Below, piece after piece: positions 1-64,000 of a stretch of DNA of 64,000 nucleotides. The DNA lies in the NCBI RefSeq assembly GCF_011405515.1, contig NZ_AP022671.1, forward strand, positions 2,108,001-2,172,000. The letters run 5' to 3'. The stretch comes from Nitrospira sp. KM1 (GTDB lineage Bacteria; Nitrospirota; Nitrospiria; Nitrospirales; Nitrospiraceae). A program made the position numbers and the translations under genes. Each line of letters opens with the position of its first letter. Position 1 is the stretch's first letter. The notes beneath the pieces are model-generated. The model ran no database searches and was not told the DNA's origin. It saw only the letters and a program-made list of their open reading frames with translations.

Positions 1-593
1 GCAACGACATGATGCCCCAGTGCCTGGCACATTCGTCTGATTTGGCGATTCCGTCCCTCCGTGAGCACGATCTTGAACCGACGCGACCCCTGGCGCTCCA
101 TACGGCAGGGCTTTGTTCTGGCTCCCAATATCATCACGCCAGCAGCCATGCGATCGAGAAACGTCTGATCGAATGGCCGGTCTACAGTCACCTCATATTC
201 GCGCTCATGACCATGTTCAGTGCGCAGAATCTCATTGACGATGTCACCGTCGTTCGTCAGAAGAATGAGACCCGACGAATCCTTATCCAGACGGCCGATC
301 GGGAAAATTCGTTCGCGATGCCCGATTTCCGCGATAATATTCCGAGGCACGTGCGCTTCACTGGTGGTCGTGACGCCGACCGGCTTGTGGTACTTGATAT
401 AGACCGGAACAGTCTTCCATGGAATCACGCGGCCGTCACATGCAACGACGTCTGAGAGACCGACTTGATCCCCGATTTTTGCCACGCGTCCGTTGATCGT
501 CACGTGGTGTGTTTCGATCAGACGGTCGGCCTCGCGGCGTGAACAGACCCCGTGCTGCGTGAAAAATTTGTTGATACGGATGGAATCAGTCAC
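1..593 (-). CDS. rluF: 23S rRNA pseudouridine synthase RluF-like (3' end cut off by window edge)
   Basis: Reading the complement from a GTG at 593 gives at least 197 codons without a stop, running off the window start. An N-terminal S4 RNA-binding domain (INKFFTQHGVCSRREADRLI, about residues 6-60) is followed by the RsuA/RluB/RluE/RluF catalytic domain with the signature IGRLDKDSSGLILLTNDGD, whose Asp is the catalytic residue of the family, and a later GRNRQIRRMC motif. The order and wording resemble E. coli RluF, which isomerises a uridine in 23S rRNA; the exact target base here is inferred. The GTG start gives a sensible N-terminus just before the S4 domain, but no strong ribosome binding site is seen. 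It is separated from the agmatinase gene by about 245 bp in which I see no gene. Confidence 0.85.
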   Translation of the reverse strand, partial: MTDSIRINKFFTQHGVCSRREADRLIETHHVTINGRVAKIGDQVGLSDVVACDGRVIPWKTVPVYIKYHKPVGVTTTSEAHVPRNIIAEIGHRERIFPIGRLDKDSSGLILLTNDGDIVNEILRTEHGHEREYEVTVDRPFDQTFLDRMAAGVMILGARTKPCRMERQGSRRFKIVLTEGRNRQIRRMCQALGHHVV

Positions 594-838
594 GGGGTGC
601 GCGGATTCAGCGAATATTTGCAGAATGCCGGATGCTCAAAATGACCGGCTTCTCACCTGCCCAGCCCCGGCGATTCCATTTCCACCCTCCCACCCACCGA
701 TCGCTTTGCAATCTTATCCCGCAACGCGCCGTTCCGCGAGCCAGGCAGCAGTGGGCGAAGGCCCGAGGCGTACTCCGTTGGTACGTCGAGGGTCTGAGTG
801 ATGCGACAACGCAGCTGGCGGACATTTTCAGCATCCTG

Positions 839-1771
839 CTAATGGACGCGCCGCCCGGCCTTGATCCGGCCAAGCATTCGATAGATCAACCGCGCGATGC
901 AGAATTGCGGTGCGACAAACCCCTCTATTGGTGCAATCTCACTGATGTCCATCCCGAGAATTCCCGGACCATTGGCCAGCGCCGATACCAGATTCAGCGT
1001 GTCATACCAGCCCAGACCTCCGGGCTCCGGTGTCCCAAGCGCCGGAACCAGCGACGCGTCCAATCCGTCACAATCGAAGGTCAGATATACCGGTCCACGG
1101 CAGGCCTTTACGACCTCGGGAATCCAGCGGGCTGCTCTGCCCTCATATCGACCGAGAGGATCCAACAGGTCCGCGGCAAAAAACGTCGAAATGCGATCGG
1201 TTGCGTTGATCCGCTCGATCTCCTCCGGCGAGATGGAACGAACCCCCACCTGGACCAGCGGGAGGCCGTCATCAACGACTCTGGCCATGACACTGGCATG
1301 GCTGAACAGATTTCCCTGATAGGCGTGTCGCAGATCACCGTGAGCATCGATTTGGACCACACATAAATCTGGATAGGACTTTGCGTGGGCACGGATCGCT
1401 CCCAGCGCACCGGTATGCTCTCCGGTCAGCGTCACGAGGAAATGCCCGGTACGGACGTGCGGGCGCACGAAATGCTCGATCGCCTCTACGGCATTTCCGT
1501 CCACTTTTCCGTCCAGATCAAGTGATCGCACGGTCGCAATCCCTCCCCATTCGCGATACGGTTCGCAGCGGAGCACTTCGTCGTAGAATTCCACCTGGTG
1601 GGACGCTTCGATGATGCACGAGGGGCCCTTGTCTGAACCGGGAACATAACTGGATGTATGCTCGTACGGCGCAGGGAGCACGTAGACGCCAGCCTGATCG
1701 GGATGGCACCAGGGCTCATCGAGCCCGAGGAAATTCTGTTCGTAGCCTTCCCAACCGGCGGGAAGAGTCAT
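839..1771 (-). CDS. speB: Agmatinase (ureohydrolase family)
   Basis: A 310-residue arginase/agmatinase-family protein. Agmatinase hydrolyses agmatine to putrescine and urea with a binuclear manganese centre. Family metal-binding signatures are visible: a GEHTG segment at the first histidine site, QIDAHGDLR (DAHxD) and LTFDCDGLDASLVPA (DxDxxD). The start MTLPAGW at 1771 is chosen because the longer open frame upstream would overlap the decarboxylase gene and its residues look non-coding. It follows the pyruvoyl arginine decarboxylase by 59 bp on the same strand, so the two genes plausibly encode consecutive steps arginine to agmatine to putrescine. Arginase cannot be excluded from motifs alone, but the neighbour makes agmatinase the better call. 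Confidence 0.88.
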   Translation of the reverse strand: MTLPAGWEGYEQNFLGLDEPWCHPDQAGVYVLPAPYEHTSSYVPGSDKGPSCIIEASHQVEFYDEVLRCEPYREWGGIATVRSLDLDGKVDGNAVEAIEHFVRPHVRTGHFLVTLTGEHTGALGAIRAHAKSYPDLCVVQIDAHGDLRHAYQGNLFSHASVMARVVDDGLPLVQVGVRSISPEEIERINATDRISTFFAADLLDPLGRYEGRAARWIPEVVKACRGPVYLTFDCDGLDASLVPALGTPEPGGLGWYDTLNLVSALANGPGILGMDISEIAPIEGFVAPQFCIARLIYRMLGRIKAGRRVH

Positions 1772-1830
1772 TGGCGTGCGCTCTCTGTCTGTGGGACCGG
1801 CCGTGAACGCTGGCCCGTCTGGAACACGCC

Positions 1831-2400
1831 CTAGCGGCGTGACCGTTTCGGGAGATTTTCGAGGGGGATGAAGACCGCCAGCGCGACCACCGTGGTCCAC
1901 TTTCCGGGTTTCCCAATGGCCGATTGCGTGATGTTCAATGTTCTGACGATCTTTCCGGCCATTTTAAACACCTGTTCACGTTCTTTCCACGCAATATTGG
2001 GGTCGAATTCCACTCCGAGCGTGGTCGCAAGCATCTGGGCGGCAAGGTCTTCGGTATATTCTCCGGTTTCCTCATCCGTCTCGCCATGGGCATGATGTTC
2101 GGACAGATAGCCGTATGTTCGGCGATCGGTTGGAATTGCCAGTCCGATCGAGGCGGACACCAGACGATTTCGCTCATTGGTTTCCGAGCGCGCCATGACG
2201 CAATGGGTGATCTCTCCAGGATTCAACAGTTTCTCGCCGCGCTTTCTGGGAATGATTTTACAGCTGGGAGGGAGAATGGACGATACGCTCACCAGATTAC
2301 AGTAGGCCACGCCGGCGCTTCGAAGCGCCTGCTCGAAGGAGGCCAGCTTTTCTCGGTGAACGCCGACTCCTCTCGTGAGAAACATGTGCGTAGGTACCAT
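1831..2400 (-). CDS. Pyruvoyl-dependent arginine decarboxylase
   Basis: A 189-residue protein of the PvlArgDC family, which decarboxylates arginine to agmatine. The proenzyme self-cleaves at a Ser-Ser bond to make a small beta subunit and a pyruvoyl-capped alpha subunit. The expected cleavage context [13 protein letters not shown] lies near residues 37-49, and the downstream [15 protein letters not shown] and [15 protein letters not shown] blocks are typical. The ATG at 2400 is preceded by a GGGAG Shine-Dalgarno. It sits between the aldehyde dehydrogenase (159 bp upstream) and agmatinase (59 bp downstream), all on the minus strand. Histidine-type pyruvoyl enzymes are less likely given the agmatinase neighbour. 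Confidence 0.9.
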
Positions 2401-2558
2401 CGTTGTCTTCTCCCTTGCTTCGTCCGTCCACTTAGACTTCAGGGGACGCGTGGATACCGGTGGCGAGCGTCAAGACCAAATGGATCTCACAGCGTATCGG
2501 GCAGCTGTTGTATCAAGAATGCCTGCGGTTCGCAATATCCCCGGCGTTTTTTTCGCTC

Positions 2559-3995
2559 CTAGTCGCTCGGCGGCTTCAGATTCAAGACGAGGAGCCTGGG
2601 CTCGGTCATGTCCTCAATTGCCGCCTTTACGCCTTCGCGTCCAATTCCTGAATCCTTCACCCCTCCGTAGGGCATATGGTCCGCCCGGAAGGTTGGAATT
2701 TCATTGGCCAAGAGCGCTCCGACTTCCACGTGGCGAAAAGCGTGAAACACCTTGTCGACGTTCTTCGTAAATACTCCGGCTTGTAACCCGAAGTCCGACT
2801 GATTGAGCGCGTCAATCGCTTCCTGGAACTGTTGATAGGGACTCACGGTCACGACTGGACCGAACACTTCCTGACAGGACACTTTCATGGCGGGCGTGAC
2901 ATGTCCCAGCACCGTCGCTTCCAGCACGGAACCCATTCGCTTTCCACCCAGGAGCACTCTGGCACCCTGTGAAACGGCTTCGCCGATCCATTCTTCGACC
3001 CGGCGCGAGGCGGCCTGATTGATCAAAGGGCCGATCACGGTGGCGCTGTCCGCCGGATCGCCGGACTTCAGCCGGGCAACTTGCAGCAGCAGCTTGGTCG
3101 TGAATAGATCGGCGATCGAATGATGCACGAAAATGCGTTGGACCGAAATGCACGTCTGTCCGGCATAGCCGAATCCGCCGGTGGCACAACGTTGTGCGGC
3201 GAAATCCAGGTCGGCGTCCGGTTCCACGATCACGCCGGCATTACCGCCCAGCTCCAAAACCACCTTCTTCTTGCCCGATAGGGCTTTCAGTTTCCATCCG
3301 ACCGCTGCGCTCCCGGTGAAACTGAGGAGCTTGAATCGCGGATCGACGACCAGCTGCTGCGCGACCTGATTGTCGCACGGAATGACATTCAGGCCTCCGG
3401 GTGGAACGCCGGCCTCAACGGCGATTTCTCCCAACACGAGAGCCGTTAAGGGCGTTTGCGGGGCCGGCTTGATCAGAATCGAATTTCCCGCAGCGAGGGC
3501 CGGTGCAACCTTGTGAGCCACCAAATTGAGCGGGAAATTGAACGGGGTAATCCCGAGGACAGGCCCGATCGGAAATCGCCGAAGCAGGCCGAGATGGCCA
3601 TCGGTGCCGGGAGTCCAATCGAGCGGGATCACGTCTCCTGGAATTCGTCGGGATTCTTCCGCAGCGACCGTAAACGTTTGCACCGCCCGGCTGACCTCAC
3701 GTTTCGCATCCGAAATTGGTTTTCCCGCCTCCGCGATCATCAGCTGCACAATCTCGTCGCGACGATCGTAGAGCAAGCCTGCGATCTTCTGCAGCAGTTG
3801 GTATCGAGCATGAGAAGACAGCGATCCCATAGCCGACGCTCCGGCGCATGTGGAGACGACCGCTGCCTCCGCATCGGCAGATGAAGCCTGAAATACTTCA
3901 GCGATGACCGTGCCGGTGAAGGGATTGGAAACGGGAGCGATGGAGTCACTCTGACGCCACTGGCCCCCGATGAGAAATGGACGCGGTCCCTGCAA
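2559..3995 (-). CDS. NAD(P)-dependent aldehyde dehydrogenase
   Basis: A 478-residue aldehyde dehydrogenase. The Rossmann-domain core ITPFNFPLNLVAHKVAPAL, the general-base Glu in VLELGGNAGVIV and the nucleophilic Cys in GYAGQTCISVQR are all present, followed by the QEVFGPVVTV block. A TTG at 3995 with an upstream GGAGA is chosen as the start because the frame further upstream overlaps the zinc-ribbon gene and carries no family residues. The substrate is not evident. Location in a polyamine gene cluster suggests an amino-aldehyde such as 4-aminobutanal, while the family as a whole also contains succinate semialdehyde and lactaldehyde enzymes. The substrate is therefore inference only. Confidence 0.85.
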   Translation of the reverse strand: MQGPRPFLIGGQWRQSDSIAPVSNPFTGTVIAEVFQASSADAEAAVVSTCAGASAMGSLSSHARYQLLQKIAGLLYDRRDEIVQLMIAEAGKPISDAKREVSRAVQTFTVAAEESRRIPGDVIPLDWTPGTDGHLGLLRRFPIGPVLGITPFNFPLNLVAHKVAPALAAGNSILIKPAPQTPLTALVLGEIAVEAGVPPGGLNVIPCDNQVAQQLVVDPRFKLLSFTGSAAVGWKLKALSGKKKVVLELGGNAGVIVEPDADLDFAAQRCATGGFGYAGQTCISVQRIFVHHSIADLFTTKLLLQVARLKSGDPADSATVIGPLINQAASRRVEEWIGEAVSQGARVLLGGKRMGSVLEATVLGHVTPAMKVSCQEVFGPVVTVSPYQQFQEAIDALNQSDFGLQAGVFTKNVDKVFHAFRHVEVGALLANEIPTFRADHMPYGGVKDSGIGREGVKAAIEDMTEPRLLVLNLKPPSD

Positions 3996-4024
3996 GGAGA
4001 CTCTCCGCGGGTAGAAGTGATGAC

Positions 4025-4294
4025 TTACGGCGCGGTTTCGAGCGACGTCGAAGGAGCGGGTTCGGGCATCACGGCCTGTTCTGCAGAGCCCGCCTTGGCA
4101 ATGAGATCCTCTGTCCCCCAATCCTGAATAGCCTCGAGCGAGAACGCCTCATAGGTGGACACGCCATGACAGGATGGGCAATCCGGCATCGGCACCTTGC
4201 GGAAAAACACTTCTGACAAGCAGGACATGCAAACCCACAGAGGCGGTTCACCATCCCGATGCGGCACAGACCAGAACGATTGGGTAACTGACAT
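4025..4294 (-). CDS. Small zinc-ribbon protein
   Basis: An 89-residue protein with two CxxC knuckles, C22-x2-C25 and C39-x2-C42 (WVCMSCLSEV and PDCPSCHG), which would form one zinc ribbon. The C-terminal half is acidic and shows no further domain. It lies between the DsbA-like gene (48 bp upstream) and the aldehyde dehydrogenase (29 bp downstream) on the minus strand, so it is probably co-transcribed. I do not recognise a specific family; a nucleic-acid or protein-interaction role is possible, and a rubredoxin-like electron carrier is less likely because the CxxCG spacing is not that of rubredoxin. Confidence 0.65.
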   Translation of the reverse strand: MSVTQSFWSVPHRDGEPPLWVCMSCLSEVFFRKVPMPDCPSCHGVSTYEAFSLEAIQDWGTEDLIAKAGSAEQAVMPEPAPSTSLETAP

Positions 4295-4342
4295 GGCAAC
4301 GTCCTCGCTGGGAAGAAAGAGGTGGTGGTTGTATACACTGTC

Positions 4343-4975
4343 CTACGATTGCGGCGCACTACCAAGCATCCGATCCAACTCCTTGGCAAACTCCTCGAAT
4401 GGAAACGCCCCGGGAATCGCCACCGCCGGATTGCGCTCGCTCGGCTCCACGGCCGTGTAGATCAAAATAAATCCGGGGGTGCCGCGAAACCCCCACCGGT
4501 TGGCCTCCTGGCGATCCTGAAAAATCGATTCCAGGTGGCGTCGTTCATCGAAACACTGGTTGAATTGAGACTGATCCAAGCCCATCGATTTGGCGAATCC
4601 CTTGAAGGCCGACGCATCCAATCTCCCGCCTTCGCCAAATAGACGGTCATGCATGGCCCAATATCGTCCCTGCACTCCGGCGCACCGAGCCGCCACGGCT
4701 GCATCGACGCCCACTCCGCGATCCGCTCGAGGATAATCTCGATACACGAATCGGAGCTTGCCCGTCTCGATGTATTTGGCCTGAAGCTTCGGCAACGTTT
4801 CCTTGAAAAATTTCAAACAATACCCGCAGGTAAAGTCGGAATATTCGATCATCGTGACCGGGGCATCCAGGCGACCTCTGGCACGGCCGTCATCGGCACT
4901 TGCGCCGGCTTCCGCGCGCACGGGCACCGTGAGCGATAGCCCGAGCAGAAGAAGCATGCCGAGGGAGCGAACCAT
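4343..4975 (-). CDS. DsbA-family thiol-disulfide oxidoreductase, exported
   Basis: A 210-residue protein with an N-terminal signal peptide (MVRSLGMLLLLGLSLTVPVRAEA) and a DsbA/thioredoxin fold. The redox motif is CGYC in YSDFTCGYCLKFF, and a cis-proline loop is visible at FRGTPGFIL. It would act in the periplasm on cysteine pairs of exported proteins. The ATG at 4975 is preferred over one at 5017 because it begins directly with the signal peptide, has an AAGG ribosome binding site 8 nt upstream and avoids overlap with the DHS-like gene, which ends at 4992. The protein belongs to the DsbA/DsbG-like group with a thioredoxin domain plus helical insertion; oxidase versus isomerase activity cannot be read from sequence. 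Confidence 0.85.
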   Translation of the reverse strand: MVRSLGMLLLLGLSLTVPVRAEAGASADDGRARGRLDAPVTMIEYSDFTCGYCLKFFKETLPKLQAKYIETGKLRFVYRDYPRADRGVGVDAAVAARCAGVQGRYWAMHDRLFGEGGRLDASAFKGFAKSMGLDQSQFNQCFDERRHLESIFQDRQEANRWGFRGTPGFILIYTAVEPSERNPAVAIPGAFPFEEFAKELDRMLGSAPQS

Positions 4976-4991
4976 GAACAACCTTTTCACG

Positions 4992-6107
4992 CTATCTTGC
5001 GACTTCCTGAACGGCACGTTTCGCTCTGACCCGTTCGAGCAATCCGACCATCAGCAGAGGCCATACGACCGTGGCGTCGCTGAGCACCTCGGCGAAGCGT
5101 CCGCCTTCGTCCGGTGGTACAAACTTGCCCCAGGAAATACCTTCCTGATATGTGCAGCCGCTCAACCCGCCCCAGTAATCAGGCTCGGGGCAGATTCGTA
5201 CGCCGTACTGAAAGCGCGGCGGCCGGACATTGAGACCAAGGCGCATGTTGCTGATTTCGATATACGGTCCTACTTGCTGAGACCAGTTCCGCGGCACCCC
5301 GCCCCCGATCGTAAAGATCCCGAGCCGTTTTGCCGACGTAATGTGGGTGGTGTAACTATTGAGGTCCTGATACGGATTGAATGAGGGACACGACTTATTG
5401 ATCGCATTCAGAATATCGAGGTCGCTCCCTCCTTTGGTCTGCACGCGCGCGCGATCCACGACCCGTCCCATGGCCCACGTGCCTACGTCCAATCCCATTT
5501 CAGAATCGGTGAATGCCGGAATATAGACGGGAACCTTCTTGACGTAGGCGCTCTTGAGAATCCCCGCCCCGTCAAATTCCTCCGCCAGCGTCTTTCCAAG
5601 TTCATGAGTCAGCACTTCGGAAGACAGAGGGCGGTCTTGATCGATCCGCTTCATCGTCTGGGCGACGACATGCTCCACGTAGTTGAGGTTCGATTCCATT
5701 TCCAGCGTGTCATAGACACGGTTATACCCCTTCTTAAACAATTCCTCGTCAGTCATAGAGGGATGATGTCGGTAATGCGTCTTGCCAACCGACTCGCTCA
5801 ATCCATGTGCGATGAGCGCGCCGGTAGAGACCACACACTGCACCATGCCATGATCGATCATCGTGCTGACGATCTTGCCCATCTTTGCGATCGTCATGGC
5901 TCCGGAAAGCGTCATGACGACGGAGCAATCGGGGTCGTCGATCATCGCCCAGAGAACCTCGAAGGCCTCGCCAAGTCGACGTCCTCCGAAGGCCGTCTTC
6001 CGCATGGCCGTCAACAATTCGTCAAACGATCCGATATTTTCCGGATCAAGCGGCTCAAGGGCCTCAAGCCCATCCTGCGCGCCGTCCCGAAACTCACGGG
6101 CTCCCAT
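4992..6107 (-). CDS. Deoxyhypusine synthase-family protein (possible homospermidine synthase)
   Basis: A 371-residue member of the deoxyhypusine synthase family. The NAD-binding and active-site blocks are recognisable, and the segment EGISWGKFVPP carries the lysine equivalent to the catalytic Lys of eukaryotic DHS (EAVSWGKI). Bacteria lack eIF5A, so the eukaryotic role cannot apply. Bacterial DHS-like proteins have been linked to homospermidine synthesis from putrescine, which fits the downstream arginine decarboxylase and agmatinase that would supply putrescine. The ATG at 6107 (MGAREFRDG) is preferred because the upstream extension looks non-coding; the ribosome binding site is weak. It is the first gene of a minus-strand run reaching to agmatinase. 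Confidence 0.82.
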   Translation of the reverse strand: MGAREFRDGAQDGLEALEPLDPENIGSFDELLTAMRKTAFGGRRLGEAFEVLWAMIDDPDCSVVMTLSGAMTIAKMGKIVSTMIDHGMVQCVVSTGALIAHGLSESVGKTHYRHHPSMTDEELFKKGYNRVYDTLEMESNLNYVEHVVAQTMKRIDQDRPLSSEVLTHELGKTLAEEFDGAGILKSAYVKKVPVYIPAFTDSEMGLDVGTWAMGRVVDRARVQTKGGSDLDILNAINKSCPSFNPYQDLNSYTTHITSAKRLGIFTIGGGVPRNWSQQVGPYIEISNMRLGLNVRPPRFQYGVRICPEPDYWGGLSGCTYQEGISWGKFVPPDEGGRFAEVLSDATVVWPLLMVGLLERVRAKRAVQEVAR

Positions 6108-6227
6108 GGCTGATGCCTGTCTCGCAGTAATGAAAGTGGAGAGTATGCAATCCGTTATACACAACCCACGTTGAACGCGTCAATGAACGGCATGGAGATA
6201 TCATCACGAGACGCGACGAGGTGTTTG

Positions 6228-6312
6228 TCCGCGACAATCGAAGAAGGCTAGCCCGAAGAGCCGCCGGTACGAGCACGCTCGATACAGAAGGAAATGTCTA
6301 TGGGTTTATCCG
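6228..6312 (+). repeat. Dispersed repeat family X, copy 1
   Basis: An approximately 85-90 bp unit beginning TCCGC and ending GGGTTTATCCG. Its core reads GAAGAAGGCTAGCCC then GAAGAGCCGCCGGTACGAGCA. The same order of blocks recurs at 6466-6554. The core contains GGCT...AGCC complementary arms and could fold. It does not encode a convincing protein in any frame. Confidence 0.7.
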
Positions 6313-6406
6313 ACTGCTCAATGGGGACAGGCTTCGCCTGAGCGGTACGAGCAAGAGAAGCCTACTGGTGGCTCTCTCCGACGCCGCCAAATCCGATAAA
6401 CCTCTA

Positions 6407-6476
6407 AAGAGACGCCGGTTCAACCGAACATGGGAGAACCAGAAAGGAAAGTCACTGGAGGTGTATCCGCTGCGGC
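6407..6476 (+). repeat. Dispersed repeat family Y, copy 1
   Basis: A block of about 70 bp with the shared stretch GAGAACCAGAAAGGAAAGTC followed by ACTGGAGG and a TATCCGCTG end. It is repeated nearly unchanged at 7864-7936, with small insertions. It lies directly before X copy 2. Confidence 0.75.
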
Positions 6477-6554
6477 AATCGAAGAGGGCTAGCCCAAGAG
6501 CCGCCCAGTACGAGCAGGTTCGGTACAGAAGAAAACATCTGTGGGATTTATCCG
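6466..6554 (+). repeat. Dispersed repeat family X, copy 2
   Basis: Second full unit of family X, with core GAAGAGGGCTAGCCCAAGAG and the same GGTACAGAAG and TTTATCCG ending as copy 1. The two copies match over most of about 88 bp by eye. Its first bases overlap the end of repeat Y copy 1. Confidence 0.7.
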
Positions 6555-6607
6555 CCCGCCCGATGAAGAAGGCTACGCCCGAAGAGCCGCCGGCACGAGC
6601 ACGCTTG
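6555..6607 (+). repeat. Dispersed repeat family X, truncated copy 3
   Basis: A shortened X unit: GAAGAAGGCTACGCCCGAAG followed by AGCCGCCGGCACGAGCACGC, ending immediately before the tRNA-like fragment. A more diverged relative lies at about 7766-7832 (CTGAAGAGCGAACGGCACGA and GGGTTTATCCGG). Confidence 0.6.
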
Positions 6608-6614
6608 GTTTTGC

Positions 6615-6643
6615 CCACAACGGGATTCGAACCCGTGTGTTAA
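6615..6643 (-). pseudogene. tRNA 3'-end fragment (T-arm), att-like repeat
   Basis: On the minus strand this reads a perfect T-arm (ACGGGTTCGAATCCCGT) with flanking bases that match the tRNA-Glu gene at 7984-8061 over roughly 26 of 29 positions. No matching acceptor 5' strand, D-arm or clean anticodon arm is found, so it is not a functional tRNA. Its orientation is the same as tRNA-Glu, as expected for the displaced copy made when an element integrates at a tRNA 3' end. Confidence 0.6.
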
Positions 6644-6788
6644 ACGCACTCGACTTCGCCCTTTATTTATCAGAGCTTCGAAGATTTTCTTCAAGTGCAA
6701 AACAGGCATGGCTCAAACATGCGTGGCGGAAAAAGCGAGATAGGCACCGATAGGTTGAGGAGGATTCAATTGGCTTTTTTGGCAGATC

Positions 6789-7163
6789 TCACGTTCTCAC
6801 ATAGACCACCCCAGCTAGATCCTTCAGGTCGGCATCACCGGTAATCACTTCTGCTTCCTGATCTTTAGCTGTGGCATAGACGATCGCGTCGGCCATGGCT
6901 AACCCGTGACGCAAACTTACGTCAGCCGCGAGAAATGCGATCGAATCCGTAAGCGGAATGATCTCTGTCGCATTAAGCCGCCCTGCGAGCAGTAGCGCGG
7001 TTTCCTCACCCCGTTCTCGCTTGATCTTCTTGTACACTTCATACAGAACGACTGTCGGTGTGATGACGTGATATCGAGAGGTGAGATAGACAGCATACCG
7101 GTCGGCCAAGGGTCCGTCTGTAAAGAATTCAATCCATCCGCTGGAGTCCAGCAAAATCTTCAC
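6789..7163 (-). CDS. vapC: PIN-domain ribonuclease toxin (VapC-like)
   Basis: A 124-residue PIN-domain protein. The acidic active-site residues expected for VapC are present: D6 (ILLDSSGW), E42 (VVLYEVYKK), D92 (MADAIVYA) and D110/D112 (ITGDADL). VapC toxins cleave RNA, often tRNA, and are neutralised by the adjacent antitoxin. The start overlaps the antitoxin stop by four bases (ATGA), the standard arrangement for translational coupling. It lies in the patch bounded by the tRNA-Glu gene and its 3'-end fragment, supporting an acquired module. The specific RNA target cannot be inferred. Confidence 0.87.
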   Translation of the reverse strand: MKILLDSSGWIEFFTDGPLADRYAVYLTSRYHVITPTVVLYEVYKKIKRERGEETALLLAGRLNATEIIPLTDSIAFLAADVSLRHGLAMADAIVYATAKDQEAEVITGDADLKDLAGVVYVRT

Positions 7164-7369
7164 AGACGGTCCTTCTTTTCCCGAATATCTGTTTTAGACA
7201 TTCCCTTGAGTGCTCCCTTTAATGATTTGAGAGGGACCTCCGGCACCAAAGTAATAACCCCTCCCTTCTCCACCACCTGCAGGCGTTGGCTCGGAATCAG
7301 CCGAAGCTTTTCCCTAACCTCCTTGGGAATGACAATTTGAAACTTCGGTGAAATGGTCGTCGTCGCCAT
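7160..7369 (-). CDS. vapB: AbrB/MazE-fold antitoxin (VapB-like)
   Basis: A 69-residue protein beginning MATTTISPKFQIVIPKEVRE, the classical swapped-hairpin AbrB DNA-binding domain, with a basic C-terminal tail that would bind and inhibit the PIN toxin. The ATG at 7369 is chosen over the longer frame starting at 7426 because AAGGAGG lies 6 nt upstream. It overlaps the toxin gene by four bases. Antitoxins of this type usually repress their own promoter; an operator is likely in the 7370-7430 region but I cannot define it. Confidence 0.87.
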   Translation of the reverse strand: MATTTISPKFQIVIPKEVREKLRLIPSQRLQVVEKGGVITLVPEVPLKSLKGALKGMSKTDIREKKDRL

Positions 7370-7570
7370 AGGAAGCCTCCTTACCAATGTACCATCGATC
7401 ATAGTATCGTCATACGCTTCTGTCAATCACTGCCGCCGGTCGGAAGTCTGTTAAGAAACACGGAAGACCAAGACTACACGTGCACCGAAGCAAACTATTC
7501 ATTCACCATTCGCTTTGCGCCTTCAATTTACGCAACGCGTAAAATCGTGATACCTACTGTGGAGGCAAGG

Positions 7571-7756
7571 ATGAAAAAACGGCATGCATCAGATTCACCT
7601 GGGGGGGGGGGGGAAATCCTGTTAGAGGAGTTTATGAAACCGGCGGTGCCTCCAATAAATGCCAACGTGCTGGCCAAAGCACAGAACGATGATTTGAGAA
7701 TGCTCCCGTCCAAGCTCGTATCGACTGCTAGCCTCGGATCTCCACCGTCAACGTAA
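7571..7756 (+). pseudogene. Decayed HigA-type antitoxin with a 13-G tract
   Basis: From ATG 7571 (preceded by GGAGGCAAGG) the frame reads MKKRHASDSPGGGGEILLEE then FMKP. GEILLEEFMKP is the hallmark N-terminus of HigA/VapI antitoxins, in which a single PGE normally stands where the G tract encodes PGGGGE. After this the expected helix-turn-helix is missing: the remaining 38 residues only weakly recall it and then stop. No HigB toxin gene is found beside it. The run of 13 G at 7601-7613 would be highly slippage-prone. Confidence 0.55.
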
Positions 7757-7863
7757 GCCCGCCCATAGACGAGAGGCTGCCCCTGAAGAGCGAACGGCAC
7801 GAGCAAGCGATGAAGAATTTCCTGGAGGGTTTATCCGGCACCATCAATAACGATGCTCCGCTG

Positions 7864-7936
7864 AAGAGGCGCCGGGTCAACCGAACACAGGAGAACCAGA
7901 AAGGAAAGTCACTGGAGGGTGTTATCCGCTGGCGAC
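7864..7936 (+). repeat. Dispersed repeat family Y, copy 2
   Basis: Near-identical to 6407-6476, including the full GAGAACCAGAAAGGAAAGTC core, with single-base insertions near the end (GGAGGGTGTTATCCGCTGG). It ends about 48 bp before the tRNA-Glu 3' end, as copy 1 precedes the tRNA fragment. Confidence 0.75.
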
Positions 7937-7983
7937 AATTACGATAAAGCGCGATGAGCCAGCGGCCCACACGAAGTGCGGTT

Positions 7984-8061
7984 TGGTGGTCCCAACGGGA
8001 TTCGAACCCGTGTTTAAGCCTTGAGAGGGCTCCGTCCTAGGCCGGGCTAGACGATGGGACC
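7984..8061 (-). tRNA. tRNA-Glu (CTC)
   Basis: The complement folds as a complete tRNA: acceptor GGTCCCA pairing with TGGGACC, a D-arm GTCT...AGGAC, an anticodon arm GAGCC/GGCTT with loop CTCTCAA (anticodon CTC, glutamate), a T-arm ACGGGTTCGAATCCCGT, and an encoded CCA. It marks one end of the small accessory patch containing VapBC. Confidence 0.93.
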
Positions 8062-8283
8062 ACTGAGAGGTTCAGCGAATCGAATGGTGAAGGTACCATA
8101 GGCACATTGATCTTTCAATTCATTTGGGGCCTAACGTCGCCGCACTAGGTCTGAAAATTCACCGTTGGGAGGGTCATGTGGAATGTCTTGACACTTCCGC
8201 TCACATGGCCTAACTTGCGGATAACCTTTTCTGTTCCGGCCACCACGCGTGCGTCCTGCATGTCGGTTCTACGATACGGTCAG

Positions 8284-8817
8284 ATGAACAATTCGCTTCC
8301 TGCCGAGGCATCACGACTCGAATCCGCCGAAGACGTGCCGGTCGAAGAAAGGCCCGAGCAGGGTCTCGAACTGCACGTGGGCTCGAACGTCTTTCGAACG
8401 ACAAATGGCGTCGTCAAACTTCAAGGCAAGGAGCAGCTCGTCCTGGAGATCAGGGACGACCCTCCCGCTCTCCTACTCACCATGGATATTTACGATGAAC
8501 AGGGCCGACGGATCGGTCATCTTCGACGCAACGCGTTTTCCACCGGCGCCCCCACGCGGTTTGCCGTGACGACGACAACCGGGCAGGGGTCGTCACCCGA
8601 TGGGCACGGGCTCGTGTTGTCCGATCGGCTGACGGGACGCACTCTGATTGAGATCGTGGCATTTCAGAAGAGAAAGATTCGAATTTCCTGCGGCCAGTTT
8701 TTCACTCACAAGGGAGAGCTCGTGACTATCAGCCCGCATTATTGCCGGATTGGAACGGGTCTCACTCGTTTTGGAGATGTTACGGAAAGCCGAGGAGGTC
8801 CTGCGATTATTGCGTAA
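8284..8817 (+). CDS. Hypothetical protein
   Basis: A 177-residue soluble protein beginning MNNSLPAEASRLES. I recognise no family. Alternating polar and hydrophobic stretches such as GLELHVGSNVFRTTNGVVKL and LLLTMDIYDEQGRRIGHL suggest a beta-rich fold; no signal peptide or membrane segment is visible in this reading. The open frame extends to 8176, but those residues look less protein-like; the ribosome binding site at 8284 is weak, so the start is uncertain. It stands alone between tRNA-Glu and the following gene. Confidence 0.6.
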   Translation: MNNSLPAEASRLESAEDVPVEERPEQGLELHVGSNVFRTTNGVVKLQGKEQLVLEIRDDPPALLLTMDIYDEQGRRIGHLRRNAFSTGAPTRFAVTTTTGQGSSPDGHGLVLSDRLTGRTLIEIVAFQKRKIRISCGQFFTHKGELVTISPHYCRIGTGLTRFGDVTESRGGPAIIA

Positions 8818-8956
8818 CGGCCTTTGAAGGTCGGCCGACGCTTTCAATCTTCCGACCAGTGTAAAGCAGGTGCCACAACCCAAACTTACACCGCCTCCTA
8901 GTCGTTTCGAAGCAGATCCTTTTTGACAAGTTCCGGAACTCCCGTACAATAGCCCC

Positions 8957-9370
8957 ATGTCCGATGTCGTAAAACCCAGCGTGCAAGCCTTTCTCGTGTG
9001 CGATCAAGTAATCGAAGACAGCGTCACGAGAAAGAAGAGTCTGATCGGTCTGTTCACGCATTTGCAAGCCGTCGGTTTCCCGTTCCAGCATCAGCAGATG
9101 GGATTGTATTTCTGCCTCACCGATGCCGAAGGCACATACCATTTCAACATCGACCTGGTGTACCTGAACAATGAGCAATTGGTCTGTCGAGCCTCCCTCC
9201 CCAACATCGTCATCGGCGACCGGTTGCAGATCTCAGATTTCGGCATCAACATCCCCTCTCTGATCTTCCCGGCCCCGGGACGCTACGAGTTCCGCCTGCG
9301 CATGGACGGACACTTGATCGCTCAAAAAGATTTCAACGTCATGCAGCTCTCCCCGCAACAGACCACCTGA
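8957..9370 (+). CDS. DUF6941-type conserved protein
   Basis: A 137-residue protein with the pattern VQAFLVCDQVIEDSVTRKKS near the start and PGRYEFRLRMDGHLIAQKDF near the end. This matches a conserved bacterial family I know as DUF6941, whose function is not established. The predicted fold is beta-rich, with no signal peptide. It lies about 100 bp upstream of glnS on the same strand. The family assignment is from memory of the motif pattern and should be confirmed by profile search. Confidence 0.7.
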   Translation: MSDVVKPSVQAFLVCDQVIEDSVTRKKSLIGLFTHLQAVGFPFQHQQMGLYFCLTDAEGTYHFNIDLVYLNNEQLVCRASLPNIVIGDRLQISDFGINIPSLIFPAPGRYEFRLRMDGHLIAQKDFNVMQLSPQQTT

Positions 9371-9468
9371 GACGGCTCGTTTACCAACTCCAGCCTTTCT
9401 CCCGTCGCGCGTCTTGTGATAAAACACGCCGTTACGGCGGCACGTGTGACTACGGAGTATGATCGAAC

Positions 9469-11157
9469 GTGACTGAATCGGGGGCGGCATCAAATTTTAT
9501 TCGCGAGATGGTCCTTGCGGACCATGCAACGGGGAAACACGGCGGCCGCGTCGTGACGCGATTCCCACCGGAGCCCAACGGACATCTCCATATCGGGCAC
9601 GCAAAAGCCATCTGCCTGAATTTCGGTTTGGCGCAAAGCGTCCCAGGCGGCGTCTGTCATCTTCGTTTTGACGATACCAACCCGACCACTGAAGACCCCG
9701 AATATGTGAAGTCCATTCAAGACGATGTGAAATGGCTTGGTTTCGATTGGCACGACAAGCTCTTCTATGCATCGGATTACTTTGAACGACTCTATGAAGT
9801 CGCACTCGACCTGATCCGGAAGAGACATGCGTACGTGGACAGTCTGACCGCGGATGAGATGAGGACGTATCGCGGCACATTGACGGAACCGGGGAAGAAC
9901 AGCCCCTACCGCGATCGGTCCGTCGACGAGAACCTCGACCTCTTCGCTAAAATGCGCCGCGGACAGTTTCCGGATGGAACCCACGTTCTTCGAGCCAGGA
10001 TCGACATGGGCTCACCTAACCTGAACTTGCGCGATCCGGTGTTGTACCGCATTCGGCACGCCGCCCACTATCGTACGGGTTCTGCCTGGTGCATTTATCC
10101 GTCCTATGACTATGCGCATCCTTTGTCCGATGTCATCGAAGGGATTACGCATTCGGTCTGCACACTGGAGTTCGAAGACCACCGACCGCTTTACGATTGG
10201 ATGGTCGCACACGCTCATACGTCTCGTACGCCTCAGCAGATCGAATTCGCGCGGCTCAACGTCGCCCATGCCGTCATGAGCAAACGAAAATTGCTCGAGT
10301 TGGTCGACCGGTCACTCGTGGCCGGCTGGGATGATCCCCGTCTGCCGACCATCAAAGGTTTGCGCCGTCGCGGGTATACTCCAGAAGCCATCAGAAATTT
10401 TTGCGAACACATCGGCGTATCAAAACGTGACTCCGTGATCGAAATGCAACTCCTCGAACATTTCATCCGCGAGGATTTGAACAAACGTTCGAACAGGGTC
10501 ATGGCCGTCTTGCGACCGTTGAAAATTGTGATTGAAAACTACCCGGAAGACCTGACGGAAGAGATGGAAGCCGTCAACAATCCCGAAGATCCCACGGCAG
10601 GCGCCAGGACGGTGCCGTTTTCCAGGACTCTCTACATTGAACGGGACGATTTCCTGGAAAGTCCGCCCAAACAATTCTTTCGTCTGGCTCCTGATCGGGA
10701 AGTTCGGCTTCGCTACGGGTACATCATCAAATGCGTTGGGGTCGTGAAGGACTCGACCGGGACGGTGACCGAACTCCGTTGCACCTACGACCCTGAGACC
10801 AGAAGCGGTGGGCCGCAGGCGCAAAGAAAAGTGAAGGCGACTATCCATTGGGTCTCCGCGGCCCATGCAGTCGAAGCCGAAGTACGTTTGTACAATCCTT
10901 TGCTCACCGCGGACCTTGCAGCCATACCCGCCGGTAGTGACTGGACCACGTATGTGAATCCGCAATCACTTGAACGCGTTCACGGCTGCCGTGTCGAGCC
11001 AGGCCTTCGCGACACCGTACCCGGCGTTCGGTATCAATTTGAGCGTATCGGATACTTCTGTGTCGATCCGGACTCTATCCCGGGAAAACCTGTATTCAAC
11101 CGCACGGTGTCGCTCAAGGATGCTTGCGCGAAAACAGGAACGCTCGCTGCGAAATAG
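9469..11157 (+). CDS. glnS: Glutaminyl-tRNA synthetase
   Basis: A 562-residue class I aminoacyl-tRNA synthetase that charges tRNA-Gln with glutamine. The HIGH motif is in [16 protein letters not shown], the KMSKS-equivalent is [11 protein letters not shown], and the FDDTNP segment is typical of GlnRS. The C-terminal anticodon-binding beta barrels follow (from about residue 340). Length is close to E. coli GlnRS (554). GTG at 9469 is used as the start because no in-frame ATG is near. Two tRNA-Gln genes and gltX lie within 3 kb, so direct charging rather than the amidotransferase route is expected, although gatCAB could exist elsewhere. Confidence 0.95.
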
Positions 11158-11311
11158 CTCTTCAATTTCCACTTCGAACCAAGGTTCCAAAATGCCGCCA
11201 TCTCGCTCCTGCGCGACTGAAATTCAGCGTTTGCTTTACCGTCCAACACCAACTGGTAAACTACGTACGTATGAGCCGACCGCGCTACGCATCTCACGGG
11301 AAGGAGCCACT

Positions 11312-11647
11312 ATGATTGAGTGCCGCCAGTTTCCCCGCATCCCAGTCGATTTGCAGGTCTACTTCTCAACGACCAACAACACGCTGATTCGCGAAGGAAC
11401 GATGTTCGATCTCTCTGCAGGAGGATGTGCGGTCGCCAGCATGACCTCCGTACAATCCGGATCGGCGATCCGCATTCTAATCCGGGCAACTGATCTTGGT
11501 TCGCCGATCACGATCGAGTCCGGAGCGGTCAGGTGGAGTGAGCATGGAGAATTCGGCGTGGAATTTGTGGGCGTCTCTGAACTGGACCAGAGCCGTCTCC
11601 ATCGGCTACTCCAAGCCACTTCGCCATCTCCCACTCGTTTCACCTGA
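11312..11647 (+). CDS. PilZ-domain protein
   Basis: A 111-residue stand-alone PilZ domain, a cyclic-di-GMP receptor fold. The RxxxR loop is visible as RQFPR at the N-terminus and the DxSxxG motif as DLSAGGCAV, both needed for c-di-GMP binding. The ATG at 11312 has AAGGAG 7 nt upstream; a longer in-frame extension overlaps glnS and is rejected. With no output domain it probably acts by protein-protein contact. The neighbours glnS and yacG give no functional clue. Confidence 0.83.
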   Translation: MIECRQFPRIPVDLQVYFSTTNNTLIREGTMFDLSAGGCAVASMTSVQSGSAIRILIRATDLGSPITIESGAVRWSEHGEFGVEFVGVSELDQSRLHRLLQATSPSPTRFT

Positions 11648-11688
11648 TCGGCCGGCGGGCAGGGGCATCATGGTAAAATACAGAGGAT

Positions 11689-11913
11689 ATGAACTGCCCG
11701 ATCTGCCGCAAAGCTACCTCGTGGGACGGTAACCCCTGGCGTCCATTTTGCTCCGAAAGGTGTCAGCTCACTGACCTCGGCAGCTGGGCGATGGAAGAAT
11801 ATCGAGTGCCGGGGCCGAACCTGACGATGGAACTTCCGTCAGAGAACGCTGAAGCGGTCGAGAGTCCTGACGATGAGTGGACGGGCAATCACGGCAAGCA
11901 ATCCAAGGGCTGA
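11689..11913 (+). CDS. yacG: YacG-like zinc-ribbon, DNA gyrase inhibitor family
   Basis: A 74-residue protein with the four-cysteine zinc finger CPICRK...[14 protein letters not shown], diagnostic of YacG (CPxC-x15-C-x3-C with L-x-D-L-x-x-W). E. coli YacG binds GyrB and inhibits gyrase. The acidic C-terminal tail is typical in type. It follows the PilZ gene by about 40 bp. Identification rests on the motif; inhibition of gyrase in this organism is inferred from the family. Confidence 0.85.
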
Positions 11914-12100
11914 ACGTTCTGTTGCCATCGCGTTTTCCCCCACCGATTTTATCATCATGAGCAGCGCCACAACTCCTACCGGCTTTGGCCGGGATTTCTG
12001 CACCGCACATTCCATCCAAATCCAATCCGACCTGGAATTGATTATGCGATGATGTTGAGATGTGCGATCGATTTGGAAGAGACTATGGCAAGATCGGAAT

Positions 12101-12174
12101 TGGCTGGGGGACTAGGAATCGAACCTAGGTAGCCGGCTCCAAAGGCCGGCGTCCTACCGCTAGACGATCCCCCA
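12101..12174 (-). tRNA. tRNA-Gln (TTG)
   Basis: The complement gives acceptor TGGGGGA/TCCCCCA, D-arm, anticodon arm CCGGC/GCCGG with loop CTTTGGA (anticodon TTG), T-arm CTAGGTTCGATTCCTAG, and encoded CCA. It lies downstream of gltX on the same strand. Confidence 0.95.
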
Positions 12175-12222
12175 GCGCGGTAATTCAGCGAATGTGAATC
12201 GAGTGTGGCAAGGAAAGTTTAT

Positions 12223-12296
12223 TGGCTGGGGGACTAGGAATCGAACCTAGGTAGTCAGATCCAGAGACTGACGTCCTACCGCTAGACGATCCCCCA
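12223..12296 (-). tRNA. tRNA-Gln (CTG)
   Basis: Same framework as the neighbouring tRNA-Gln, 48 bp away, with loop CTCTGGA (anticodon CTG) and encoded CCA. The base pair closing the anticodon loop is a T-T mismatch (positions 31/39), a mild oddity that is tolerated in some tRNAs. The two genes probably arose by tandem duplication. Confidence 0.92.
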
Positions 12297-12352
12297 ACCG
12301 ACGCCCACACTAATATATGGGTCCGGACTCCGTCAAGATCGATGCGGGTTTG

Positions 12353-13768
12353 CTACGTTTGCCTCGCACGATCAATTCCTTTGCGGAGCCTGAGCAGTGT
12401 TCTCTCACGCCCCAGAACTTCCATGACCTCGAAGAGGCCGGGGCTTGCGGTTCTTCCCGTCAGAGCTACGCGGACAGGTTGAGCGAGTTGGCCCATCTTC
12501 ATTCCCTGTTCCGCTACGAACTGCTTGAAACTCTCCTCCCATTGAACCTTGTCAAAGACGGAAACCGCCTCGAAGCGGGCGGTCAGTTTGTCAAGAGCGT
12601 CTGAGATGGCTGGCGTCAGGAACTTTCCAGCCGCCTCTTTGTTATATGACACTTCTAAGCCGAAATATGGCCTTACCCAATCGACCATTTCCACGAGGGT
12701 TTTCGCCCGTTCCCTGACCAGGAGCACAAGCTGAATCAGCCATTCCCTGGAGACATTCCGGAGTTCGTTTCCCAAACCTTCAGCTTCAAGTAGTGGAAGG
12801 AGTGGTTCGACAATATGGTCTGGTGGCGAAGACTTTATGTATTCGGCATTCATCCAGGTCAACTTTTCAGGGTTGAAGACCGCTGCTGATTTCTGCACGT
12901 GATCCCAGGAGAACTTCTCGATCAGCTCCTGTCGCGTGAACATTTCCTGATCGCCATGAGACCATCCCAACCGCACCAGATAATTGACCACCGCTTCTGG
13001 GAGATACCCCATGTCTCTATAGGCCATGATCGATGTGGCGCCATGTCGTTTTGAAAGACGGGCTTTGTCTGATCCTAAAATCATAGGTAAATGGCCGAAC
13101 CGTGGGACGGGAAAGCCCAGTGCTGAAAATATCGGCACCTGCCGCGGCGTGTTGGTCAAGTGGTCGTCTCCTCTGACGACGTGCGTGATGTTCATCAATG
13201 CATCATCCACCACAACGGAGAAGTTATAGGTGGGATACCCATTGGAGCGGAGAATGATGAGGTCGTCCAAGACACCGTTGTCAAAGACCACTGTGCCCTT
13301 GATGAGGTCATCGATAACCGTTTGCCCTTCCTGCGGCGCCTTGAACCTTAGCGCGGCATCCGCGGGGGGGCTGGTAATGCCTAGGCTCCGGCAGCGCCCG
13401 TCGTATCGTGGAGAAAGTCCCTTTTGCTCAGCCTCTCTTCTTCTGGCTTCGAGTTCCTCCGCTTTGCACACGCACCAATAGGCATCGCCTTTATTGAAGA
13501 GAGCGATGGCATGCTCCCGATAGATATTCATCCGTTCCGTCTGGCGGAACGGGCCCTCGTCCCAATCGAGCCCCACCCATTTCATCCCATCCAGGATGGC
13601 CTTAATGGAATCGTCCGTGGATCGACTCTGATCGGTGTCTTCAATTCGAAGGATGAACACTCCCTGCTGTTGACGAGCAAAGAGCCAGTTGAACAATGCC
13701 GTGCGGACACCTCCAATATGGAGGTAACCACTCGGACTCGGCGCAAATCTCACTCGGACGTGGTTCAT
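12353..13768 (-). CDS. gltX: Glutamyl-tRNA synthetase
   Basis: A 471-residue class I synthetase that attaches glutamate to tRNA-Glu. The HIGH-type motif is in FAPSPSGYLHIGGVRTALFN, the KMSKS-type motif is KARLSKRHGAT, and an alpha-helical anticodon-binding C-terminus follows. Four cysteines or histidines of the zinc-binding insertion appear around YWCVCKAEEL and DGRCRSLG. Length matches bacterial GluRS (about 470). The two tRNA-Gln genes lie immediately downstream on the same strand. Confidence 0.96.
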   Translation of the reverse strand: MNHVRVRFAPSPSGYLHIGGVRTALFNWLFARQQQGVFILRIEDTDQSRSTDDSIKAILDGMKWVGLDWDEGPFRQTERMNIYREHAIALFNKGDAYWCVCKAEELEARRREAEQKGLSPRYDGRCRSLGITSPPADAALRFKAPQEGQTVIDDLIKGTVVFDNGVLDDLIILRSNGYPTYNFSVVVDDALMNITHVVRGDDHLTNTPRQVPIFSALGFPVPRFGHLPMILGSDKARLSKRHGATSIMAYRDMGYLPEAVVNYLVRLGWSHGDQEMFTRQELIEKFSWDHVQKSAAVFNPEKLTWMNAEYIKSSPPDHIVEPLLPLLEAEGLGNELRNVSREWLIQLVLLVRERAKTLVEMVDWVRPYFGLEVSYNKEAAGKFLTPAISDALDKLTARFEAVSVFDKVQWEESFKQFVAEQGMKMGQLAQPVRVALTGRTASPGLFEVMEVLGRERTLLRLRKGIDRARQT

Positions 13769-13879
13769 GTGATCGTTCTTGAATGTTCCGTGGAAGGCCG
13801 GTATCTATAGCACGCAGTGAAAAGTCTTGTACAGAATCATCCGTGAACCGGATAGATCGAACAGACAGAGACGGAATCT

Positions 13880-14584
13880 ATGGCGGAACCTACGCAAACA
13901 GCCATCGTGCTCTCCTCTATTGAACTCACCTCTCACGTCCGCCAGCTTGTTCTACTACAAAAAGAGTCCCCCCTGTCATTCCAAGCCGGGCAATGGATCT
14001 CGCTCAAACTACCGGTCGGGACAAGGCCTCCTCTGAATCGAGCATACTCAATGGCGGTGCCTGGTACTGAATCCGGCGAACTGACCCTGGTGTTCGATCG
14101 GGTGGACGGAGGTATCGGGTCAGAGTACCTCTGCCGACTGAAGGCAGGGGATGAGGTGATCTTTTCCGGTCCCCACGGCCACTTTGTCCTTCCCACGACT
14201 CTTGATAAGGAATTGGTCTTTGTTGCCCGATATACCGGACTCGTCCCCATCCGTTGCATGCTGAAAATCTTGTTCGCGAAAACCCCGCCTCTCTCCGTGC
14301 TGGTGATCGCCGTCGGTCCCCGGGAAGACGAATTACTGTTCCATCAGGAATTGTTGACTCTTGCGATGACGCATTCCAGGTTCCGTTATCTGCCACTCGT
14401 GGCAGCCGGGGGAGAACAACAGGCAGTCGACCTGACGTTGACTATGCTGCAGCCTCTCATTGAGGGTGCTCCGAAAGTCATTCCCATGCTTTGCGGGACA
14501 AAGGCTTTCGTGCGACCGTTGCGGGCCTTTTTTGTCGATGCAGGCTACGAGCGGAAGGAGGTCAAGACGGAAACCTACGATTAG
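13880..14584 (+). CDS. FAD/NAD(P)-binding oxidoreductase (ferredoxin-NADP reductase-like)
   Basis: A 234-residue flavoprotein of the ferredoxin-NADP reductase superfamily. The FAD-binding RxYS motif is NRAYSMAVPG, followed by GGIGSEYLCRLKAGDEV, and the C-terminal CG motif is PMLCGTKAFVRPLR. The usual pyridine-nucleotide AGGTG loop is altered to ARYTGLVP, which may change cofactor affinity. The gene converges on the ISC ferredoxin gene, with stops 16 bp apart, so it is a candidate electron donor for that ferredoxin; this is inferred from position only. Confidence 0.78.
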   Translation: MAEPTQTAIVLSSIELTSHVRQLVLLQKESPLSFQAGQWISLKLPVGTRPPLNRAYSMAVPGTESGELTLVFDRVDGGIGSEYLCRLKAGDEVIFSGPHGHFVLPTTLDKELVFVARYTGLVPIRCMLKILFAKTPPLSVLVIAVGPREDELLFHQELLTLAMTHSRFRYLPLVAAGGEQQAVDLTLTMLQPLIEGAPKVIPMLCGTKAFVRPLRAFFVDAGYERKEVKTETYD

Positions 14585-14599
14585 CCACGGTTATGCCCT

Positions 14600-15019
14600 T
14601 TATTGGTGCCCCTCCTTCACCAGATTTTTGTTCACCGCAGGTATTTCCACGACGATATCTTTGGCGCCGTTAGGTACGCATTGGCATCCTAGACGTGATT
14701 GCAGGGTAGTCATCGGAGCTTCATCTAATTGGTCGAATTCGTCATCTGTCCCTTCATTGCAGGTGTCTAGCCCTTGCTTGACAATGACATGACATGTCGA
14801 GCAAGCGCAGACTCCCCCGCACACGTGTTCTAAATCCACGCCGTTCGCCATGGCCACATCCAAAATGCTGCCGGGTAACCCGGTAGGGCCATAAGGTATT
14901 TTCGCAGGATCTACCTGGACTTTAGTGATTGTGCCATCAGGCCTAACGTACGTGATGGTGTATGATTTTTTAGGTAGTTCACACGTGGCCTTCTCGATAT
15001 AGGGATTCGTCCCTCCCAT
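14600..15019 (-). CDS. fdx: ISC-type [2Fe-2S] ferredoxin
   Basis: A 139-residue adrenodoxin-type ferredoxin. Three cluster ligands lie in EHVCGGVCACSTCHV and the fourth in SRLGCQCVPN, with the acidic DDEFDQLDEAP segment that contacts partners. ISC ferredoxins deliver electrons to the IscU/IscS complex. It is divergent from iscR, sharing a 139 bp intergenic region, so IscR could regulate both. A 20-30 residue N-terminal extension precedes the canonical core. An AAAGGA lies about 10 nt before the ATG. Confidence 0.9.
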   Translation of the reverse strand: MGGTNPYIEKATCELPKKSYTITYVRPDGTITKVQVDPAKIPYGPTGLPGSILDVAMANGVDLEHVCGGVCACSTCHVIVKQGLDTCNEGTDDEFDQLDEAPMTTLQSRLGCQCVPNGAKDIVVEIPAVNKNLVKEGHQ

Positions 15020-15067
15020 GTCATTCGATTCCTTTCCGTCCTGAGTCTGGTGACTGCAATATGTCCG

Positions 15068-15150
15068 TTGACACTACGCAATTTCACATGATACTCTTAG
15101 TCCGACCTAATTGGTCGGAGATCATTATAGTCTCCGATCATTATGATCGG
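15068..15150 (+). promoter_or_regulatory. iscR promoter and two palindromic operators
   Basis: A candidate promoter TTGACA (15068-15073), 16 bp, GATACT (15090-15095) is followed by two perfect inverted repeats: TCCGACC-N5-GGTCGGA at 15101-15119 and CCGATCA-N3-TGATCGG at 15134-15150. The second ends 8 bp before the iscR start. Rrf2/IscR proteins bind such dyads, so autorepression is the natural reading. The assignment of promoter elements is by eye. Confidence 0.6.
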
Positions 15151-15158
15151 CAATAGCC

Positions 15159-15632
15159 ATGTTGAAGATTTCAAAGAAATGCGATTACGCCCTTATGGCT
15201 TTACAGCATATCGCTTCAGTCCAGCACGGCGATGTGGCTCCTGGGCGAGTCGTGAACACGAAGGAAATCGCAGAAGAATACAACATTCCTCAGGAACTGT
15301 TGGCAAAGGTCCTCCAGACCTTGTCCAAGCATGGAATGATTGAAAGCCATAATGGACCCAAAGGCGGGTACTTACTGGCGCGGCATGCCGATCAGATTAC
15401 CATCGCGCAAATTTTGGAAAGCATCGAAGGTCCTCTTGGACTTACCGATTGTTCGCATGAAAAAGAAGGAGAGTTTTGTATGCAGCGGGAACATTGCAAC
15501 ATCCGCACGCCGCTGCTGAAGGTGCAGGATAGTATTTATCAATTGCTGAATAATATGACGCTTCAGGACATGCTGGGCGGGACACCCTTAATTTCGATCC
15601 AATCGACTACAGCGCAAGGAGTTGAACCATGA
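15159..15632 (+). CDS. iscR: Rrf2-family iron-sulfur regulator IscR
   Basis: A 157-residue Rrf2-family winged-helix regulator. The DNA-binding half contains [13 protein letters not shown] and [13 protein letters not shown]; three cysteines follow in [11 protein letters not shown] and REHCNI, placed like the [2Fe-2S] ligands of IscR. It senses cluster demand and controls the isc genes. Its stop overlaps the iscS start (ATGA), indicating co-transcription and coupled translation. The cysteine spacing (x8 then x5) differs a little from the E. coli protein. Confidence 0.9.
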
Positions 15633-16846
15633 AGCTTCCGATTTTTCTCGATAACCATTCGACCACTCCGATGGACCCGCGTGTCCTAGAGACTATGTTG
15701 CCTTACTTCACTGAGAAATTCGGGAACGCGGCCAGCCGCAACCACGCGTTTGGCTGGGCTGCGGAAGAAGCCGTCGATCAGGCTCGTAAGCAGATCGCCA
15801 AGCTCATTAAGGCCGATGCCAAAGAAATCATCTTCACCAGCGGCGCCACCGAAGCGGATAACTTGGCTTTGAAAGGCGTGTTGGAGATGTACAAGGAAAA
15901 GGGCAACCACATCATCACGGCAACGACTGAGCATCGAGCGGTATTGGATACCGCCAAGTCGCTCGAGGCCAAGGGACTGGCTACGGCAACCTATTTAACG
16001 GTCGACAAGCTGGGAATGGTCAATCCTGAGGACGTAAGAAACGCCATTACGGACAAGACCGTTTTGATCTCCATTATGTTGGCCAATAATGAAATCGGTA
16101 CGATCAACCCCATTAAGGAGATCGGCAAGATTGCCAAGGAAAAGGGTGTGCTTTTCCACTGTGACGCGACCCAGGGGGTGGGGAAGATTCCGGTGGACGT
16201 GCAAGAGATGGGCATCGACCTCATGTCCTTTTCTGCGCATAAAATTTATGGTCCAAAGGGCATTGGGGCTTTATATGTGAGAAAAAAGAATCCCCGCGTC
16301 AGGATTGCGGCTCAAATGGATGGAGGAGGCCACGAACGAGGCATGCGCTCGGGAACGCTCGCCGTCCCATTGATTGTCGGTTTTGGAAAGGCCTGCGAAA
16401 TCTGTGCGCAAGAAATGGCCGCAGAGACTACTCGATTGAGCGCCCTCCGGGATCGTCTGCAAAAGGGGATTATGGCTGCGTTGGAAGAGACCTACTTAAA
16501 TGGCCATCCGACACTCCGATTGCCTGGCAACTTGAATATTTCCTTTGCTTACGTCGAAGGAGAATCTCTCTTGATGGGCATGAAAGATATTGCCCTGTCT
16601 TCCGGTTCGGCCTGTACATCGGCCACATTGGAGCCATCTTATGTCCTCAGGGCACTGGGTGTGGGCACCGAGCTGGCCCATTCGTCCATTCGCTTTGGCC
16701 TGGGTCGTTTCAATACGGAACAAGAGATTGATTACACGATAAAGAAGGTTATTGAAGTAGTGACGAAGTTGCGTGAGATGTCGCCGCTCTATGAAATGGC
16801 AAAAGAAGGCGTCGATTTAAAATCGGTTCAGTGGGCTGCTCACTGA
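15629..16846 (+). CDS. iscS: Cysteine desulfurase IscS
   Basis: A 405-residue class V aminotransferase-fold PLP enzyme that removes sulfur from cysteine for Fe-S cluster assembly. The PLP lysine is in [12 protein letters not shown], the persulfide-forming cysteine in [14 protein letters not shown] with the long flexible loop typical of IscS (group I), and [13 protein letters not shown] opens the protein. Length equals E. coli IscS (404). It overlaps iscR by four bases and is followed by iscU after 24 bp with a GGAGG ribosome binding site. Confidence 0.96.
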
Positions 16847-16870
16847 ATCGAACGGATCAAGGAGGGAATT

Positions 16871-17254
16871 ATGGCCTACAGTGACAAAGTGGTCGATCAT
16901 TTCAATAACCCGCGCAACATGGGGTCCTTCAAAAAGGACGAAGAAGGCATTGGCACAGGTATGGTCGGTGCACCGGAGTGCGGAGACGTCATGAAGCTGC
17001 AGATCAAGGTGCAGAACGATACGATCGTCGATGCCAAGTTCAAAACGTTCGGATGCGGATCCGCCATTGCCAGCTCGAGCCTGGCCACCGAATGGCTGAA
17101 AGGGAAGACTATCGACGAAGCCCAGAAGATCAAGAATACCGACATCGTGCAGGAATTGAACCTGCCGCCTGTCAAGATTCACTGTTCCGTTCTGGCTGAG
17201 GATGCTATCAAAGCCGCATTGGCCGATTATCAAAAAAAGACAGATACCAAGTAA
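16871..17254 (+). CDS. iscU: Iron-sulfur scaffold IscU
   Basis: A 127-residue scaffold on which [2Fe-2S] clusters are built. The three ligand cysteines are in GAPECGDV, FGCGSAIA and IHCSVLAE, and the LPPVK motif recognised by the chaperone HscA is present (NLPPVKIHC). It lies between iscS and iscA in the operon, and its length is standard. Confidence 0.97.
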   Translation: MAYSDKVVDHFNNPRNMGSFKKDEEGIGTGMVGAPECGDVMKLQIKVQNDTIVDAKFKTFGCGSAIASSSLATEWLKGKTIDEAQKIKNTDIVQELNLPPVKIHCSVLAEDAIKAALADYQKKTDTK

Positions 17255-17274
17255 CGGCCTGAAGGGAGTATCCA

Positions 17275-17631
17275 ATGGACACGACGAGCACACAGACACC
17301 GGCTCCCGTGATTACGCTGACCGACGCTGCCCTGAAAGAAGTCAAACGTCTGATCAACGTTCAAGGGCTTACAGAAGGTGGGCTCCGTCTCGGCGTAAAG
17401 GGAGGCGGCTGTTCGGGTCTGAGCTATACCATCAATTTTGATGAGAAGATCGGCCCGCACGACCAGGTGTTCGACTTCGACGGCGTGAAGGTCATTGTCG
17501 ACGTCAAAAGCGCTATTTATCTCCAGGGCACCCAACTGGATTATCACAAAGATCTGATGGGCGGGAACTTCAAGTTCGTCAATCCGAACGCAAACAAGAC
17601 GTGCGGCTGCGGAGAATCCTTTTCGGCCTAA
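17275..17631 (+). CDS. iscA: A-type iron-sulfur carrier IscA
   Basis: A 118-residue HesB/IscA-family carrier with the three conserved cysteines in GGGCSGLSY and the C-terminal TCGCGESF. These proteins receive clusters from IscU and pass them to apo-targets. A 12-residue N-terminal extension precedes the core ITLTDAALKEVK. The gene is followed by a strong intrinsic terminator, so the operon iscR-S-U-A probably ends here and hscB starts another unit or is reached by readthrough. Confidence 0.95.
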   Translation: MDTTSTQTPAPVITLTDAALKEVKRLINVQGLTEGGLRLGVKGGGCSGLSYTINFDEKIGPHDQVFDFDGVKVIVDVKSAIYLQGTQLDYHKDLMGGNFKFVNPNANKTCGCGESFSA

Positions 17632-17661
17632 TTCGTCTTACGTCTTGAATTGATTTTTTAC

Positions 17662-17690
17662 CGGGCATGGCACGTCGCCATGCCCGTTTT
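17662..17690 (+). terminator. Intrinsic terminator after iscA
   Basis: A perfect 10 bp stem CGGGCATGGC / GCCATGCCCG with loop ACGTC, followed directly by TTTTGT. It lies 30 bp after the iscA stop and rules out the upstream in-frame ATG at 17667 as the hscB start, since that codon is inside the stem. Confidence 0.88.
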
Positions 17691-17741
17691 GTCAGAGCTA
17701 TGAACCACTCAACCCACAGCGGCGCACGACGCGAACTTCAG

Positions 17742-18413
17742 ATGGCGAGGAGCATGTGTTGGCACTGCCAATCGGAGGTGGCGGGAGAATATTTTTGCGA
17801 GCGCTGCGTCAAAGTGCAGCCCGTGTCAAAAGAGACGGACTATTTCACGTGTCTCGGTTTTCCCCGGCGTCTCGGGATTGATCCGGCGCAATTGGAAGCG
17901 AAATTTTATGAACTCAGCCGGGCATTTCATCCCGACTTTTATCAGAACAAGAGTGAGACCGAGCAAGCCATTAGTCTCGGCAATGCCGCGACCCTCAACT
18001 CGGCCTATCGAACGCTCCGAGATCCGATTCAGCGAGCCGAATATCTGTTGGATCTTGAAGCCGGCGCCGTCAAAGAAATCCGGACGACTCCTCCGTCCGA
18101 TCTTTTCGAAGAAATCCTCGAGCTGCAGGACACCCTGGAAGCGTTCCGCACGACTCATCGTGAGTCCGATGAAGGTCGGGATTTACGCGAGACGCTGCGC
18201 AGCGCGCAACAGACGCTGGAACAGCGGCAGCAGAAGATAGAGGACGAACTCCATCAGCTGTTTCGTGAGTGGGATGCCCTTCAAGACCGCGGCGAATCCA
18301 CCGGTCAGGCGCGTTCAGAACGTGACCGCCTCCTCAAACGCATGCGAGACGTTCTCTCGAACCGAACCTATGTAAACAATATCGTCAACGATCTCGTCGC
18401 AACCATCGGATAA
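17742..18413 (+). CDS. hscB: Co-chaperone HscB with N-terminal zinc-ribbon
   Basis: A J-domain co-chaperone (about 223 residues) that brings IscU to HscA. The J domain contains YELSRAFHPDFYQNKSETEQ with the essential HPD, followed by a long helical C-terminal domain. Before the J domain is a four-cysteine element, CWHCQSEV...YFCERCVK, a zinc ribbon also known from the eukaryotic homologue HSC20 and some bacteria but absent from E. coli HscB. The start is uncertain: ATG 17742 or ATG 17700 are possible, both lacking a strong ribosome binding site. The stop is 3 bp before hscA. Confidence 0.85.
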   Translation: MARSMCWHCQSEVAGEYFCERCVKVQPVSKETDYFTCLGFPRRLGIDPAQLEAKFYELSRAFHPDFYQNKSETEQAISLGNAATLNSAYRTLRDPIQRAEYLLDLEAGAVKEIRTTPPSDLFEEILELQDTLEAFRTTHRESDEGRDLRETLRSAQQTLEQRQQKIEDELHQLFREWDALQDRGESTGQARSERDRLLKRMRDVLSNRTYVNNIVNDLVATIG

Positions 18414-18416
18414 CCC

Positions 18417-20237
18417 ATGGCACGGATTGTCGGCATTGATCTTGGCACCACTAATTCGCTTGTGGCCTACATGAAAGATGGAAAGCCCAGCGTCATTCCC
18501 GGTCGAACCGGGCGCACCATGGTTCCCTCCGTCGTGGCGATGACCGATAACGGGGTGATCGTCGGAGATCCTGCCAAGGAACATCTCACCCGAAATCCTG
18601 AACGAACCGTCTATTCCGTAAAACGCTTCATGGGGAAGGGACTGGAGGACGTACAGTCCGAATTGAAATATTTCCCGTATTCGCTCACAGAGCAAGGCGG
18701 AGTCATCCGAATCAAGCTCGGTGAAAAGACCTACTCTCCCCCTCAGATTTCCGCCATGGTGCTCAAAGAACTCAAACAGCGCGCCGAATCCCATTTGGGA
18801 GAGAGTATTACCAAAGCGGTCATCACCGTGCCGGCATATTTTAACGATAGCCAGCGCCAAGCGACGAAAGATGCGGGCATGATCGCGGGGCTCGAGGTGC
18901 TGCGGATCATCAACGAACCGACCGCCGCGTCCCTTGCGTACGGACTACAGGAGAAAACACAAGGCACCATCGCGGTCTACGATTTCGGCGGAGGCACGTT
19001 CGATATCTCGATCCTCAAGCTGAAGAACGGCATCTTCGAGGTTCTCGCCACAAACGGTGATACCCATTTAGGGGGCGACGATCTGGACCGCCGGCTAATG
19101 GATCACCTCGCAGGAGAAATCCGTGACACGCACGGCCTCGACCTTGGCGCATATCCAGACCACCTACAGGCACTTCGGCTCGAAGCGGAACGCGCGAAAA
19201 TCCATTTATCGGATGCCTCGAGGGTCAGTCTCTCGATCGAGCTTCCACAGGGAAAAGGACGGTTCACGCGCGAGCTCACGCGCGAGCAGCTTGAAGCCGT
19301 GACGGTCGATGTCGTCGAACGCACTCTCGCCCCCTGTCGAACGGCGCTGAAGGATGCCGGACTGACGGCAGCCGGAATCGACGAGGTCGTCCTCGTCGGC
19401 GGGTCCACCCGTATGCCACTCGTGCGGGAACGCGTGGAAGCGTTGTTCGGCAAGAGACCCCATTGTGAGTTGAATCCGGATGAGGTCGTGGCTCTTGGAG
19501 CAGCCGTGCAGGCCGACATCCTGAGCGGCAGCACCACCGATATGCTGTTACTCGATGTCACCCCCCTTTCGTTAGGCATTGAAACGATGGGAGGCGTCAT
19601 GAGCAGCCTCATCAGACGAAACACCACCATTCCGGCCAGCGCCAAAGAGATGTTCACCACGTATGTGGACGGGCAGACCGGGGTCGATATTCACATCCTC
19701 CAAGGCGAACGCGAACTGGTGAAGGATAATCGCAGCCTGGCCAGATTCCGACTCAAGGTCCCACCGCTTCCGGCCGGGGTTCCCAGGATCGAAGTAACGT
19801 TCCTGATCGATGCGAATGGGATTCTCAATGTCACCGCGAAAGACATGCGGGCGGGACAAAGCCAGTCCCTCGATGTCAAACCCTCGTACGGACTCTCGGA
19901 CCACGAGGTCGAGAAGATGATCGAGGAATCATTCGTTTTCGCGCAGGAAGATGTGAATGCCCGCCGTTTGATCGAAGCACGACTGGACGCAGGAGCACTC
20001 ATGACAATCACGGAAAAATCCATCGGTGAAGGCGGACAATTGATTGCGGCCGAAGAGCGGGAAGCCATCCGCACTGCACTGAACAATTTGGCATCGGCTC
20101 GAGACGCAGCTGATGTACGCGCCATCCGGACCCGCATGGCCGAACTGGAACAAACCGCCAAGGCATTGACCGTCGCTATGTTGAACGACTCCTTGGCGCG
20201 CGGCCTTCAAGGAAGAAACGTATCCGATGTCACCTAA
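18417..20237 (+). CDS. hscA: Hsp70-family chaperone HscA
   Basis: A 606-residue Hsp70 specialised for Fe-S cluster transfer. The ATPase domain opens GIDLGTTNSLVAYMKDGKPS and includes VYDFGGGTFDISIL and LVGGSTRMPLV; the substrate-binding domain follows from about residue 385, with the lid at the C-terminus. Length (E. coli HscA 616) and position directly after hscB distinguish it from DnaK. It works on the LPPVK motif of the IscU encoded upstream. Confidence 0.95.
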   Translation: MARIVGIDLGTTNSLVAYMKDGKPSVIPGRTGRTMVPSVVAMTDNGVIVGDPAKEHLTRNPERTVYSVKRFMGKGLEDVQSELKYFPYSLTEQGGVIRIKLGEKTYSPPQISAMVLKELKQRAESHLGESITKAVITVPAYFNDSQRQATKDAGMIAGLEVLRIINEPTAASLAYGLQEKTQGTIAVYDFGGGTFDISILKLKNGIFEVLATNGDTHLGGDDLDRRLMDHLAGEIRDTHGLDLGAYPDHLQALRLEAERAKIHLSDASRVSLSIELPQGKGRFTRELTREQLEAVTVDVVERTLAPCRTALKDAGLTAAGIDEVVLVGGSTRMPLVRERVEALFGKRPHCELNPDEVVALGAAVQADILSGSTTDMLLLDVTPLSLGIETMGGVMSSLIRRNTTIPASAKEMFTTYVDGQTGVDIHILQGERELVKDNRSLARFRLKVPPLPAGVPRIEVTFLIDANGILNVTAKDMRAGQSQSLDVKPSYGLSDHEVEKMIEESFVFAQEDVNARRLIEARLDAGALMTITEKSIGEGGQLIAAEEREAIRTALNNLASARDAADVRAIRTRMAELEQTAKALTVAMLNDSLARGLQGRNVSDVT

Positions 20238-20259
20238 GCGCTAACGCGGAGGACGGAGC

Positions 20260-20472
20260 ATGAACCTGACGTGGAAGGATTCCGAAGATATCGCGATCCA
20301 GCTCGTCGAGGCCCATCCAGGCGTCGACCCTTTGACCATTCGATTTACGGACATGCATGCATGGATCGTGGCCTTGCCCGATTTCAAAGACGATCCTAAG
20401 AAGTCGAACGAAAAGATTCTCGAGACCATCCAAATGGCCTGGCACGAAGAATATCAGGATTCCCAATCCTGA
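20260..20472 (+). CDS. iscX: IscX (Fe-S assembly regulator)
   Basis: A 70-residue acidic protein beginning MNLTWKDSEDIAIQLVEAHP, with the FTDMHAWIVALPDF segment typical of IscX. IscX binds IscS and modulates iron loading. It closes the isc gene set 22 bp after hscA with a GGAGGACGGAGC ribosome binding region, and converges with the PBP1A gene, whose stop is 9 bp away. Confidence 0.92.
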   Translation: MNLTWKDSEDIAIQLVEAHPGVDPLTIRFTDMHAWIVALPDFKDDPKKSNEKILETIQMAWHEEYQDSQS

Positions 20473-20480
20473 CCGCCGGA

Positions 20481-22892
20481 CTATCGGGATCCCTCCGGCG
20501 CAGGCCCATCACCCATTTGATCTAGCTTGTAGAAGTCCGTGGGGTCCAGTCTCCGCTGGGCAGCCTGCGTGGGCTCGCTTCCCTTGGTGAAGATTTCCAC
20601 GCTGCCAGGTTGGTCCTCCTGCTCATTGTTCAGCAGTCCGGTCGAGGGGTCCACCTTCACGAAGGTAATGCCTTCGGGAATCGAAAATGGAACCACCGGC
20701 ATTTGCTTGAGCGCCTCCTTCATGAAGTTGATCCAGATCGGCAGAGCCGCGTGAGCGCCGGACTCGGTTTCGCCCAAGGAACGACGGTCATCGAACCCGA
20801 CAAACACACCTGAAACCAGATTGGGTGTTCCACCGATAAACCATGCATTGATAAAATCGTTCGTGGTCCCCGTTTTTCCTGCAACCGGACGGCCGAGGAC
20901 TTTTGCGGCCTGCCCTGTGCCCTTCTGAACGACATCCTCCATCATGTTCGTGATCAAATACGCGGTTTCTTTCGATATTACCTCATGCGTTTCCGGCTCG
21001 GCCAATTCCACCACCCTGTCGTTGTTGTCCTTCACGAAGAACACCCCATACGGCTCGGTGCGGCTTCCCTGATTGAGAAACACCCCGTAGGCGGTCGTGA
21101 GTTCCATCAGGCCGACGGAGGAGGACCCCAGCCCCAGCGACAGATCCGCGGCCAGGGGACTCGTAATGCCCACCTGCTTTGAAAAATCAATGACGTACTT
21201 AACGCCCACTTTGTCGAGCAGGCGGACCGTTGCAAGATTATGCGATTGAGCCAGCGCATCGCGCAGGCTGACCATGCCGTGAAATCGCTTCCCGTAATTT
21301 TCGGGCTTCCACGTCTTGTCCTCTTCCTGTTGCTCGTAGACAACCGGTGCATCCAGAATGACTGATGCCGGGCTCATACCCTGGTCGAGAGCTGCGGCAT
21401 AAATAAGCGGTTTGAACGCCGACCCCGGCTGACGATGGGCCTGAACCGCCCGGTTATACTCACTACGAGTGAAGTCGTAGCCGCCCACCATAGCGCGGAT
21501 CGCGCCCTTCCCCGGCTCTAGTGCGACCAACCCGCCTTCAATGAGCGGCGTCTGCTCCATCTGGACAAGCACACTGTCCTTGTCGATCTTCTTGACCCGC
21601 ACTTCGATCACATCCCCGGCTTTGAGCACCTGTTTCAAGTTGGCATTCACCACGGCATCCTTGATCAGGTCTGGTCCGGTGAGGCGCTTCTTCGCCCATG
21701 CCATGTCGTCGAGCAGCATTCTGGTCGTCGTCGCACCGACCTGCACGAGATAGGCATCCTTGACAACCTTGGTGACCACGCCTTCGCGGATATCGCCTAC
21801 CTTGAGCGGCTGCTCCGTCGCGGCAACGGCCGTCGGTGGCGACATGGCGACCAAGTCGACGGTGCGGATAGGGCCCCGCCACCCCTGTCGTTTATCCAGC
21901 TCTCGAAGCCCCTCGGAAAAAGCCATCTCCGCCGCCCGCTGCATCTCGAGATTCAATGTCGTCATGACCTTCAAGCCGCCCTTGTACACCATCGCTTCGC
22001 CGTATTTCGCGATGAGCAGCTGCCTGACATACTCGACGAAATAGGGCGCAATCTGCTCGCTTCCTGGACGACGGAAGTTCAGCGGCTCGACCACGGCCTT
22101 CTCACGTTCGGCCGCGGAAAGAAATCCGGCGTCCTCCATCCTCGCCAGTACGTGTTCCTGGCGTTTCTTGGCGCGCTCGTAATTCTTGAAGGGCGAATAA
22201 TGATTGGGCGATTTTGGCAGCCCGGCCAGGAACGCCGCTTCGGCAACCGACAGACCCGAGAGGTCTTTTCCGAAATAAGATTGCGAGGCTGCCGCGACGC
22301 CATAGGCGCCCTGCCCGAAATAGATCTGATTGAGATAGGTTTCCAGAATCTGTTCCTTGGACGAGACCAATTCCATCTTATAGGCCAGCACGAGTTCGCG
22401 GACCTTGCGCTCGAACGTCCGCTCGGAGGACAAGAATAGCGAACGGGCGAGTTGCTGCGTGATGGTACTGGCTCCTTCGACTTTTCCACCACGACGCAGG
22501 TTGGTCCAGGCCGCTCGAAGAATGCCGATGTAATCCAGTCCTGGATGCTCGAAGAATCGCGCATCTTCCACGGCGATGACCGCACGTCTGAGATGTTCAG
22601 GAATGTCGGCCAGGGGGGTCAGAATCCGTCGTTCGATGAAAAATTGCCCGATAAGTTGTTGATCGCTGGAATACACCTGCGTTACCAAACTGGGCTGGTA
22701 GTTCTGCAGTTGATTCAGCTCGGGAAGTTCCTGCGCGTAGTGATAGAGCAGGCCGGCCACTGCCACAGTGCCCGTGAGACCAAGCCCAAATAGCACCAGG
22801 AGAATGATCTGCCACCAGCGCCACGACCGCCGGCGGGGGGGTGGCTGACGCGGCCTATCGGAGAGTTGAACTGGACGGTCAAGCGTTGGCAT
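20481..22892 (-). CDS. mrcA: Penicillin-binding protein 1A, bifunctional
   Basis: An 803-residue class A PBP that polymerises and cross-links peptidoglycan. After a short basic cytoplasmic tail, one membrane anchor (about residues 26-50) is followed by the GT51 glycosyltransferase domain (EDARFFEHPG, GASTITQQLARSLF, YLNQIYFGQGAYG), an OB-like insertion, and a transpeptidase domain with SxxK (PGSAFKPL), SxN (SHN) and KTGT (AGKTGTTNDF). It is divergent from typA. The length is typical of PBP1A. Confidence 0.94.
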   Translation of the reverse strand: MPTLDRPVQLSDRPRQPPPRRRSWRWWQIILLVLFGLGLTGTVAVAGLLYHYAQELPELNQLQNYQPSLVTQVYSSDQQLIGQFFIERRILTPLADIPEHLRRAVIAVEDARFFEHPGLDYIGILRAAWTNLRRGGKVEGASTITQQLARSLFLSSERTFERKVRELVLAYKMELVSSKEQILETYLNQIYFGQGAYGVAAASQSYFGKDLSGLSVAEAAFLAGLPKSPNHYSPFKNYERAKKRQEHVLARMEDAGFLSAAEREKAVVEPLNFRRPGSEQIAPYFVEYVRQLLIAKYGEAMVYKGGLKVMTTLNLEMQRAAEMAFSEGLRELDKRQGWRGPIRTVDLVAMSPPTAVAATEQPLKVGDIREGVVTKVVKDAYLVQVGATTTRMLLDDMAWAKKRLTGPDLIKDAVVNANLKQVLKAGDVIEVRVKKIDKDSVLVQMEQTPLIEGGLVALEPGKGAIRAMVGGYDFTRSEYNRAVQAHRQPGSAFKPLIYAAALDQGMSPASVILDAPVVYEQQEEDKTWKPENYGKRFHGMVSLRDALAQSHNLATVRLLDKVGVKYVIDFSKQVGITSPLAADLSLGLGSSSVGLMELTTAYGVFLNQGSRTEPYGVFFVKDNNDRVVELAEPETHEVISKETAYLITNMMEDVVQKGTGQAAKVLGRPVAGKTGTTNDFINAWFIGGTPNLVSGVFVGFDDRRSLGETESGAHAALPIWINFMKEALKQMPVVPFSIPEGITFVKVDPSTGLLNNEQEDQPGSVEIFTKGSEPTQAAQRRLDPTDFYKLDQMGDGPAPEGSR

Positions 22893-23032
22893 GGATTCGC
22901 GGCCAGCAGGGCCAGTCGATTCAGGAAGGACGCGGATTCACCTTACCGTGGGTTCCATGAAAACTCAAGCGACTTGGCAAGTTTCAATGGAATCGGGAGT
23001 GGGATTGCCCCCATACCACGGAATCGAGCGGC

Positions 23033-23099
23033 TTGTACCCGTTCTTCCGCTTCGGGTATACTGTCGGCCGACGCCCGATAGCCGGGGCGTCTTTTTTTT
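23033..23099 (+). promoter_or_regulatory. Putative typA promoter with terminator-like hairpin at the transcript start
   Basis: TTGTAC (23033-23038), 18 bp, TATACT (23057-23062) resembles a sigma-70 promoter. It is followed by GACGCCC (23070-23076) and GGGCGTC (23085-23091) plus eight T (23092-23099), the form of an intrinsic terminator. The typA ATG is only 19 bp further on. If the promoter is right, the hairpin would be at the extreme 5' end of the mRNA. Confidence 0.5.
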
Positions 23100-23118
23100 G
23101 ACCCGGATCACACACGAT

Positions 23119-24975
23119 ATGTCACAACTTCGCGTGCCTCACGATCGCCGCAGCGACATTCGCAACATCGCGATTATTGCCCACGTCGACCATGGGAAAA
23201 CGACGCTCGTCGACGCTCTGCTCCGCCAGACTCGCGTGCATCGCAAGATCGAAGATATGGGCGAACGGATTATGGATTCAATGGATCAGGAACGGGAACG
23301 CGGCATCACCATCCGCGCCAAGAACGCCAGCGTCACGTATAACGGAGTCAAGATCAACATCGTGGACACTCCCGGCCATGCTGATTTCGGCGGGGAAGTG
23401 GAACGGACGCTCCGCATGGTGGATGGAGTTCTGATCCTGGTCGATGCGAAAGAAGGCCCGATGCCGCAGACGACATTCGTGCTGCGGAAAGCCTTGGCGC
23501 TGGGCCACAAAGCCATCGTCGTCATCAACAAGATCGATCGCCCCGACGCCGTGATCGACGATGTCGTCAACCGCACGTTCGATTTGTTTGTGCATCTCGG
23601 CGCAACGGACGACCAGCTGGATTTCCCCATCGTCTACACGTCAGCGATCAAAGGCATCGCCACGCTCGATGTCAACAAGCCCGGAACCGACATCACGCCG
23701 CTTCTGGACACGGTGCTGGAGAAAATTCCAGCCCCGGCCATTAACGCCAAGGCGCCGCTCCAGATCCTGGTGCTGGCACTGACGCATGATTCCTATAAAG
23801 GCAAAATGGGTGTGGGAAAGATCCAGTCGGGGTCGATCGCCCGCCGTCAGAACGTGCTGGTGCTGGGCAAAGAGAGCGCGCGGAATCCCGGAAAGGTCTC
23901 CGATCTGGCCGTCTATGCCGGATTGGAACGAATTGACATCGAACAGGCGGAAGCGGGCGAAATCGTGGCGGTAGCCGGACTCGACGAAGTGAGCATCGGA
24001 GATACCATCGCCGACGCGGAGCAGCCGCTCGCACTTCCTCGCGTCACGATCGACGAGCCGACCGTGCAGATGACATTCTCGGTCAACAACAGTCCCTTCG
24101 CCGGGCGGGAAGGCAAATTTCTCACGTCCCGCCATCTCCGCGAGCGATTGTTCAAGGAACTCGAAACGAACGTGTCATTGCGCGTACAGGAAACCGACAG
24201 TCCGGACCGCTTCCTGGTGGCCGGACGCGGAGAGCTTCATCTAGGCGTGTTAATCGAACAGATGCGGCGAGAGGGCTACGAACTTCAGATTTCGCAACCA
24301 GAGGTCATTCTTCACCAGGATGGCGGCCGGGTGACCGAACCGTATGAAGAACTGACGATTCAGGTGCCGGAAACATATCAGGGAGCCGTCATCGAAGAAA
24401 TCGGCAAGCGCCGCGGTGAAATGCGCCACATGCGCCTGGTCCATTCCGACGCCGGTCCCAGCGAGATGCACCTTGAATATCATATCCCGACTCGCGGCAT
24501 CATGGGTTTGAAAAATATCCTGCTCGCCAAGACCCGCGGCACCATGATCATGCACCATGTGTTCAAGGCCTACGAGGCAGCCAACGAAGAGGACCTCCTC
24601 GTGACGCCTCACGGTTCATTGTGCGCATATGAAGACGGCAACAGCACGGCCTACGCCCTCTTCATGACGCAGGAACGCGGAGAGTTATTCATCGGCCCGG
24701 GTGTCGCGGTCTACCGAGGCATGGTCGTGGGCGAGAACAGCCGTGACGAAGATCTGGACGTCAATGTTTGCAAGGAAAAACACCTGTCGAACATGCGCGC
24801 GTCCGGGTCGGACGAAGCCTTGGTTCTCACCCCTCCCCGCGAGATGTCGTTGGAATTCGCCATGGAATATATCGGCCAGGATGAACTGGTCGAAGTGACC
24901 CCGCAAAGTCTCCGAATTCGGAAACGACTGTTGAATCCGGAAGACCGGCGTAAAGCTCGCAAGGCAGGCAAATGA
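23119..24975 (+). CDS. typA: Ribosome-associated GTPase TypA/BipA
   Basis: A 618-residue translational GTPase. G1 is [10 protein letters not shown]3 is [11 protein letters not shown]4 is NKIDRPDA; domains II, III and the BipA-specific C-terminal domain follow. BipA binds the ribosome under stress and helps 50S assembly at low temperature. The ATG at 23119 ([16 protein letters not shown]) is chosen because the longer frame back to 22891 runs through the promoter and hairpin and overlaps PBP1A. Length agrees with E. coli BipA (607). Confidence 0.95.
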
Positions 24976-25064
24976 TGTCCCACCTCGGTTTACCGATGCC
25001 ATCGTCAATCACGCATGCCGGAATCTAGCGTCCGCAATCAGCTTGGGCCAGTGATCACCCTGCC

Positions 25065-25814
25065 ATGAGGATCAGAAAAAAGACCCCCAAACCGTCTGCG
25101 AAAAGACCGCCGCTCTATTTTATCGGCTATCGGGGCACGGCTCCGCAGGCTGACGAATTATGCAGATGGTACGATCTCGAGTACGGCGGCCCGCTTTCTC
25201 TCAAGACCGAGGACGGCGCTCCGGAGTCATGGCAAATCACGCACAGTCCGTGGACCGCCCATGTCGTGATTCCCCTGCCGTCGACCCATACGACCGGCCT
25301 CAAGGAGCAATTGGCCTGGGAGCATGACTCCATCGGCGCCGTGGCGCCCACGGTCATGCCGCCTCGGGACATGCCTGATTCCATTCTCTTCGCCGCGAGA
25401 GTGGCTCGCGGCCTGACCTTACTGACCCAAGGCACGGCGTACGATGTCACGACCCAGCAGTATCTGAATCCCTCCGATTGGAAAGACCGTGGCTTGAATG
25501 GATTCGTCATCGATGACCATGTCATGATCGCGCAGAATGACCAATCTCAACCGGACCAAGTTTGGTGGTATACCCTCGGCCTGTCCAAGTTCGGAATGGA
25601 CGAACTGGAGGCGTTCCAGCCGGTGGGGCTTTCCGAGCGAGGTTCGAAAGAGCTCTTGGCTGAATCCTCCTATGAAATGATCCGCATCGGTCAATCACCA
25701 AAAGTCGGAGCGGCATTTCGTCTCCCCGTTCTCGGCCGTACGATCCGTATTGTCAATTATCGTACCGCCGCGCCTCTAGGTCGCGTATTGAGCTTCCGCG
25801 AAATCCAGTCCTGA
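25065..25814 (+). CDS. Hypothetical protein
   Basis: A 249-residue protein with a basic N-terminus (MRIRKKTPKPSAKRPP), then a soluble mixed alpha/beta body. Recognisable internal phrases are FAARVARGLTLLTQGTAYDV and WWYTLGLSKFGMDELEAFQP, whose order loosely recalls families in which a test for a duty or toxin-like DUF is repeated, but I cannot assign one. No signal peptide or membrane segment. It follows typA by 90 bp on the same strand. The protein-like composition over the full length supports it as a real gene. Confidence 0.65.
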   Translation: MRIRKKTPKPSAKRPPLYFIGYRGTAPQADELCRWYDLEYGGPLSLKTEDGAPESWQITHSPWTAHVVIPLPSTHTTGLKEQLAWEHDSIGAVAPTVMPPRDMPDSILFAARVARGLTLLTQGTAYDVTTQQYLNPSDWKDRGLNGFVIDDHVMIAQNDQSQPDQVWWYTLGLSKFGMDELEAFQPVGLSERGSKELLAESSYEMIRIGQSPKVGAAFRLPVLGRTIRIVNYRTAAPLGRVLSFREIQS

Positions 25815-25951
25815 TCTATTAATTATTTCGAGAGGTTAGGGTTCGCGGTTTTTCAGTGGGGCTTTAGGCCCGTTGACAAGCTTTCAAGTCGCACGGTACA
25901 AAACTCGACGTGCACAAAACTGACGAAGACTAACCTTAAGGAGGTTTCTCA

Positions 25952-26422
25952 ATGAGCGATGTCGCAGCGGAAATCAAAGTTGGAGACACGGCCCCCGATT
26001 TCAATCTGAAGGATCAGGATCAGAAAGACGTGAAGCTCAGCGATTACAAGGGGAAGAAGAACGTCGTCCTCTGCTTCTATCCGTTGGATTGGAGTCCTGT
26101 CTGCCAGGGAGAGAACAAGTGCCTCACCGACGATTTTCCTAAATTTCAGAATGCCAATGCAGAACTTTTCGGAATCAGCTGCGACAGCTTTTTTTCGCAC
26201 AAGGCGTGGGCCGACTCGCTGGAACTGAAGCATCGCCTGCTGTCCGATGTCCATCGCACCACCGCCAAGGCCTATGGGCTGTATTTCGAACCGCTGAACT
26301 GCTCCAAGCGCGCCACGGTCATCGTTGATAAGAATGGCAAGGTGGCCTATGCGAAAGTTCAGGAAATCAAGACGGCGCGCGAAGACAAAGACATCCTCGC
26401 CGCACTTGCGGCACTCAAATAA
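25952..26422 (+). CDS. Peroxiredoxin (AhpC/TSA family)
   Basis: A 156-residue thioredoxin-fold peroxidase that reduces hydroperoxides. The peroxidatic cysteine is C51 in [13 protein letters not shown], where the usual PxxxTxxC has Ser instead of Thr. Additional cysteines (C57, GISCDS, LNCSK) could act as resolving residues. The ATG has AAGGAGG 8 nt upstream. It is followed by a thioredoxin-like gene after a hairpin, a likely reductant partner. Confidence 0.88.
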
Positions 26423-26442
26423 AAGATAGCAAACACCTGATC

Positions 26443-26480
26443 AGGACCGGGATGGAAGGACACGTTCCCCACCCGGTCCT
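26443..26480 (+). other. Inverted repeat between peroxiredoxin and thioredoxin genes
   Basis: AGGACCGGG (26443-26451) pairs with CCCGGTCCT (26472-26480), a perfect 9 bp stem that can extend inward. It is not followed by a T tract, so it is not a standard terminator; it ends 18 bp before the thioredoxin start and may attenuate or stabilise the message. Confidence 0.5.
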
Positions 26481-26498
26481 CGATTATCTGGATCGATC

Positions 26499-26831
26499 AT
26501 GGCCGGAACGGTCCTCGACGTCAGCGACGACAATTACAAGGAGTTCACGGACAGCACCGGAGCCGTGGTGGCCTACGGCTTGGCCACATGCGAGCCCTGC
26601 AAGACGTATGACCCCATCTTGGAAGAGACTGCGGCGAAGTTTCCCAACATCAAAGTCGGCAAAGCCAAGATGCACGTACCCGGACGCTGTCGTGAGATCA
26701 AAAAATCCCATACGTTTGAAACGTACCCCACCACACACTTGTTCGCCAACGGCAAACTCCTGTTGTCTCGGGAGGGCGTAGTTGAACCGGCCGAATTGGC
26801 CGCCCTCATCTCGGAGCATATTCTCAAATAA
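26499..26831 (+). CDS. Thioredoxin-like protein
   Basis: A 110-residue thioredoxin fold without a signal peptide. The redox motif is C31-E-P-C34 (YGLATCEPCKTYDP), differing from the canonical WCGPC by lacking Trp and Gly. The cis-proline is at ETYPTTHLF. A second cysteine lies in VPGRCREIKK. It follows the peroxiredoxin and may serve as its electron donor. The unusual CEPC motif suggests a redox potential different from standard thioredoxin. Confidence 0.8.
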   Translation: MAGTVLDVSDDNYKEFTDSTGAVVAYGLATCEPCKTYDPILEETAAKFPNIKVGKAKMHVPGRCREIKKSHTFETYPTTHLFANGKLLLSREGVVEPAELAALISEHILK

Positions 26832-26958
26832 TCTCCCGCCCCCCACTCCCGCAAAATAGCGATCTCCTTGACTCAATGGCCTTCTGTAGTAAGGTCAGGA
26901 GAGTCCGGGGCACGCCCCGCGATGCCTCATCATCATGACGGGAGAGGTTATCCGGCCT

Positions 26959-28461
26959 ATGTCAGATTCTCAGGTGCCTCGTTACGACCCGCAGGTGCTT
27001 CTGAATTCTCAGCCGGTCATCGTCTCGGTCATTGATCCTGCGACTCACGAAATCCAGTTCCAGAATGAGACCGCCCGGAGAAAGTTTGGAGAGACCACCG
27101 GATCGGCATGCTATGCCAAGATTGCCGGAGAAATGTCTCCCTGTATGTTTTGCCGGATGCCGGAGGCGATGGCCAGCGATTCGGTCGTATCCAATGAAGT
27201 GGCCCTGCCGGGGGACAAGCACTTGCTCGTGCACTGGTCGAAGGCTCCGACGACCGACGGCCGCACCCATATCATCGAGACCATCACCGACATCACGGAA
27301 AGCAAACGAACGGAACAGGCGCTCCGCCAGTCACAGAAGATGGAGGCAGTGGGGCGACTGGCCGGAGGTATCGCTCACGATTTCAATAACTTGATGATGG
27401 TCGTGATCGGCCATGCCCACCGATTGCTGCAGCAATTCTCCGCCCATCCGTCGAAGCGGGAGTTGGAGCTGATCAGTCATGCCGGGATGCGTGCGGCTGC
27501 CTTGACCAAGAAACTCCTGAGCTTCAGTCGCCGTCAAGTATTCGAACCCAAGGAACTGTCCATTCACGCCGCCGTCCGGGACATGGAGGACATCCTACGC
27601 CGCCTGATCGGCGAACAGATCCAAACGATCATCGTGCTGCATCCTCAAACGGGACATGCGATTGTGGATTCTGTGCAGCTCGAGCAAATCATCATGAATC
27701 TGGTATTGAACGCGCGTGATGCCATGCCGGATGGGGGCTTGCTGAACATTGAAACGGACAATATCGATCTCGATGAACAGTTCGCCAAACGCCATCCGGG
27801 TTCCACGGCCGGTCCGTACGTGAAAATCATGGTCCAGGATACGGGTTGCGGGATGGATGCCGACACACTCTCGCATATCTTTGAACCCTTCTTTACCACC
27901 AAGGGACCGGACAAAGGCACGGGGCTTGGACTGGCCACCGTATACGGGATCGTCAAGCAGAGCCAGGGATATATCGAGGTCGCGAGCGAACCGGAACGCG
28001 GGTCCCGGTTTACGGTCTATCTTCCACGGGTGGAACCAGCGCTGAGCGAGGTGGTGGGGACTCAACGCGACACGGCCGCACACGTGACTCAGGAAACCAT
28101 TCTGGTCGTAGAAGACGAAGAAAGCATCAGGCGGCTCATGGCCAACATTCTGCAGGACCACGGCTACCATGTGCTCATGGCGTCCGATGGAATGGAGGCC
28201 CTCCAAAATCTACAGGGACTCAAAGGACCCTGCCACCTTGTCATCACGGACGTCATCATGCCTCGCATGAAAAGCTCGGCATTCGTCGAGGGGCTACGGG
28301 CCATGCGTCCGGAAACCAATGTCCTCTACATGTCGGGATATGCCGGAGACACTCTTCAGGCTAATGGAGTGACTGACGAGACGCCGTTTCTTCAGAAACC
28401 CTTTCCACCCTCAACGCTCATCGAAAAAATTCACGACCTCTTGCAAACCCCGTCACGATGA
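26959..28461 (+). CDS. Hybrid sensor histidine kinase with PAS and C-terminal receiver
   Basis: About 500 residues. An N-terminal PAS domain contains cysteines in the ACYAKIAGEMSPCMFCRMPE arrangement often seen in PAS folds. The kinase core has the H-box GGIAHDFNNLMMVVIGH, the N-box NLVLNARDAMPDGG and ATP-lid motifs DTGCGMDADT and FTTKGPDKGTGLGL. A receiver follows with ILVVEDEE, phospho-acceptor Asp in LVITDVIMPRM and Lys in FLQKPFPP. No membrane segment, so a cytosolic signal is sensed. ATG 26959 (MSDSQVPRYD) is preferred for a GGAGAGG upstream; 26935 is also possible. No partner regulator is adjacent. Confidence 0.9.
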   Translation: MSDSQVPRYDPQVLLNSQPVIVSVIDPATHEIQFQNETARRKFGETTGSACYAKIAGEMSPCMFCRMPEAMASDSVVSNEVALPGDKHLLVHWSKAPTTDGRTHIIETITDITESKRTEQALRQSQKMEAVGRLAGGIAHDFNNLMMVVIGHAHRLLQQFSAHPSKRELELISHAGMRAAALTKKLLSFSRRQVFEPKELSIHAAVRDMEDILRRLIGEQIQTIIVLHPQTGHAIVDSVQLEQIIMNLVLNARDAMPDGGLLNIETDNIDLDEQFAKRHPGSTAGPYVKIMVQDTGCGMDADTLSHIFEPFFTTKGPDKGTGLGLATVYGIVKQSQGYIEVASEPERGSRFTVYLPRVEPALSEVVGTQRDTAAHVTQETILVVEDEESIRRLMANILQDHGYHVLMASDGMEALQNLQGLKGPCHLVITDVIMPRMKSSAFVEGLRAMRPETNVLYMSGYAGDTLQANGVTDETPFLQKPFPPSTLIEKIHDLLQTPSR

Positions 28462-28629
28462 CCCGGCAATCAATGACACCGGACGTATTGAAGTCCGGTC
28501 TCATCAGACCGTAGCTTGCGCCTCGCGCCCATACTGGCAGATGACTCCGCCCTCGGGAGCACCATCAGGCGTGAGCCTAGATCGTGCTTCTCCATAACCG
28601 ATAGAATGACGTGATTGCACCATTAGCCG

Positions 28630-29382
28630 CTATGGCGCGCATTCGAAAGCGAGGTCCCGTGATTGCACGAGACGGATGCGTGACAATCTGCCGGACGGAA
28701 TCCGATTGACCAGAGCGGTCCACATCCATTCGGCAACGTGCTCACCCCGAACCTCAGAACGCTTCAAGACTTTGCGTAGATCGTGACCATCGAACATACC
28801 AATGACCTGTTCGTGCACCAGCTGGTCCAAGCCGCCCAAATCAATCACCATGCCGGTCACAGAATCGATGGGTCCTTCAACGCTCACAAAGCAATCCCAA
28901 TCCAGCCCGTGCTGATCTCCTGAAATTGCGTTGAACGAATACCGCCTCGTGACAGTCGCAATCTCCAATCCTGTTGCCGCAGTCACGTCGGCGTACAAGT
29001 CTTCATCTTCGTACAGACGAAGTGCATGGAGCCTTCCGATGTCCTTCTGCGCCGCAAGTTTGGCCCAGAGCACGCGAGCGATATTCTCCGAGGTGGGAAT
29101 GCGATCCTTGAAATACGGCATGTCGAGGTTGAAATTCTTATGATCGAACTCTTCGATAACCGCAAGCAGGACACGTTTGAGGTCGAACAGGTTGATGACC
29201 ATTCCGGTCTCACCGTCTACCTCACCGGAGACCGTGACTTCGAGCATATAGTTGTGGCCGTGAGCCGGCGGATTGTAGCAGCGTCCGAAGGCGGCTCGGT
29301 TTTGCTCTTCAGACCAGTCAGGCTTGAAGTATCGATGCGCGGCGGCGAATTCAATGCGTTTGGTCAGTAGAACCGGCGGCAC
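28630..29382 (-). CDS. Tandem 6-pyruvoyl/6-carboxy-tetrahydropterin synthase-like protein
   Basis: A 250-residue protein with two PTPS/QueD folds. The N-terminal half has the complete zinc site H16 (AAAHRYF), H41 and H43 (PPAHGHNY) and the catalytic cysteine C35 (FGRCYNPP), plus EFDHKNFNLD. The C-terminal half (from about residue 140) repeats the fold, e.g. GPIDSVTGMVIDLGGLDQLV matching DGETGMVINLFDLKRV, but has lost the metal histidines (FNAISG and GLDWDCFVSV). The first half could act in queuosine or pterin synthesis; the second is probably structural. No other queuosine genes are near. Confidence 0.82.
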   Translation of the reverse strand: MPPVLLTKRIEFAAAHRYFKPDWSEEQNRAAFGRCYNPPAHGHNYMLEVTVSGEVDGETGMVINLFDLKRVLLAVIEEFDHKNFNLDMPYFKDRIPTSENIARVLWAKLAAQKDIGRLHALRLYEDEDLYADVTAATGLEIATVTRRYSFNAISGDQHGLDWDCFVSVEGPIDSVTGMVIDLGGLDQLVHEQVIGMFDGHDLRKVLKRSEVRGEHVAEWMWTALVNRIPSGRLSRIRLVQSRDLAFECAP

Positions 29383-29435
29383 GGTTGTGCTTTACCTCCT
29401 CTATCGAATGACCCAATGTCCTACCTGACGGAAGG

Positions 29436-30026
29436 TCATGCCTGACATGCCAGGTCCGCCAGCCATTCTTCGCGCATGCTGCCGGGAACCTGCACTTCCG
29501 AGCGGTATCCGTTGTGGTCGATCCACAAGCTGACCGGTTGGAGCAGATCAGCAAACGCCCGTCTCATGGATGCGGTCGGCCGGAAACGGATGAAATGCAC
29601 CGCACTGATCTTGGTTGCATGGCTGTGGCCTTTTTCGAACATGCCAAAAACCTGCTCTGCTCCGGCAAGAATCGCCACGGTCTGGCTGCGGTCCAATCCC
29701 ATGAATCGGTCCAGACTCTCCTTGATCTTGTCCTGATCGGTGATTTCAATCAAGAGCGTGGCGCTCAACTCATCCCGTTCCGGCATCAGCGCATTATACA
29801 CATCCAACTCCTCTTGCACCTTGACCGGACTCAGAATCCGTTCCACCCGGATCATTTCCTGAATTTGAAACATCAGAGTATCGCGATTTTCAAAGACCAT
29901 CGTGACCATCGGCCCAAGTCCGATGCGCCTTCGTTGTTTCAACGTAATGATCCTGGCACGAATCGCTTGCCGTTGCAGCTCATATTGGTCCGGCGGCAGC
30001 AGCTCTTCGCGAGTCAACAGCTTCAT
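29436..30026 (-). CDS. DUF3501 protein of the rubrerythrin cluster
   Basis: A 196-residue soluble protein opening MKLLTREELLPPDQYELQRQ, the pattern of DUF3501. Such genes are commonly found beside a rubrerythrin and a GlpC-like Fe-S protein, as here; the biochemical role is unknown. The ATG at 30026 overlaps the stop of the Fe-S gene by four bases; a longer frame upstream would lie entirely inside that gene and is rejected. Conserved-looking charged segment MVFENRDTLMFQIQEMIRVE is typical of the family. Confidence 0.83.
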   Translation of the reverse strand: MKLLTREELLPPDQYELQRQAIRARIITLKQRRRIGLGPMVTMVFENRDTLMFQIQEMIRVERILSPVKVQEELDVYNALMPERDELSATLLIEITDQDKIKESLDRFMGLDRSQTVAILAGAEQVFGMFEKGHSHATKISAVHFIRFRPTASMRRAFADLLQPVSLWIDHNGYRSEVQVPGSMREEWLADLACQA

Positions 30027-31297
30027 GATGGCAACCCGTAGGCATCGCGGACGATCTGGATGGGGTGACGGGTGGCCCGTCCTCCGGCGTGCGCAGATGC
30101 GCCGGCTTGATCCAGTTGCAGCCCGGCCAACGGACAGTCCGACGCGATGACATCGGCCGGAGCCTGTTTGATGGCTCGAACTGCCTTCGCGGCAATAGTC
30201 ATGGACAGAGGAAAGAATTCGGTCTTGGCGGACCAGGCACCGTCGTGCCCCGAACACCGCTCGATGACTTCCACCTTGGCCCCCGTGCATTCGAGCAATT
30301 CCTTCGATTTGAACCCGATGTTTTGATCTCGCAGATGACACGGGATGTGATAGACCACACGTCCTGGATTGTGAGGGAAATTCATATTCAAGAGTCCGTC
30401 TCTTTTCATCTTCATCAGATATTCGCACAGGTCGAATGTCCGTGCTGCTACCGCCTTCGTCGGCTCGTCGTCGGTGATTTCCGGGTACTCTCGCTTGAGC
30501 ATGAGGCTGCAGCTCGCGGTCGGCACCACCACGTCATACCCCTTGACCACCCAAGGATGCAACGATGCGATGTTCGCCCGCGCGACCTCCTTAATCTGAT
30601 CGATAGCTCCCAAGTCGAAGCTTGGCATGCCGCAGCACCGCTGTTCAGGTACGACGATGTGAACGCCGTTTCTTTCCAGCACCTGCACCGCCGCTTTCCC
30701 AATGTCCGTTGCCTGATAGTTCACCAGACAACTGGAGAAAAACGCAACTTTTCGGCGTGAAGCAACCGGGGCGGCGTCCGGCTCACGCCGGGCAAACCAT
30801 CGCGGAAAGGTCTCGGTGGAGAAGTGCAGCACGTGCCGTTCATGGTGCACACCGGCCACCCACTCCATGCCTTTTCGGAACCAGCGGTTTGCCAGCAGCC
30901 AGTTAGTAAGCGGCGCGGTGAACGAACCTGCAACTCCCATGAGATCCGTCTTGATCAGGAACCGGTCCCGCCAAGACACGCCCCGTTTCTCAGCGAGGTG
31001 CGTCTTCCATCGAATCATGAGCCGGGGGAAATCAAGCTGATACTGATGAGGAGGAGTATAGGGACAATGGTTGTAACACAATTTGCAATAGTAACATTCG
31101 TCCACCACCCGGTGGTGATCGGCCGGCGAAAGAGCCCTCACATCGCCTTCCTTGACGTCGATGCGTTCGAGTAGAGTCGTAAAGGATGGGCAGAGGTTAA
31201 AACAGCGACGGCAACCGTCGCATATCTCGAAAATTCGAGACGTGTCCCGCTGGAGTGACTCCGCGTCGATGGGGTGATGCAGGCTCAGACGAGTCAT
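30023..31297 (-). CDS. GlpC/HdrD-like Fe-S oxidoreductase of the rubrerythrin cluster
   Basis: A 424-residue protein. Two [4Fe-4S] motifs (CDGCRRCFNLCP near residue 26 and CYYCKLCYNHCP near residue 68) are followed by two CCG-type domains, RCCGMPSFDLG and the IPCHLRDQ...RCSGHDG segment, as in heterodisulfide reductase and GlpC. It likely transfers electrons within the oxidative-stress unit with rubrerythrin and DUF3501. Four-base overlap with DUF3501 and 86 bp from rubrerythrin on the same strand support one operon. No membrane anchor is seen. Confidence 0.88.
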   Translation of the reverse strand: MTRLSLHHPIDAESLQRDTSRIFEICDGCRRCFNLCPSFTTLLERIDVKEGDVRALSPADHHRVVDECYYCKLCYNHCPYTPPHQYQLDFPRLMIRWKTHLAEKRGVSWRDRFLIKTDLMGVAGSFTAPLTNWLLANRWFRKGMEWVAGVHHERHVLHFSTETFPRWFARREPDAAPVASRRKVAFFSSCLVNYQATDIGKAAVQVLERNGVHIVVPEQRCCGMPSFDLGAIDQIKEVARANIASLHPWVVKGYDVVVPTASCSLMLKREYPEITDDEPTKAVAARTFDLCEYLMKMKRDGLLNMNFPHNPGRVVYHIPCHLRDQNIGFKSKELLECTGAKVEVIERCSGHDGAWSAKTEFFPLSMTIAAKAVRAIKQAPADVIASDCPLAGLQLDQAGASAHAGGRATRHPIQIVRDAYGLPS

Positions 31298-31383
31298 GAT
31301 CGCGCGGAGGAAACTCTCGACGGCCGGCCGTCAGCCATAATCTCGCTGAAACTCGGCCGCTGAATCGCGAACGGCGAACGAAC

Positions 31384-31809
31384 CTACCCTTTGAGACTGT
31401 CGAGGCCTTTTTGAAAGCGGTTGGCATGAGACCGCTCGGCCTTCGCCAGTGTCTCAAACCACTCGGCCAGTTCGGCAAATCCTTCGTCGCGCGCCGTCTT
31501 GGCCATGCCTGGGTACATCTGAGTATATTCGTACGTCTCGCCCTCAATCGCAGACTTGAGATTGGCCTCGGTATTGCCGATTGCCACCCCTGTGGCAGGA
31601 TCGCCGACCTCTTTCAAAAAATCCAGATGGCCGAATGCATGCCCCGTCTCGGCTTCAGACGTATCCCTGAAGAGGCCTCCCACGTCCGGATAGCCCTCGA
31701 TATCGGCGCGGCGAGCAAAATAGAGATAGCGGCGGTTCGCCTGTGACTCTCCGGCAAAGGCCTGCTTCAGATTCTCGTGGCTCTTGGTGCCCTGTAAGGA
31801 TTTGGCCAT
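31384..31809 (-). CDS. Rubrerythrin (diiron domain only)
   Basis: A 141-residue four-helix ferritin-like protein. Metal-ligand glutamates appear in [45 protein letters not shown] and [11 protein letters not shown]. The C-terminal rubredoxin domain of classical rubrerythrin is missing, so electrons must come from another protein, plausibly the Fe-S oxidoreductase encoded next. It reduces hydrogen peroxide in related bacteria. It is the first gene of the three-gene minus-strand unit. Confidence 0.92.
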
Positions 31810-31900
31810 CGCGTCCTCCTCAAGAATCCGCGGTGTGTGGTGGAGGTGAGATTACCGCTCGAACACCGGCGCATACCATACCGCAGCCATCGATCGAGGA

Positions 31901-32476
31901 TCAATGGCCGTCCTTGCTACGTACTTGCAGATAGGAAGGCAACTCAGCGCTCATCTCAGCCAATGAGCGATAGGTCTGATCTTTTGCAGAGAGAAGGGGA
32001 TCCGATACGGGCCAGGCAATCGCGAGGGCCGGATCGCTCCAGATAATCCCCCGCTCATCCTTCGGAGCGTAGTAGTCCGTGCATTTGTAGAGAAAGGTCG
32101 CCGTGTCGCTGGTGACGCAGAATCCGTGCGCACATCCAGGAGGTACGTACACCTGGCGCATGTTCTCAGAGGACAGTTCGACCCCGTACCACGTACCGAA
32201 TGTCGGCGAACCCTTTCGGATATCGACGACCACGTCATAGACCGATCCTTCGAGCACCATCACTAACTTGCCTTGAGCATGCGGATCCTGAAAATGCAGC
32301 CCTCGCAGGGTGCGACGGATGGATTTGGAAACGTTATCCTGGACGAATCGTTCGCTCAATCCAGCCTCACGGTACCGCAGCTCATGATACGTCTCGACGA
32401 AAAATCCACGCGAGTCACGAAACACTTTCGGTTCAATGAGGAGAACACCGGGAATGTCGAGAGACGTGATGTGCAT
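31901..32476 (-). CDS. rfbC: dTDP-4-dehydrorhamnose 3,5-epimerase
   Basis: A 191-residue cupin-type epimerase in dTDP-L-rhamnose synthesis. Family signatures include FVQDNVSKSIRRTLRGLHFQ with the catalytic His, FGTWYGVELSSENMRQVYVP and the active-site tyrosine region FLYKCTDYYAPKDERGIIWS. The other rhamnose genes are not in this window. The gene stands 8 bp from an unknown gene upstream on the same strand. Confidence 0.93.
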   Translation of the reverse strand: MHITSLDIPGVLLIEPKVFRDSRGFFVETYHELRYREAGLSERFVQDNVSKSIRRTLRGLHFQDPHAQGKLVMVLEGSVYDVVVDIRKGSPTFGTWYGVELSSENMRQVYVPPGCAHGFCVTSDTATFLYKCTDYYAPKDERGIIWSDPALAIAWPVSDPLLSAKDQTYRSLAEMSAELPSYLQVRSKDGH

Positions 32477-32484
32477 TCGTGCAG

Positions 32485-32904
32485 TCAGGGGTTCGGCCGT
32501 GCCGTCGAATGCCCCGGGGGGTCGACGATATCAGGATCATCAGGGTACAATCGGCTGAGCCGATCGATCAACGGCTTGGCGGCAGGAGTGCTCTCGCGTG
32601 TAGGGTCGCTGACCGGGTGATCCCAAACCATGGTAGTAATTCCCGCATCATGACACAAGGTGCGGATCACCGAGGCGCACGCCTCCAGCGTCAACTCCGT
32701 TCCTTCGCGTAAATCGAGAACGCGCAGTTTCGGATCGGACGGCGGCGGATCGGTGTGGACCAGCGTCCAACAGCGGTCGAACAGTTCCATACGAAGTCGT
32801 TCGGAGACATTGATCGTCGTCAGGTTGGACGTGCACAGTGCCGATACGAACAGCACAAACTGCAGATCCGGCATCCCGGGGTTGTCGATGTCCAACGATG
32901 GCAT
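32485..32904 (-). CDS. Hypothetical protein
   Basis: A 139-residue soluble protein, no family recognised. Segments LRVLDLREGTELTLEACASV and HDAGITTMVWDHPVSDPTRE look like a compact alpha/beta fold; the C-terminus is rich in proline and aspartate. It ends 8 bp before rfbC on the same strand and is probably co-transcribed with it. No motif supports a function. Confidence 0.55.
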   Translation of the reverse strand: MPSLDIDNPGMPDLQFVLFVSALCTSNLTTINVSERLRMELFDRCWTLVHTDPPPSDPKLRVLDLREGTELTLEACASVIRTLCHDAGITTMVWDHPVSDPTRESTPAAKPLIDRLSRLYPDDPDIVDPPGHSTARPNP

Positions 32905-32945
32905 AGGATGGCATTATCGACGTCGGACTTGATGGAGTCAACGCA

Positions 32946-33221
32946 ATGGTCACGATTTCTCTGATGGGACAGTTACAAACCGCCGACGGTGAACGGGATC
33001 TGGCCTGCGAACTCGCATCGCCGATGACGGTCCGACAAGTCATCCAGCGGCAGGGCATTCAGCTTCGCCATCTGCTCCAGCTGATCCGCGAAAAAAAAGT
33101 GCTGGTCACCATCAATAAAAAAATTGCGAGCGATGATTCCCTGGTTCATGACGGAGACGCCATCCGGCTCGTCGGTCACGATGGGTTTGGAGGGAGCGGG
33201 CTGGGTCCGACCCACGCGTGA
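32946..33221 (+). CDS. MoaD/ThiS-like ubiquitin-fold protein with a C-terminal tail
   Basis: A 91-residue beta-grasp protein. The pattern MTVRQVIQRQGI, KVLVTINKKIASDDSLVHDGD and AIRLV is typical of ThiS/MoaD sulfur carriers. The usual protein ends exactly in Gly-Gly; here the GG (HDGFGG) is followed by SGLGPTHA, an eight-residue tail. Either the tail is removed to expose the diglycine, or the protein is not a sulfur carrier. No activating E1-like gene is adjacent. Confidence 0.72.
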   Translation: MVTISLMGQLQTADGERDLACELASPMTVRQVIQRQGIQLRHLLQLIREKKVLVTINKKIASDDSLVHDGDAIRLVGHDGFGGSGLGPTHA

Positions 33222-33321
33222 GCACTCCATCAGTGGTCAGAATGTTCCGATGGCCCCGGGGCATACCTATTCAATGCGCGCCGCAGCCTGATTGATCTCG
33301 ACGGCGCGCGGCCCACTCCAC

Positions 33322-33366
33322 AAAAAGCGAAGGGCCGGCGCCCCCACATGGGGAGCCGACCCTTCG
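33322..33366 (-). terminator. Intrinsic terminator after the HU gene
   Basis: On the minus strand CGAAGGGTCGGCTCCCC pairs with GGGGGCGCCGGCCCTTCG around an ATGT loop (two mismatches) and is followed by CTTTTTG. It lies about 37 bp after the HU stop. A second smaller dyad GGCGCC-TCATC-GGCGCC sits between. Confidence 0.82.
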
Positions 33367-33403
33367 TGCTCGATCAGGCGCCGATGAGGCGCCGGTCAGT
33401 TCG

Positions 33404-33691
33404 TTACTTCTTGCCGAGGATCGAGTCCTTCGCCACTTTGGCCACACGGAACTTGACCACACGCTTGGCCGGAATCTTGATCTCTTCTCCCGTCTGGGGA
33501 TTGCGGCCGATGCGGGCTTTCCGATTGGCGAGCTTGAGCTTTCCGATGCCGGGGACCGTGAACACGTTCTTCGCTTCACGATAAGCCAGGGCGGCAAAGT
33601 CGTCCATCAACTGGACGGCAGCCTTCTTGGTCAGGCCGGACTTCTGGGCCAGGTGATCGGCGATCTGCGACTTGGTCATTGATTTAGCCAT
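33404..33691 (-). CDS. hup: HU-family DNA-binding protein
   Basis: A 95-residue histone-like protein that bends DNA. The sequence MTKSQIADHLAQKSGLTKKA opens the dimerisation helices and GKLKLANRKARIGRNPQTGE is the beta-arm region, with the conserved RNPxTGE and Pro at the tip. The ATG has AAGGAGG 7 nt upstream. A strong terminator follows. HU versus IHF cannot be decided fully, but the length and arm sequence favour HU. Confidence 0.93.
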   Translation of the reverse strand: MAKSMTKSQIADHLAQKSGLTKKAAVQLMDDFAALAYREAKNVFTVPGIGKLKLANRKARIGRNPQTGEEIKIPAKRVVKFRVAKVAKDSILGKK

Positions 33692-33964
33692 CGAGCAACC
33701 TCCTTAAGGACTAATGGATTATGGTGAACTGTACATCGCCTCTCGTGACTCCGCTCAGACTCGAAAAAGCTCGAGAACGAATGGTCGTGATGCTTCAAGC
33801 GGCGAAAACCTGCGGGAGTCTATCCAAGAGGTTTGTGGCTGTCAACCGGAAAAACACGCTCCAGACGTAGGGAAACACCTCGGCGCCCTCTTGCAGTTTC
33901 GAGACCATGCGTCGTAGAGTACTACGGTATTTCTCTTTCCTATCGCCACCTGTCGAGGAACAAC

Positions 33965-34528
33965 ATGGGTAAGGAACTCCCAATTCTCCCCGCATCGGCC
34001 CAACCTGCGCAGGCCGCTCCACCTGAAAAGGTCCTGTATTCGCGCGTGTTTTGTCAGAAGGAAAGTTGCCCGCCGCTGCGGCTCCTCATCGAGTTCCTGA
34101 AATCCAGAGGACAACTCCCGATCACACCGTCTGAGATGGAAGAAGCCTCTCTGGATGAATGGGCATGGGTTCATGTGACCTTGGGCTATGACCGGGCCAG
34201 AAAACCAATACAAGTCTTTTGTTTTAGAGACCACGGCACATACCGAGAGGCCTTTGAACAGGAAAAGACCCAGTTCCTGGAAGTGCTGAAGTGCTACGAC
34301 GACTTCGAAGCATCGCTCGTGTCCGAATCGATTCAGCGCGCCCGCTTTATCCTGATGACACGGTTTGACCAGGATGACATTACGGAAGACGGATACGACT
34401 TCAACGGCTGGATTCTCGAATTCTATCAAGAACATTGCAACGGCATCGTCGAGGTCGATGGACAGGGCTTCTACTCGCCGAAAGGTGAACTGATCGTCGA
34501 CCTGTCGCTCACCGCCGAAACCGAGTGA
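33965..34528 (+). CDS. Hypothetical protein
   Basis: A 187-residue acidic soluble protein. After a short Pro/Ala-rich N-terminus, segments such as ASLDEWAWVHVTLGYDRARK and FNGWILEFYQEHCNGIVEVD suggest an alpha/beta fold. No family recognised. ATG 33965 is preferred over the longer frame to 33833, which reads poorly. The stop is 6 bp before the cysteine-cluster protein gene, so the two are likely co-transcribed. Confidence 0.65.
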   Translation: MGKELPILPASAQPAQAAPPEKVLYSRVFCQKESCPPLRLLIEFLKSRGQLPITPSEMEEASLDEWAWVHVTLGYDRARKPIQVFCFRDHGTYREAFEQEKTQFLEVLKCYDDFEASLVSESIQRARFILMTRFDQDDITEDGYDFNGWILEFYQEHCNGIVEVDGQGFYSPKGELIVDLSLTAETE

Positions 34529-34534
34529 GCGCGC

Positions 34535-35149
34535 ATGGCGCGCTCACTGCTCCTCTTCCATAGCGCTCTCCCGCAGAAGACCGACGATTGGTTCCATCGC
34601 GTGTCCGCGCTGCATCTTGGACAGGTCCCCTGTCAGGCAGGATGCTCTGCCTGTTGTATCGGCACGTTCCCGATCACCCTACTCGACGTTCGTAGCTTAA
34701 GAGAAGGGTTGACCCGTCTGCCTGCCACACGCCGCGAGCGGATCGAGGAGACTGCTCAAATCCAACGGAGCTTGTTGGCTGCGACCTATCCAACACTCAG
34801 CGATAACCCGTTTGTCGATTCATGGAGTGACGAGAACATCGATCAACTCGTCGAGCAGTACGGACACTTGCGCTGCCCGGCGCTAGGAGATGATGACCTC
34901 TGCAGTCTGTACGAATTCCGCCCTCTTGCTTGCCGATCAATGGGGATTCCGATTGAGCAAGACGGCGCGGTCGCGGGAGCCTGCCACGTTCAAACGTTCG
35001 TCCCCATTACTCGAATGACTACCGTCCTCCGGACGGAGGAAGCGACGCTGGCACGACAAGAAGGCAAGGCATTGGAATTGGAACGGAAGGCAACGGGAGC
35101 AGGGGGCGACGAAGTCCTGCTTCCCTATGGTTTTCTACCGCTATCGTAG
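34535..35149 (+). CDS. YkgJ-family cysteine cluster protein
   Basis: A 204-residue protein with the YkgJ/UPF0153 cysteine pattern CQAGCSACCIG near the N-terminus and LRCPALGDDDLCSLYEFRPL then ACR later, which forms a zinc or iron-sulfur binding site. Members of the family are of uncertain function; some are linked to metal handling or maturation. The gene closely follows an unknown gene on the same strand and precedes two tRNA genes. Confidence 0.8.
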   Translation: MARSLLLFHSALPQKTDDWFHRVSALHLGQVPCQAGCSACCIGTFPITLLDVRSLREGLTRLPATRRERIEETAQIQRSLLAATYPTLSDNPFVDSWSDENIDQLVEQYGHLRCPALGDDDLCSLYEFRPLACRSMGIPIEQDGAVAGACHVQTFVPITRMTTVLRTEEATLARQEGKALELERKATGAGGDEVLLPYGFLPLS

Positions 35150-35222
35150 GAATAGTGCTCGGCTCCGCAGCTAGACAGCGCGTAAAATGCTGTGCTAAAG
35201 TTCCCGTTCATGGCTTGCGGGA

Positions 35223-35299
35223 GCGCCTGTAGCTCAGCTGGATAGAGCATCAGCCTCCGGAGCTGAGGGCCACAGGTTCAAATCCTGTCAGGCGCACCA
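35223..35299 (+). tRNA. tRNA-Arg (CCG)
   Basis: Acceptor GCGCCTG/CAGGCGC, D-arm GCTC/GAGC, anticodon arm TCAGC/GCTGA with loop CTCCGGA (anticodon CCG), T-arm ACAGGTTCAAATCCTGT and encoded CCA. Confidence 0.95.
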
Positions 35300-35354
35300 C
35301 CAGCATGAAAGATCCTCGAATCCGCCAGTTGTCCGCGACGCATACTCACCCGGT

Positions 35355-35430
<76 letters not shown>

Positions 35431-35588
35431 AACTTTTCAATGTCTTCTGTAGATCTGCCCTTTCCAGCCTTCATAGGTCCAGCTCGAGGCGCCGAAGCGA
35501 GTCAATTGAGAGGGACATAGACAACCATTGTACAGCGGACCTCGACGAGACCAGCGGTTTAGAAAAGCATTTCCACGATTCTCCTCCA

Positions 35589-35660
35589 AGCCTACTCAGA
35601 CTCACTTAGGCCTAGTCCAGCCAAGGTTTGCGCCAAACCTGAACTTTGGCTGAGTAGGCT
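35589..35660. repeat. Nested inverted repeats in a 400 bp non-coding stretch after tRNA-Lys
   Basis: Three dyads share one centre region: AGCCTACTCAG (35589-35599) with CTGAGTAGGCT (35650-35660), CAGCCAA (35618-35624) with TTGGCTG (35646-35652), and AGGTTTG (35624-35630) with CAAACCT (35634-35640). No T tract follows, so it is not a typical terminator. Apart from this I see no gene in 35431-35827. Confidence 0.65.
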
Positions 35661-35827
35661 GGAATGAGCTGGAGTTGAGCATAGTTTGAGCACCATCTTC
35701 TTCCATAGACTTGCCATGTTTAGCGAGTAAGTCTGTATATAATTCGGGAATCATACTCATCTTGCCCGCGCTGAGTACTCTTGGAATGAATATTACCGTA
35801 CGTTTGCCGCTGTCTCAGATAGAATGA

Positions 35828-36267
35828 TTATTTAAGACTACCTCCGGTTCGTTGAGCAAACTCAACATCAGACATGTGCAAGTTGAGAGCCAAAGTTCGC
35901 AGAGCAGTCAGAATGTTCGCCGTTCCTATATCATTGCCGCCAGCCCGCCACAGACGGAGAAGCTTGAGATGAGCATCAAAGGCTTCCTGCCAGTCGCCAT
36001 AGAGATATAGAAAGGACGCATAGCCGCTTAGACGAATGGGATCCTCTGGCTGGTATTCGAGAGCCTTGAGATAGTTTGTTTTCGCCAATTCGAACTTGCT
36101 TAATTCCTCAAGACAGGTCACCAAATGGTAGAAACATTCACCGTGCTCCCCAAATGGCGCATCGCGACGATTTTTGAGAATATGTCAGCTGCTTCCTGAT
36201 ACTTCTCCTGGTCGAAAAGCTTGTGACCTTGCTGTTCTAGCGGAGTGATGTAATCGTACTTCCCCAC
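35828..36267 (-). pseudogene. TPR-repeat protein, frameshifted
   Basis: From a GTG at 36267 (GAGG upstream) the frame reads VGKYDYITPLEQQGHKLFDQ and EKYQEAADIFSK, then fails. After one base is restored in the A-run (T-run on the plus strand, 36171-36175), reading continues NRRDAPFGEHGECFYHLVTC, LEELSKFELAKTNYLKALEY and GDWQEAFDAHLKLLRLW, a coherent TPR-like helical protein ending at 35828. The downstream 98 codons alone are open from a TTG at 36124. This is either a recent one-base deletion or an assembly error in a homopolymer. Confidence 0.6.
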
Positions 36268-36736
36268 AGAAGGACCTCTATTTCCTTTGAGGATAAATAT
36301 GCAGGCTATTGTCCATATCTTTTTTCATTCGCACGTCGCCCGGATAAGGATCCGCAAAGGCCGTAGGTCGAGGGATGGCAGAATTCCAAGCTGCATGGCC
36401 TTTCACCAAGCTTGAACCAGGCAATGAAGACGAGTTCATTGAACGGTGGATTTCTTGGTTTGGCATGGCCGCCCAAGGTCAGTTAAGTCACCCTTCATCC
36501 ATGCCCAAACGTAGGCCCGAAGGACCCTGGCGTCAATAACGAATCGTCGCTTCCCGCTGCCTGCTATTTGTCCAACATGTCGATATTTGGCTTAGCCAAG
36601 CCCTAGCTGTGTTGTGACTTCAACCTATCTTCCGGCCTCGCCTTTGTAGTCGCCTCTTGGAGACCGAACGGTGCAAATCTACCAAAAGGTTTCTAAACGA
36701 TTGCATCGATGACCATGACCTCGTTACTCTCGGGCA

Positions 36737-37864
36737 ATGCCTACTGAATACATCATCTTTGGCTTACTTCTACTGGGCATTGTTCTCTTTCATCAACGAG
36801 CGCTTGAAGTGGCAGTCGTAGGGACAGCCGCACTCGTCACCTATAAGGTCACCTGGACCGGGTTAGATCTCGCCGGTCATCTCGGGCACGAATGGCGCCT
36901 GATGACGAACCTCTTCGGCCTCTTAATGGGTTTTGCCCTCTTGGCGAAACATTTTGAGGAGTCGCACGTGCCCAAGTGGTTGCCATCCCACTTGCCATCA
37001 GATTGGAAAGGTGGGTTTCTTCTGTTGCTCGTCGTCGCTGGCATTTCCTCATTTCTTGACAATATCGCCGGCGCAATGATTGGCGGAGTGATTGCGAGAC
37101 GGATGTACGGAGACAGGGTGGCCCTCAGTTTTATTGTTGCTCTCGTGGCAGCGAGCAATGCCGGCGGCGCAGGATCTGTTATTGGAGATACCACCACAAC
37201 GATGATGTGGATCGCGGGAATCCCAGCGGTCGTATTTCTGAAAGCGTATCTCGCCGCGATCAGCGCAATCGCGTTCACCGGTATCATCGCGGCTCGAACT
37301 CAGCATGCGTACCAGCCAGCAATCAGAACATCGGCCGAAGGAGTGCGGGTAGATGTCGGAAGGCTCAGCATTGTCGCCATGATGGTTCTTGGTACAATTG
37401 CCGCGAATATCGCCTTCGACTTTCCATCTGTTGGCCTTTGGGCCGGCATCATGGTGGCCACGTTCATCAGGCCTACGCCATGGTCAGAATTGGGACATGC
37501 CTTGAGAGGCAGCCTGTTTCTGGTTCTTCTCGTGCTCAGTGCCAGCCTCATGCCGATCGATTCCCTCCCTGAGCCGTCCTGGCAGTCGGCCTTAGGGCTC
37601 GGTTTTGTCAGTGCCGTTCTTGACAATATTCCACTCACGGCGCTTGCAATTTACCAGGGAGGGTACGATTGGGCTGTGTTGGCCTACACCGTAGGCTATG
37701 GCGGATCAATGATATGGTTCGGGTCCTCGGCTGGTGTGGCGATCTCAAACCTCTTTCCGCAAGCCAAGAGTAGTCTAGAGTGGTTGAAAGCGGGCTGGCA
37801 CGTGGTAGTGGGATATGTGCTCGGCTTTGCCGTTATGCTGTTTCTCGGAGGCTGGAACCCATGA
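36737..37864 (+). CDS. IT-superfamily ion/citrate-type transporter (NhaD/CitM-like)
   Basis: A 375-residue membrane protein with about ten hydrophobic segments. Two inverted-repeat re-entrant signatures are visible: SFLDNIAGAMIGG...NAGGAGSVIGDTTTTMMWI in the first half and VSAVLDNIPLTALAI...GYGGSMIWFGSSAGVAI in the second. This is the hallmark of the ion transporter superfamily that includes NhaD sodium/proton antiporters, ArsB and citrate carriers. Substrate is unknown. It is isolated in a region of long gaps, 270 bp from the previous gene. Confidence 0.8.
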   Translation: MPTEYIIFGLLLLGIVLFHQRALEVAVVGTAALVTYKVTWTGLDLAGHLGHEWRLMTNLFGLLMGFALLAKHFEESHVPKWLPSHLPSDWKGGFLLLLVVAGISSFLDNIAGAMIGGVIARRMYGDRVALSFIVALVAASNAGGAGSVIGDTTTTMMWIAGIPAVVFLKAYLAAISAIAFTGIIAARTQHAYQPAIRTSAEGVRVDVGRLSIVAMMVLGTIAANIAFDFPSVGLWAGIMVATFIRPTPWSELGHALRGSLFLVLLVLSASLMPIDSLPEPSWQSALGLGFVSAVLDNIPLTALAIYQGGYDWAVLAYTVGYGGSMIWFGSSAGVAISNLFPQAKSSLEWLKAGWHVVVGYVLGFAVMLFLGGWNP

Positions 37865-38092
37865 TGGACCGCAGGCGCTCCCGGAGCGACCCTTGGAACA
37901 ACGAGGTCAACTGGAAGATTCAACGTCGGTTGAGCCAAACGTTTGACCCGCAGATCTCACCATCATTTGATGCCTGCGTGAATTTTCATTTAATTCTCAG
38001 GAGATGTGGTACCGGCTTATCGAGGAGGAACTGTTTATGACTTTATGGATAGTTTTCTACCACGCACGGCCCGCTGACTTTCGGAATTTCGA

Positions 38093-38293
38093 TTGAAAAT
38101 CGGAAGGGTTCTACGCAGCTACCCCGAGACAGAAAAAGATGGATCAGTCAAAAGTTCCCATTATCCGACAGTTTGTAAACTGTATCGGTGGCGAATTAGG
38201 CCCGAATTTGTAGTGCACAACCGTCATGTTTGTTATATAGATGACAATGTGATCCACACATTTTCTGATTGGGAACTTACAGACGAGAACTAG
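38093..38293 (+). CDS. Small hypothetical protein
   Basis: A 66-residue open frame from a TTG start, ending 7 bp before the receiver-MEDS gene. It has a YRWRIRPEFVVHNRHVCYID segment and an acidic end; no family recognised. The start codon lacks a good ribosome binding site, so expression is doubtful. It may be a small upstream partner of the following gene. Confidence 0.35.
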   Translation: MKIGRVLRSYPETEKDGSVKSSHYPTVCKLYRWRIRPEFVVHNRHVCYIDDNVIHTFSDWELTDEN

Positions 38294-38300
38294 AAAAAAT

Positions 38301-39344
38301 ATGTGGCAGCCGACAACATCCGGCGAGAATGCGGACAGTGACCGCCAGGGCGATTGTCTTCCTGGCTCCCGCATTCCATCCTCCGCTCATCCATTCGAAA
38401 TCCCCTCCTCATTGATCTCCACCAAGGCTGTAGTCCGAATAGCCCTCATAGATGACGATGCGGGACTCCGCTCCTGTTTGCGGACTATGCTGTCGGAGTA
38501 CGACAATATCCAAGTCGTCGCCGAGGCCGGTGACGGACTCGAGGCCATCAAGGTCACCGAGATCTTTCGCCCGCACGTCGTGGTTATGGATGTCCATATG
38601 CCTCACCTTAATGGCTTCATCGCGACAAGCATGATCAAAGCGCAGTTTCCGGACATCATTGTCATAGGCTTGTCGCTCTATGGTGACGGTCGGACGGAGG
38701 AAGGAATGTTAAAGGCGGGTGCCAGCCGGCATTTAAGGAAAGAGTTGGCGGGCGAACAATTGTATGACGCCATCATGGATCTCACGAGACAATCCATTGC
38801 GCAAACTTCCAATTTCCAACACGCTGTGAGGTTCTATTCAAACTACCAGGAAAATGAATCCTATGTTTCCAACTATGCTTTAGAAGGTCTGTATGCAGGC
38901 GAATTCGTCGTGATAATTGCAACAGGCAGGCTCTGCCGCGCAGTGGCGGACCATATGGCGCTGGCCCTCCCGAGATCCTTTCTCCGTGAGGGGACTGCAC
39001 CGAAATATCTTGCCTTAGACGCTGATGAAGTGCTGTCTTCATTTGCAACCAAAGATGATTTAGATCAGGACCGATTCGATCATGTCCTTGACGGAATACT
39101 GGGGAAAGTTTGCAAGGCGAGGAATCCTGTCCGCGTGTATGGAGAAATGGTGATACGTCTGTGGGAACGTGGTTATCCCAAGGCGGCATTCGAGCTTGAA
39201 CAGTTCTGGAATGTATTCGGCGGTCGATACAATTTCTCCTTGCTCTGCGCGTACCCGTTAGAGCTCTTCCGCAATGGCGACCAGCAGCAGTTCATCGACG
39301 CATGCAGATTTCATAGTCAAGTGACTCTTTCAGATCCCGCCTAA
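38301..39344 (+). CDS. Response-regulator receiver fused to a MEDS sensory domain
   Basis: A 347-residue protein. Residues about 45-160 form a receiver with IALIDDDAG, phospho-acceptor Asp in VVVMDVHMPHL, and a modified C-terminal part (RHLRKE in place of the Lys loop). Residues about 175-340 form a MEDS domain (HAVRFYSNYQENESYVSNYA, GEFVVIIATGRLCRAV, WERGYPKAAFELEQFWNVF), known from DcmR-type sensors. No DNA-binding domain is visible. The first 40 residues look unstructured, so the true start may be further in, though no internal start is obvious. Confidence 0.8.
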   Translation: MWQPTTSGENADSDRQGDCLPGSRIPSSAHPFEIPSSLISTKAVVRIALIDDDAGLRSCLRTMLSEYDNIQVVAEAGDGLEAIKVTEIFRPHVVVMDVHMPHLNGFIATSMIKAQFPDIIVIGLSLYGDGRTEEGMLKAGASRHLRKELAGEQLYDAIMDLTRQSIAQTSNFQHAVRFYSNYQENESYVSNYALEGLYAGEFVVIIATGRLCRAVADHMALALPRSFLREGTAPKYLALDADEVLSSFATKDDLDQDRFDHVLDGILGKVCKARNPVRVYGEMVIRLWERGYPKAAFELEQFWNVFGGRYNFSLLCAYPLELFRNGDQQQFIDACRFHSQVTLSDPA

Positions 39345-40129
39345 ACGTCTCTGTATCTGGCCGCTTCCGTAGTTTCCTTTTCAAGCGTTCTAATTCAGGC
39401 CAATTGGCCCGAAACGATAGCATGTCTCTAGTACCAGAAGGTGTATGGTCAGGACCTTCTGTCCCGAACGTGCGGACTCAACTTAGTGCGGAACTTAACC
39501 TCACGATCCGAATAGATTTACCGATCCCTGCAATGGGTCGAGGGCATGCTCAAGAAGATTAGAAACAGCAGAAGAGTAGAGATTATAAAGCCCCGTAAGG
39601 ATATGGGGTTCGAGGAATAGATGCGAAACTCGGTTTCAGATGGATTTGGAAAGGATATTAAAAGCCATCTGGTCGTAGAACGGACGACCAACAAAGAGTT
39701 CGCCTATCAAATTCCACCGCTTCAATTGAGCAATTAGGAATTGCACCTATTAGTTTTTGATGAATTCATAGATTCTAGCGGGACAAAGTGTCCTTAACGA
39801 ATTGTCATCTTACGGACAATTATAATTTATCCACTATAACCAACAATTAGCCCCAACACACGTGGCAGGCCGATCTTGCTTTTGCCTTACGAAACATGCG
39901 GTCGGACAAGGCGTTGTAGGCCAACGCTGATAGACAAATTTAACATGTCCTTTATATTGCCTTCCTAATACGAGCAGCCGTAACTAGGTTGCTATCCACG
40001 ACAGCACGAAGAATTTTGGCCCTGTACTCCATTATTTTATGAACTCCTTGCTGAAGAGGGAGAGCTGGCGGGCACTGCCATTCAATGAGATTGCGACTAC
40101 ATCAAACATAAAGGACGGAGAAGCCCGGA
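39345..40129. other. 785 bp without a recognised gene
   Basis: Low-GC stretch. It contains a 12 bp palindrome GGCCAATTGGCC (about 39399-39410), an AGAAGGT...ACCTTCT dyad, and a short frame at 39621-39737 (separate entry). I looked for riboswitch cores and transposase remnants and saw none. Confidence 0.5.
39621..39737 (+). CDS. Possible 38-residue small protein
   Basis: ATG 39621 is preceded by CGAGGAATAG, a fair ribosome binding site. The peptide begins MRNSVSDGFGKDIKSHLVVE and ends PPLQLSN. It is hydrophilic, with no recognised motif. Only the ribosome binding site and its position in an otherwise empty stretch argue for it. Confidence 0.25.
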   Translation: MRNSVSDGFGKDIKSHLVVERTTNKEFAYQIPPLQLSN

Positions 40130-40720
40130 ATGAGGCAGGCGTTAGTCGTAGATGACCACCCAATTGTGCGTGATGCCGTCAGAGAATTGCTTCAAAACGA
40201 ATTCCCATCAATTGTAATGAAGGACTCGGCCGGTGGAGAAGGAATCGTTCACGAAATTTGTGGAAGCGAGTGGGCCTTTGTTGTTCTGGACATTAATTTC
40301 CCCAAGCAAAATGGGATAGACGTACTCAAGAAAGTTATCGCTCGATGTCCCAACATCCCGATTGTCATGTTTAGCCTTTTTACGGATGAACAATATGCCG
40401 CTCGCGCCCTACGGGCGGGAGCGATGGCCTATATCTCAAAGGACCGCTCCCCACAGGACTTGGTGGAAGCCGTACGAGGCGTTCTCCGAGGAGCCCCTGT
40501 CAGGAAGGTCCGCAAAGAGTTGAGGCCGATTCTTTCGGACCGAGAAGTAGAAGTCCTGACGCACTTTGCCAAAGGCATGAGTCGAAGGGATATTTCGAAG
40601 CGTTTAAGTATCAGCGAGAAAACCGTGAGCACCTACAAAGCCAGACTGTTTCACAAGTTGGGCCTAAGTACCACTGTCGAGCTGATACGGTATGCAAATG
40701 ATGAGGGCTTGATTGAATAA
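40130..40720 (+). CDS. NarL/FixJ-family response regulator
   Basis: A 196-residue two-domain regulator. The receiver has ALVVDDHPIVRDAV, phospho-acceptor Asp in VVLDINFPKQNG and Lys in AYISKDRSP; the LuxR-type helix-turn-helix is LSDREVEVLTHFAKGMSRRD and EKTVSTYKARLF. It would activate or repress transcription after phosphorylation by an unlinked kinase. A GGAGAAGCCC ribosome site precedes the start. No sensor kinase is encoded nearby. Confidence 0.92.
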   Translation: MRQALVVDDHPIVRDAVRELLQNEFPSIVMKDSAGGEGIVHEICGSEWAFVVLDINFPKQNGIDVLKKVIARCPNIPIVMFSLFTDEQYAARALRAGAMAYISKDRSPQDLVEAVRGVLRGAPVRKVRKELRPILSDREVEVLTHFAKGMSRRDISKRLSISEKTVSTYKARLFHKLGLSTTVELIRYANDEGLIE

Positions 40721-40747
40721 GCACGAACACTTGAGAAGAGGATTTCG

Positions 40748-41077
40748 GTGAACGACCAAATTCCGCCGTTGTGGGTAATCGTGGATCGGTCGTCACCGCA
40801 ATGTGTCCTGTACATCATCTCTGACAGAGATCCTGTCAGTGGCTATTTGCCTAAATCGTCCATGAACGATCAACGGACTTATATATTCCACTCATTGAGC
40901 GAGCTCTCTCTTCACCTTGAATCTCGAGGCTTCGCTTGCCCAAAAGCGGGATATTTTTTGGCAACGATCGAAGAAGTCATCAAAGGCGAATCGAATATTG
41001 TGAGGAGAGTGCCGCCAGTTCACGCACCTCACTGGGATAGTGAAACATCCACTCAGGCCGAACCCTCGTCAAGATGA
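40748..41077 (+). CDS. Hypothetical protein
   Basis: A 109-residue protein from GTG 40748 with AGAAGAGG upstream. The reading LWVIVDRSSPQCVLYIISDR and FHSLSELSLHLESRGFACPK looks like a small alpha/beta domain. No family recognised. It starts 27 bp after the NarL-type regulator on the same strand and may be co-transcribed with it. Confidence 0.5.
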   Translation: MNDQIPPLWVIVDRSSPQCVLYIISDRDPVSGYLPKSSMNDQRTYIFHSLSELSLHLESRGFACPKAGYFLATIEEVIKGESNIVRRVPPVHAPHWDSETSTQAEPSSR

Positions 41078-41089
41078 TCTATCCATAGA

Positions 41090-41821
41090 TCATCCGCGCA
41101 CTGGTCTCTGGACGGACCTAATTTTATGCAAGTAATCGTTGATCGCGTCTTTGGCAAGACCGAAGCATTCACAAGCGACTTTTTTCAGTCTACGAGCATC
41201 ACGGATTTCGACTGCACCATACCGGTATGTAATCAACCGGCGTTTTTCCAATGCGGCCAAACTGTTCGTTATGGTCACCCGCCGCACTCCCAATTGTCGA
41301 GCGAGGAACTGATGTGTGAATGGCAATCTTTTGAGTCCTGTACGATAGCTATGAGCCAGAAGCCAGCGCCCCAGTCTTTGCTCAACAGAGTGAAATTGCG
41401 AGCATCCTAAGGACAGCAACGTGTGACGAAAAAGAACGGCATCAAAGCGTCTCACGATCTTGCTGAAGAGAGGCAACTTTTTTTCTAAAAGCAACAATCT
41501 GGATATATTGAGCCGGTAGGCTACGCCTCCCACCTGCACGAGAGTTCGACAAGGCGCACGTATTATCCCGTCAAATGCAAACAAACCAGTACAACCTTCA
41601 CGGCCAACTGCAGCAGCTTCAACCGTTCGACCTGCGCCGTCCGTATCCATAAGACTTATGACTGCCGTAATAGGGAAATACATAAAGCGAATGAGACTTC
41701 CGGTGGCATTTAGCTCTTCTTCAGTAACAATAGACACGATTTCAAGATGAGGCCGCAACAGCTGTTGCTCACGACGCGTGAGATTCGCGAATACCTTATT
41801 TCTGAGGAGTGCCATGTTCAT
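41090..41821 (-). CDS. Crp/Fnr-family transcriptional regulator
   Basis: A 243-residue protein with an N-terminal cyclic-nucleotide-like beta-roll (FMYFPITAVISLMDTDGAGR, VEAAAVGREGCTGL) and a C-terminal winged helix (HQFLARQLGVRRVTITNSLA). The phosphate-binding cassette of cAMP-binding CRP is not obvious and the N-terminal cysteines of Fnr are absent, so the signal is unknown. Proteins of this subgroup are common in Nitrospira and other environmental bacteria. It converges with the preceding small gene. Confidence 0.85.
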   Translation of the reverse strand: MNMALLRNKVFANLTRREQQLLRPHLEIVSIVTEEELNATGSLIRFMYFPITAVISLMDTDGAGRTVEAAAVGREGCTGLFAFDGIIRAPCRTLVQVGGVAYRLNISRLLLLEKKLPLFSKIVRRFDAVLFRHTLLSLGCSQFHSVEQRLGRWLLAHSYRTGLKRLPFTHQFLARQLGVRRVTITNSLAALEKRRLITYRYGAVEIRDARRLKKVACECFGLAKDAINDYLHKIRSVQRPVRG

Positions 41822-41956
41822 AACGAGCCGTCCGAGGTTAGGCGGATTGTACGCTAAGACGACCCCTAGCGTCTCTCTCTAGTCACGGAATAGCCCTCAA
41901 CACGTGTGATCGCCGGAGCAACATTGACGCATATGAGGATCACAGAAATCTAGGCC

Positions 41957-42361
41957 GTGAAAGCACGTCGCATCATCAGGGACATTGTGGCTAATCCATC
42001 CATTAGAGTGCTTCTGGTTGACGATCATTTCTTGATGAGACAAGAACTGCGGGAGCTTCTTAAAAGTTACGCTGATATAACAGTGGTGGCGGAAGCAGGA
42101 AATGGACTGGAAGCCGTGGATAGCGTCCAGGTGTGGGAACCGGATATTGTAGTTATCGACGTCAATATGCCAATCATGGATGGTCTCGAGGCAACGAGCA
42201 TCATAAAAAGACAGTATCCCGCCACTATCATCATCGGCCTCTCCTTAGAAGTCTGTCCGGAAATGCAAACGGCGATGATGAAAGCCGGAGCGTTCAACTT
42301 ACTGTCTAAAGAATCTGCTTGTAGGGAATTGTATGCGGAAATTATGAAGGCAATGCTTTGA
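41957..42361 (+). CDS. Stand-alone response-regulator receiver
   Basis: A 134-residue single receiver domain starting at GTG 41957. RVLLVDDHFLMRQEL, phospho-acceptor Asp in IVVIDVNMPIMDG, and Lys in LLSKESACR are intact. There is no output domain. Its sequence, including the unusual IIIGLSL and MMKAGA segments, closely resembles the receiver of the MEDS fusion at 38301, suggesting duplication. It could act like CheY/Spo0F by protein contact. Confidence 0.85.
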   Translation: MKARRIIRDIVANPSIRVLLVDDHFLMRQELRELLKSYADITVVAEAGNGLEAVDSVQVWEPDIVVIDVNMPIMDGLEATSIIKRQYPATIIIGLSLEVCPEMQTAMMKAGAFNLLSKESACRELYAEIMKAML

Positions 42362-42392
42362 ATATCACCGATGTCATCGGCGTCCTACTGGT

Positions 42393-42659
42393 CTAGTTTA
42401 GAAATGGAAAACATCTTACTGGCTGACTCAAATATTTATACCGGTCCAACGAAAACACTGTCGATATGAGAGCGTCAATACTCGTAGCCATCCAAATATA
42501 AACATTGTTAATGGCAGGAGGGGTATTAAATTGTTCCCATAGAAAACCTGCCCAACATATTTCCAATATAGCGAACAGGATGGCTAGAAGAGTTCCGTAG
42601 CGAAACACATCGACCGCCTCGAAAATCTCCCAGAATGTGCTCGTTTGCTTTGAATCCAC
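42393..42659 (-). CDS. Small membrane protein
   Basis: An 88-residue protein with one clear hydrophobic segment (YGTLLAILFAILEICWAGFL) and a second weaker one (NVYIWMATSIDALISTVF). No family recognised. It is separate from the neighbouring genes, with opposite orientation to the receiver gene. Confidence 0.5.
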   Translation of the reverse strand: MDSKQTSTFWEIFEAVDVFRYGTLLAILFAILEICWAGFLWEQFNTPPAINNVYIWMATSIDALISTVFSLDRYKYLSQPVRCFPFLN

Positions 42660-42681
42660 TCAACAGGATCTCTCTTGAATT

Positions 42682-42909
42682 TCATTCTCCGAGGAGTAGA
42701 GGCGCTCCAGGTACTGCTAGGACAGTTGCGTTATGCGCCCTTGAGAGCTCGTAAAAAGAGACGCCCAATTTCTTCAAAAAGGAAAAGTTCGGATCTGAAC
42801 GTACATGGTCAGGACTCTTACGTGCGTAAATCCTGAAATACAGGTTGCCGTGGCCGCTTAATTCGAGGAGGGCGAACATGAGCTCGGTTAACCAATATTT
42901 TATTGTCAC
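42682..42909 (-). CDS. Possible small protein overlapping the zinc-ribbon gene
   Basis: A 75-residue frame from GTG 42909 (or ATG 42879), overlapping the zinc-ribbon gene by about 90 bp in another frame. The reading FRIYARKSPDHVRSDPNFSF, KKLGVSFYELSRAH is protein-like but unassigned. The long overlap makes it doubtful. Confidence 0.25.
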   Translation of the reverse strand: MTIKYWLTELMFALLELSGHGNLYFRIYARKSPDHVRSDPNFSFLKKLGVSFYELSRAHNATVLAVPGAPLLLGE

Positions 42910-43009
42910 TAATGTCCCCGCAATGTATGCAACGATATGCCATAACTCTTAGACCGCCGTCCTGTATCTCTTCAGAGATCTTTAACCCGGCGCAACGCCT
43001 GCATCGCAT
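42818..43009 (-). CDS. Small zinc-ribbon protein
   Basis: A 63-residue protein with two CxxC knuckles: MRCRRCAGLKISEE and YRCIHCGDISDNKILVNR. This pattern (CRRCxGL, then CxxCGxIxDxxIxxNR) belongs to a group of small zinc ribbons I associate with Nitrospira genomes; function is unknown. The C-terminal tail is basic (RPPRIKRPRQ), compatible with nucleic-acid binding. Confidence 0.65.
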   Translation of the reverse strand: MRCRRCAGLKISEEIQDGGLRVMAYRCIHCGDISDNKILVNRAHVRPPRIKRPRQPVFQDLRT

Positions 43010-43499
43010 GATGTTCCTCCCACATTGTGGAATGCGTTCTCGACTTTATACTGATAAGAAGGCACTAGGTGTCGCCATGGCACCGCAGCCTATGATGTTA
43101 GTCACAAAAGGCTGAGACTATGGGCCTACGCACAACCGAGGACGAAATGCCGTATAGCTTTCCTGCCTGATGCTGTTACTGACACTCTCAATATGGAGAG
43201 TTGCTCAGAATGAGAATTCTCCTTCGCTGAAGCAATGGGAGGCTTGCGGCTTTTCACGACCAATTCATTTGCTCGTGCCCTTGCTCTTCCGGTTCTTCTT
43301 GGTATTTCTGGCATCCGCAGTTTTCCGCCCTCTCACAAAACAGCTACCCAGCATGGCATGATTATCTGGGGTTTTCTTTTAGCACCTCCTTCATTTTGAA
43401 CCGAACCGCCAAGACTCACTCACCCTGGTTAGTGAAGGTTCTGCGGCAGTGGCGACAGGCAACTCAATCCGTCCGCTGCGGAGCAACGGAGTGTCGAGA
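43010..43499. other. 490 bp without a convincing gene
   Basis: Short open frames exist on both strands (43126-43314 minus, 43170-43361 plus) but they overlap each other, lack ribosome binding sites and match nothing I know. No repeat or RNA gene is seen. Confidence 0.5.
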
Positions 43500-43859
43500 T
43501 CAAAATAGGGATATGATGGTGCGCTCCATTAAGGCCTCTGCCATTGATCGTCCAACGGCCTGGGACAAAGTATCAACGAGCCCTGGAGTGAATAGAAAGG
43601 ATGAGCTGACTGATTGTTCGCGGAGATACCCTGCGTTTTTAAGGGTATGAAGAATTGTTTCGTGTGTCACTTTTTCCGAGTCGAATAATACTAAGACGTT
43701 GCCTGTTGTCGGGTTCACGGCAACGTCCGTAACTCCCCTCAGAGACCTGAGCAACCGTTCAACATGCAAACTCTTCCCCGGCGATCGTCTTATGCCCAGA
43801 ACTTTCACTCGAAGACGCCCATCTGTCATATGGAGATAAGAGGAAATGTTCTTAAGCAT
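43500..43859 (-). CDS. HMA2-type heavy-metal-associated domain protein
   Basis: A 119-residue protein with a ferredoxin-like HMA2 fold: DGRLRVKVLGIRRSPGK, VERLLRSLRGVTDVAVNPTT and GNVLVLFDSEKVTHETILHT. The metal-binding CxxC of classical HMA domains is absent, as is usual in this subgroup. The C-terminal VDTLSQAVGRSMAEALMERT helix resembles that of proteins linked to metal-transporting P-type ATPases and surface stress. No ATPase is adjacent. Confidence 0.72.
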   Translation of the reverse strand: MLKNISSYLHMTDGRLRVKVLGIRRSPGKSLHVERLLRSLRGVTDVAVNPTTGNVLVLFDSEKVTHETILHTLKNAGYLREQSVSSSFLFTPGLVDTLSQAVGRSMAEALMERTIISLF

Positions 43860-44420
43860 CTGTATTCACCCTGTCTAGGTCTATGATTGAGGAGCTGTAT
43901 CTCTCGTAGACTCTATAACTTCAAAATTACAACACTGCCTTACTACGATTAATTTCCGGTAAATTGCCGTTAGACCAGCCTCTTATCCTGCCAAGTTACT
44001 GCTGTACTGCGAGGCTTCGCTGCACTCTGTTTCGAAGTACATTTTGGCGTGAAGGAGGGTGGACAGGACAGTGCCCCGTCGCCTCACGTAGCGTGACGAC
44101 GCACTCCCGATGCTACGCTACGTATGGATTCGGTTCGTTCGGAGCTTCGGCCTGTCCCTACCCTGCCCGTATCGCCGAGCCTATTACTTCGCCAGATGTT
44201 TGCGAGATGGCTTGATTTGCCGTGCGGCTCGTTCGATCAAAAGAACGAGCCGCGAGCTACGCATGGCGGGATCCCTTCCTCTCTTGTGACCGATCACTCA
44301 CTTCGCTGGATGCAGACATGAAATTCCCGATGCAATTCCAAGTGAGTATCTTGGTCTGCCAACATAGCGGCCTGGAGCAAGTGCCTCGATCAGTCGCACG
44401 CCACTCCATATCGATATCAA
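43860..44420. other. 560 bp gap with two inverted repeats
   Basis: No convincing gene. Two dyads are present: ACGTAGCGT (44086-44094) with ACGCTACGT (44115-44123), and an 11 bp perfect stem GCGGCTCGTTC (44224-44234) with GAACGAGCCGC (44243-44253). Neither has a following T tract. They lie between the HMA2 gene and the 3' end of phoX. Confidence 0.55.
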
Positions 44421-46397
44421 TCAGCTGCCGATTTCTCCCCCGTCATCCTTCGTAATGACGACACAGGATGAGCGTGGCCGGCTGCCGGCGGCGCCGTCCG
44501 GCCACGAGCTGAACGCCTTGGGATTGGCAGGATCGTTGGGCGCTTCGGTCGGCGTCTCCCCAGGATGCTGAATGCCGACGAACATGGTTTTCTCGTCCGG
44601 CGTGGTAAAGACGCCGGTGATTTCGCACTGTTTGGGACCGACGAGGAATCGTCGGGTTTCCCCCGTTCCCGGATCGGCACAAAGCATTTGATTGTTGCCG
44701 AATCCGGCATATGTGCCGCTGTTGATTGTGGAGGTCGAGACGTCGGTTTGGATCCAAAGGCGCCCGCTGGGCGCGACATAGAGGCCGTCCGGAGAACCAT
44801 ACTTATCACCGACAATCGTGGAGCCATGCGTCGGGTCGGCCGGATCTCCACAGAGCGCGAAGATGTCCCATTTGAACGTCGGCTCCGAAAAGTCGCGGGC
44901 ATAAAACCAGCGAATGATATGACCGTACACATTGTTGACGCGGGGATTGACCGCATCGATAGAAGGACGTGCGGATCCGGCCGCCGTGCTGCCGTCTGGA
45001 TTATTCGACGACTCCGGAGTCGTTCCGCGTCGGTTATTGTTGGTGAGCGTCGCGATGGCCGTGAGCGATTCCGGGAAGGTATCGATCCACTCCGGTCTAT
45101 CCATCATGGTCGCGCCGACGGCGTCGGCCGCGCCCCGTGTGTTGATCAGAATATCGTTCAGCGACCAACCCGCCGCGGCCAAGGCGGGATTGCTCGGAAG
45201 TAAGGGCAGCCACTCACCCGTTCCGTCGGACTTGAATTTCGCGACATAGAGGATCCCGTCGTCGAGCGGGTTGATCCCCAACAGACGGGCCTTGCGCCAT
45301 GGCTTATTCGACACATACCGATAGATATATTCGTTTCGTTCGTCGTCTCCCATATAGACGACGACCTTGCCGTCTTTTGTTTCCTGGACCCACGCCCCTT
45401 CGTGTTTTAGCCGGCCCAAAGCCGTCCGTTTGACCGGCATCGTATTAGGCTTGAACGGATCGATTTCGACCACCCACCCAAAGCGATTCGGTTCATTGAT
45501 CTCGACGTCGGCGTTGAATCTCGGATCTGTCGTAAACAGGCGGAGTCCTGAGTTGAATGGCGCAATCCCGTAGCGGTTCTCCAACTGGTTCTTCGGCATT
45601 GTTTTTTGGAAGAATCCGTTGAAATTTTCTTCGCACGCCAGATAGGTGCCCCACGGCGTGAACCCCATCGCGCAATTGTTCAACGTTCCAAGGACTCTTG
45701 TGCCTGTCGGGTCGTCAGTGGTTCTGAGCTTGGGATCTCCGGCGGCAGGTCCGCCGATCGCAATCGGAGTCATGCCGGTGATCCGCCGGGCGAACGGCGA
45801 TGGACGGACGACATCCCAGTCGCCGCGCCTTCTTCTCCGGTCCCATGGAAAACCGCTTCGCTTCGTGATTTCGATGATCGAGACGCCGTGGGCGTTGAGG
45901 CACTTGTTGGTTTTTTCCTGACTCCAACTCGCGATGCCGTCCGGGAACAGCAGCCCGTCGTCGGTGTATTCATGATTTTGGACCAGCAAGCCGCGCTGCG
46001 ATCCGATGATCGGAAAGTACACGACCCCGTCGTTGTGCATGCCCCACTGCCTGGCCTGGTCGGCCGCGCTATTGCTCGCATCCTGCTTGAAGGCCGGCCC
46101 GTGCGACAGAGGATCGCCCCATGCAATGAGGACTTCCGCCGTGTAGCCTGGCGGCACGGTGACGGTATCGGCATCCGAAACGGGAATTCCTCGAAACCCG
46201 AGAAGCGGTCGTCTCCGCTCATGAGCCGATGCGGGGACAGCCCGCAGGAGGGCGTCCATGCCACCAAAGGAAAGCGCGGCCGCTGCGGCCAAGCCGCCGG
46301 TCAGCAATCCACGCCGTGAAAGACGGGCATCCAGGATGTGTTGAAAGTGTTCATTGCTGGATTCGTTACAGCCCTTGTCATCAGCAGTGTTGTTCAT
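44421..46397 (-). CDS. phoX: PhoX-family alkaline phosphatase (DUF839), Tat-exported
   Basis: A 658-residue protein of the PhoX family, calcium/iron-dependent phosphatases that release phosphate from organic esters outside the cytoplasm. A twin-arginine signal is seen at residues 27-40 (SRRGLLTGGLAAAA). Typical PhoX phrases include NHEYTDDG, GTLNNCAMGFTPWGTYLACE, KHEGAWV, VVYMGDDERNEYIYRYVS, and SPDGLYVAPSGRLWIQTD. The ribosome site AAGGAGATCTCC precedes the ATG. It is the left member of the phosphate-related region. No clear Pho box was found in its own upstream region. Confidence 0.9.
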   Translation of the reverse strand: MNNTADDKGCNESSNEHFQHILDARLSRRGLLTGGLAAAAALSFGGMDALLRAVPASAHERRRPLLGFRGIPVSDADTVTVPPGYTAEVLIAWGDPLSHGPAFKQDASNSAADQARQWGMHNDGVVYFPIIGSQRGLLVQNHEYTDDGLLFPDGIASWSQEKTNKCLNAHGVSIIEITKRSGFPWDRRRRRGDWDVVRPSPFARRITGMTPIAIGGPAAGDPKLRTTDDPTGTRVLGTLNNCAMGFTPWGTYLACEENFNGFFQKTMPKNQLENRYGIAPFNSGLRLFTTDPRFNADVEINEPNRFGWVVEIDPFKPNTMPVKRTALGRLKHEGAWVQETKDGKVVVYMGDDERNEYIYRYVSNKPWRKARLLGINPLDDGILYVAKFKSDGTGEWLPLLPSNPALAAAGWSLNDILINTRGAADAVGATMMDRPEWIDTFPESLTAIATLTNNNRRGTTPESSNNPDGSTAAGSARPSIDAVNPRVNNVYGHIIRWFYARDFSEPTFKWDIFALCGDPADPTHGSTIVGDKYGSPDGLYVAPSGRLWIQTDVSTSTINSGTYAGFGNNQMLCADPGTGETRRFLVGPKQCEITGVFTTPDEKTMFVGIQHPGETPTEAPNDPANPKAFSSWPDGAAGSRPRSSCVVITKDDGGEIGS

Positions 46398-47214
46398 TGG
46401 AGATCTCCTTATTAAGAAATGTGCACACCATGACGCAGTTCAAAAATCCGGGCGAATCAAACAGCACAAGCTTTGGGCTGTGACGGTGCGCGCATGGTCA
46501 GCGCTTCTACGCAGCCATCGATCTCACCTTGGTCAATGCCGTTATCCTTGAAAACACGCCGCGCGCATCGAAGCTGCAGTCCTCTCTGCGTCGCACAACA
46601 TGTGGCCGGCAATCTCCCAAGCGGTGGTTACGAACAGGTCTCACCGCAATTAAAAAACCGTAACGATCGATGTTGTTCGATTTTTTGCACTAAGACGAAG
46701 AAGTCCAGAGCACTCGCGCCGACATTCGATGCACGCCGTATTCAGAAAGGTGGGACTTACAACATCGGCCGAATGAGGATGTTCCAGGGCGATTGATCAG
46801 CCGGCTAACCTACAGTGCGGTAACGATGCCGTGGCCAACGCGCCTGCTCTGGGTTGGCAGTGGCCTTCGGAGAGAAAGAAGTTCCTAGGGGCGTTTGAGT
46901 GTGCGACCAGTGAAGAACTGATCACGCCATACCGCCGGCTCGAGCATCAATTTTGAGCATTCATAGGCATCAATTGCACAGCAATGCACACACAGAACAG
47001 AGGCGGACCATGGATCATACGGACAATTTTCATCCCAACGTGCGTCTGCGGCGTTGACCGCGAGAGGTTTTTGAACTCTCGATTACCAACGCGTAACCTC
47101 CTTATGAATTCTGAGTTACATGTGCAGGAAAAGCTTCCGGGTATTGCCTTTGCATTTTGAGTTCATCTGAAAGACGGTGGCTGATCCTGTTCAATCTCTT
47201 ACAAGGAGGAGAAG
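46398..47214. other. 817 bp gap upstream of phoX
   Basis: No convincing gene. A period-10 pair of TTACC and GTAACC (about 47084-47099) resembles but does not match the 11 bp spacing of the candidate Pho boxes. The right end carries an AAGGAGGAG ribosome binding site for the small gene at 47215. Confidence 0.45.
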
Positions 47215-47361
47215 ATGGTAGTGATTATCGGGTTTGTCACGATGACAGCGTTGGTATTGGTCCTCGCTCATGGCATGGCAAGAGAGAGTGAAGCTGAAAA
47301 GCGGCGTGTGAATCGGCTCACCTTGACCGAGCTTCATGAACCCCTCAAAAAAGCGGCCTAA
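47215..47361 (+). CDS. 48-residue single-pass membrane peptide
   Basis: ATG 47215 is preceded by ACAAGGAGGAGAAG, one of the strongest ribosome binding sites in the window. The peptide begins with a hydrophobic helix (MVVIIGFVTMTALVLVLAHG) and continues with a charged tail (MARESEAEKRRVNRLTLTEL) ending in HEPLKKAA. It looks like a real small inner-membrane protein, N-terminus out or in unknown. It lies upstream of olsB and could belong to the same stress response. No family recognised. Confidence 0.65.
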   Translation: MVVIIGFVTMTALVLVLAHGMARESEAEKRRVNRLTLTELHEPLKKAA

Positions 47362-47591
47362 ACAGGAGACCCACTGCCGATTGGGAATACCGGACCAGAA
47401 TCCTGCCTGATGAATTCTTGCTCGCAAGGCTCACCTGCAAACGGCATCCCTGCATGGAGCAGGCAACTGCTGCCGTACCAATTCCATCGCTATTTTGTAG
47501 GTGAGTGACCGCATCCGCTCCAATCCACATCACTGACCAACCTGAGAACCTGTCGACACCGTCCCAGAATTAACTCTCACGACATCGTGGT

Positions 47592-47609
47592 ATTACACTT
47601 TCGTTACAG
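47592..47609 (+). promoter_or_regulatory. Candidate Pho box upstream of olsB
   Basis: TTACA (47593-47597) is repeated as TTACA (47604-47608), an exact 11 bp period, in ATTACACTTTCGTTACAG. It ends about 53 bp before the olsB start. The spacing is that of PhoB half-sites, which bind once per helical turn. Confidence 0.5.
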
Positions 47610-47661
47610 GGGTCGGCCAAGCTGTAGGAAAGACAGCTATCCCAGCTTGAAGGAGGAGATG

Positions 47662-48420
47662 ATGGCACAGCCCTGCAATAGAAGACTATCGATGGGCCTG
47701 GCGAAAACACAGGATGAGGTACGTGCCGCTCAGCGCTTGCGGTATGAAGTATTCGCTGAAGAATGTGGTGCATCATTGAGCTCTCTGGATCACGAGATTG
47801 ACCATGATGAACTCGACGAGTATTGCGATCATCTGATTGTGCGAGATCTAGCAGAGAATCAGGTGGTGGGAACCTATCGGATTCTTACGTCATGGAAGGC
47901 CCAAGAGGCCGGAAAGTTCTATTCCCAGGATGAGTTCGATCTGCACAATCTTATGACATTGGTTCCTCGCATCGTCGAGGTCGGACGGTCTTGCATTCGG
48001 CAAGGCTACCGCGAGGGCGCTGTTATCACGCTCCTGTGGTCCGGCCTTGCTCAATATATGATGACGCGCGGGTACGAATATCTTATGGGGTGCGCGAGTA
48101 TTCGACTTGACGATGGCGGTATAACGGCGAGCAGGACATATCTCACTCTGAAGGAACACTGTCTCGCTCCCGAGCATTGGCGTGTGTTCCCCAGAGTGCC
48201 GTTTCCTGTCAAATCGGCTGCCCCTATCCCTTTCGAAGCTCTGCCGCCACTGATCAAGGGGTACGTCAGGCTCGGAGCCTATGTCTGCGGCGAGCTCGCT
48301 TGGGATTGCCAGTTCAACACCGCCGACCTGCTCATGTTCCTACCATTATCGAAAATGAACCCTCGGTATGCGCGGCATTTCATGGGACGGCCATGTTCGA
48401 ACGAATTATCCGCAGCGTAA
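47662..48420 (+). CDS. olsB: Ornithine N-acyltransferase OlsB-like (GNAT/autoinducer-synthase fold)
   Basis: A 252-residue protein of the OlsB group, which transfers a 3-hydroxyacyl chain from ACP to ornithine, the first step of ornithine-lipid synthesis. Signatures are AAQRLRYEVFAEECGA, DEYCDHLIVRDL, VVGTYRIL and VEVGRSCIRQGYREGAVITL. The start at 47662 follows AAGGAGG. Its end overlaps the acyltransferase gene olsA by 28 bp, indicating coupled expression. Ornithine lipids often replace phospholipids under phosphate limitation, which fits the Pho context. Confidence 0.87.
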   Translation: MAQPCNRRLSMGLAKTQDEVRAAQRLRYEVFAEECGASLSSLDHEIDHDELDEYCDHLIVRDLAENQVVGTYRILTSWKAQEAGKFYSQDEFDLHNLMTLVPRIVEVGRSCIRQGYREGAVITLLWSGLAQYMMTRGYEYLMGCASIRLDDGGITASRTYLTLKEHCLAPEHWRVFPRVPFPVKSAAPIPFEALPPLIKGYVRLGAYVCGELAWDCQFNTADLLMFLPLSKMNPRYARHFMGRPCSNELSAA

Positions 48421-49205
48421 GCGGATTCGTCCGGGGACTGCGCCTCACATGGCATATCGTCAAGGGCGCGTTGATCACGGCCATACATTTCCGCCATGCC
48501 GATCCAAATGAACGCGACGTAATGATTCAACAATGGTCGCGCGCCTGTTTAGCCATCCTGAATGTTCGACTGCGCATTCATGGCGATGTCCCCTCTTCTG
48601 CTCCAGCCATCTTGTTCGCCGCCAATCACGTTTCCTGGCTCGATATCTTGGGGCTCAATGCCGTCAAGCGGGTCCGGTTCGTTGCCAAATCGGAGGTTCG
48701 CCGATGGCCGCTCGTGGGTTGGCTGGCCAAGCAAGCTGACACGCTGTTCATCAAGCGGAATTCTCCCAGTGAGCTCATTCCCATTAACCGGTCTCTACAC
48801 ATTGCGTTGAAGGGCGGCCAATCTGTGGGGCTCTTTCCTGAAGGAACGACTTCTAGTGGCCGTTCGGTTTTAAGATTCCATTCCGGTCTTTTCGAATCAG
48901 CAGTGACCAGTCGCTCCGCTGTCTGTCCCGTGGCCCTAAGCTATCAGACCTCCGATGGTCATCCGTGTTTCAGAGCCGCATTCGTAGGGAATCAAACGTT
49001 GTTGGCTTCCATATGGAACGTCCTGACGCTCCCAGTGCTGTATCTCAATCTCCATTTCATGCCCCCCTTATCCAGTTCGCAGTTCGACCGTCATGAGCTC
49101 TCACAACATGCCCGGACCGCGATCTTGGCGAAGGTCAGTCACACGGAATGCCCATGGTCGGTTGCGCATGCAGCCGGATCACAGGTTGAGTGTGCCCATA
49201 GATGA
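48393..49205 (+). CDS. olsA: Lyso-ornithine lipid acyltransferase OlsA-like (PlsC family)
   Basis: A 270-residue membrane-associated 1-acylglycerol-phosphate acyltransferase-family protein. The NHxxxxD catalytic motif is NHVSWLDIL and the substrate motif is GLFPEGTTSSGRSVLRFHSG. In the Ols pathway it adds the second acyl chain. The ATG at 48393 is inside the end of olsB; the longer frame upstream lies in the olsB coding region and is rejected. The olsB-olsA overlap supports this role over a general PlsC. Confidence 0.88.
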   Translation: MFERIIRSVSGFVRGLRLTWHIVKGALITAIHFRHADPNERDVMIQQWSRACLAILNVRLRIHGDVPSSAPAILFAANHVSWLDILGLNAVKRVRFVAKSEVRRWPLVGWLAKQADTLFIKRNSPSELIPINRSLHIALKGGQSVGLFPEGTTSSGRSVLRFHSGLFESAVTSRSAVCPVALSYQTSDGHPCFRAAFVGNQTLLASIWNVLTLPVLYLNLHFMPPLSSSQFDRHELSQHARTAILAKVSHTECPWSVAHAAGSQVECAHR

Positions 49206-49765
49206 TGCTGTCCAAGCCTGCGGAGCAACGAGTCCGGTTTAGGGTGCCTTGACTCCGTCATTTCAAACAAGTTCTGCCTTTCACTGGTCAGAGGCCCCCG
49301 GGCTCTCAAAGGCAGGTGGGAGCGGGGCAGGAGTCCTGGCCCGCCGGCCGTCGCGAGTTCTGATGGCGCACCAACAACGAGAAAGAAATACCTAGGAAGA
49401 TGGAAACACTTAGTGCGATTGCACATTCAGCTCCTGTGTCTGCCCCCTCAGAAGCCGAAGGCAGCAATCAAGCGGTTGACCAATTGAGGATCTTTGCTCA
49501 TGGCGGGAATGCGGAGACGAACTCGCCCAGATTAACGGACGGGAGATACATCCATGATTCGAAGCGATGTATCCCGTGAGTGTAATGAAGTCTTGAGGGA
49601 GATGTAACCGTTATTTTCAGTCAATTTTGTACAAATGGTCACATTGAGTTCGCTTTTGAACTTAAGAGAAGAATTAGGTCGTGCAGGGCATTATTTACGG
49701 TCTGCACTTCTGAACGAATAGTTCAAGGGACATCCCTCGCGTTCTAACAATCGCTAACCTGCAGG
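49206..49765. other. 560 bp gap between olsA and the DUF6328-like gene
   Basis: No convincing gene; a 59-codon frame at 49400-49579 has its ribosome-site-like AGGAAG too close to the ATG. Just before the next gene, CTAAC is repeated with a 10 bp period (49744-49758). Confidence 0.4.
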
Positions 49766-50236
49766 ATGAGAACACTCTCCGTGGGACGACTTGACGGTGT
49801 TCATGGCCCTGGCTCCAAGATGGAGTCTGCGCGGCTGCGAGAATGTCAATCTATTTTATTTGGTATCCAGATCCTCTTACTATTTCAAGTTGCGGTGGCC
49901 AGCCTATACTTCCGGCAATTGCTTGATCCCAAGCAGCGTCATCTCCACCTCATGGCAACTTTTCTTGTTGCCGTCACAGCCGCCTTGATGGTGACCCCGT
50001 GGTCTCGCCATAGACGACCCGCTCATGACGAAACGATTGTGGCGCGTGCTGTATTGGCAGGCAGGCTTTCATTCATGTTTTGTATGCTTGTAGATTTGTA
50101 TTTCATTGGATGGATGATATTAAAAAGCCAAGCATTGGCTTTGAGCCTATCAGTCCTCCTGGCGATCGTCTGTACAGGGGTTTGGTTCATTCCGCCCTTC
50201 GTCTATGGTCGTCGGCATTACCACTATAACGGATGA
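49766..50236 (+). CDS. DUF6328-like integral membrane protein
   Basis: A 156-residue protein with four hydrophobic segments: ILFGIQILLLFQVAVASLYF, HLMATFLVAVTAALMVTPW, FMFCMLVDLYFIGWMILK, and LSVLLAIVCTGVWFIPPFVY. The opening SARLRECQSILFGIQILLLF and the TPWSRHR segment resemble DUF6328. Function is unknown. The true start may be the second Met (MESARLREC, 49820). Confidence 0.65.
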   Translation: MRTLSVGRLDGVHGPGSKMESARLRECQSILFGIQILLLFQVAVASLYFRQLLDPKQRHLHLMATFLVAVTAALMVTPWSRHRRPAHDETIVARAVLAGRLSFMFCMLVDLYFIGWMILKSQALALSLSVLLAIVCTGVWFIPPFVYGRRHYHYNG

Positions 50237-50308
50237 GAAGGCTTGAAGGACTCGTGATCTGATCCTTCTGCCATTTCTCTGTCCGGACAGATCCGCGCAG
50301 AGCCCTGC

Positions 50309-50806
50309 ATGGCTCAGAGTATTGTCTACAAGTATTACACAATTGAGAGCGCTCCCCGTCAGGGATTCAATCAGCAATGGCGACCAGAAATCATCATCAT
50401 CTCGGCAAAAGGTGAACATGGCACGACGATGCGACATTTCACCATTGAGGAGGTCAGTTACCCCACTGAAGCAGAAGCCGACAGGCACGGCGTTGCCTAT
50501 GGCAAACAGATCATTGATGGAAAAGTCCTGGGAGTTCGCATCGCCGATCCCAGAGGCCAAGTCGGGAGGATGCTGTATTTACAATACAAAGATTCTGAGA
50601 TTAGTTCCGCGCCCTTTGTGGTGCGCAATACCAGGCCAGAACAGTGGAGGGCTTGTATCCAAATAATATCGCGGAATAACACTGCGCCTTCCGGCGAATT
50701 CATCGATGAACGACGGTTCTATGCCACAGAACATGCTGCCCATGAAGCTGGGTTTGAATATGGCCGCTACATCATCGACGGCCATCTCCCGGCCGGACCC
50801 CGTTGA
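50309..50806 (+). CDS. Hypothetical protein with an internal duplication
   Basis: A 165-residue soluble protein. Two halves share a motif: VSYPTEAEADRHGVAYGKQI then IDGKVLG (about 49-75) and RFYATEHAAHEAGFEYGRYI then IDGHLPAG (about 135-163). The shared element is YxTExxAxxxGxxYGxxIIDG. No family recognised. It ends about 90 bp before the atypical OmpR-type regulator gene. Confidence 0.62.
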   Translation: MAQSIVYKYYTIESAPRQGFNQQWRPEIIIISAKGEHGTTMRHFTIEEVSYPTEAEADRHGVAYGKQIIDGKVLGVRIADPRGQVGRMLYLQYKDSEISSAPFVVRNTRPEQWRACIQIISRNNTAPSGEFIDERRFYATEHAAHEAGFEYGRYIIDGHLPAGPR

Positions 50807-50892
50807 AGTGAGTGGCATCGAGGAAGGGTTTTGACGGCGGGGCCAGCAATGGGAAGCAGTTCATGCCTAGAGAGCGTATACGTCTGGGGGCC

Positions 50893-51594
50893 ATGTCCAT
50901 GACGATGGCGGAAAGTTCCGACAAGCCAACCGTGTTGATAGTGACTTCCCATGAAAGAACAGGGGAATCACTTGGTCGGAATTTCCGAGCTGCGGGCTAC
51001 GAGGTCTTGTTAACGGCTCATCAATCCTCTGCACTCGAGACCTTGAGATGGGCACGCCCGTCGGTATTGCTCGCGCACCGTCAAGCGTGTGATTTTGCGA
51101 AACTGCGCAAGGCTGTATTCGCCATCCCCATTGTCGCCATGGATGGTCCAGAGGCCTATCGATCTGAGGATGTATGGGTAGAAGTACTTTCGCGCGGGGC
51201 GGATGGGTTTGTCTGTGAGTATCCTACTCGTGAACTTGTCGCTCGAGTGCGAGCAGTGATGCGCCGTCACAATATGGTACACGGGTCCGTCTCATATACT
51301 GCTGGAGGCATCTACCTGCATCGCGAGCGTTATGAGGCGCGCATCCACGGTACGCTGCTCGATCTGACCCGCATGGAATTTCAGGTTTTACAGGTATTGG
51401 TCCAAGAACCTGGCCGTGTCTTTGCCCGTCGGACTCTGCTCAATAGAATAGGGAAAGAGGACTGTGACACTGATGAGCATGCGATTGACACCTATATCTA
51501 TGGGTTGCGGCGAAAAATTGAGCAAGATCCTGCCAAACCTGCATTGATCCTCACCGTCAGAGGGTTTGGCTACAAGTTATGCGACACTAATTGA
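50893..51594 (+). CDS. OmpR-family regulator with degenerate receiver
   Basis: A 233-residue protein with a receiver-like domain and an intact winged helix. The receiver lacks the acidic pocket (TVLIVTSHERTGE in place of VDDE) and has His where the phospho-acceptor Asp should be (VLLAHRQACDF). The DNA-binding half is normal (LTRMEFQVLQVLVQEPGRVF, HAIDTYIYGLRRKIE, LTVRGFGYKL). It is therefore likely to be phosphorylation-independent. The start at 50893 (MSMTMAESS) is chosen over the longer frame because GGGGG precedes it. It lies 183 bp upstream of the PhoB-type gene and resembles the regulator at 54408. Confidence 0.85.
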   Translation: MSMTMAESSDKPTVLIVTSHERTGESLGRNFRAAGYEVLLTAHQSSALETLRWARPSVLLAHRQACDFAKLRKAVFAIPIVAMDGPEAYRSEDVWVEVLSRGADGFVCEYPTRELVARVRAVMRRHNMVHGSVSYTAGGIYLHRERYEARIHGTLLDLTRMEFQVLQVLVQEPGRVFARRTLLNRIGKEDCDTDEHAIDTYIYGLRRKIEQDPAKPALILTVRGFGYKLCDTN

Positions 51595-51666
51595 AACGAA
51601 TTCCTGGGTTCCCCTCTATCTATCGTGACTAACCGACTCCGGACCGACCCGCAGAACCTCGCTTAT

Positions 51667-51693
51667 TTAACATCGCCTTAATAAGTTCATAAC
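51667..51693 (+). promoter_or_regulatory. Candidate Pho box upstream of the PhoB-type gene
   Basis: Three pentamers at exact 11 bp spacing: TTAAC (51667-51671), TTAAT (51678-51682) and ATAAC (51689-51693). It lies 85-111 bp before the regulator start. This is the clearest of the candidate boxes and would allow autoregulation. Confidence 0.6.
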
Positions 51694-51777
51694 CATATTG
51701 CAGCTTTCCTCTTGTAGGGAAAAGGAGGTCTTCCAGCTCACGTGTCGTCAGGCTGTGCAAATTAAGGGGGGGTCTTC

Positions 51778-52488
51778 ATGTTCCATGCACCCAGCAAAAA
51801 AGTACTCATCGTCGAAGATGAAAAAGACATTCTGCAGTTGGTGAAGATGTACGTCGAGAAGGAAGGCTTCCGAACTCTCATTGCAATGGACGGCGCCGAT
51901 GCCTTACGCCAAGTCAGAGCAAACCGTCCGGACCTGATCTTGTTGGATCTCATGCTCCCGGAAATTGACGGTCTGGAAGTGTGCAAGAAGCTCCGTCTCA
52001 TGCCGCAGACGGCCATGCTTCCCATCATCATGCTCACGGCAAAAAGCGAGGAATCGGATACGATTGTGGGCCTCGAGCTCGGAGCCGACGATTATGTGAC
52101 GAAACCGTTCAGTCCCAGGGGACTCATGGCCAGGATCAAGGCGTTGTTCAGGAGGCTGGAACGAGCCAATGACCGTGAGGCGAGCGACTATCGGTATGGT
52201 CATCTGAATCTGAACGTGTCGCGTCATGAGGTCACCGTGCAAGGGCGGGAAATCACGTTGACCGTCAAGGAATTTGGCCTTCTCGAACATCTCCTGAAAA
52301 ATCCCGGACGAGTACTCACCCGGGATGTTCTACTCAACAATGTCTGGGGCTATGACTATCATGGCACCACAAGAACCGTCGATGTTCATGTCCGTCGAAT
52401 CAAACAAAAACTTCCTCTCCTGAATGATGCGATTCTTTCGGTCCAATCGGTAGGTTATAAGCTCAAGGAACAGGACCTGCACGCGTGA
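51778..52488 (+). CDS. phoB: PhoB-type response regulator (OmpR family)
   Basis: A 236-residue regulator with an intact receiver (KVLIVEDEKDIL, LILLDLMLPEIDG, DYVTKPFSPRGLMARI) and winged helix (LTVKEFGLLEHLLKNPGRVL, RTVDVHVRRIKQKL, SVGYKLK). The closest known type is PhoB/PhoP. The phosphate-related neighbours support PhoB. No PhoR kinase or PhoU is present in the window, so its activator is unknown. GGGGGG precedes the start. Confidence 0.88.
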   Translation: MFHAPSKKVLIVEDEKDILQLVKMYVEKEGFRTLIAMDGADALRQVRANRPDLILLDLMLPEIDGLEVCKKLRLMPQTAMLPIIMLTAKSEESDTIVGLELGADDYVTKPFSPRGLMARIKALFRRLERANDREASDYRYGHLNLNVSRHEVTVQGREITLTVKEFGLLEHLLKNPGRVLTRDVLLNNVWGYDYHGTTRTVDVHVRRIKQKLPLLNDAILSVQSVGYKLKEQDLHA

Positions 52489-52569
52489 CGATGCCCGTCG
52501 CGGGCAGGATGGCTTCGCTACCGGATCGTACGCCGACTGTGCTCTGAGTTCCTCCGATACCGTCTAAGA

Positions 52570-52941
52570 ATGAGTTCCCTTTTTCGCCTCGCAGTTTTAC
52601 CGGTTTTAATAGGAATCACGTCGATTCTTTTCTCTTGCGGACACTACCATGTTGAATATCTCGAAGAGAGTCTCCGCCATACGACACAACCGGAGCTGAT
52701 TCACAAGTTCGGGTATCCTCAACGACTTAAACGCCTCAAGAACGGCGACACGGTGTGGGAATATGATTTTCACGGGAGGCGGTCCGAGTGTGCGTCCTAT
52801 GCCATCACGTTTGATGCGGATGAGATCCTGCGAGGCTGGACCCGGCGTGATTGTGCTCCCGACCGCACCGGTGCGATCAATCCAGGGCGATCTCAACACT
52901 CTTCACGCATATGCGCTCTTGCAACGTTTTCCTTAACTTGA
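52570..52941 (+). CDS. Lipoprotein, BamE/SmpA-like repeat
   Basis: A 123-residue protein with a lipoprotein signal (LIGITSILFSCGHYH) and a short SmpA/BamE-like motif: QPELIHKFGYPQRLKRLKNG followed by DTVWEYDF. The C-terminus beyond this is unremarkable. It would be anchored in a membrane by lipid. It follows the phoB-like gene by 81 bp on the same strand. Confidence 0.65.
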   Translation: MSSLFRLAVLPVLIGITSILFSCGHYHVEYLEESLRHTTQPELIHKFGYPQRLKRLKNGDTVWEYDFHGRRSECASYAITFDADEILRGWTRRDCAPDRTGAINPGRSQHSSRICALATFSLT

Positions 52942-53046
52942 CTGGACGGGAGGACGCTGGCAAGACACAGTCATTCGATATCGATGCGGACGCTATCGAA
53001 ACACTTGATACGTGATTTCCAAGAACGTGGCGAGGAAGATTCCGGT

Positions 53047-53457
53047 CTACTGCGGCTTCACCGAAGTAGTGCGGCCGGCGTTTTGTGAAGGCAATGACTC
53101 AGGTTCCTCATTGATCTTCAAACCGATTTCCTGCAAAGCTTTCGGATATGGGGCGCAGTATTCTTTTGATCGCGCGGGGGTCTGCTCATATTTTTCCAAA
53201 CAACTCCGGTATGCTTTCACCAACAGCGTTGCTTCCTGATACACCGCAGTGGCAGCCTCAGCCTGGCGAAACGTCTGGCATTGAATGGCTACTTCCCGGT
53301 CTAAAATTGTTTCGCCGGACATCTTGGAGCATGTGACATCGATGTATTGATGCGGACTGTTGCAGGCAACAATTACAAACGCGAGCATGCCGGTGAAACC
53401 CGTTCCCAAAACCTTGCAAGTGTTGAATCCCACCCGCACATGGTCTCCCATCGTCAT
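53047..53457 (-). CDS. Putative lipoprotein
   Basis: A 136-residue protein with a lipobox-like GMLAFVIVAC after a basic N-terminus, then a hydrophilic domain with several cysteines (VTCSKMSG, IQCQTFRQ, RSCLEKYEQ, KEYCAPYP). No family recognised. A candidate Pho box lies 21-37 bp upstream of the ATG. It is oriented opposite to its neighbours. Confidence 0.6.
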   Translation of the reverse strand: MTMGDHVRVGFNTCKVLGTGFTGMLAFVIVACNSPHQYIDVTCSKMSGETILDREVAIQCQTFRQAEAATAVYQEATLLVKAYRSCLEKYEQTPARSKEYCAPYPKALQEIGLKINEEPESLPSQNAGRTTSVKPQ

Positions 53458-53477
53458 TACAGGAGCGGCAACATCGT

Positions 53478-53494
53478 GTTACGACCCGGTTAAC
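53478..53494 (-). promoter_or_regulatory. Candidate Pho box near the 53047-53457 lipoprotein
   Basis: On the minus strand TTAAC and GTAAC stand 11 bp apart (GTTAACCGGGTCGTAAC). The box is only about 20 bp from the ATG, so the promoter would be very close to the gene or the box may instead serve the plus-strand gene at 53696. Confidence 0.4.
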
Positions 53495-53695
53495 TCTAAT
53501 GGACCCTCTCTCCGACCAAGAACGTCAGATACCCGCGATGACGTTGAATGTTGCGTTTGGAAATGCGCTTTGCGCCCAAGCCGCCGCTTGCGGCGATCTA
53601 CCCCAACCTTTTATCTACCTGCGGCAACCTACCGGTGGTTGGTAGAATATTGCATTGTCAGATGATAGAAGGATGTTTAACCAATGAGGTAATTC

Positions 53696-54106
53696 ATGAC
53701 TCTTCATTCAAGACGGGGGATAGGATCCCCTGCATCATTCCTGACAATTTGCAGCCTGCTCTGTGTCACTTCCTGCGTGACCGCATCAGAACAGACTCAA
53801 TGGATTGAACCGGGGAAAACGACCAAAGCCGATGTCCTGAGCCGTTATGGCGAACCGGATCTTCTGCAAATGACCGAAAACGGACCTGTGGCCACGTATC
53901 GACCAACGGCCTCGAAGCATCCTTCCACTCCGGTTGAAATTCCGACGGTGCAACCCGGTCCCTTCGGAACCACTGTCACTACATCGAGGCCCGTTCAACG
54001 CTCAATGGATTCTGATGACCCTCCGTCCGTGAAGCGGGGGCTGATCGAGAAAGAAATTCATATCCGATACAACGAACAAGGGATCGTGCAGGAGGTCACC
54101 TACTGA
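53696..54106 (+). CDS. Lipoprotein, BamE/SmpA-like
   Basis: A 136-residue lipoprotein (LTICSLLCVTSCVTASEQ as signal and lipobox) with a BamE/SmpA-like motif IEPGKTTKADVLSRYGEPDL. The middle is proline- and threonine-rich and probably flexible. GAGGTAATTC precedes the ATG. It is the second such lipoprotein within 1.2 kb. Confidence 0.7.
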   Translation: MTLHSRRGIGSPASFLTICSLLCVTSCVTASEQTQWIEPGKTTKADVLSRYGEPDLLQMTENGPVATYRPTASKHPSTPVEIPTVQPGPFGTTVTTSRPVQRSMDSDDPPSVKRGLIEKEIHIRYNEQGIVQEVTY

Positions 54107-54407
54107 CCTCGCTCCATACCGAATAGTTCATGCCAATTTCCCGAACAGTTGTTTCGGCGGGCTCTTCTAGCCACTACAGTGGACAGCGATTTTTCCCACT
54201 CACCGTCGTCTCGGTGTCACCAAAAACAGGCATACTTGTCGCCGTCATTTTGTGCGAGAGTTTTCTCAACAGTCTCTGTAGATGCCTTTGTTCGCCCGTC
54301 TTCCGCAGTGACCGGCGCCCCCGGTTCGTTTTAACAGCTGTCCACAACGCTGAGGAGTATTTCCAGCGCGTCAAATCTATAGCATCATGTAGCGAGCAGA
54401 GGAGCGA
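54107..54407. other. 300 bp gap between convergent genes
   Basis: Contains only shadow frames. No RNA gene, terminator or repeat is recognised. Confidence 0.4.
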
Positions 54408-55109
54408 TCAGACGCCACTTCTCAGCTTATACCCGATGCCACGCACCGTGAGGATGAGTTTGGGCTTGGCAGGATTGTCTTCGATCTTTTGGCGAAGAGA
54501 GCAAATGTGAACATCAAGGGCATGCTGTTCCAATGCGTATCCTTCTCCCCACACACAGTTCAGCATATCTTGACGGGAAAAGAGACGGCTCGGCGACTCG
54601 AGGAAACACCGGAGGATTTGAAACTCCTTTGGCGTCAACTTCACCAGTTTCCCGTTCACTCGAACCTCATGCCGATCGAGATCCATTTGCACCCCGCCTG
54701 CTTGACATGAAGCAATTGGATGAAGCGAGGATTCCTTTCGACGAAGAATAGCCCGTACGCGTGCAACGAGTTCCCTGGTGGTTTGATTAAAGAGCACAAG
54801 ATCCGCACCACGTTCCAAATCATCGATGTACTCGTCTTCGCTATAGGTCCGGGCTTGAGCGCCGACGGAAATGATGGGCATGGTTCTCAGCGCTTTATGC
54901 ATGCGCAATTTGTCCACCGTGCAGACCTGGCGATCCGCTACGACTAACGCGAGAGAATCCTGTTGAATGGTCTCGAGGGTGCGTGCATTGGATGCTGCCA
55001 AAACCTCATAGCCGCATTCTCTAAAAATTCTTGTGAGAGAGGATCGAGAAGATTCGCTGTTCGTAATAATCAGAATCGTGCCCTTCGTTGCCGCCATGGA
55101 AGTCTGCAT
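54408..55109 (-). CDS. OmpR-family regulator with atypical receiver
   Basis: A 233-residue protein like the one at 50893: receiver-like domain with the acidic pocket replaced (TILIITNSESSRSS) though an Asp remains near the phosphorylation position (LVVADRQVC), and a normal winged helix (LTPKEFQILRCFLESPSRLF, HALDVHICSLRQKIE, LTVRGIGYKL). Phosphate-independent or altered signalling is likely. It is divergent from the phosphate-binding protein gene, with candidate Pho boxes between them. Confidence 0.85.
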   Translation of the reverse strand: MQTSMAATKGTILIITNSESSRSSLTRIFRECGYEVLAASNARTLETIQQDSLALVVADRQVCTVDKLRMHKALRTMPIISVGAQARTYSEDEYIDDLERGADLVLFNQTTRELVARVRAILRRKESSLHPIASCQAGGVQMDLDRHEVRVNGKLVKLTPKEFQILRCFLESPSRLFSRQDMLNCVWGEGYALEQHALDVHICSLRQKIEDNPAKPKLILTVRGIGYKLRSGV

Positions 55110-55181
55110 AGTGACCGTTTCCCGTTGCGCGAGCGGACTCTATAGTAGCGGACTACAGAGTTCATAGGAGGAAAGTTTTCA

Positions 55182-55207
55182 TTAAGATGATGTTAACAGT
55201 GCGTAAC
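55182..55207. promoter_or_regulatory. Candidate Pho box in the divergent region, left site
   Basis: TTAAG (55182-55186) and TTAAC (55193-55197) are 11 bp apart, followed by GTAAC (55203-55207) at a 10 bp step. The arrangement can be read on either strand and could serve the regulator gene, the binding-protein gene, or both. Confidence 0.45.
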
Positions 55208-55289
55208 ATTAGAGAAGGTTGGAGGAAACCATGCCGCAATGCTAGCAGGTAGTGCCGGCGAAACATCTCTTCCATGAGGACGCAAGCAA

Positions 55290-55306
55290 GTTAACGTCGA
55301 ATTAAC
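55290..55306 (+). promoter_or_regulatory. Candidate Pho box upstream of the phosphate-binding protein gene
   Basis: TTAAC (55291-55295) is repeated as TTAAC (55302-55306), exact 11 bp period, in GTTAACGTCGAATTAAC. It lies about 68 bp before the start codon. Confidence 0.55.
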
Positions 55307-55373
55307 GCACCATTGATCCTCAGGCAATCTGTGACGACTACCGTTTGGGGAGAAGCATCTCGTCTTCTTTCAC

Positions 55374-56435
55374 ATGGGAGTTCTTCATAGAAACAAATAC
55401 ATGAGCAGGCCACAGGTCACCATAGCACTCCTTGTCATCCTCATGGGCTTAGTCACAACCTTGCCTATGGTGTCTGCGCAATTAAAGCCGGACATAGACG
55501 CGAATATTCCCGCTTATCAACCTGTTGCCCCGATATCGGGGCACCTGCTGATTGTCGGCTCGGAAACGATGAAACCTTTAAGCGAAGCTTGGATCGCCGA
55601 TATGCGAGCGTATTACCCGCTACTGACCGGGTCAGTTCAGAGCGGTGGATCGGAAGAAGGTCTGGCGCTACTCTTCGAAGGAAAGGCACCGGTCGCCGCC
55701 ATGTCGAGAAAAATGCGATCTCAAGAGATCGTGGACTTTAAGAGAGAATTTGGATATGAACCGACGGAAGTGCCCGTGGGCATCGATGCACTGGCCGTCT
55801 ATGTTCACAAGGATAACAAGTTGCCTGGCCTCACCCTAGCCGAACTTGACGCGCTGTTCTCCGACGAGAGGCGTCGAGGCCTTTCATATAATCTGCATCG
55901 TTGGACTGAGTTTTTGCTGGAAGGAGATTATCAAGAAGCATCAATTAAGCTTTATAGTCCAAATCGTCTTTCCGGTACGACCACGTTTTTTCGCGAACAC
56001 GTCTGTAACGATGCGCCTTTCAAAAAACGGGTGGAAATCAAGGCAGGCCCGGCCTCGGTTGTGATGGCGGTGGCGCAGGATCGATACGGCATCGGATTTG
56101 GGGGAATCGGCTATCGGACGTCTGATGTACGTCCGGTACCGATCGCTTCGGTGGCCGGGGGACGGTACATCGAGCCCACATTTCAATCGGCAATGGAGGG
56201 GTCCTATCCGCTCCGTAGACCGCTCTACCTGTATATCAATCGGGCTCCTAAAAGCACTCTGTCCCCTGCCGTCGCTGAATTCGTGAAGCTGGCTTTGAGC
56301 TATCAAGGGCAGCAGGTGGTACTGGCCAAAGGGTATTACCCCCTTCCCACCTCCGACATCTCAAGACTGAGGGCGACATGGGCTCCTCCGATTCGTGCTG
56401 CTGCAGAAGACGGACCGCCAAAACTTCGTGACTGA
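55374..56435 (+). CDS. PstS-like phosphate-binding protein
   Basis: A 353-residue exported binding protein of the PBP-like/PstS type, with a signal peptide (PQVTIALLVILMGLVTTLPM). Family phrases include LLIVGSETMKPLSEAWIADM, PVAAMSRKMRSQEIVDFK, VPVGIDALAVYVHKDN, and GYRTSDVRPVPIA. No PstC, PstA or PstB permease gene is nearby, so it may work without an ABC transporter or with one encoded elsewhere. The start may be the Met at 55401. It is followed by an overlapping lipoprotein gene. Confidence 0.85.
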   Translation: MGVLHRNKYMSRPQVTIALLVILMGLVTTLPMVSAQLKPDIDANIPAYQPVAPISGHLLIVGSETMKPLSEAWIADMRAYYPLLTGSVQSGGSEEGLALLFEGKAPVAAMSRKMRSQEIVDFKREFGYEPTEVPVGIDALAVYVHKDNKLPGLTLAELDALFSDERRRGLSYNLHRWTEFLLEGDYQEASIKLYSPNRLSGTTTFFREHVCNDAPFKKRVEIKAGPASVVMAVAQDRYGIGFGGIGYRTSDVRPVPIASVAGGRYIEPTFQSAMEGSYPLRRPLYLYINRAPKSTLSPAVAEFVKLALSYQGQQVVLAKGYYPLPTSDISRLRATWAPPIRAAAEDGPPKLRD

Positions 56436-56463
56436 GCACCCCATCCAGGCTACTGTTCGGGTG

Positions 56464-57192
56464 ATGAGTCCGACAAAGACGCCTAGGTATATCGAGTGCT
56501 TCTCTGCCACCGTCTTTTTCGTGATCTATGCGACCATCAGCATGGGCTGTTCTCCCCGGCAGTTTACAACGCTGACGGTATACGACACTCCTCATGCCTT
56601 TGTTCGCTTGGAGGCTGATCGGACGATCACCAAAGGCAGTGGGCATGATCATCCCGCCACGATGGCCACGGACCAAATGGCCGCCGTGTTACGCGGCGTT
56701 ATCCTTGAAGAACCCATGACTCGTTTCCCCCTCTATGATGATGTCAGTCAACCTCGCCGACACCATGTGTTCGACGACGGCAAGGTTGATTTTCTGGCAC
56801 CCTTGCTTACTTTATCATTAGGGAAAGCCATGCCCGAAGAAGTGGTCACCTTTTATCTTTCGAAAGATGAGCCTGGAGGGAGCCGGGAAGTGACCTCCGG
56901 CGGAGTCTATGTGCAAGACGATCTCTTACATCTCATACTAGGAAATTATCGCTCATCGACGCACTATATTGCCGACATCGGCGTCGCCGATACAGCGGAT
57001 GACCGATTGAGCCCGATGCTTCCTATTGCTCCGCAACAAGGCCGATTGGACTTCGAACCCCGTGCCGCCTTGCAATCGTCATCGTCGGCCAGCTGGAGTC
57101 GGTTATGGGAGCGCGATCCGAGGGAGATCGTCGTGCGATACCAACAACTTCCCGGCGGATCTGCCAGGTCAGGAGCTGCAGCGGTTCCGTAG
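56464..57192 (+). CDS. Putative lipoprotein
   Basis: About 242 residues with a signal and lipobox (FFVIYATISMGCSPRQ). The mature part includes TLTVYDTPHAFVRLEADR, GKAMPEEVVTFYLSKDEP and GVYVQDDLLHLILGNYRSST. No family recognised. It begins 28 bp after the PstS-like stop if started at 56464; GTG 56461 is an alternative and the frame is open further upstream. Position between binding protein and porin suggests a shared envelope role. Confidence 0.65.
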   Translation: MSPTKTPRYIECFSATVFFVIYATISMGCSPRQFTTLTVYDTPHAFVRLEADRTITKGSGHDHPATMATDQMAAVLRGVILEEPMTRFPLYDDVSQPRRHHVFDDGKVDFLAPLLTLSLGKAMPEEVVTFYLSKDEPGGSREVTSGGVYVQDDLLHLILGNYRSSTHYIADIGVADTADDRLSPMLPIAPQQGRLDFEPRAALQSSSSASWSRLWERDPREIVVRYQQLPGGSARSGAAAVP

Positions 57193-57209
57193 GATGTCCG
57201 GTTCGTCCA

Positions 57210-58628
57210 CTAGAAGTTCCACTGTAATTGGAATCTCAAAAGATTTCCTGTTTGCAGCTGATAGGGCGTCTGCGAACAGGGGACACCGAAGGTGGAAACG
57301 CCGCAGGCGCTAAACGGAAGCGCGTCAGGATTTGACGATGTCCGCTGCGTCCACGTGTACATGACCGTTAATTCGACCGCCCGGTTAAATTGGTATTCCA
57401 ACCCCAGCTCCCATTCTCTGACTGAATATCTTGGGGCGTTCGCCTCGAACTTTTTCCCTCCGAAATATTCCTGGACCCTGAAGAATGGGAAAATATTTTT
57501 GCAGATGCTATCGCATCGATAGTTATAGAAAAACTGTAGATATCCGCCTCTCGTCGAGCCCATCACGACTTCCGTGCGGTCTTGATTGAGCTCCGGACCT
57601 CTGCCGATCATGTATTCAGCCTGAAATCCGAACGGTTGAGGATACAGCACGACGTGCCAGGCGACACGCTCGTCCAGATAATTGCCGCCGTTGGTTATGA
57701 GAGGATTTGTGGCAACTCCGCTGGTTAGGTTATTGAGTCCGACGACCGGCGTCGTCGATACCACATATTGGCCGGTATAGGCGTCCATGCCGATCTCGAG
57801 GATTTGCCCGTTGGAAAATTCATGCGGATACATGGTGTGGAAGACCACATGTTTGTTCTTATTGAGATCACGCGTGTTCGGCCCCTGGCCATTATAGATC
57901 CCGATCCCGAACAAGCCATAGTCACCGGATCCCTTGAGACCGCTTTCGACCAGGCGTCGAAACCGTTCACGTATGGTCGTCGGAGCGTAATACAGGAAAA
58001 GCCCTAAATCACGCTCGTTTTGTGCGCCTGAATTGATGGCATCATCCCGGTCCAATGCCAAACGATTCTGACTGGATTGCATGACTTCAAATCCGAACGG
58101 GACTTTTGACAGTCCGGCACGAATTCTCCACTCCTTATTTTCCGTCAAAAACAAATCCGCATAGAAATCACGAAGGACAGCCGTTTGCTCGGTCCCATTG
58201 ACTACTCCGGCGAACTCAGGTTGCACATAGAAGAACACCCGTTCGTGAGGTTGCCCGCTGAAGATGACCCGCGCGCGGCGTAGAAAAAACTCATCGTTTT
58301 TCCCGATCGAACGGTCGCCCTGCGTGCTGACCAACGCATCGTTATTGATATTATGGTTGTAACGCAATTGTGTATACCCTCGGATGCTGATCTTTTCATA
58401 CCAGCGCTCACGAACCGGGACATCGCCGACCCCGCGGCTTTCTTCCAAGGCCTTCGTTTCCCGCTTTTCCTCCTCGGCTTTCAGTTTGACCCACTGATCG
58501 ATCGTGATCTGCTTGTTTTCCAGGAGAAGGTCCTCGAGTTGACCGGCTACCGATATACCTTCCGACATCCATGCACATGCCATCGCTATGCACACCCATA
58601 CCCGGATCCCCCTGTTGCACCTGTTCAT
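57210..58628 (-). CDS. OprP/OprO-like phosphate-selective porin
   Basis: A 472-residue outer-membrane beta barrel with signal peptide (IRVWVCIAMACAWMSEGISV). After a short coiled-coil-like segment (KLKAEEEKRETKALEESRGV), the barrel shows typical porin phrases ISIRGYTQLRYNHN, FFLRRARVIFSGQPHERVFF, RIRAGLSKVPFGFEVMQSS and a final Phe (FQLQWNF). The arrangement is that of the OprO/OprP family, which take up phosphate or polyphosphate. It converges with the lipoprotein gene, stops 18 bp apart. Confidence 0.85.
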   Translation of the reverse strand: MNRCNRGIRVWVCIAMACAWMSEGISVAGQLEDLLLENKQITIDQWVKLKAEEEKRETKALEESRGVGDVPVRERWYEKISIRGYTQLRYNHNINNDALVSTQGDRSIGKNDEFFLRRARVIFSGQPHERVFFYVQPEFAGVVNGTEQTAVLRDFYADLFLTENKEWRIRAGLSKVPFGFEVMQSSQNRLALDRDDAINSGAQNERDLGLFLYYAPTTIRERFRRLVESGLKGSGDYGLFGIGIYNGQGPNTRDLNKNKHVVFHTMYPHEFSNGQILEIGMDAYTGQYVVSTTPVVGLNNLTSGVATNPLITNGGNYLDERVAWHVVLYPQPFGFQAEYMIGRGPELNQDRTEVVMGSTRGGYLQFFYNYRCDSICKNIFPFFRVQEYFGGKKFEANAPRYSVREWELGLEYQFNRAVELTVMYTWTQRTSSNPDALPFSACGVSTFGVPCSQTPYQLQTGNLLRFQLQWNF

Positions 58629-59193
58629 TCCACATTCTCCTCATTGCCAGGCACTCACCCGGCGGCGTGGGGAGAATATGAACGACCGATTACGGGGCTG
58701 TTACGATAGGTTCGAGGATGGGTTAACTTGCTATTGAAACGAAAAGATTACTGCATCATTTTGATCAGGGGATCTATGGCATAGGAGCTCACCGTAGTAG
58801 GCCTTTTAGGGGCATTTTCACAAGGGTTTGATCGGTCAGCGGTTTCCCCGTTCTTCCGGGACACTCTCCAACCTCCCCTGCAGCACAATTTCTTAGCGGA
58901 TCGTTTCGAGTCCTGCCCGACTCCCCGGGATGCACCCTTTACGAACCGTGAGATTCGAACTGGGTGAGGAGCCACGGTTTAAGAGACAGCGCACACTCTG
59001 CTCCATCATCTAGACCGATAGTGGATGGTGACGTGGATCTGACCTGTCATCTGACAATTTAAAAGAATGATCCGCTCGAGATTCCTTTTCCAAGGTCGCA
59101 AGATCTGGCGCCCGGCGGCCACTTGCCGTCGCCTTCACTCAAGTGGCCACCGCCAGGTTGTAACCATTGGCATGACACTGCACGAGAGTTTTA
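58629..59193. other. 565 bp gap between the porin and the fused surface protein
   Basis: Apart from the weak candidate box, only shadow frames on both strands. No terminator or RNA gene recognised. Confidence 0.4.
58711..58737 (-). promoter_or_regulatory. Weak candidate Pho box upstream of the porin
   Basis: On the minus strand TCAAT, TTAAC and TCGAA follow at exact 11 bp steps. Only the middle pentamer matches well, so this is weaker than the other boxes. It is about 95 bp before the porin start. Confidence 0.3.
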
Positions 59194-60657
59194 TTATGCC
59201 GAACACATTTGTCCGTTCCCCCATGACCGGCGAGCAATACCTGCTAGACCGATTATCCCGGTCGCAAAGAGCACGGCTGCGGCAGGCACAGGAACAGGAG
59301 GAGCCGACGCACCGGGGATGGTCAGCAACCCCGCCGAAGTCAACATCGCGGTGCCCAAATCCGTCACCGCCACATTTCCCTGGCCGCTGTTCTGACGACC
59401 GATCAGGTTGAGTAACGTATCGACTTCAGAAGAAGTCCGGACAGGGAATCCTCCGTTCATAGAGTTATTGCCTGACAGATTCAGAAAGCTGGTGAACGAA
59501 AACTGATCGGCCTTCGGAATGAGGGTTCGTGTATCGTTGATCGCGGCCAGCTGGGTTCCCCATGAAAACAGAGGATTCACAAAGTTGGTCGGAGCAATGC
59601 CAATCTTCTGGGCTGCCGTAAAGCTTCCCGCTACAAGGCTGGACCCAGCGACAAAACTTGTGGGTGCACTGGGAGGCGTTTGCGTGAACCCGAACAGCGT
59701 ATACTGGAGAGGATTCGGGCCGGCCACACCCGACAGATCGATAGAGGTGGAAATACCCGCATTCGGCAAGCTGCCAATCGTCCCCACCTTCTGGACGAGT
59801 TCCGTCTCATTGCCGTAGACGGCCAAGACCAGGTCGCCTGAACCGAACTGAATCGCTTGCGCTTCACCGACCATCCCCGCCATCAGGACAATGGCTCCCA
59901 ACGCCATGGCAACGGCACCTCCTCGGACGGAGGTGAACATACCCTTCATCGCCGTGAGCATTTGAGGACGTCGCTTCAGCCACGCCAACCCGATGCCCAA
60001 CAACCCTGTGCTGTACATGTACACCGCGGCGGGAATTGCGACAGGGGCCGGCGCATCATTGACGACCGTGCCTTCAAGAAAGAACGAAGCGCGATTATTA
60101 TACCCTCCGCGATCGCCTCCCCATCCGGCCTTACGGTCCCCGCCATCGTTGTCACCCCATTTCTTCTGCCCATAGCGGCTGCCACGGTCATCGTTGAGAT
60201 CCTTGAAGAGATGCTTCCATGATAGAGAAAACTCCGAGGTCTCAGGATTGTAGAGTCCGGTTGCCTTCCCGCCGATGTTCCAGAGGCGGATTTCTCCCCC
60301 TTGTTTCTGCGCGAGAAAGAGAGAGGAGAGGTCCAGTGAGATCGAATTCCCGTCGATCGATGCGGTAGGTGCAGATGCACCCAGAATATTGCTGGTCAGG
60401 AGGCTGTACTTAGCTCCATCTTTTCGAAAGGAGCCTCCGATCTCTCCCCAGGATTGATACTCTCCGAGCTTGATCGTTCCTTCCCGGTTGAAGGACCGCT
60501 CGACCACGCGCTCCTGTTTCCCGTTCCAGTTCACTGCACCGCCGGTGAATTCGAGTTGCGTCACCAGGGCGGCGTCGGAAGGTTTGGCCATGCCGCCTCC
60601 GACAATCATCCCGACCGCGAGAACACTTGCCATTACCAGCTGTTTTCCGATACGCAT
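59194..60657 (-). CDS. Fused pair of VPLPA-CTERM-type surface proteins
   Basis: A 487-residue protein that joins two complete modules. Module 1 (about 1-230): signal peptide, LVTQLEFTGGAVNWNG, Gly/Asp-rich region, and a C-terminal sorting signal IPAAVYMYSTGLLGIGLAWL then KRR. Module 2 (about 231-487): a second signal-like helix (AVAMALGAIVLMAGMVGEAQ), IQFGSGDLVLAVYGNETELV, and a final sorting signal VPVPAAAVLFATGIIGLAGI then ARR. No stop separates them. A good internal ribosome site GAGGAGGTG before an ATG suggests module 2 may also be made separately. Modules resemble genes at 61344 and 63291 respectively. Confidence 0.82.
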   Translation of the reverse strand: MRIGKQLVMASVLAVGMIVGGGMAKPSDAALVTQLEFTGGAVNWNGKQERVVERSFNREGTIKLGEYQSWGEIGGSFRKDGAKYSLLTSNILGASAPTASIDGNSISLDLSSLFLAQKQGGEIRLWNIGGKATGLYNPETSEFSLSWKHLFKDLNDDRGSRYGQKKWGDNDGGDRKAGWGGDRGGYNNRASFFLEGTVVNDAPAPVAIPAAVYMYSTGLLGIGLAWLKRRPQMLTAMKGMFTSVRGGAVAMALGAIVLMAGMVGEAQAIQFGSGDLVLAVYGNETELVQKVGTIGSLPNAGISTSIDLSGVAGPNPLQYTLFGFTQTPPSAPTSFVAGSSLVAGSFTAAQKIGIAPTNFVNPLFSWGTQLAAINDTRTLIPKADQFSFTSFLNLSGNNSMNGGFPVRTSSEVDTLLNLIGRQNSGQGNVAVTDLGTAMLTSAGLLTIPGASAPPVPVPAAAVLFATGIIGLAGIARRSWGNGQMCSA

Positions 60658-61343
60658 GATGCTCCATCCTTTCTATCGGCCAACGCGCAGCGCGCGAGGC
60701 AAGGGTGAAATAGTGATGGCCGCATCGTCATCCAGGCCTGTTTCTTTCATGTTACAAGAAAGTTAATGAACGACGTACTTCTGATTACGTTTAACTCACG
60801 AAAATAAAACCTCGAAACTCGCCATCCAATCTCTACCGATCAGACAGAATAGAGTTAAGGTCGTTCTATATCGTGGCGGGAGCAATGCGACGCATCTTCT
60901 GACATTGCCGTGAACAGAAAGAGTCGACATCGGCTTCGATGATTTCACTCATCGCACCAACGACGACTTTGATCACTCCAGGCTTGAACAGGTCTATGGT
61001 CCGGGATCACATAATAGAAGGTGTGAATGTGCGAGTTCACAGAGACACCCGCGAAGACTCTGTCAGTTACAAGCACAGTATGGACGATCGCATCGTGCGC
61101 GAATGTTTACGTAGCATCGAAATGGAGCTGTCGGACGGAATAGGCTCCGGTTTGTCGTGCGCAGAGAATCCGCAGGCGATGAATGAGTATTCGCTGAAGT
61201 AGAACGCGCTTGGTGCTTGAGCACCAAGCGCCATGTTCTTCCTCACAATGGAAATACTACGTGACTGCTTGCAATGTGCGGGGTGATCTGAGCGGGCAGG
61301 GCGACCAATGATCTCGCGGCCGCCCTGCAATGATGGGGGAATA
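60658..61343. other. 690 bp gap with hairpins, no convincing gene
   Basis: A perfect 11 bp hairpin GCGCTTGGTGC-TTGA-GCACCAAGCGC is at 61206-61231, and an 8 bp dyad GCAGGGCG/CGCCCTGC at 61296-61328 lies just after the stop of the minus-strand gene. Neither has a T tract. An 87-codon frame at 60939-61202 is doubtful. Confidence 0.5.
60751..60766 (-). promoter_or_regulatory. Candidate Pho box upstream of the fused surface protein
   Basis: On the minus strand TTAAC and GTAAC lie 11 bp apart (ATTAACTTTCTTGTAAC). It is about 95 bp before the start codon, a normal distance for an activator site. Confidence 0.5.
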
Positions 61344-61955
61344 CTATGCAGCGAACCGTCGCATACGTGCGGCAACAATGCCAGAGAGTCCGGTCAGAAA
61401 GAGACCGAACGCCGCCGGCAACGGCACGACTGCGACCTGCGCAGTACCATTCAGCGTGAACACGAGAGACGTCCAACCTTTTCCTGGGATTGGATTCGAG
61501 TCAATCCAACTGAGGTTCGCAAATGCGTTGGTGGAAGGATTAAATACACCCGTCGCCTCACCCCCAATATTGACCGACACTCCCGATCCGAGTCCCGGTC
61601 CGGTTAAGCCTGCCGACAGCGACGTCAGATCCGACGTAATCGTCGAACCGTTCGTGTTGCCGGTCGGCACAGGATTGGGACCGCTCGTGAACAATTGGAA
61701 TGTATAACCTGCAACCGTGACGGGGGGAATGATGTTGGGCAAGGGTTGGTACTGGCCCATGACGATCGTTCCATTCTGGGTAAAATTTTCACTCAATACG
61801 GTCGTGCTGCCCAGTTTGAACGCCACCGATCCACCGGTGAAGTCGAGTTGCGTGACGAGCGAAGCGTAAGCCGAAGAAGCTGCCAGCCACAGAGCCATAC
61901 CTGCGCAGGCGGCGAGTATCTGAGGCGGATTCCGAAAGAGATTCATGATGATCAC
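61344..61955 (-). CDS. VPLPA-CTERM-type surface protein, module-1 paralogue
   Basis: A 203-residue exported protein: signal peptide (MALWLAASSAYA), LVTQLDFTGGSVAFKLGS, a central beta-rich part, and a C-terminal sorting signal VVPLPAAFGLFLTGLSGIVA then ARMRR. The opening LVTQL(D/E)FTGG matches module 1 of the fused protein at 59194. Such C-terminal signals are cut by exosortase, after which the protein is attached to the cell surface; no exosortase gene is in the window. Confidence 0.83.
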   Translation of the reverse strand: MIIMNLFRNPPQILAACAGMALWLAASSAYASLVTQLDFTGGSVAFKLGSTTVLSENFTQNGTIVMGQYQPLPNIIPPVTVAGYTFQLFTSGPNPVPTGNTNGSTITSDLTSLSAGLTGPGLGSGVSVNIGGEATGVFNPSTNAFANLSWIDSNPIPGKGWTSLVFTLNGTAQVAVVPLPAAFGLFLTGLSGIVAARMRRFAA

Positions 61956-62009
61956 CTCGTGAGAAGGTGGCAGACCACGCCAAGCGGGCCTGCCACCTCG
62001 GTCTTAGCG

Positions 62010-63230
62010 TTACTGACGGCAGGCCGTTTCTCCACCGCCGATGTAGCTGATGGGGCCGCGGTCTTGGTTCTTCAGCACGAACGATTCCGGAGTTGCCGCG
62101 CTGAACAATTTGACCCAGAAGCCGGGAAGCGGATTGTTGTCCACCATATTGGTGATCAAGCTATCCAGTTTGGCCTGAGTGCCAGCAACTCCCGTCAGGG
62201 TATCCAGGCTGGTCGTACGCTTCACGACATTCCAGTTGGCCCAGAAGGGATATCGCCCGCATGCCAGATCCAACTTTGATGCAGCAGTACCAGAGGGAGC
62301 CGACGCTCCGCCGATCTTCACCGCATAGGCGCCGCCTGTCAAACCGGGGACGCTATCGCTGTCGATATAACCGATCGAACTCGGATGAGTAGAGACGCAG
62401 GTCGCCATATTCCCGGAACCAGAATTGAATGGTTGACTCGGGAAATCCGTCTCATTCGCGTTAACAAAGAGCACTTCATCAGCCGTCGCCTTCGTTCCCG
62501 ACCCTGCAGATCGAAGACACAGATCGATGGTGCTGGATCCGCCGCTGACTGCAAGACCAAGCGTGGTCCAATCCGTCACTGCCCCGGCAAAAATCTGCTC
62601 GATCTGTTCCCGAGTCAGACTCTGGAGCGGCTGCGGCGAGCCTGAGACGAATTGCCGCACGTTGCCGCCGACGATGATCGAGAACGGCACGCTCACGACC
62701 GGATTGCTGGACACTCCCGTCTCTGCCACAATTCCGGTTGCCCCGCCACCAGTCTGATGGAATGAGGCAGCCTGGACATCTGAGGCGCCCCAATGCACGT
62801 TCTGATTGGCCAGGACGACCGTAGAGCACACCCGCTGGTTGACATTTTTCCCACCGATGACAACCGTCGTCGCTCCTGCGCAGGTGGATGCGGCGGTGTT
62901 GATAAAGCTAGTCTGCTTGGGAAACGCACCTTGGTTGAGTTGATATCCGGCGATCGAGTTAAGTGCGTGGTACCGCACGATGAGATCGTCCGCTCCCCCG
63001 TTGGTCTTGCACTGCCACTCTGTTTCATTCGGTGGATTAGCACTGTCCTTGAAAAATGTCGGTACAGGACTCGCATCGCAGATAAACACCGGCGCCAGCC
63101 CGGCGTATTGCCGTCCGGCAGAAGATCCGGTGCCGTTGAGAACGATGGTCGCCGCCTGAGCCGATTCGGCGGCCAGCGCGAGGCTGACCATTCCGAGACA
63201 GGCCAAGGCCATTTTAGTGGTTCCGTTCAT
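62010..63230 (-). CDS. PstS-like phosphate-binding protein, second copy
   Basis: A 406-residue exported protein with a signal peptide (MALACLGMVSLALAAESAQA) and PBP-like/PstS phrases: GTGSSAGRQYAGLAPVF, VPFSIIVGGNVRQFVSGSPQ, LTREQIEQIFAGAVTDWTTL, LRSAGSGTKATADEV and SSIGYIDSDSVPGLTGG. It is not closely similar to the copy at 55374. No sorting signal at the C-terminus. ATG 63230 follows TAAAGGAGTGCAAC. It lies between two surface-protein genes on the same strand, so it may form an operon with them. Confidence 0.82.
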   Translation of the reverse strand: MNGTTKMALACLGMVSLALAAESAQAATIVLNGTGSSAGRQYAGLAPVFICDASPVPTFFKDSANPPNETEWQCKTNGGADDLIVRYHALNSIAGYQLNQGAFPKQTSFINTAASTCAGATTVVIGGKNVNQRVCSTVVLANQNVHWGASDVQAASFHQTGGGATGIVAETGVSSNPVVSVPFSIIVGGNVRQFVSGSPQPLQSLTREQIEQIFAGAVTDWTTLGLAVSGGSSTIDLCLRSAGSGTKATADEVLFVNANETDFPSQPFNSGSGNMATCVSTHPSSIGYIDSDSVPGLTGGAYAVKIGGASAPSGTAASKLDLACGRYPFWANWNVVKRTTSLDTLTGVAGTQAKLDSLITNMVDNNPLPGFWVKLFSAATPESFVLKNQDRGPISYIGGGETACRQ

Positions 63231-63290
63231 GTTGCACTCCTTTAGCAAGAAAAAATTTGTGATGTTGTCATTTCGACAATGTTTGCACTC

Positions 63291-64000
63291 TCACGCGGTC
63301 ATGTTGAAAGACCGGCGGGCCACTCCGACCAGACCGATCATCCCTGTCGCGAATAACACGGCTGCAGCAGGGATGGGTACGGCTGAAATCGTAAACTGTC
63401 CGGCAGCGGTCAGCAGGGCCGTGCCGAGGTTGGCCAATGCCACGTTCCCTTGCGGGGCATTGTTTCGCCCGATGATATTGAGCAGCGTATCCACATCGGA
63501 AGACATGCGGACGGGGAAGCCGCCGTTCAGGCTGTTGTTCCCTGACTGATTGAGAAAGGTGCTGAATGACAATGCATCGGCCTTCGGAATGTTGAGCCGC
63601 GTGTCGTTCGCCGTCACCAGCTGGGTCCCCCATGACACCAACGGATTGACATAGTTGGTAGGAGTAATGGCCACCTTTTGACCCGTAGTGAACGTTTCAG
63701 CCGCAATGCTCGAGCCTGCGAGAAAATTGCTCGGAGCACTCGGCGGCGTCTGGTTGAATCCCAGCAGCGTATATTGAAGCGCGTTGGCTCCTCCCACTTG
63801 TGACAAGTCAATCGTCGTCGAGATCCCGCTTGCAATCCCTCCGATCGTTCCCACTTTCTGCACCAACTCGGTGTTGTTGCCATAGACAACCAATACCAAG
63901 TCCCCCGGTCCAAACTGTTCCGCCTGAGCCTCACTGCCCAACCCGGTCACCATGAGTGCAGCTCCCATCACGGCTGCAGCAGCGGCACGTCCGACGGATT
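63291..64000 (-). CDS. VPLPA-CTERM-type surface protein, module-2 paralogue (5' end outside window)
   Basis: The frame is open to the window edge; the last codons (GRAAAAAVMGAALMVTGLGS) are the end of a signal-like helix matching the fused protein, so the start is upstream of 64000. The mature part EQFGPGDLVLVVYGNNTELV and NGGFPVRMSSDVDTLLNIIG is highly similar to module 2 at 59194. It ends with the sorting signal VPIPAAAVLFATGMIGLVGV then ARR. It precedes the PstS-like gene by about 60 bp on the same strand. Confidence 0.83.
   Translation of the reverse strand, partial: SVGRAAAAAVMGAALMVTGLGSEAQAEQFGPGDLVLVVYGNNTELVQKVGTIGGIASGISTTIDLSQVGGANALQYTLLGFNQTPPSAPSNFLAGSSIAAETFTTGQKVAITPTNYVNPLVSWGTQLVTANDTRLNIPKADALSFSTFLNQSGNNSLNGGFPVRMSSDVDTLLNIIGRNNAPQGNVALANLGTALLTAAGQFTISAVPIPAAAVLFATGMIGLVGVARRSFNMTA

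Follow-up and report, generated by a model that had tools for sequence, protein, structure and literature searches.

PEP-CTERM and VPLPA-CTERM sorting signals have been described as C-terminal. A substrate of this kind (TIGR03370, TIGR02595) has a signal peptide, an exported domain, a proline-containing motif, a transmembrane helix (TM) and a basic end, and it is handled by an exosortase such as XrtD (TIGR04152), the VPLPA-specific type. In polyproteins with internal signal peptides, stop-transfer and signal sequences alternate, and proteases of the host release the individual products. Of PEP-CTERM regions, 87% end no more than ten residues from the C-terminus; the few that are followed by long tails, and that are more variable in sequence, have been suspected to be non-functional (Haft et al. 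2006, PMC1569441).

The gene described here, from a window of 64,000 nucleotides of the genome of the nitrite-oxidizing bacterium Nitrospira sp. KM1, will be referred to as A::B, after its two modules. Each half of A::B likewise has a signal peptide, a domain, a proline motif, a TM and a basic end. Compared to the usual substrates, however, there are two complete substrates in one open reading frame, and one of the sorting signals is internal. The alternation of stop-transfer and signal sequences, with cuts by proteases of the host cell, is similar to that in the polyprotein precursors, but A::B is unrelated to them by descent and its cleavage would be expected from an exosortase. No PEP-CTERM polyprotein, or protein with two sorting signals, was found in the searched literature. 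The origin of A::B is ordinary, by gene duplication and fusion. What is unusual is that a complete internal sorting signal is kept and is followed by a second complete export-and-sort module, which makes the gene a natural case in which to test if exosortase cleavage depends on a free C-terminus.

Organization of the fused gene

A::B is one ATG-started frame with no internal stop, both in the list of open reading frames and in the sequence. Module A comprises residues 1-232, and module B residues 233-487.

59194..60657 (-), fused gene A::B, 487 amino acids, with the ATG start at 60657 and the TAA stop at 59194-59196
60571..60657 (-), predicted signal peptide of module A, residues 1-29, with a hydrophobic helix at 3-24; Ala29 is invariant in the A family
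60055..60570 (-), mature beta-rich domain of module A, residues 30-201 (AlphaFold2)
59968..60054 (-), internal sorting-type signal APAPVAIPAAVYMYSTGLLGIGLAWLKRR, residues 202-230, assigned from identity to homologs and a predicted helix at 208-228
59959..59964 (-), junction of Gln232 and Met233, with neither stop nor spacer in the sequence
59854..59961 (-), predicted signal peptide of module B, residues 233-268, with A-Q-A at its end and a hydrophobic helix at 240-269
59916-59924 (-), Shine-Dalgarno-like GAGGAGGTG, encoding part of RGGA, with an 8-nt spacer to an in-frame ATG at 59905-59907
59296..59853 (-), mature domain of module B, residues 269-454, 66-67% identical to the gene at 63291
59227..59295 (-), C-terminal VPLPA-CTERM signal VPVPAAAVLFATGIIGLAGIARR, residues 455-477 (TIGR03370)

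The first signal peptide (MRIGKQLVMASVLAVGMIVGGGMAKPSDAA) is followed by the beta-rich domain and then by APAPVAIPAAVYMYSTGLLGIGLAWLKRRPQ, which runs directly into the second signal peptide (MLTAMKGMFTSVRGGAVAMALGAIVLMAGMVGEAQA), domain B and VPVPAAAVLFATGIIGLAGIARRSWGNGQMCSA. The preliminary description had recognized signal peptide, domain, sorting signal, second signal-like helix, domain and sorting signal with no stop between them. The sequence bears this out, and A::B was correctly viewed as two sorted surface proteins fused such that one sorting signal is internal. The signal-peptide helices at the N-terminus of both modules are evident from hydropathy, with conserved alanines at the cleavage sites. 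The second one retains the A-x-A cleavage site of the B family: Ala266 and Ala268 are invariant in a first family alignment, while in a second one Ala268 is invariant and Ala266 nearly so.

The terminal signal of module B (residues 455-477) passes the TIGR03370 model narrowly, with 25.4 bits against a cut-off of 25.35. The internal signal of module A gave no match to this model. It is a V-A-I-P-A variant, with the first proline of VPLPA replaced, and the unfused A homologs carry this variant as well, at their C-terminus. The tripartite order (PVAIPAA, helix 208-228, LKRR) is kept as in these homologs, but here another 257 residues come after it. The internal signal is identical to that of both the unfused KM1 paralog and the G003 homolog at 22 of 29 positions (76%), compared to 61-63% for the whole module, and on this basis it appears not to be decaying. 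Unlike the suspected long-tailed PEP-CTERM regions, it does not look degenerate. Relative to the paralogs, dN/dS is 0.14 for module A and 0.12 for module B. These ratios, which average over pre-fusion time and are calculated with synonymous sites close to saturation, are signatures that point to purifying selection on both halves. KM1 has two XrtD exosortases, scoring 538 and 529 bits with TIGR04152 (cut-off 400).

In the AlphaFold2 model of module A, based on 15 sequences, pLDDT is over 90 across most of residues 34-150, and there is a terminal helix at 208-228. Module B is modeled as a mixed domain with pLDDT of about 85 and a helix at residues 227-248 of the module. Neither module has a Foldseek match at E<=0.001. 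The best Z scores in the VIA fold comparison, 7.0 for module A (the OmpA barrel and beta-barrel look-alikes) and 2.3 for module B, are below the informative level. A sequence search of the PDB gave nothing for module A and chance-level matches alone for module B, and the fused protein is unmatched in Pfam and PHROGs. For the flocculation protein PepA model (NF033554, curated cut-off 80), B2 and A2 (see below) score 25.6 and 20.4 bits, both below the cut-off, and the fused protein is absent among the matches listed.

The phosphate-linked cluster

A::B is located in a gene cluster conserved in Nitrospiraceae, with the order B, PstS-like, A2, A and porin O/P, followed by a hypothetical gene, PstS and a PhoB-type regulator.

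63291..64000 (-), B2, the unfused sister of module B, running past the window edge; its true start is MQDSKALK after AAAGGAGGAAGT
62010..63248 (-), PstS-like substrate-binding protein (PF12849, 7e-11), found between B and A2 in relatives
61344..61955 (-), A2, a separate sorted protein and distant relative of module A (33%)
60750..60766 (-), PhoB/PhoP-box-like TTAAC-N6-GTAACA direct repeat TTAACTTTCTTGTAACA with an 11-bp period, about 93 nt upstream of A::B
57210..58628 (-), phosphate-selective porin O/P family gene (PF07396, 7e-31), downstream of the fusion
55374..56435 (+), PstS-type phosphate-binding protein (PF12849, 5e-30), with a TAACN7TAAC box at 55292-55306
54408..55109 (-), OmpR/PhoB-type response regulator (Trans_reg_C, 3e-26), beside PstS in relatives too

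The porin is a conserved neighbor of A, the order in relatives being A-porin or A-B-porin. Genes for a PhoB-type regulator, PstS, a PstS-like protein, an OprO/P-type porin and exosortase-sorted proteins are clustered both between 54408 and 64000 of the window and at the loci L122, L128, L130, L133 and L138-L140 of relatives. Through this locus, sorted surface proteins of nitrite oxidizers are linked to a cluster for phosphate acquisition.

The TAAC-N7-TAAC pattern resembles PhoB/PhoP boxes. Four copies are present in the window, compared to 0.44 expected, and 0 of 100 shuffles reached this number; their positions are 8211, 53478 (-), 55292 and 60751 (-). Measured from the start of the box, the distance to the fused gene is 108 nt, and the box is 106-115 nt upstream of the unfused A genes of G003 and G002. 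The background is 1% per 300 nt; four of 36 A genes have a box, and it is conserved only in the two nearest orthologs. By its resemblance to PhoB/PhoP boxes and its fit with the surrounding phosphate genes, the copy in front of A::B is a putative regulator site.

Adjoining the KM1 cluster (L026:7461-16839), inspection by eye finds a TonB-like protein, ExbD-like and ExbB-like genes, and a GspC-like gene. A filamentous-haemagglutinin-like protein of 1461 amino acids and a 610-amino-acid gene resembling its outer-membrane transporter are also located there.

Unfused counterparts and the origin of the fusion

Module B and B2 are 66-67% identical and are sisters in the tree (support 100/99). Module A and A2, on the other hand, are distant homologs, 33% identical and in separate clades of the A tree. 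The earlier proposal that both parts equal separate genes of the window thus holds for B with the gene at 63291 but not for A with the gene at 61344. A close paralog of module A (58-62% identity) is located outside the window, at 4.42 Mb. As judged from sequence, module A corresponds in KM1 to a separate gene of the cluster, which relatives have in unfused form.

The locus comparison in relatives that had been suggested as a check finds A and B as separate neighbors, both elsewhere in KM1 and in three other genomes. At 4.42 Mb, KM1 has an unfused A-B pair with a TAA stop, a 76-nt spacer and separate starts. G161, G097 and G163, with the same cluster order as KM1, carry an additional B gene (B′), located between A and the porin at the position taken in KM1 by the B half of A::B, and A and B′ are separate genes. 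The spacer between them is about 617 nt in G097 and G163, and in G097 it contains an ArsR-type gene (PF01022, 3e-12). In several other relatives, the porin directly follows A. The KM1 pair and these three loci match A::B in their two protein families and in the order of these but, unlike A::B, they have a stop, a spacer and their own ribosome-binding sites. Unfused A genes terminate 0-16 residues beyond the sorting signal, and other sorting-signal genes in the KM1 loci examined stop soon after it, barring one regulator. Relative to the unfused A genes, the stop of A, any spacer and the original ribosome-binding site of B are all missing from the fused gene, so that the change is not just a single mutated stop codon.

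In the A tree, the fused A is the sister of the KM1 paralog, followed by the G003 gene, with the G002 gene in the same group. In the B tree, the fused B is the sister of KM1 B2, and G161 B′ is the sister of G161 B; the B copies were therefore made or homogenized in each lineage. The pattern within lineages suggests repeated duplication or gene conversion. The four B copies of G097 and G163 form one tight group. From these placements, the B half would be derived from a copy of B2, and A would have lost its stop. An origin from the 4.42-Mb A-B pair by loss of the stop was considered and rejected, as the fused B groups with B2 and not with the B of that pair.

About one in three residues differ between the fused B and B2, and with synonymous sites near saturation this indicates that the duplication is not recent, although the fusion itself may be younger. 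The preliminary description had left two options, recent loss of a stop and synthesis of a two-part precursor. The stop of A was indeed lost relative to unfused A genes, but the word recently fits poorly with the divergence between B and B2, and the two options are not exclusive.

A profile search for the A family in 175 family genomes finds, among the matches listed, KM1 alone running into B, while three of the A-domain matches listed run into a regulator. No second A::B is found in 395 phylum genomes with the full-length protein. A contig scan of genomes with the fused protein as query gave no relative, and a scan of contigs with the A profile gave 16 loci, with the A::B fusion in none. A::B is a real, well-formed rearrangement that comes, so far, from a single genome.

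A predicted two-product precursor and its alternatives

The reading that we favor, with moderate confidence, is that A::B arose by in-frame fusion of neighboring exosortase-substrate genes and yields a two-product precursor. A copy of the first gene of the cluster (B) would have come to lie behind A, and loss of the A stop, any spacer and the ribosome-binding site of B would have placed the start Met of B directly after Gln232 of A. This may have been deletion of a spacer or landing of the B copy in place. The promoter of A would drive transcription, and the product would be a single polypeptide. With the topology assigned by the positive-inside rule, the first signal peptide would export domain A, the internal VAIPAA-TM-KRR segment would halt transfer, and a basic loop of roughly 15 residues (KRR..K..R) would be kept inside. 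The second signal peptide would then restart export, for domain B, until the terminal VPVPAA-TM-RR segment halts transfer again. This topology counts two exports, two signal-peptidase sites and two exosortase-type sites. Signal peptidase I would cut after both A-x-A-type sites; its cut at AQA would by itself part A from B, and the exosortase would then trim each of them. With XrtD predicted to cut at each sorting motif, the two mature surface proteins would be formed in equal amounts. We infer the topology, both cleavages, a Pho-type promoter, the equal stoichiometry and the exact DNA joining event; probably, both surface proteins are cut by the cell from a single precursor.

The internal segment could also be only a membrane anchor. 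Module A and a two-helix hairpin would then stay in the inner membrane, while B, once released by signal peptidase I, would be sorted by means of the C-terminal signal that it carries. The A-type motif V-A-[IL]-P-A, without the first proline of VPLPA and missed by TIGR03370, is consistent with such a role, and in the related regulator fusions (see below) a sorting-type TM precedes a cytoplasmic DNA-binding domain and possibly anchors it. We consider an anchor unlikely, however, as the motif is conserved at the extreme C-terminus of unfused homologs, where sorting is the ordinary reading, and the internal copy has not relaxed. It had also been proposed that the internal GAGGAGGTG could start B alone. 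The cell would then make A (or A::B) together with an independent B beginning at Met251. The site is indeed present and in frame. The pattern AGGAGGTG-N4-9-ATG has no other case in the about 198 kb of KM1 DNA examined, and the corresponding region of the sister gene B2 does not contain GAGGAGGTG, so the site either arose in the fused gene or disappeared from B2. The rest of the evidence makes internal initiation decidedly improbable: the GGAGG core and the ATG are separated by 10 nt, GGAGG-start pairs of the weaker kind occur frequently (117 on both strands of the same about 198 kb), the product would begin with MALGAIVLMAG, a signal peptide without a basic n-region, and such a start is not needed for making B, as the frame is open regardless.

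A fusion that is merely tolerated, with one half no longer properly exported or used, would fit its occurrence in a single genome and the intact paralogs of both halves in KM1, whose redundancy could mask a loss. Neither half has a frameshift, a stop or lost signal residues, however, and both are under purifying selection with the key invariant residues kept, which leaves a neutral or decaying accident very improbable. An error of assembly or sequencing that hides a stop or frameshift is the least credible, with an extremely low likelihood. A TGA in the +1 frame overlaps the ATGAAG start of B, in the ATGA arrangement typical of coupled genes, so that one indel would in principle suffice to mask two coupled genes. 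No homopolymer at the junction is longer than 3, however, and KM1 is a pure isolate with a manually curated genome of 4,509,223 bp at 119.5-fold coverage (Illumina reads DRR084142; PMC7522533), which makes a missed stop unlikely.

Internal sorting-type signals of another kind are present in relatives.

L135:8064-9707 (+), G167, membrane-tethered regulator with an exported domain, a sorting-type TM, a cytoplasmic pseudo-receiver and a winged helix
L136:4059-5702 (-), G173, regulator of the same layout
L134:3600-5582 (+), G095, regulator of the same layout
L137:3257-4732 (-), further membrane-tethered regulator
L175:1075-2475 (+), further membrane-tethered regulator, in KM1

The G167 and G173 proteins consist of a sorted A2-like part that runs on after its TM into the pseudo-receiver and a winged helix of the PhoB/OmpR type (Trans_reg_C, 2e-16). 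G182 and G191 have instead two neighboring genes, one A2-like and the other for a membrane-bound regulator. The genes in G167 and G173 are therefore also fusions, independent of that in KM1, and this parallel indicates that the family tolerates an internal sorting-type TM. The regulator fusion in G095 belongs to a different clade. As in A::B, an in-frame fusion involving the A/A2 family has placed a sorting-type signal inside these three proteins; unlike in A::B, the part after the TM is cytoplasmic, with no second signal peptide or exported protein.

This shared tolerance could link surface sorting to gene control. We raise as a tentative possibility that exosortase-type signals work away from the C-terminus, such that the internal cut in KM1 frees the first product and sorting in relatives is read by a PhoB-like transcription factor. 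The internal motifs of the regulator fusions score under the model cut-offs. A search with the G167 protein as query gave long open reading frames, spanning the TM region and the regulator part, in some 25 family genomes, including KM1 (L175). A VPxPA-like motif is present in the TM in about nine of them and is degenerate in the remainder, KM1 included. Membrane-tethered regulators are often located beside sorted-protein genes.
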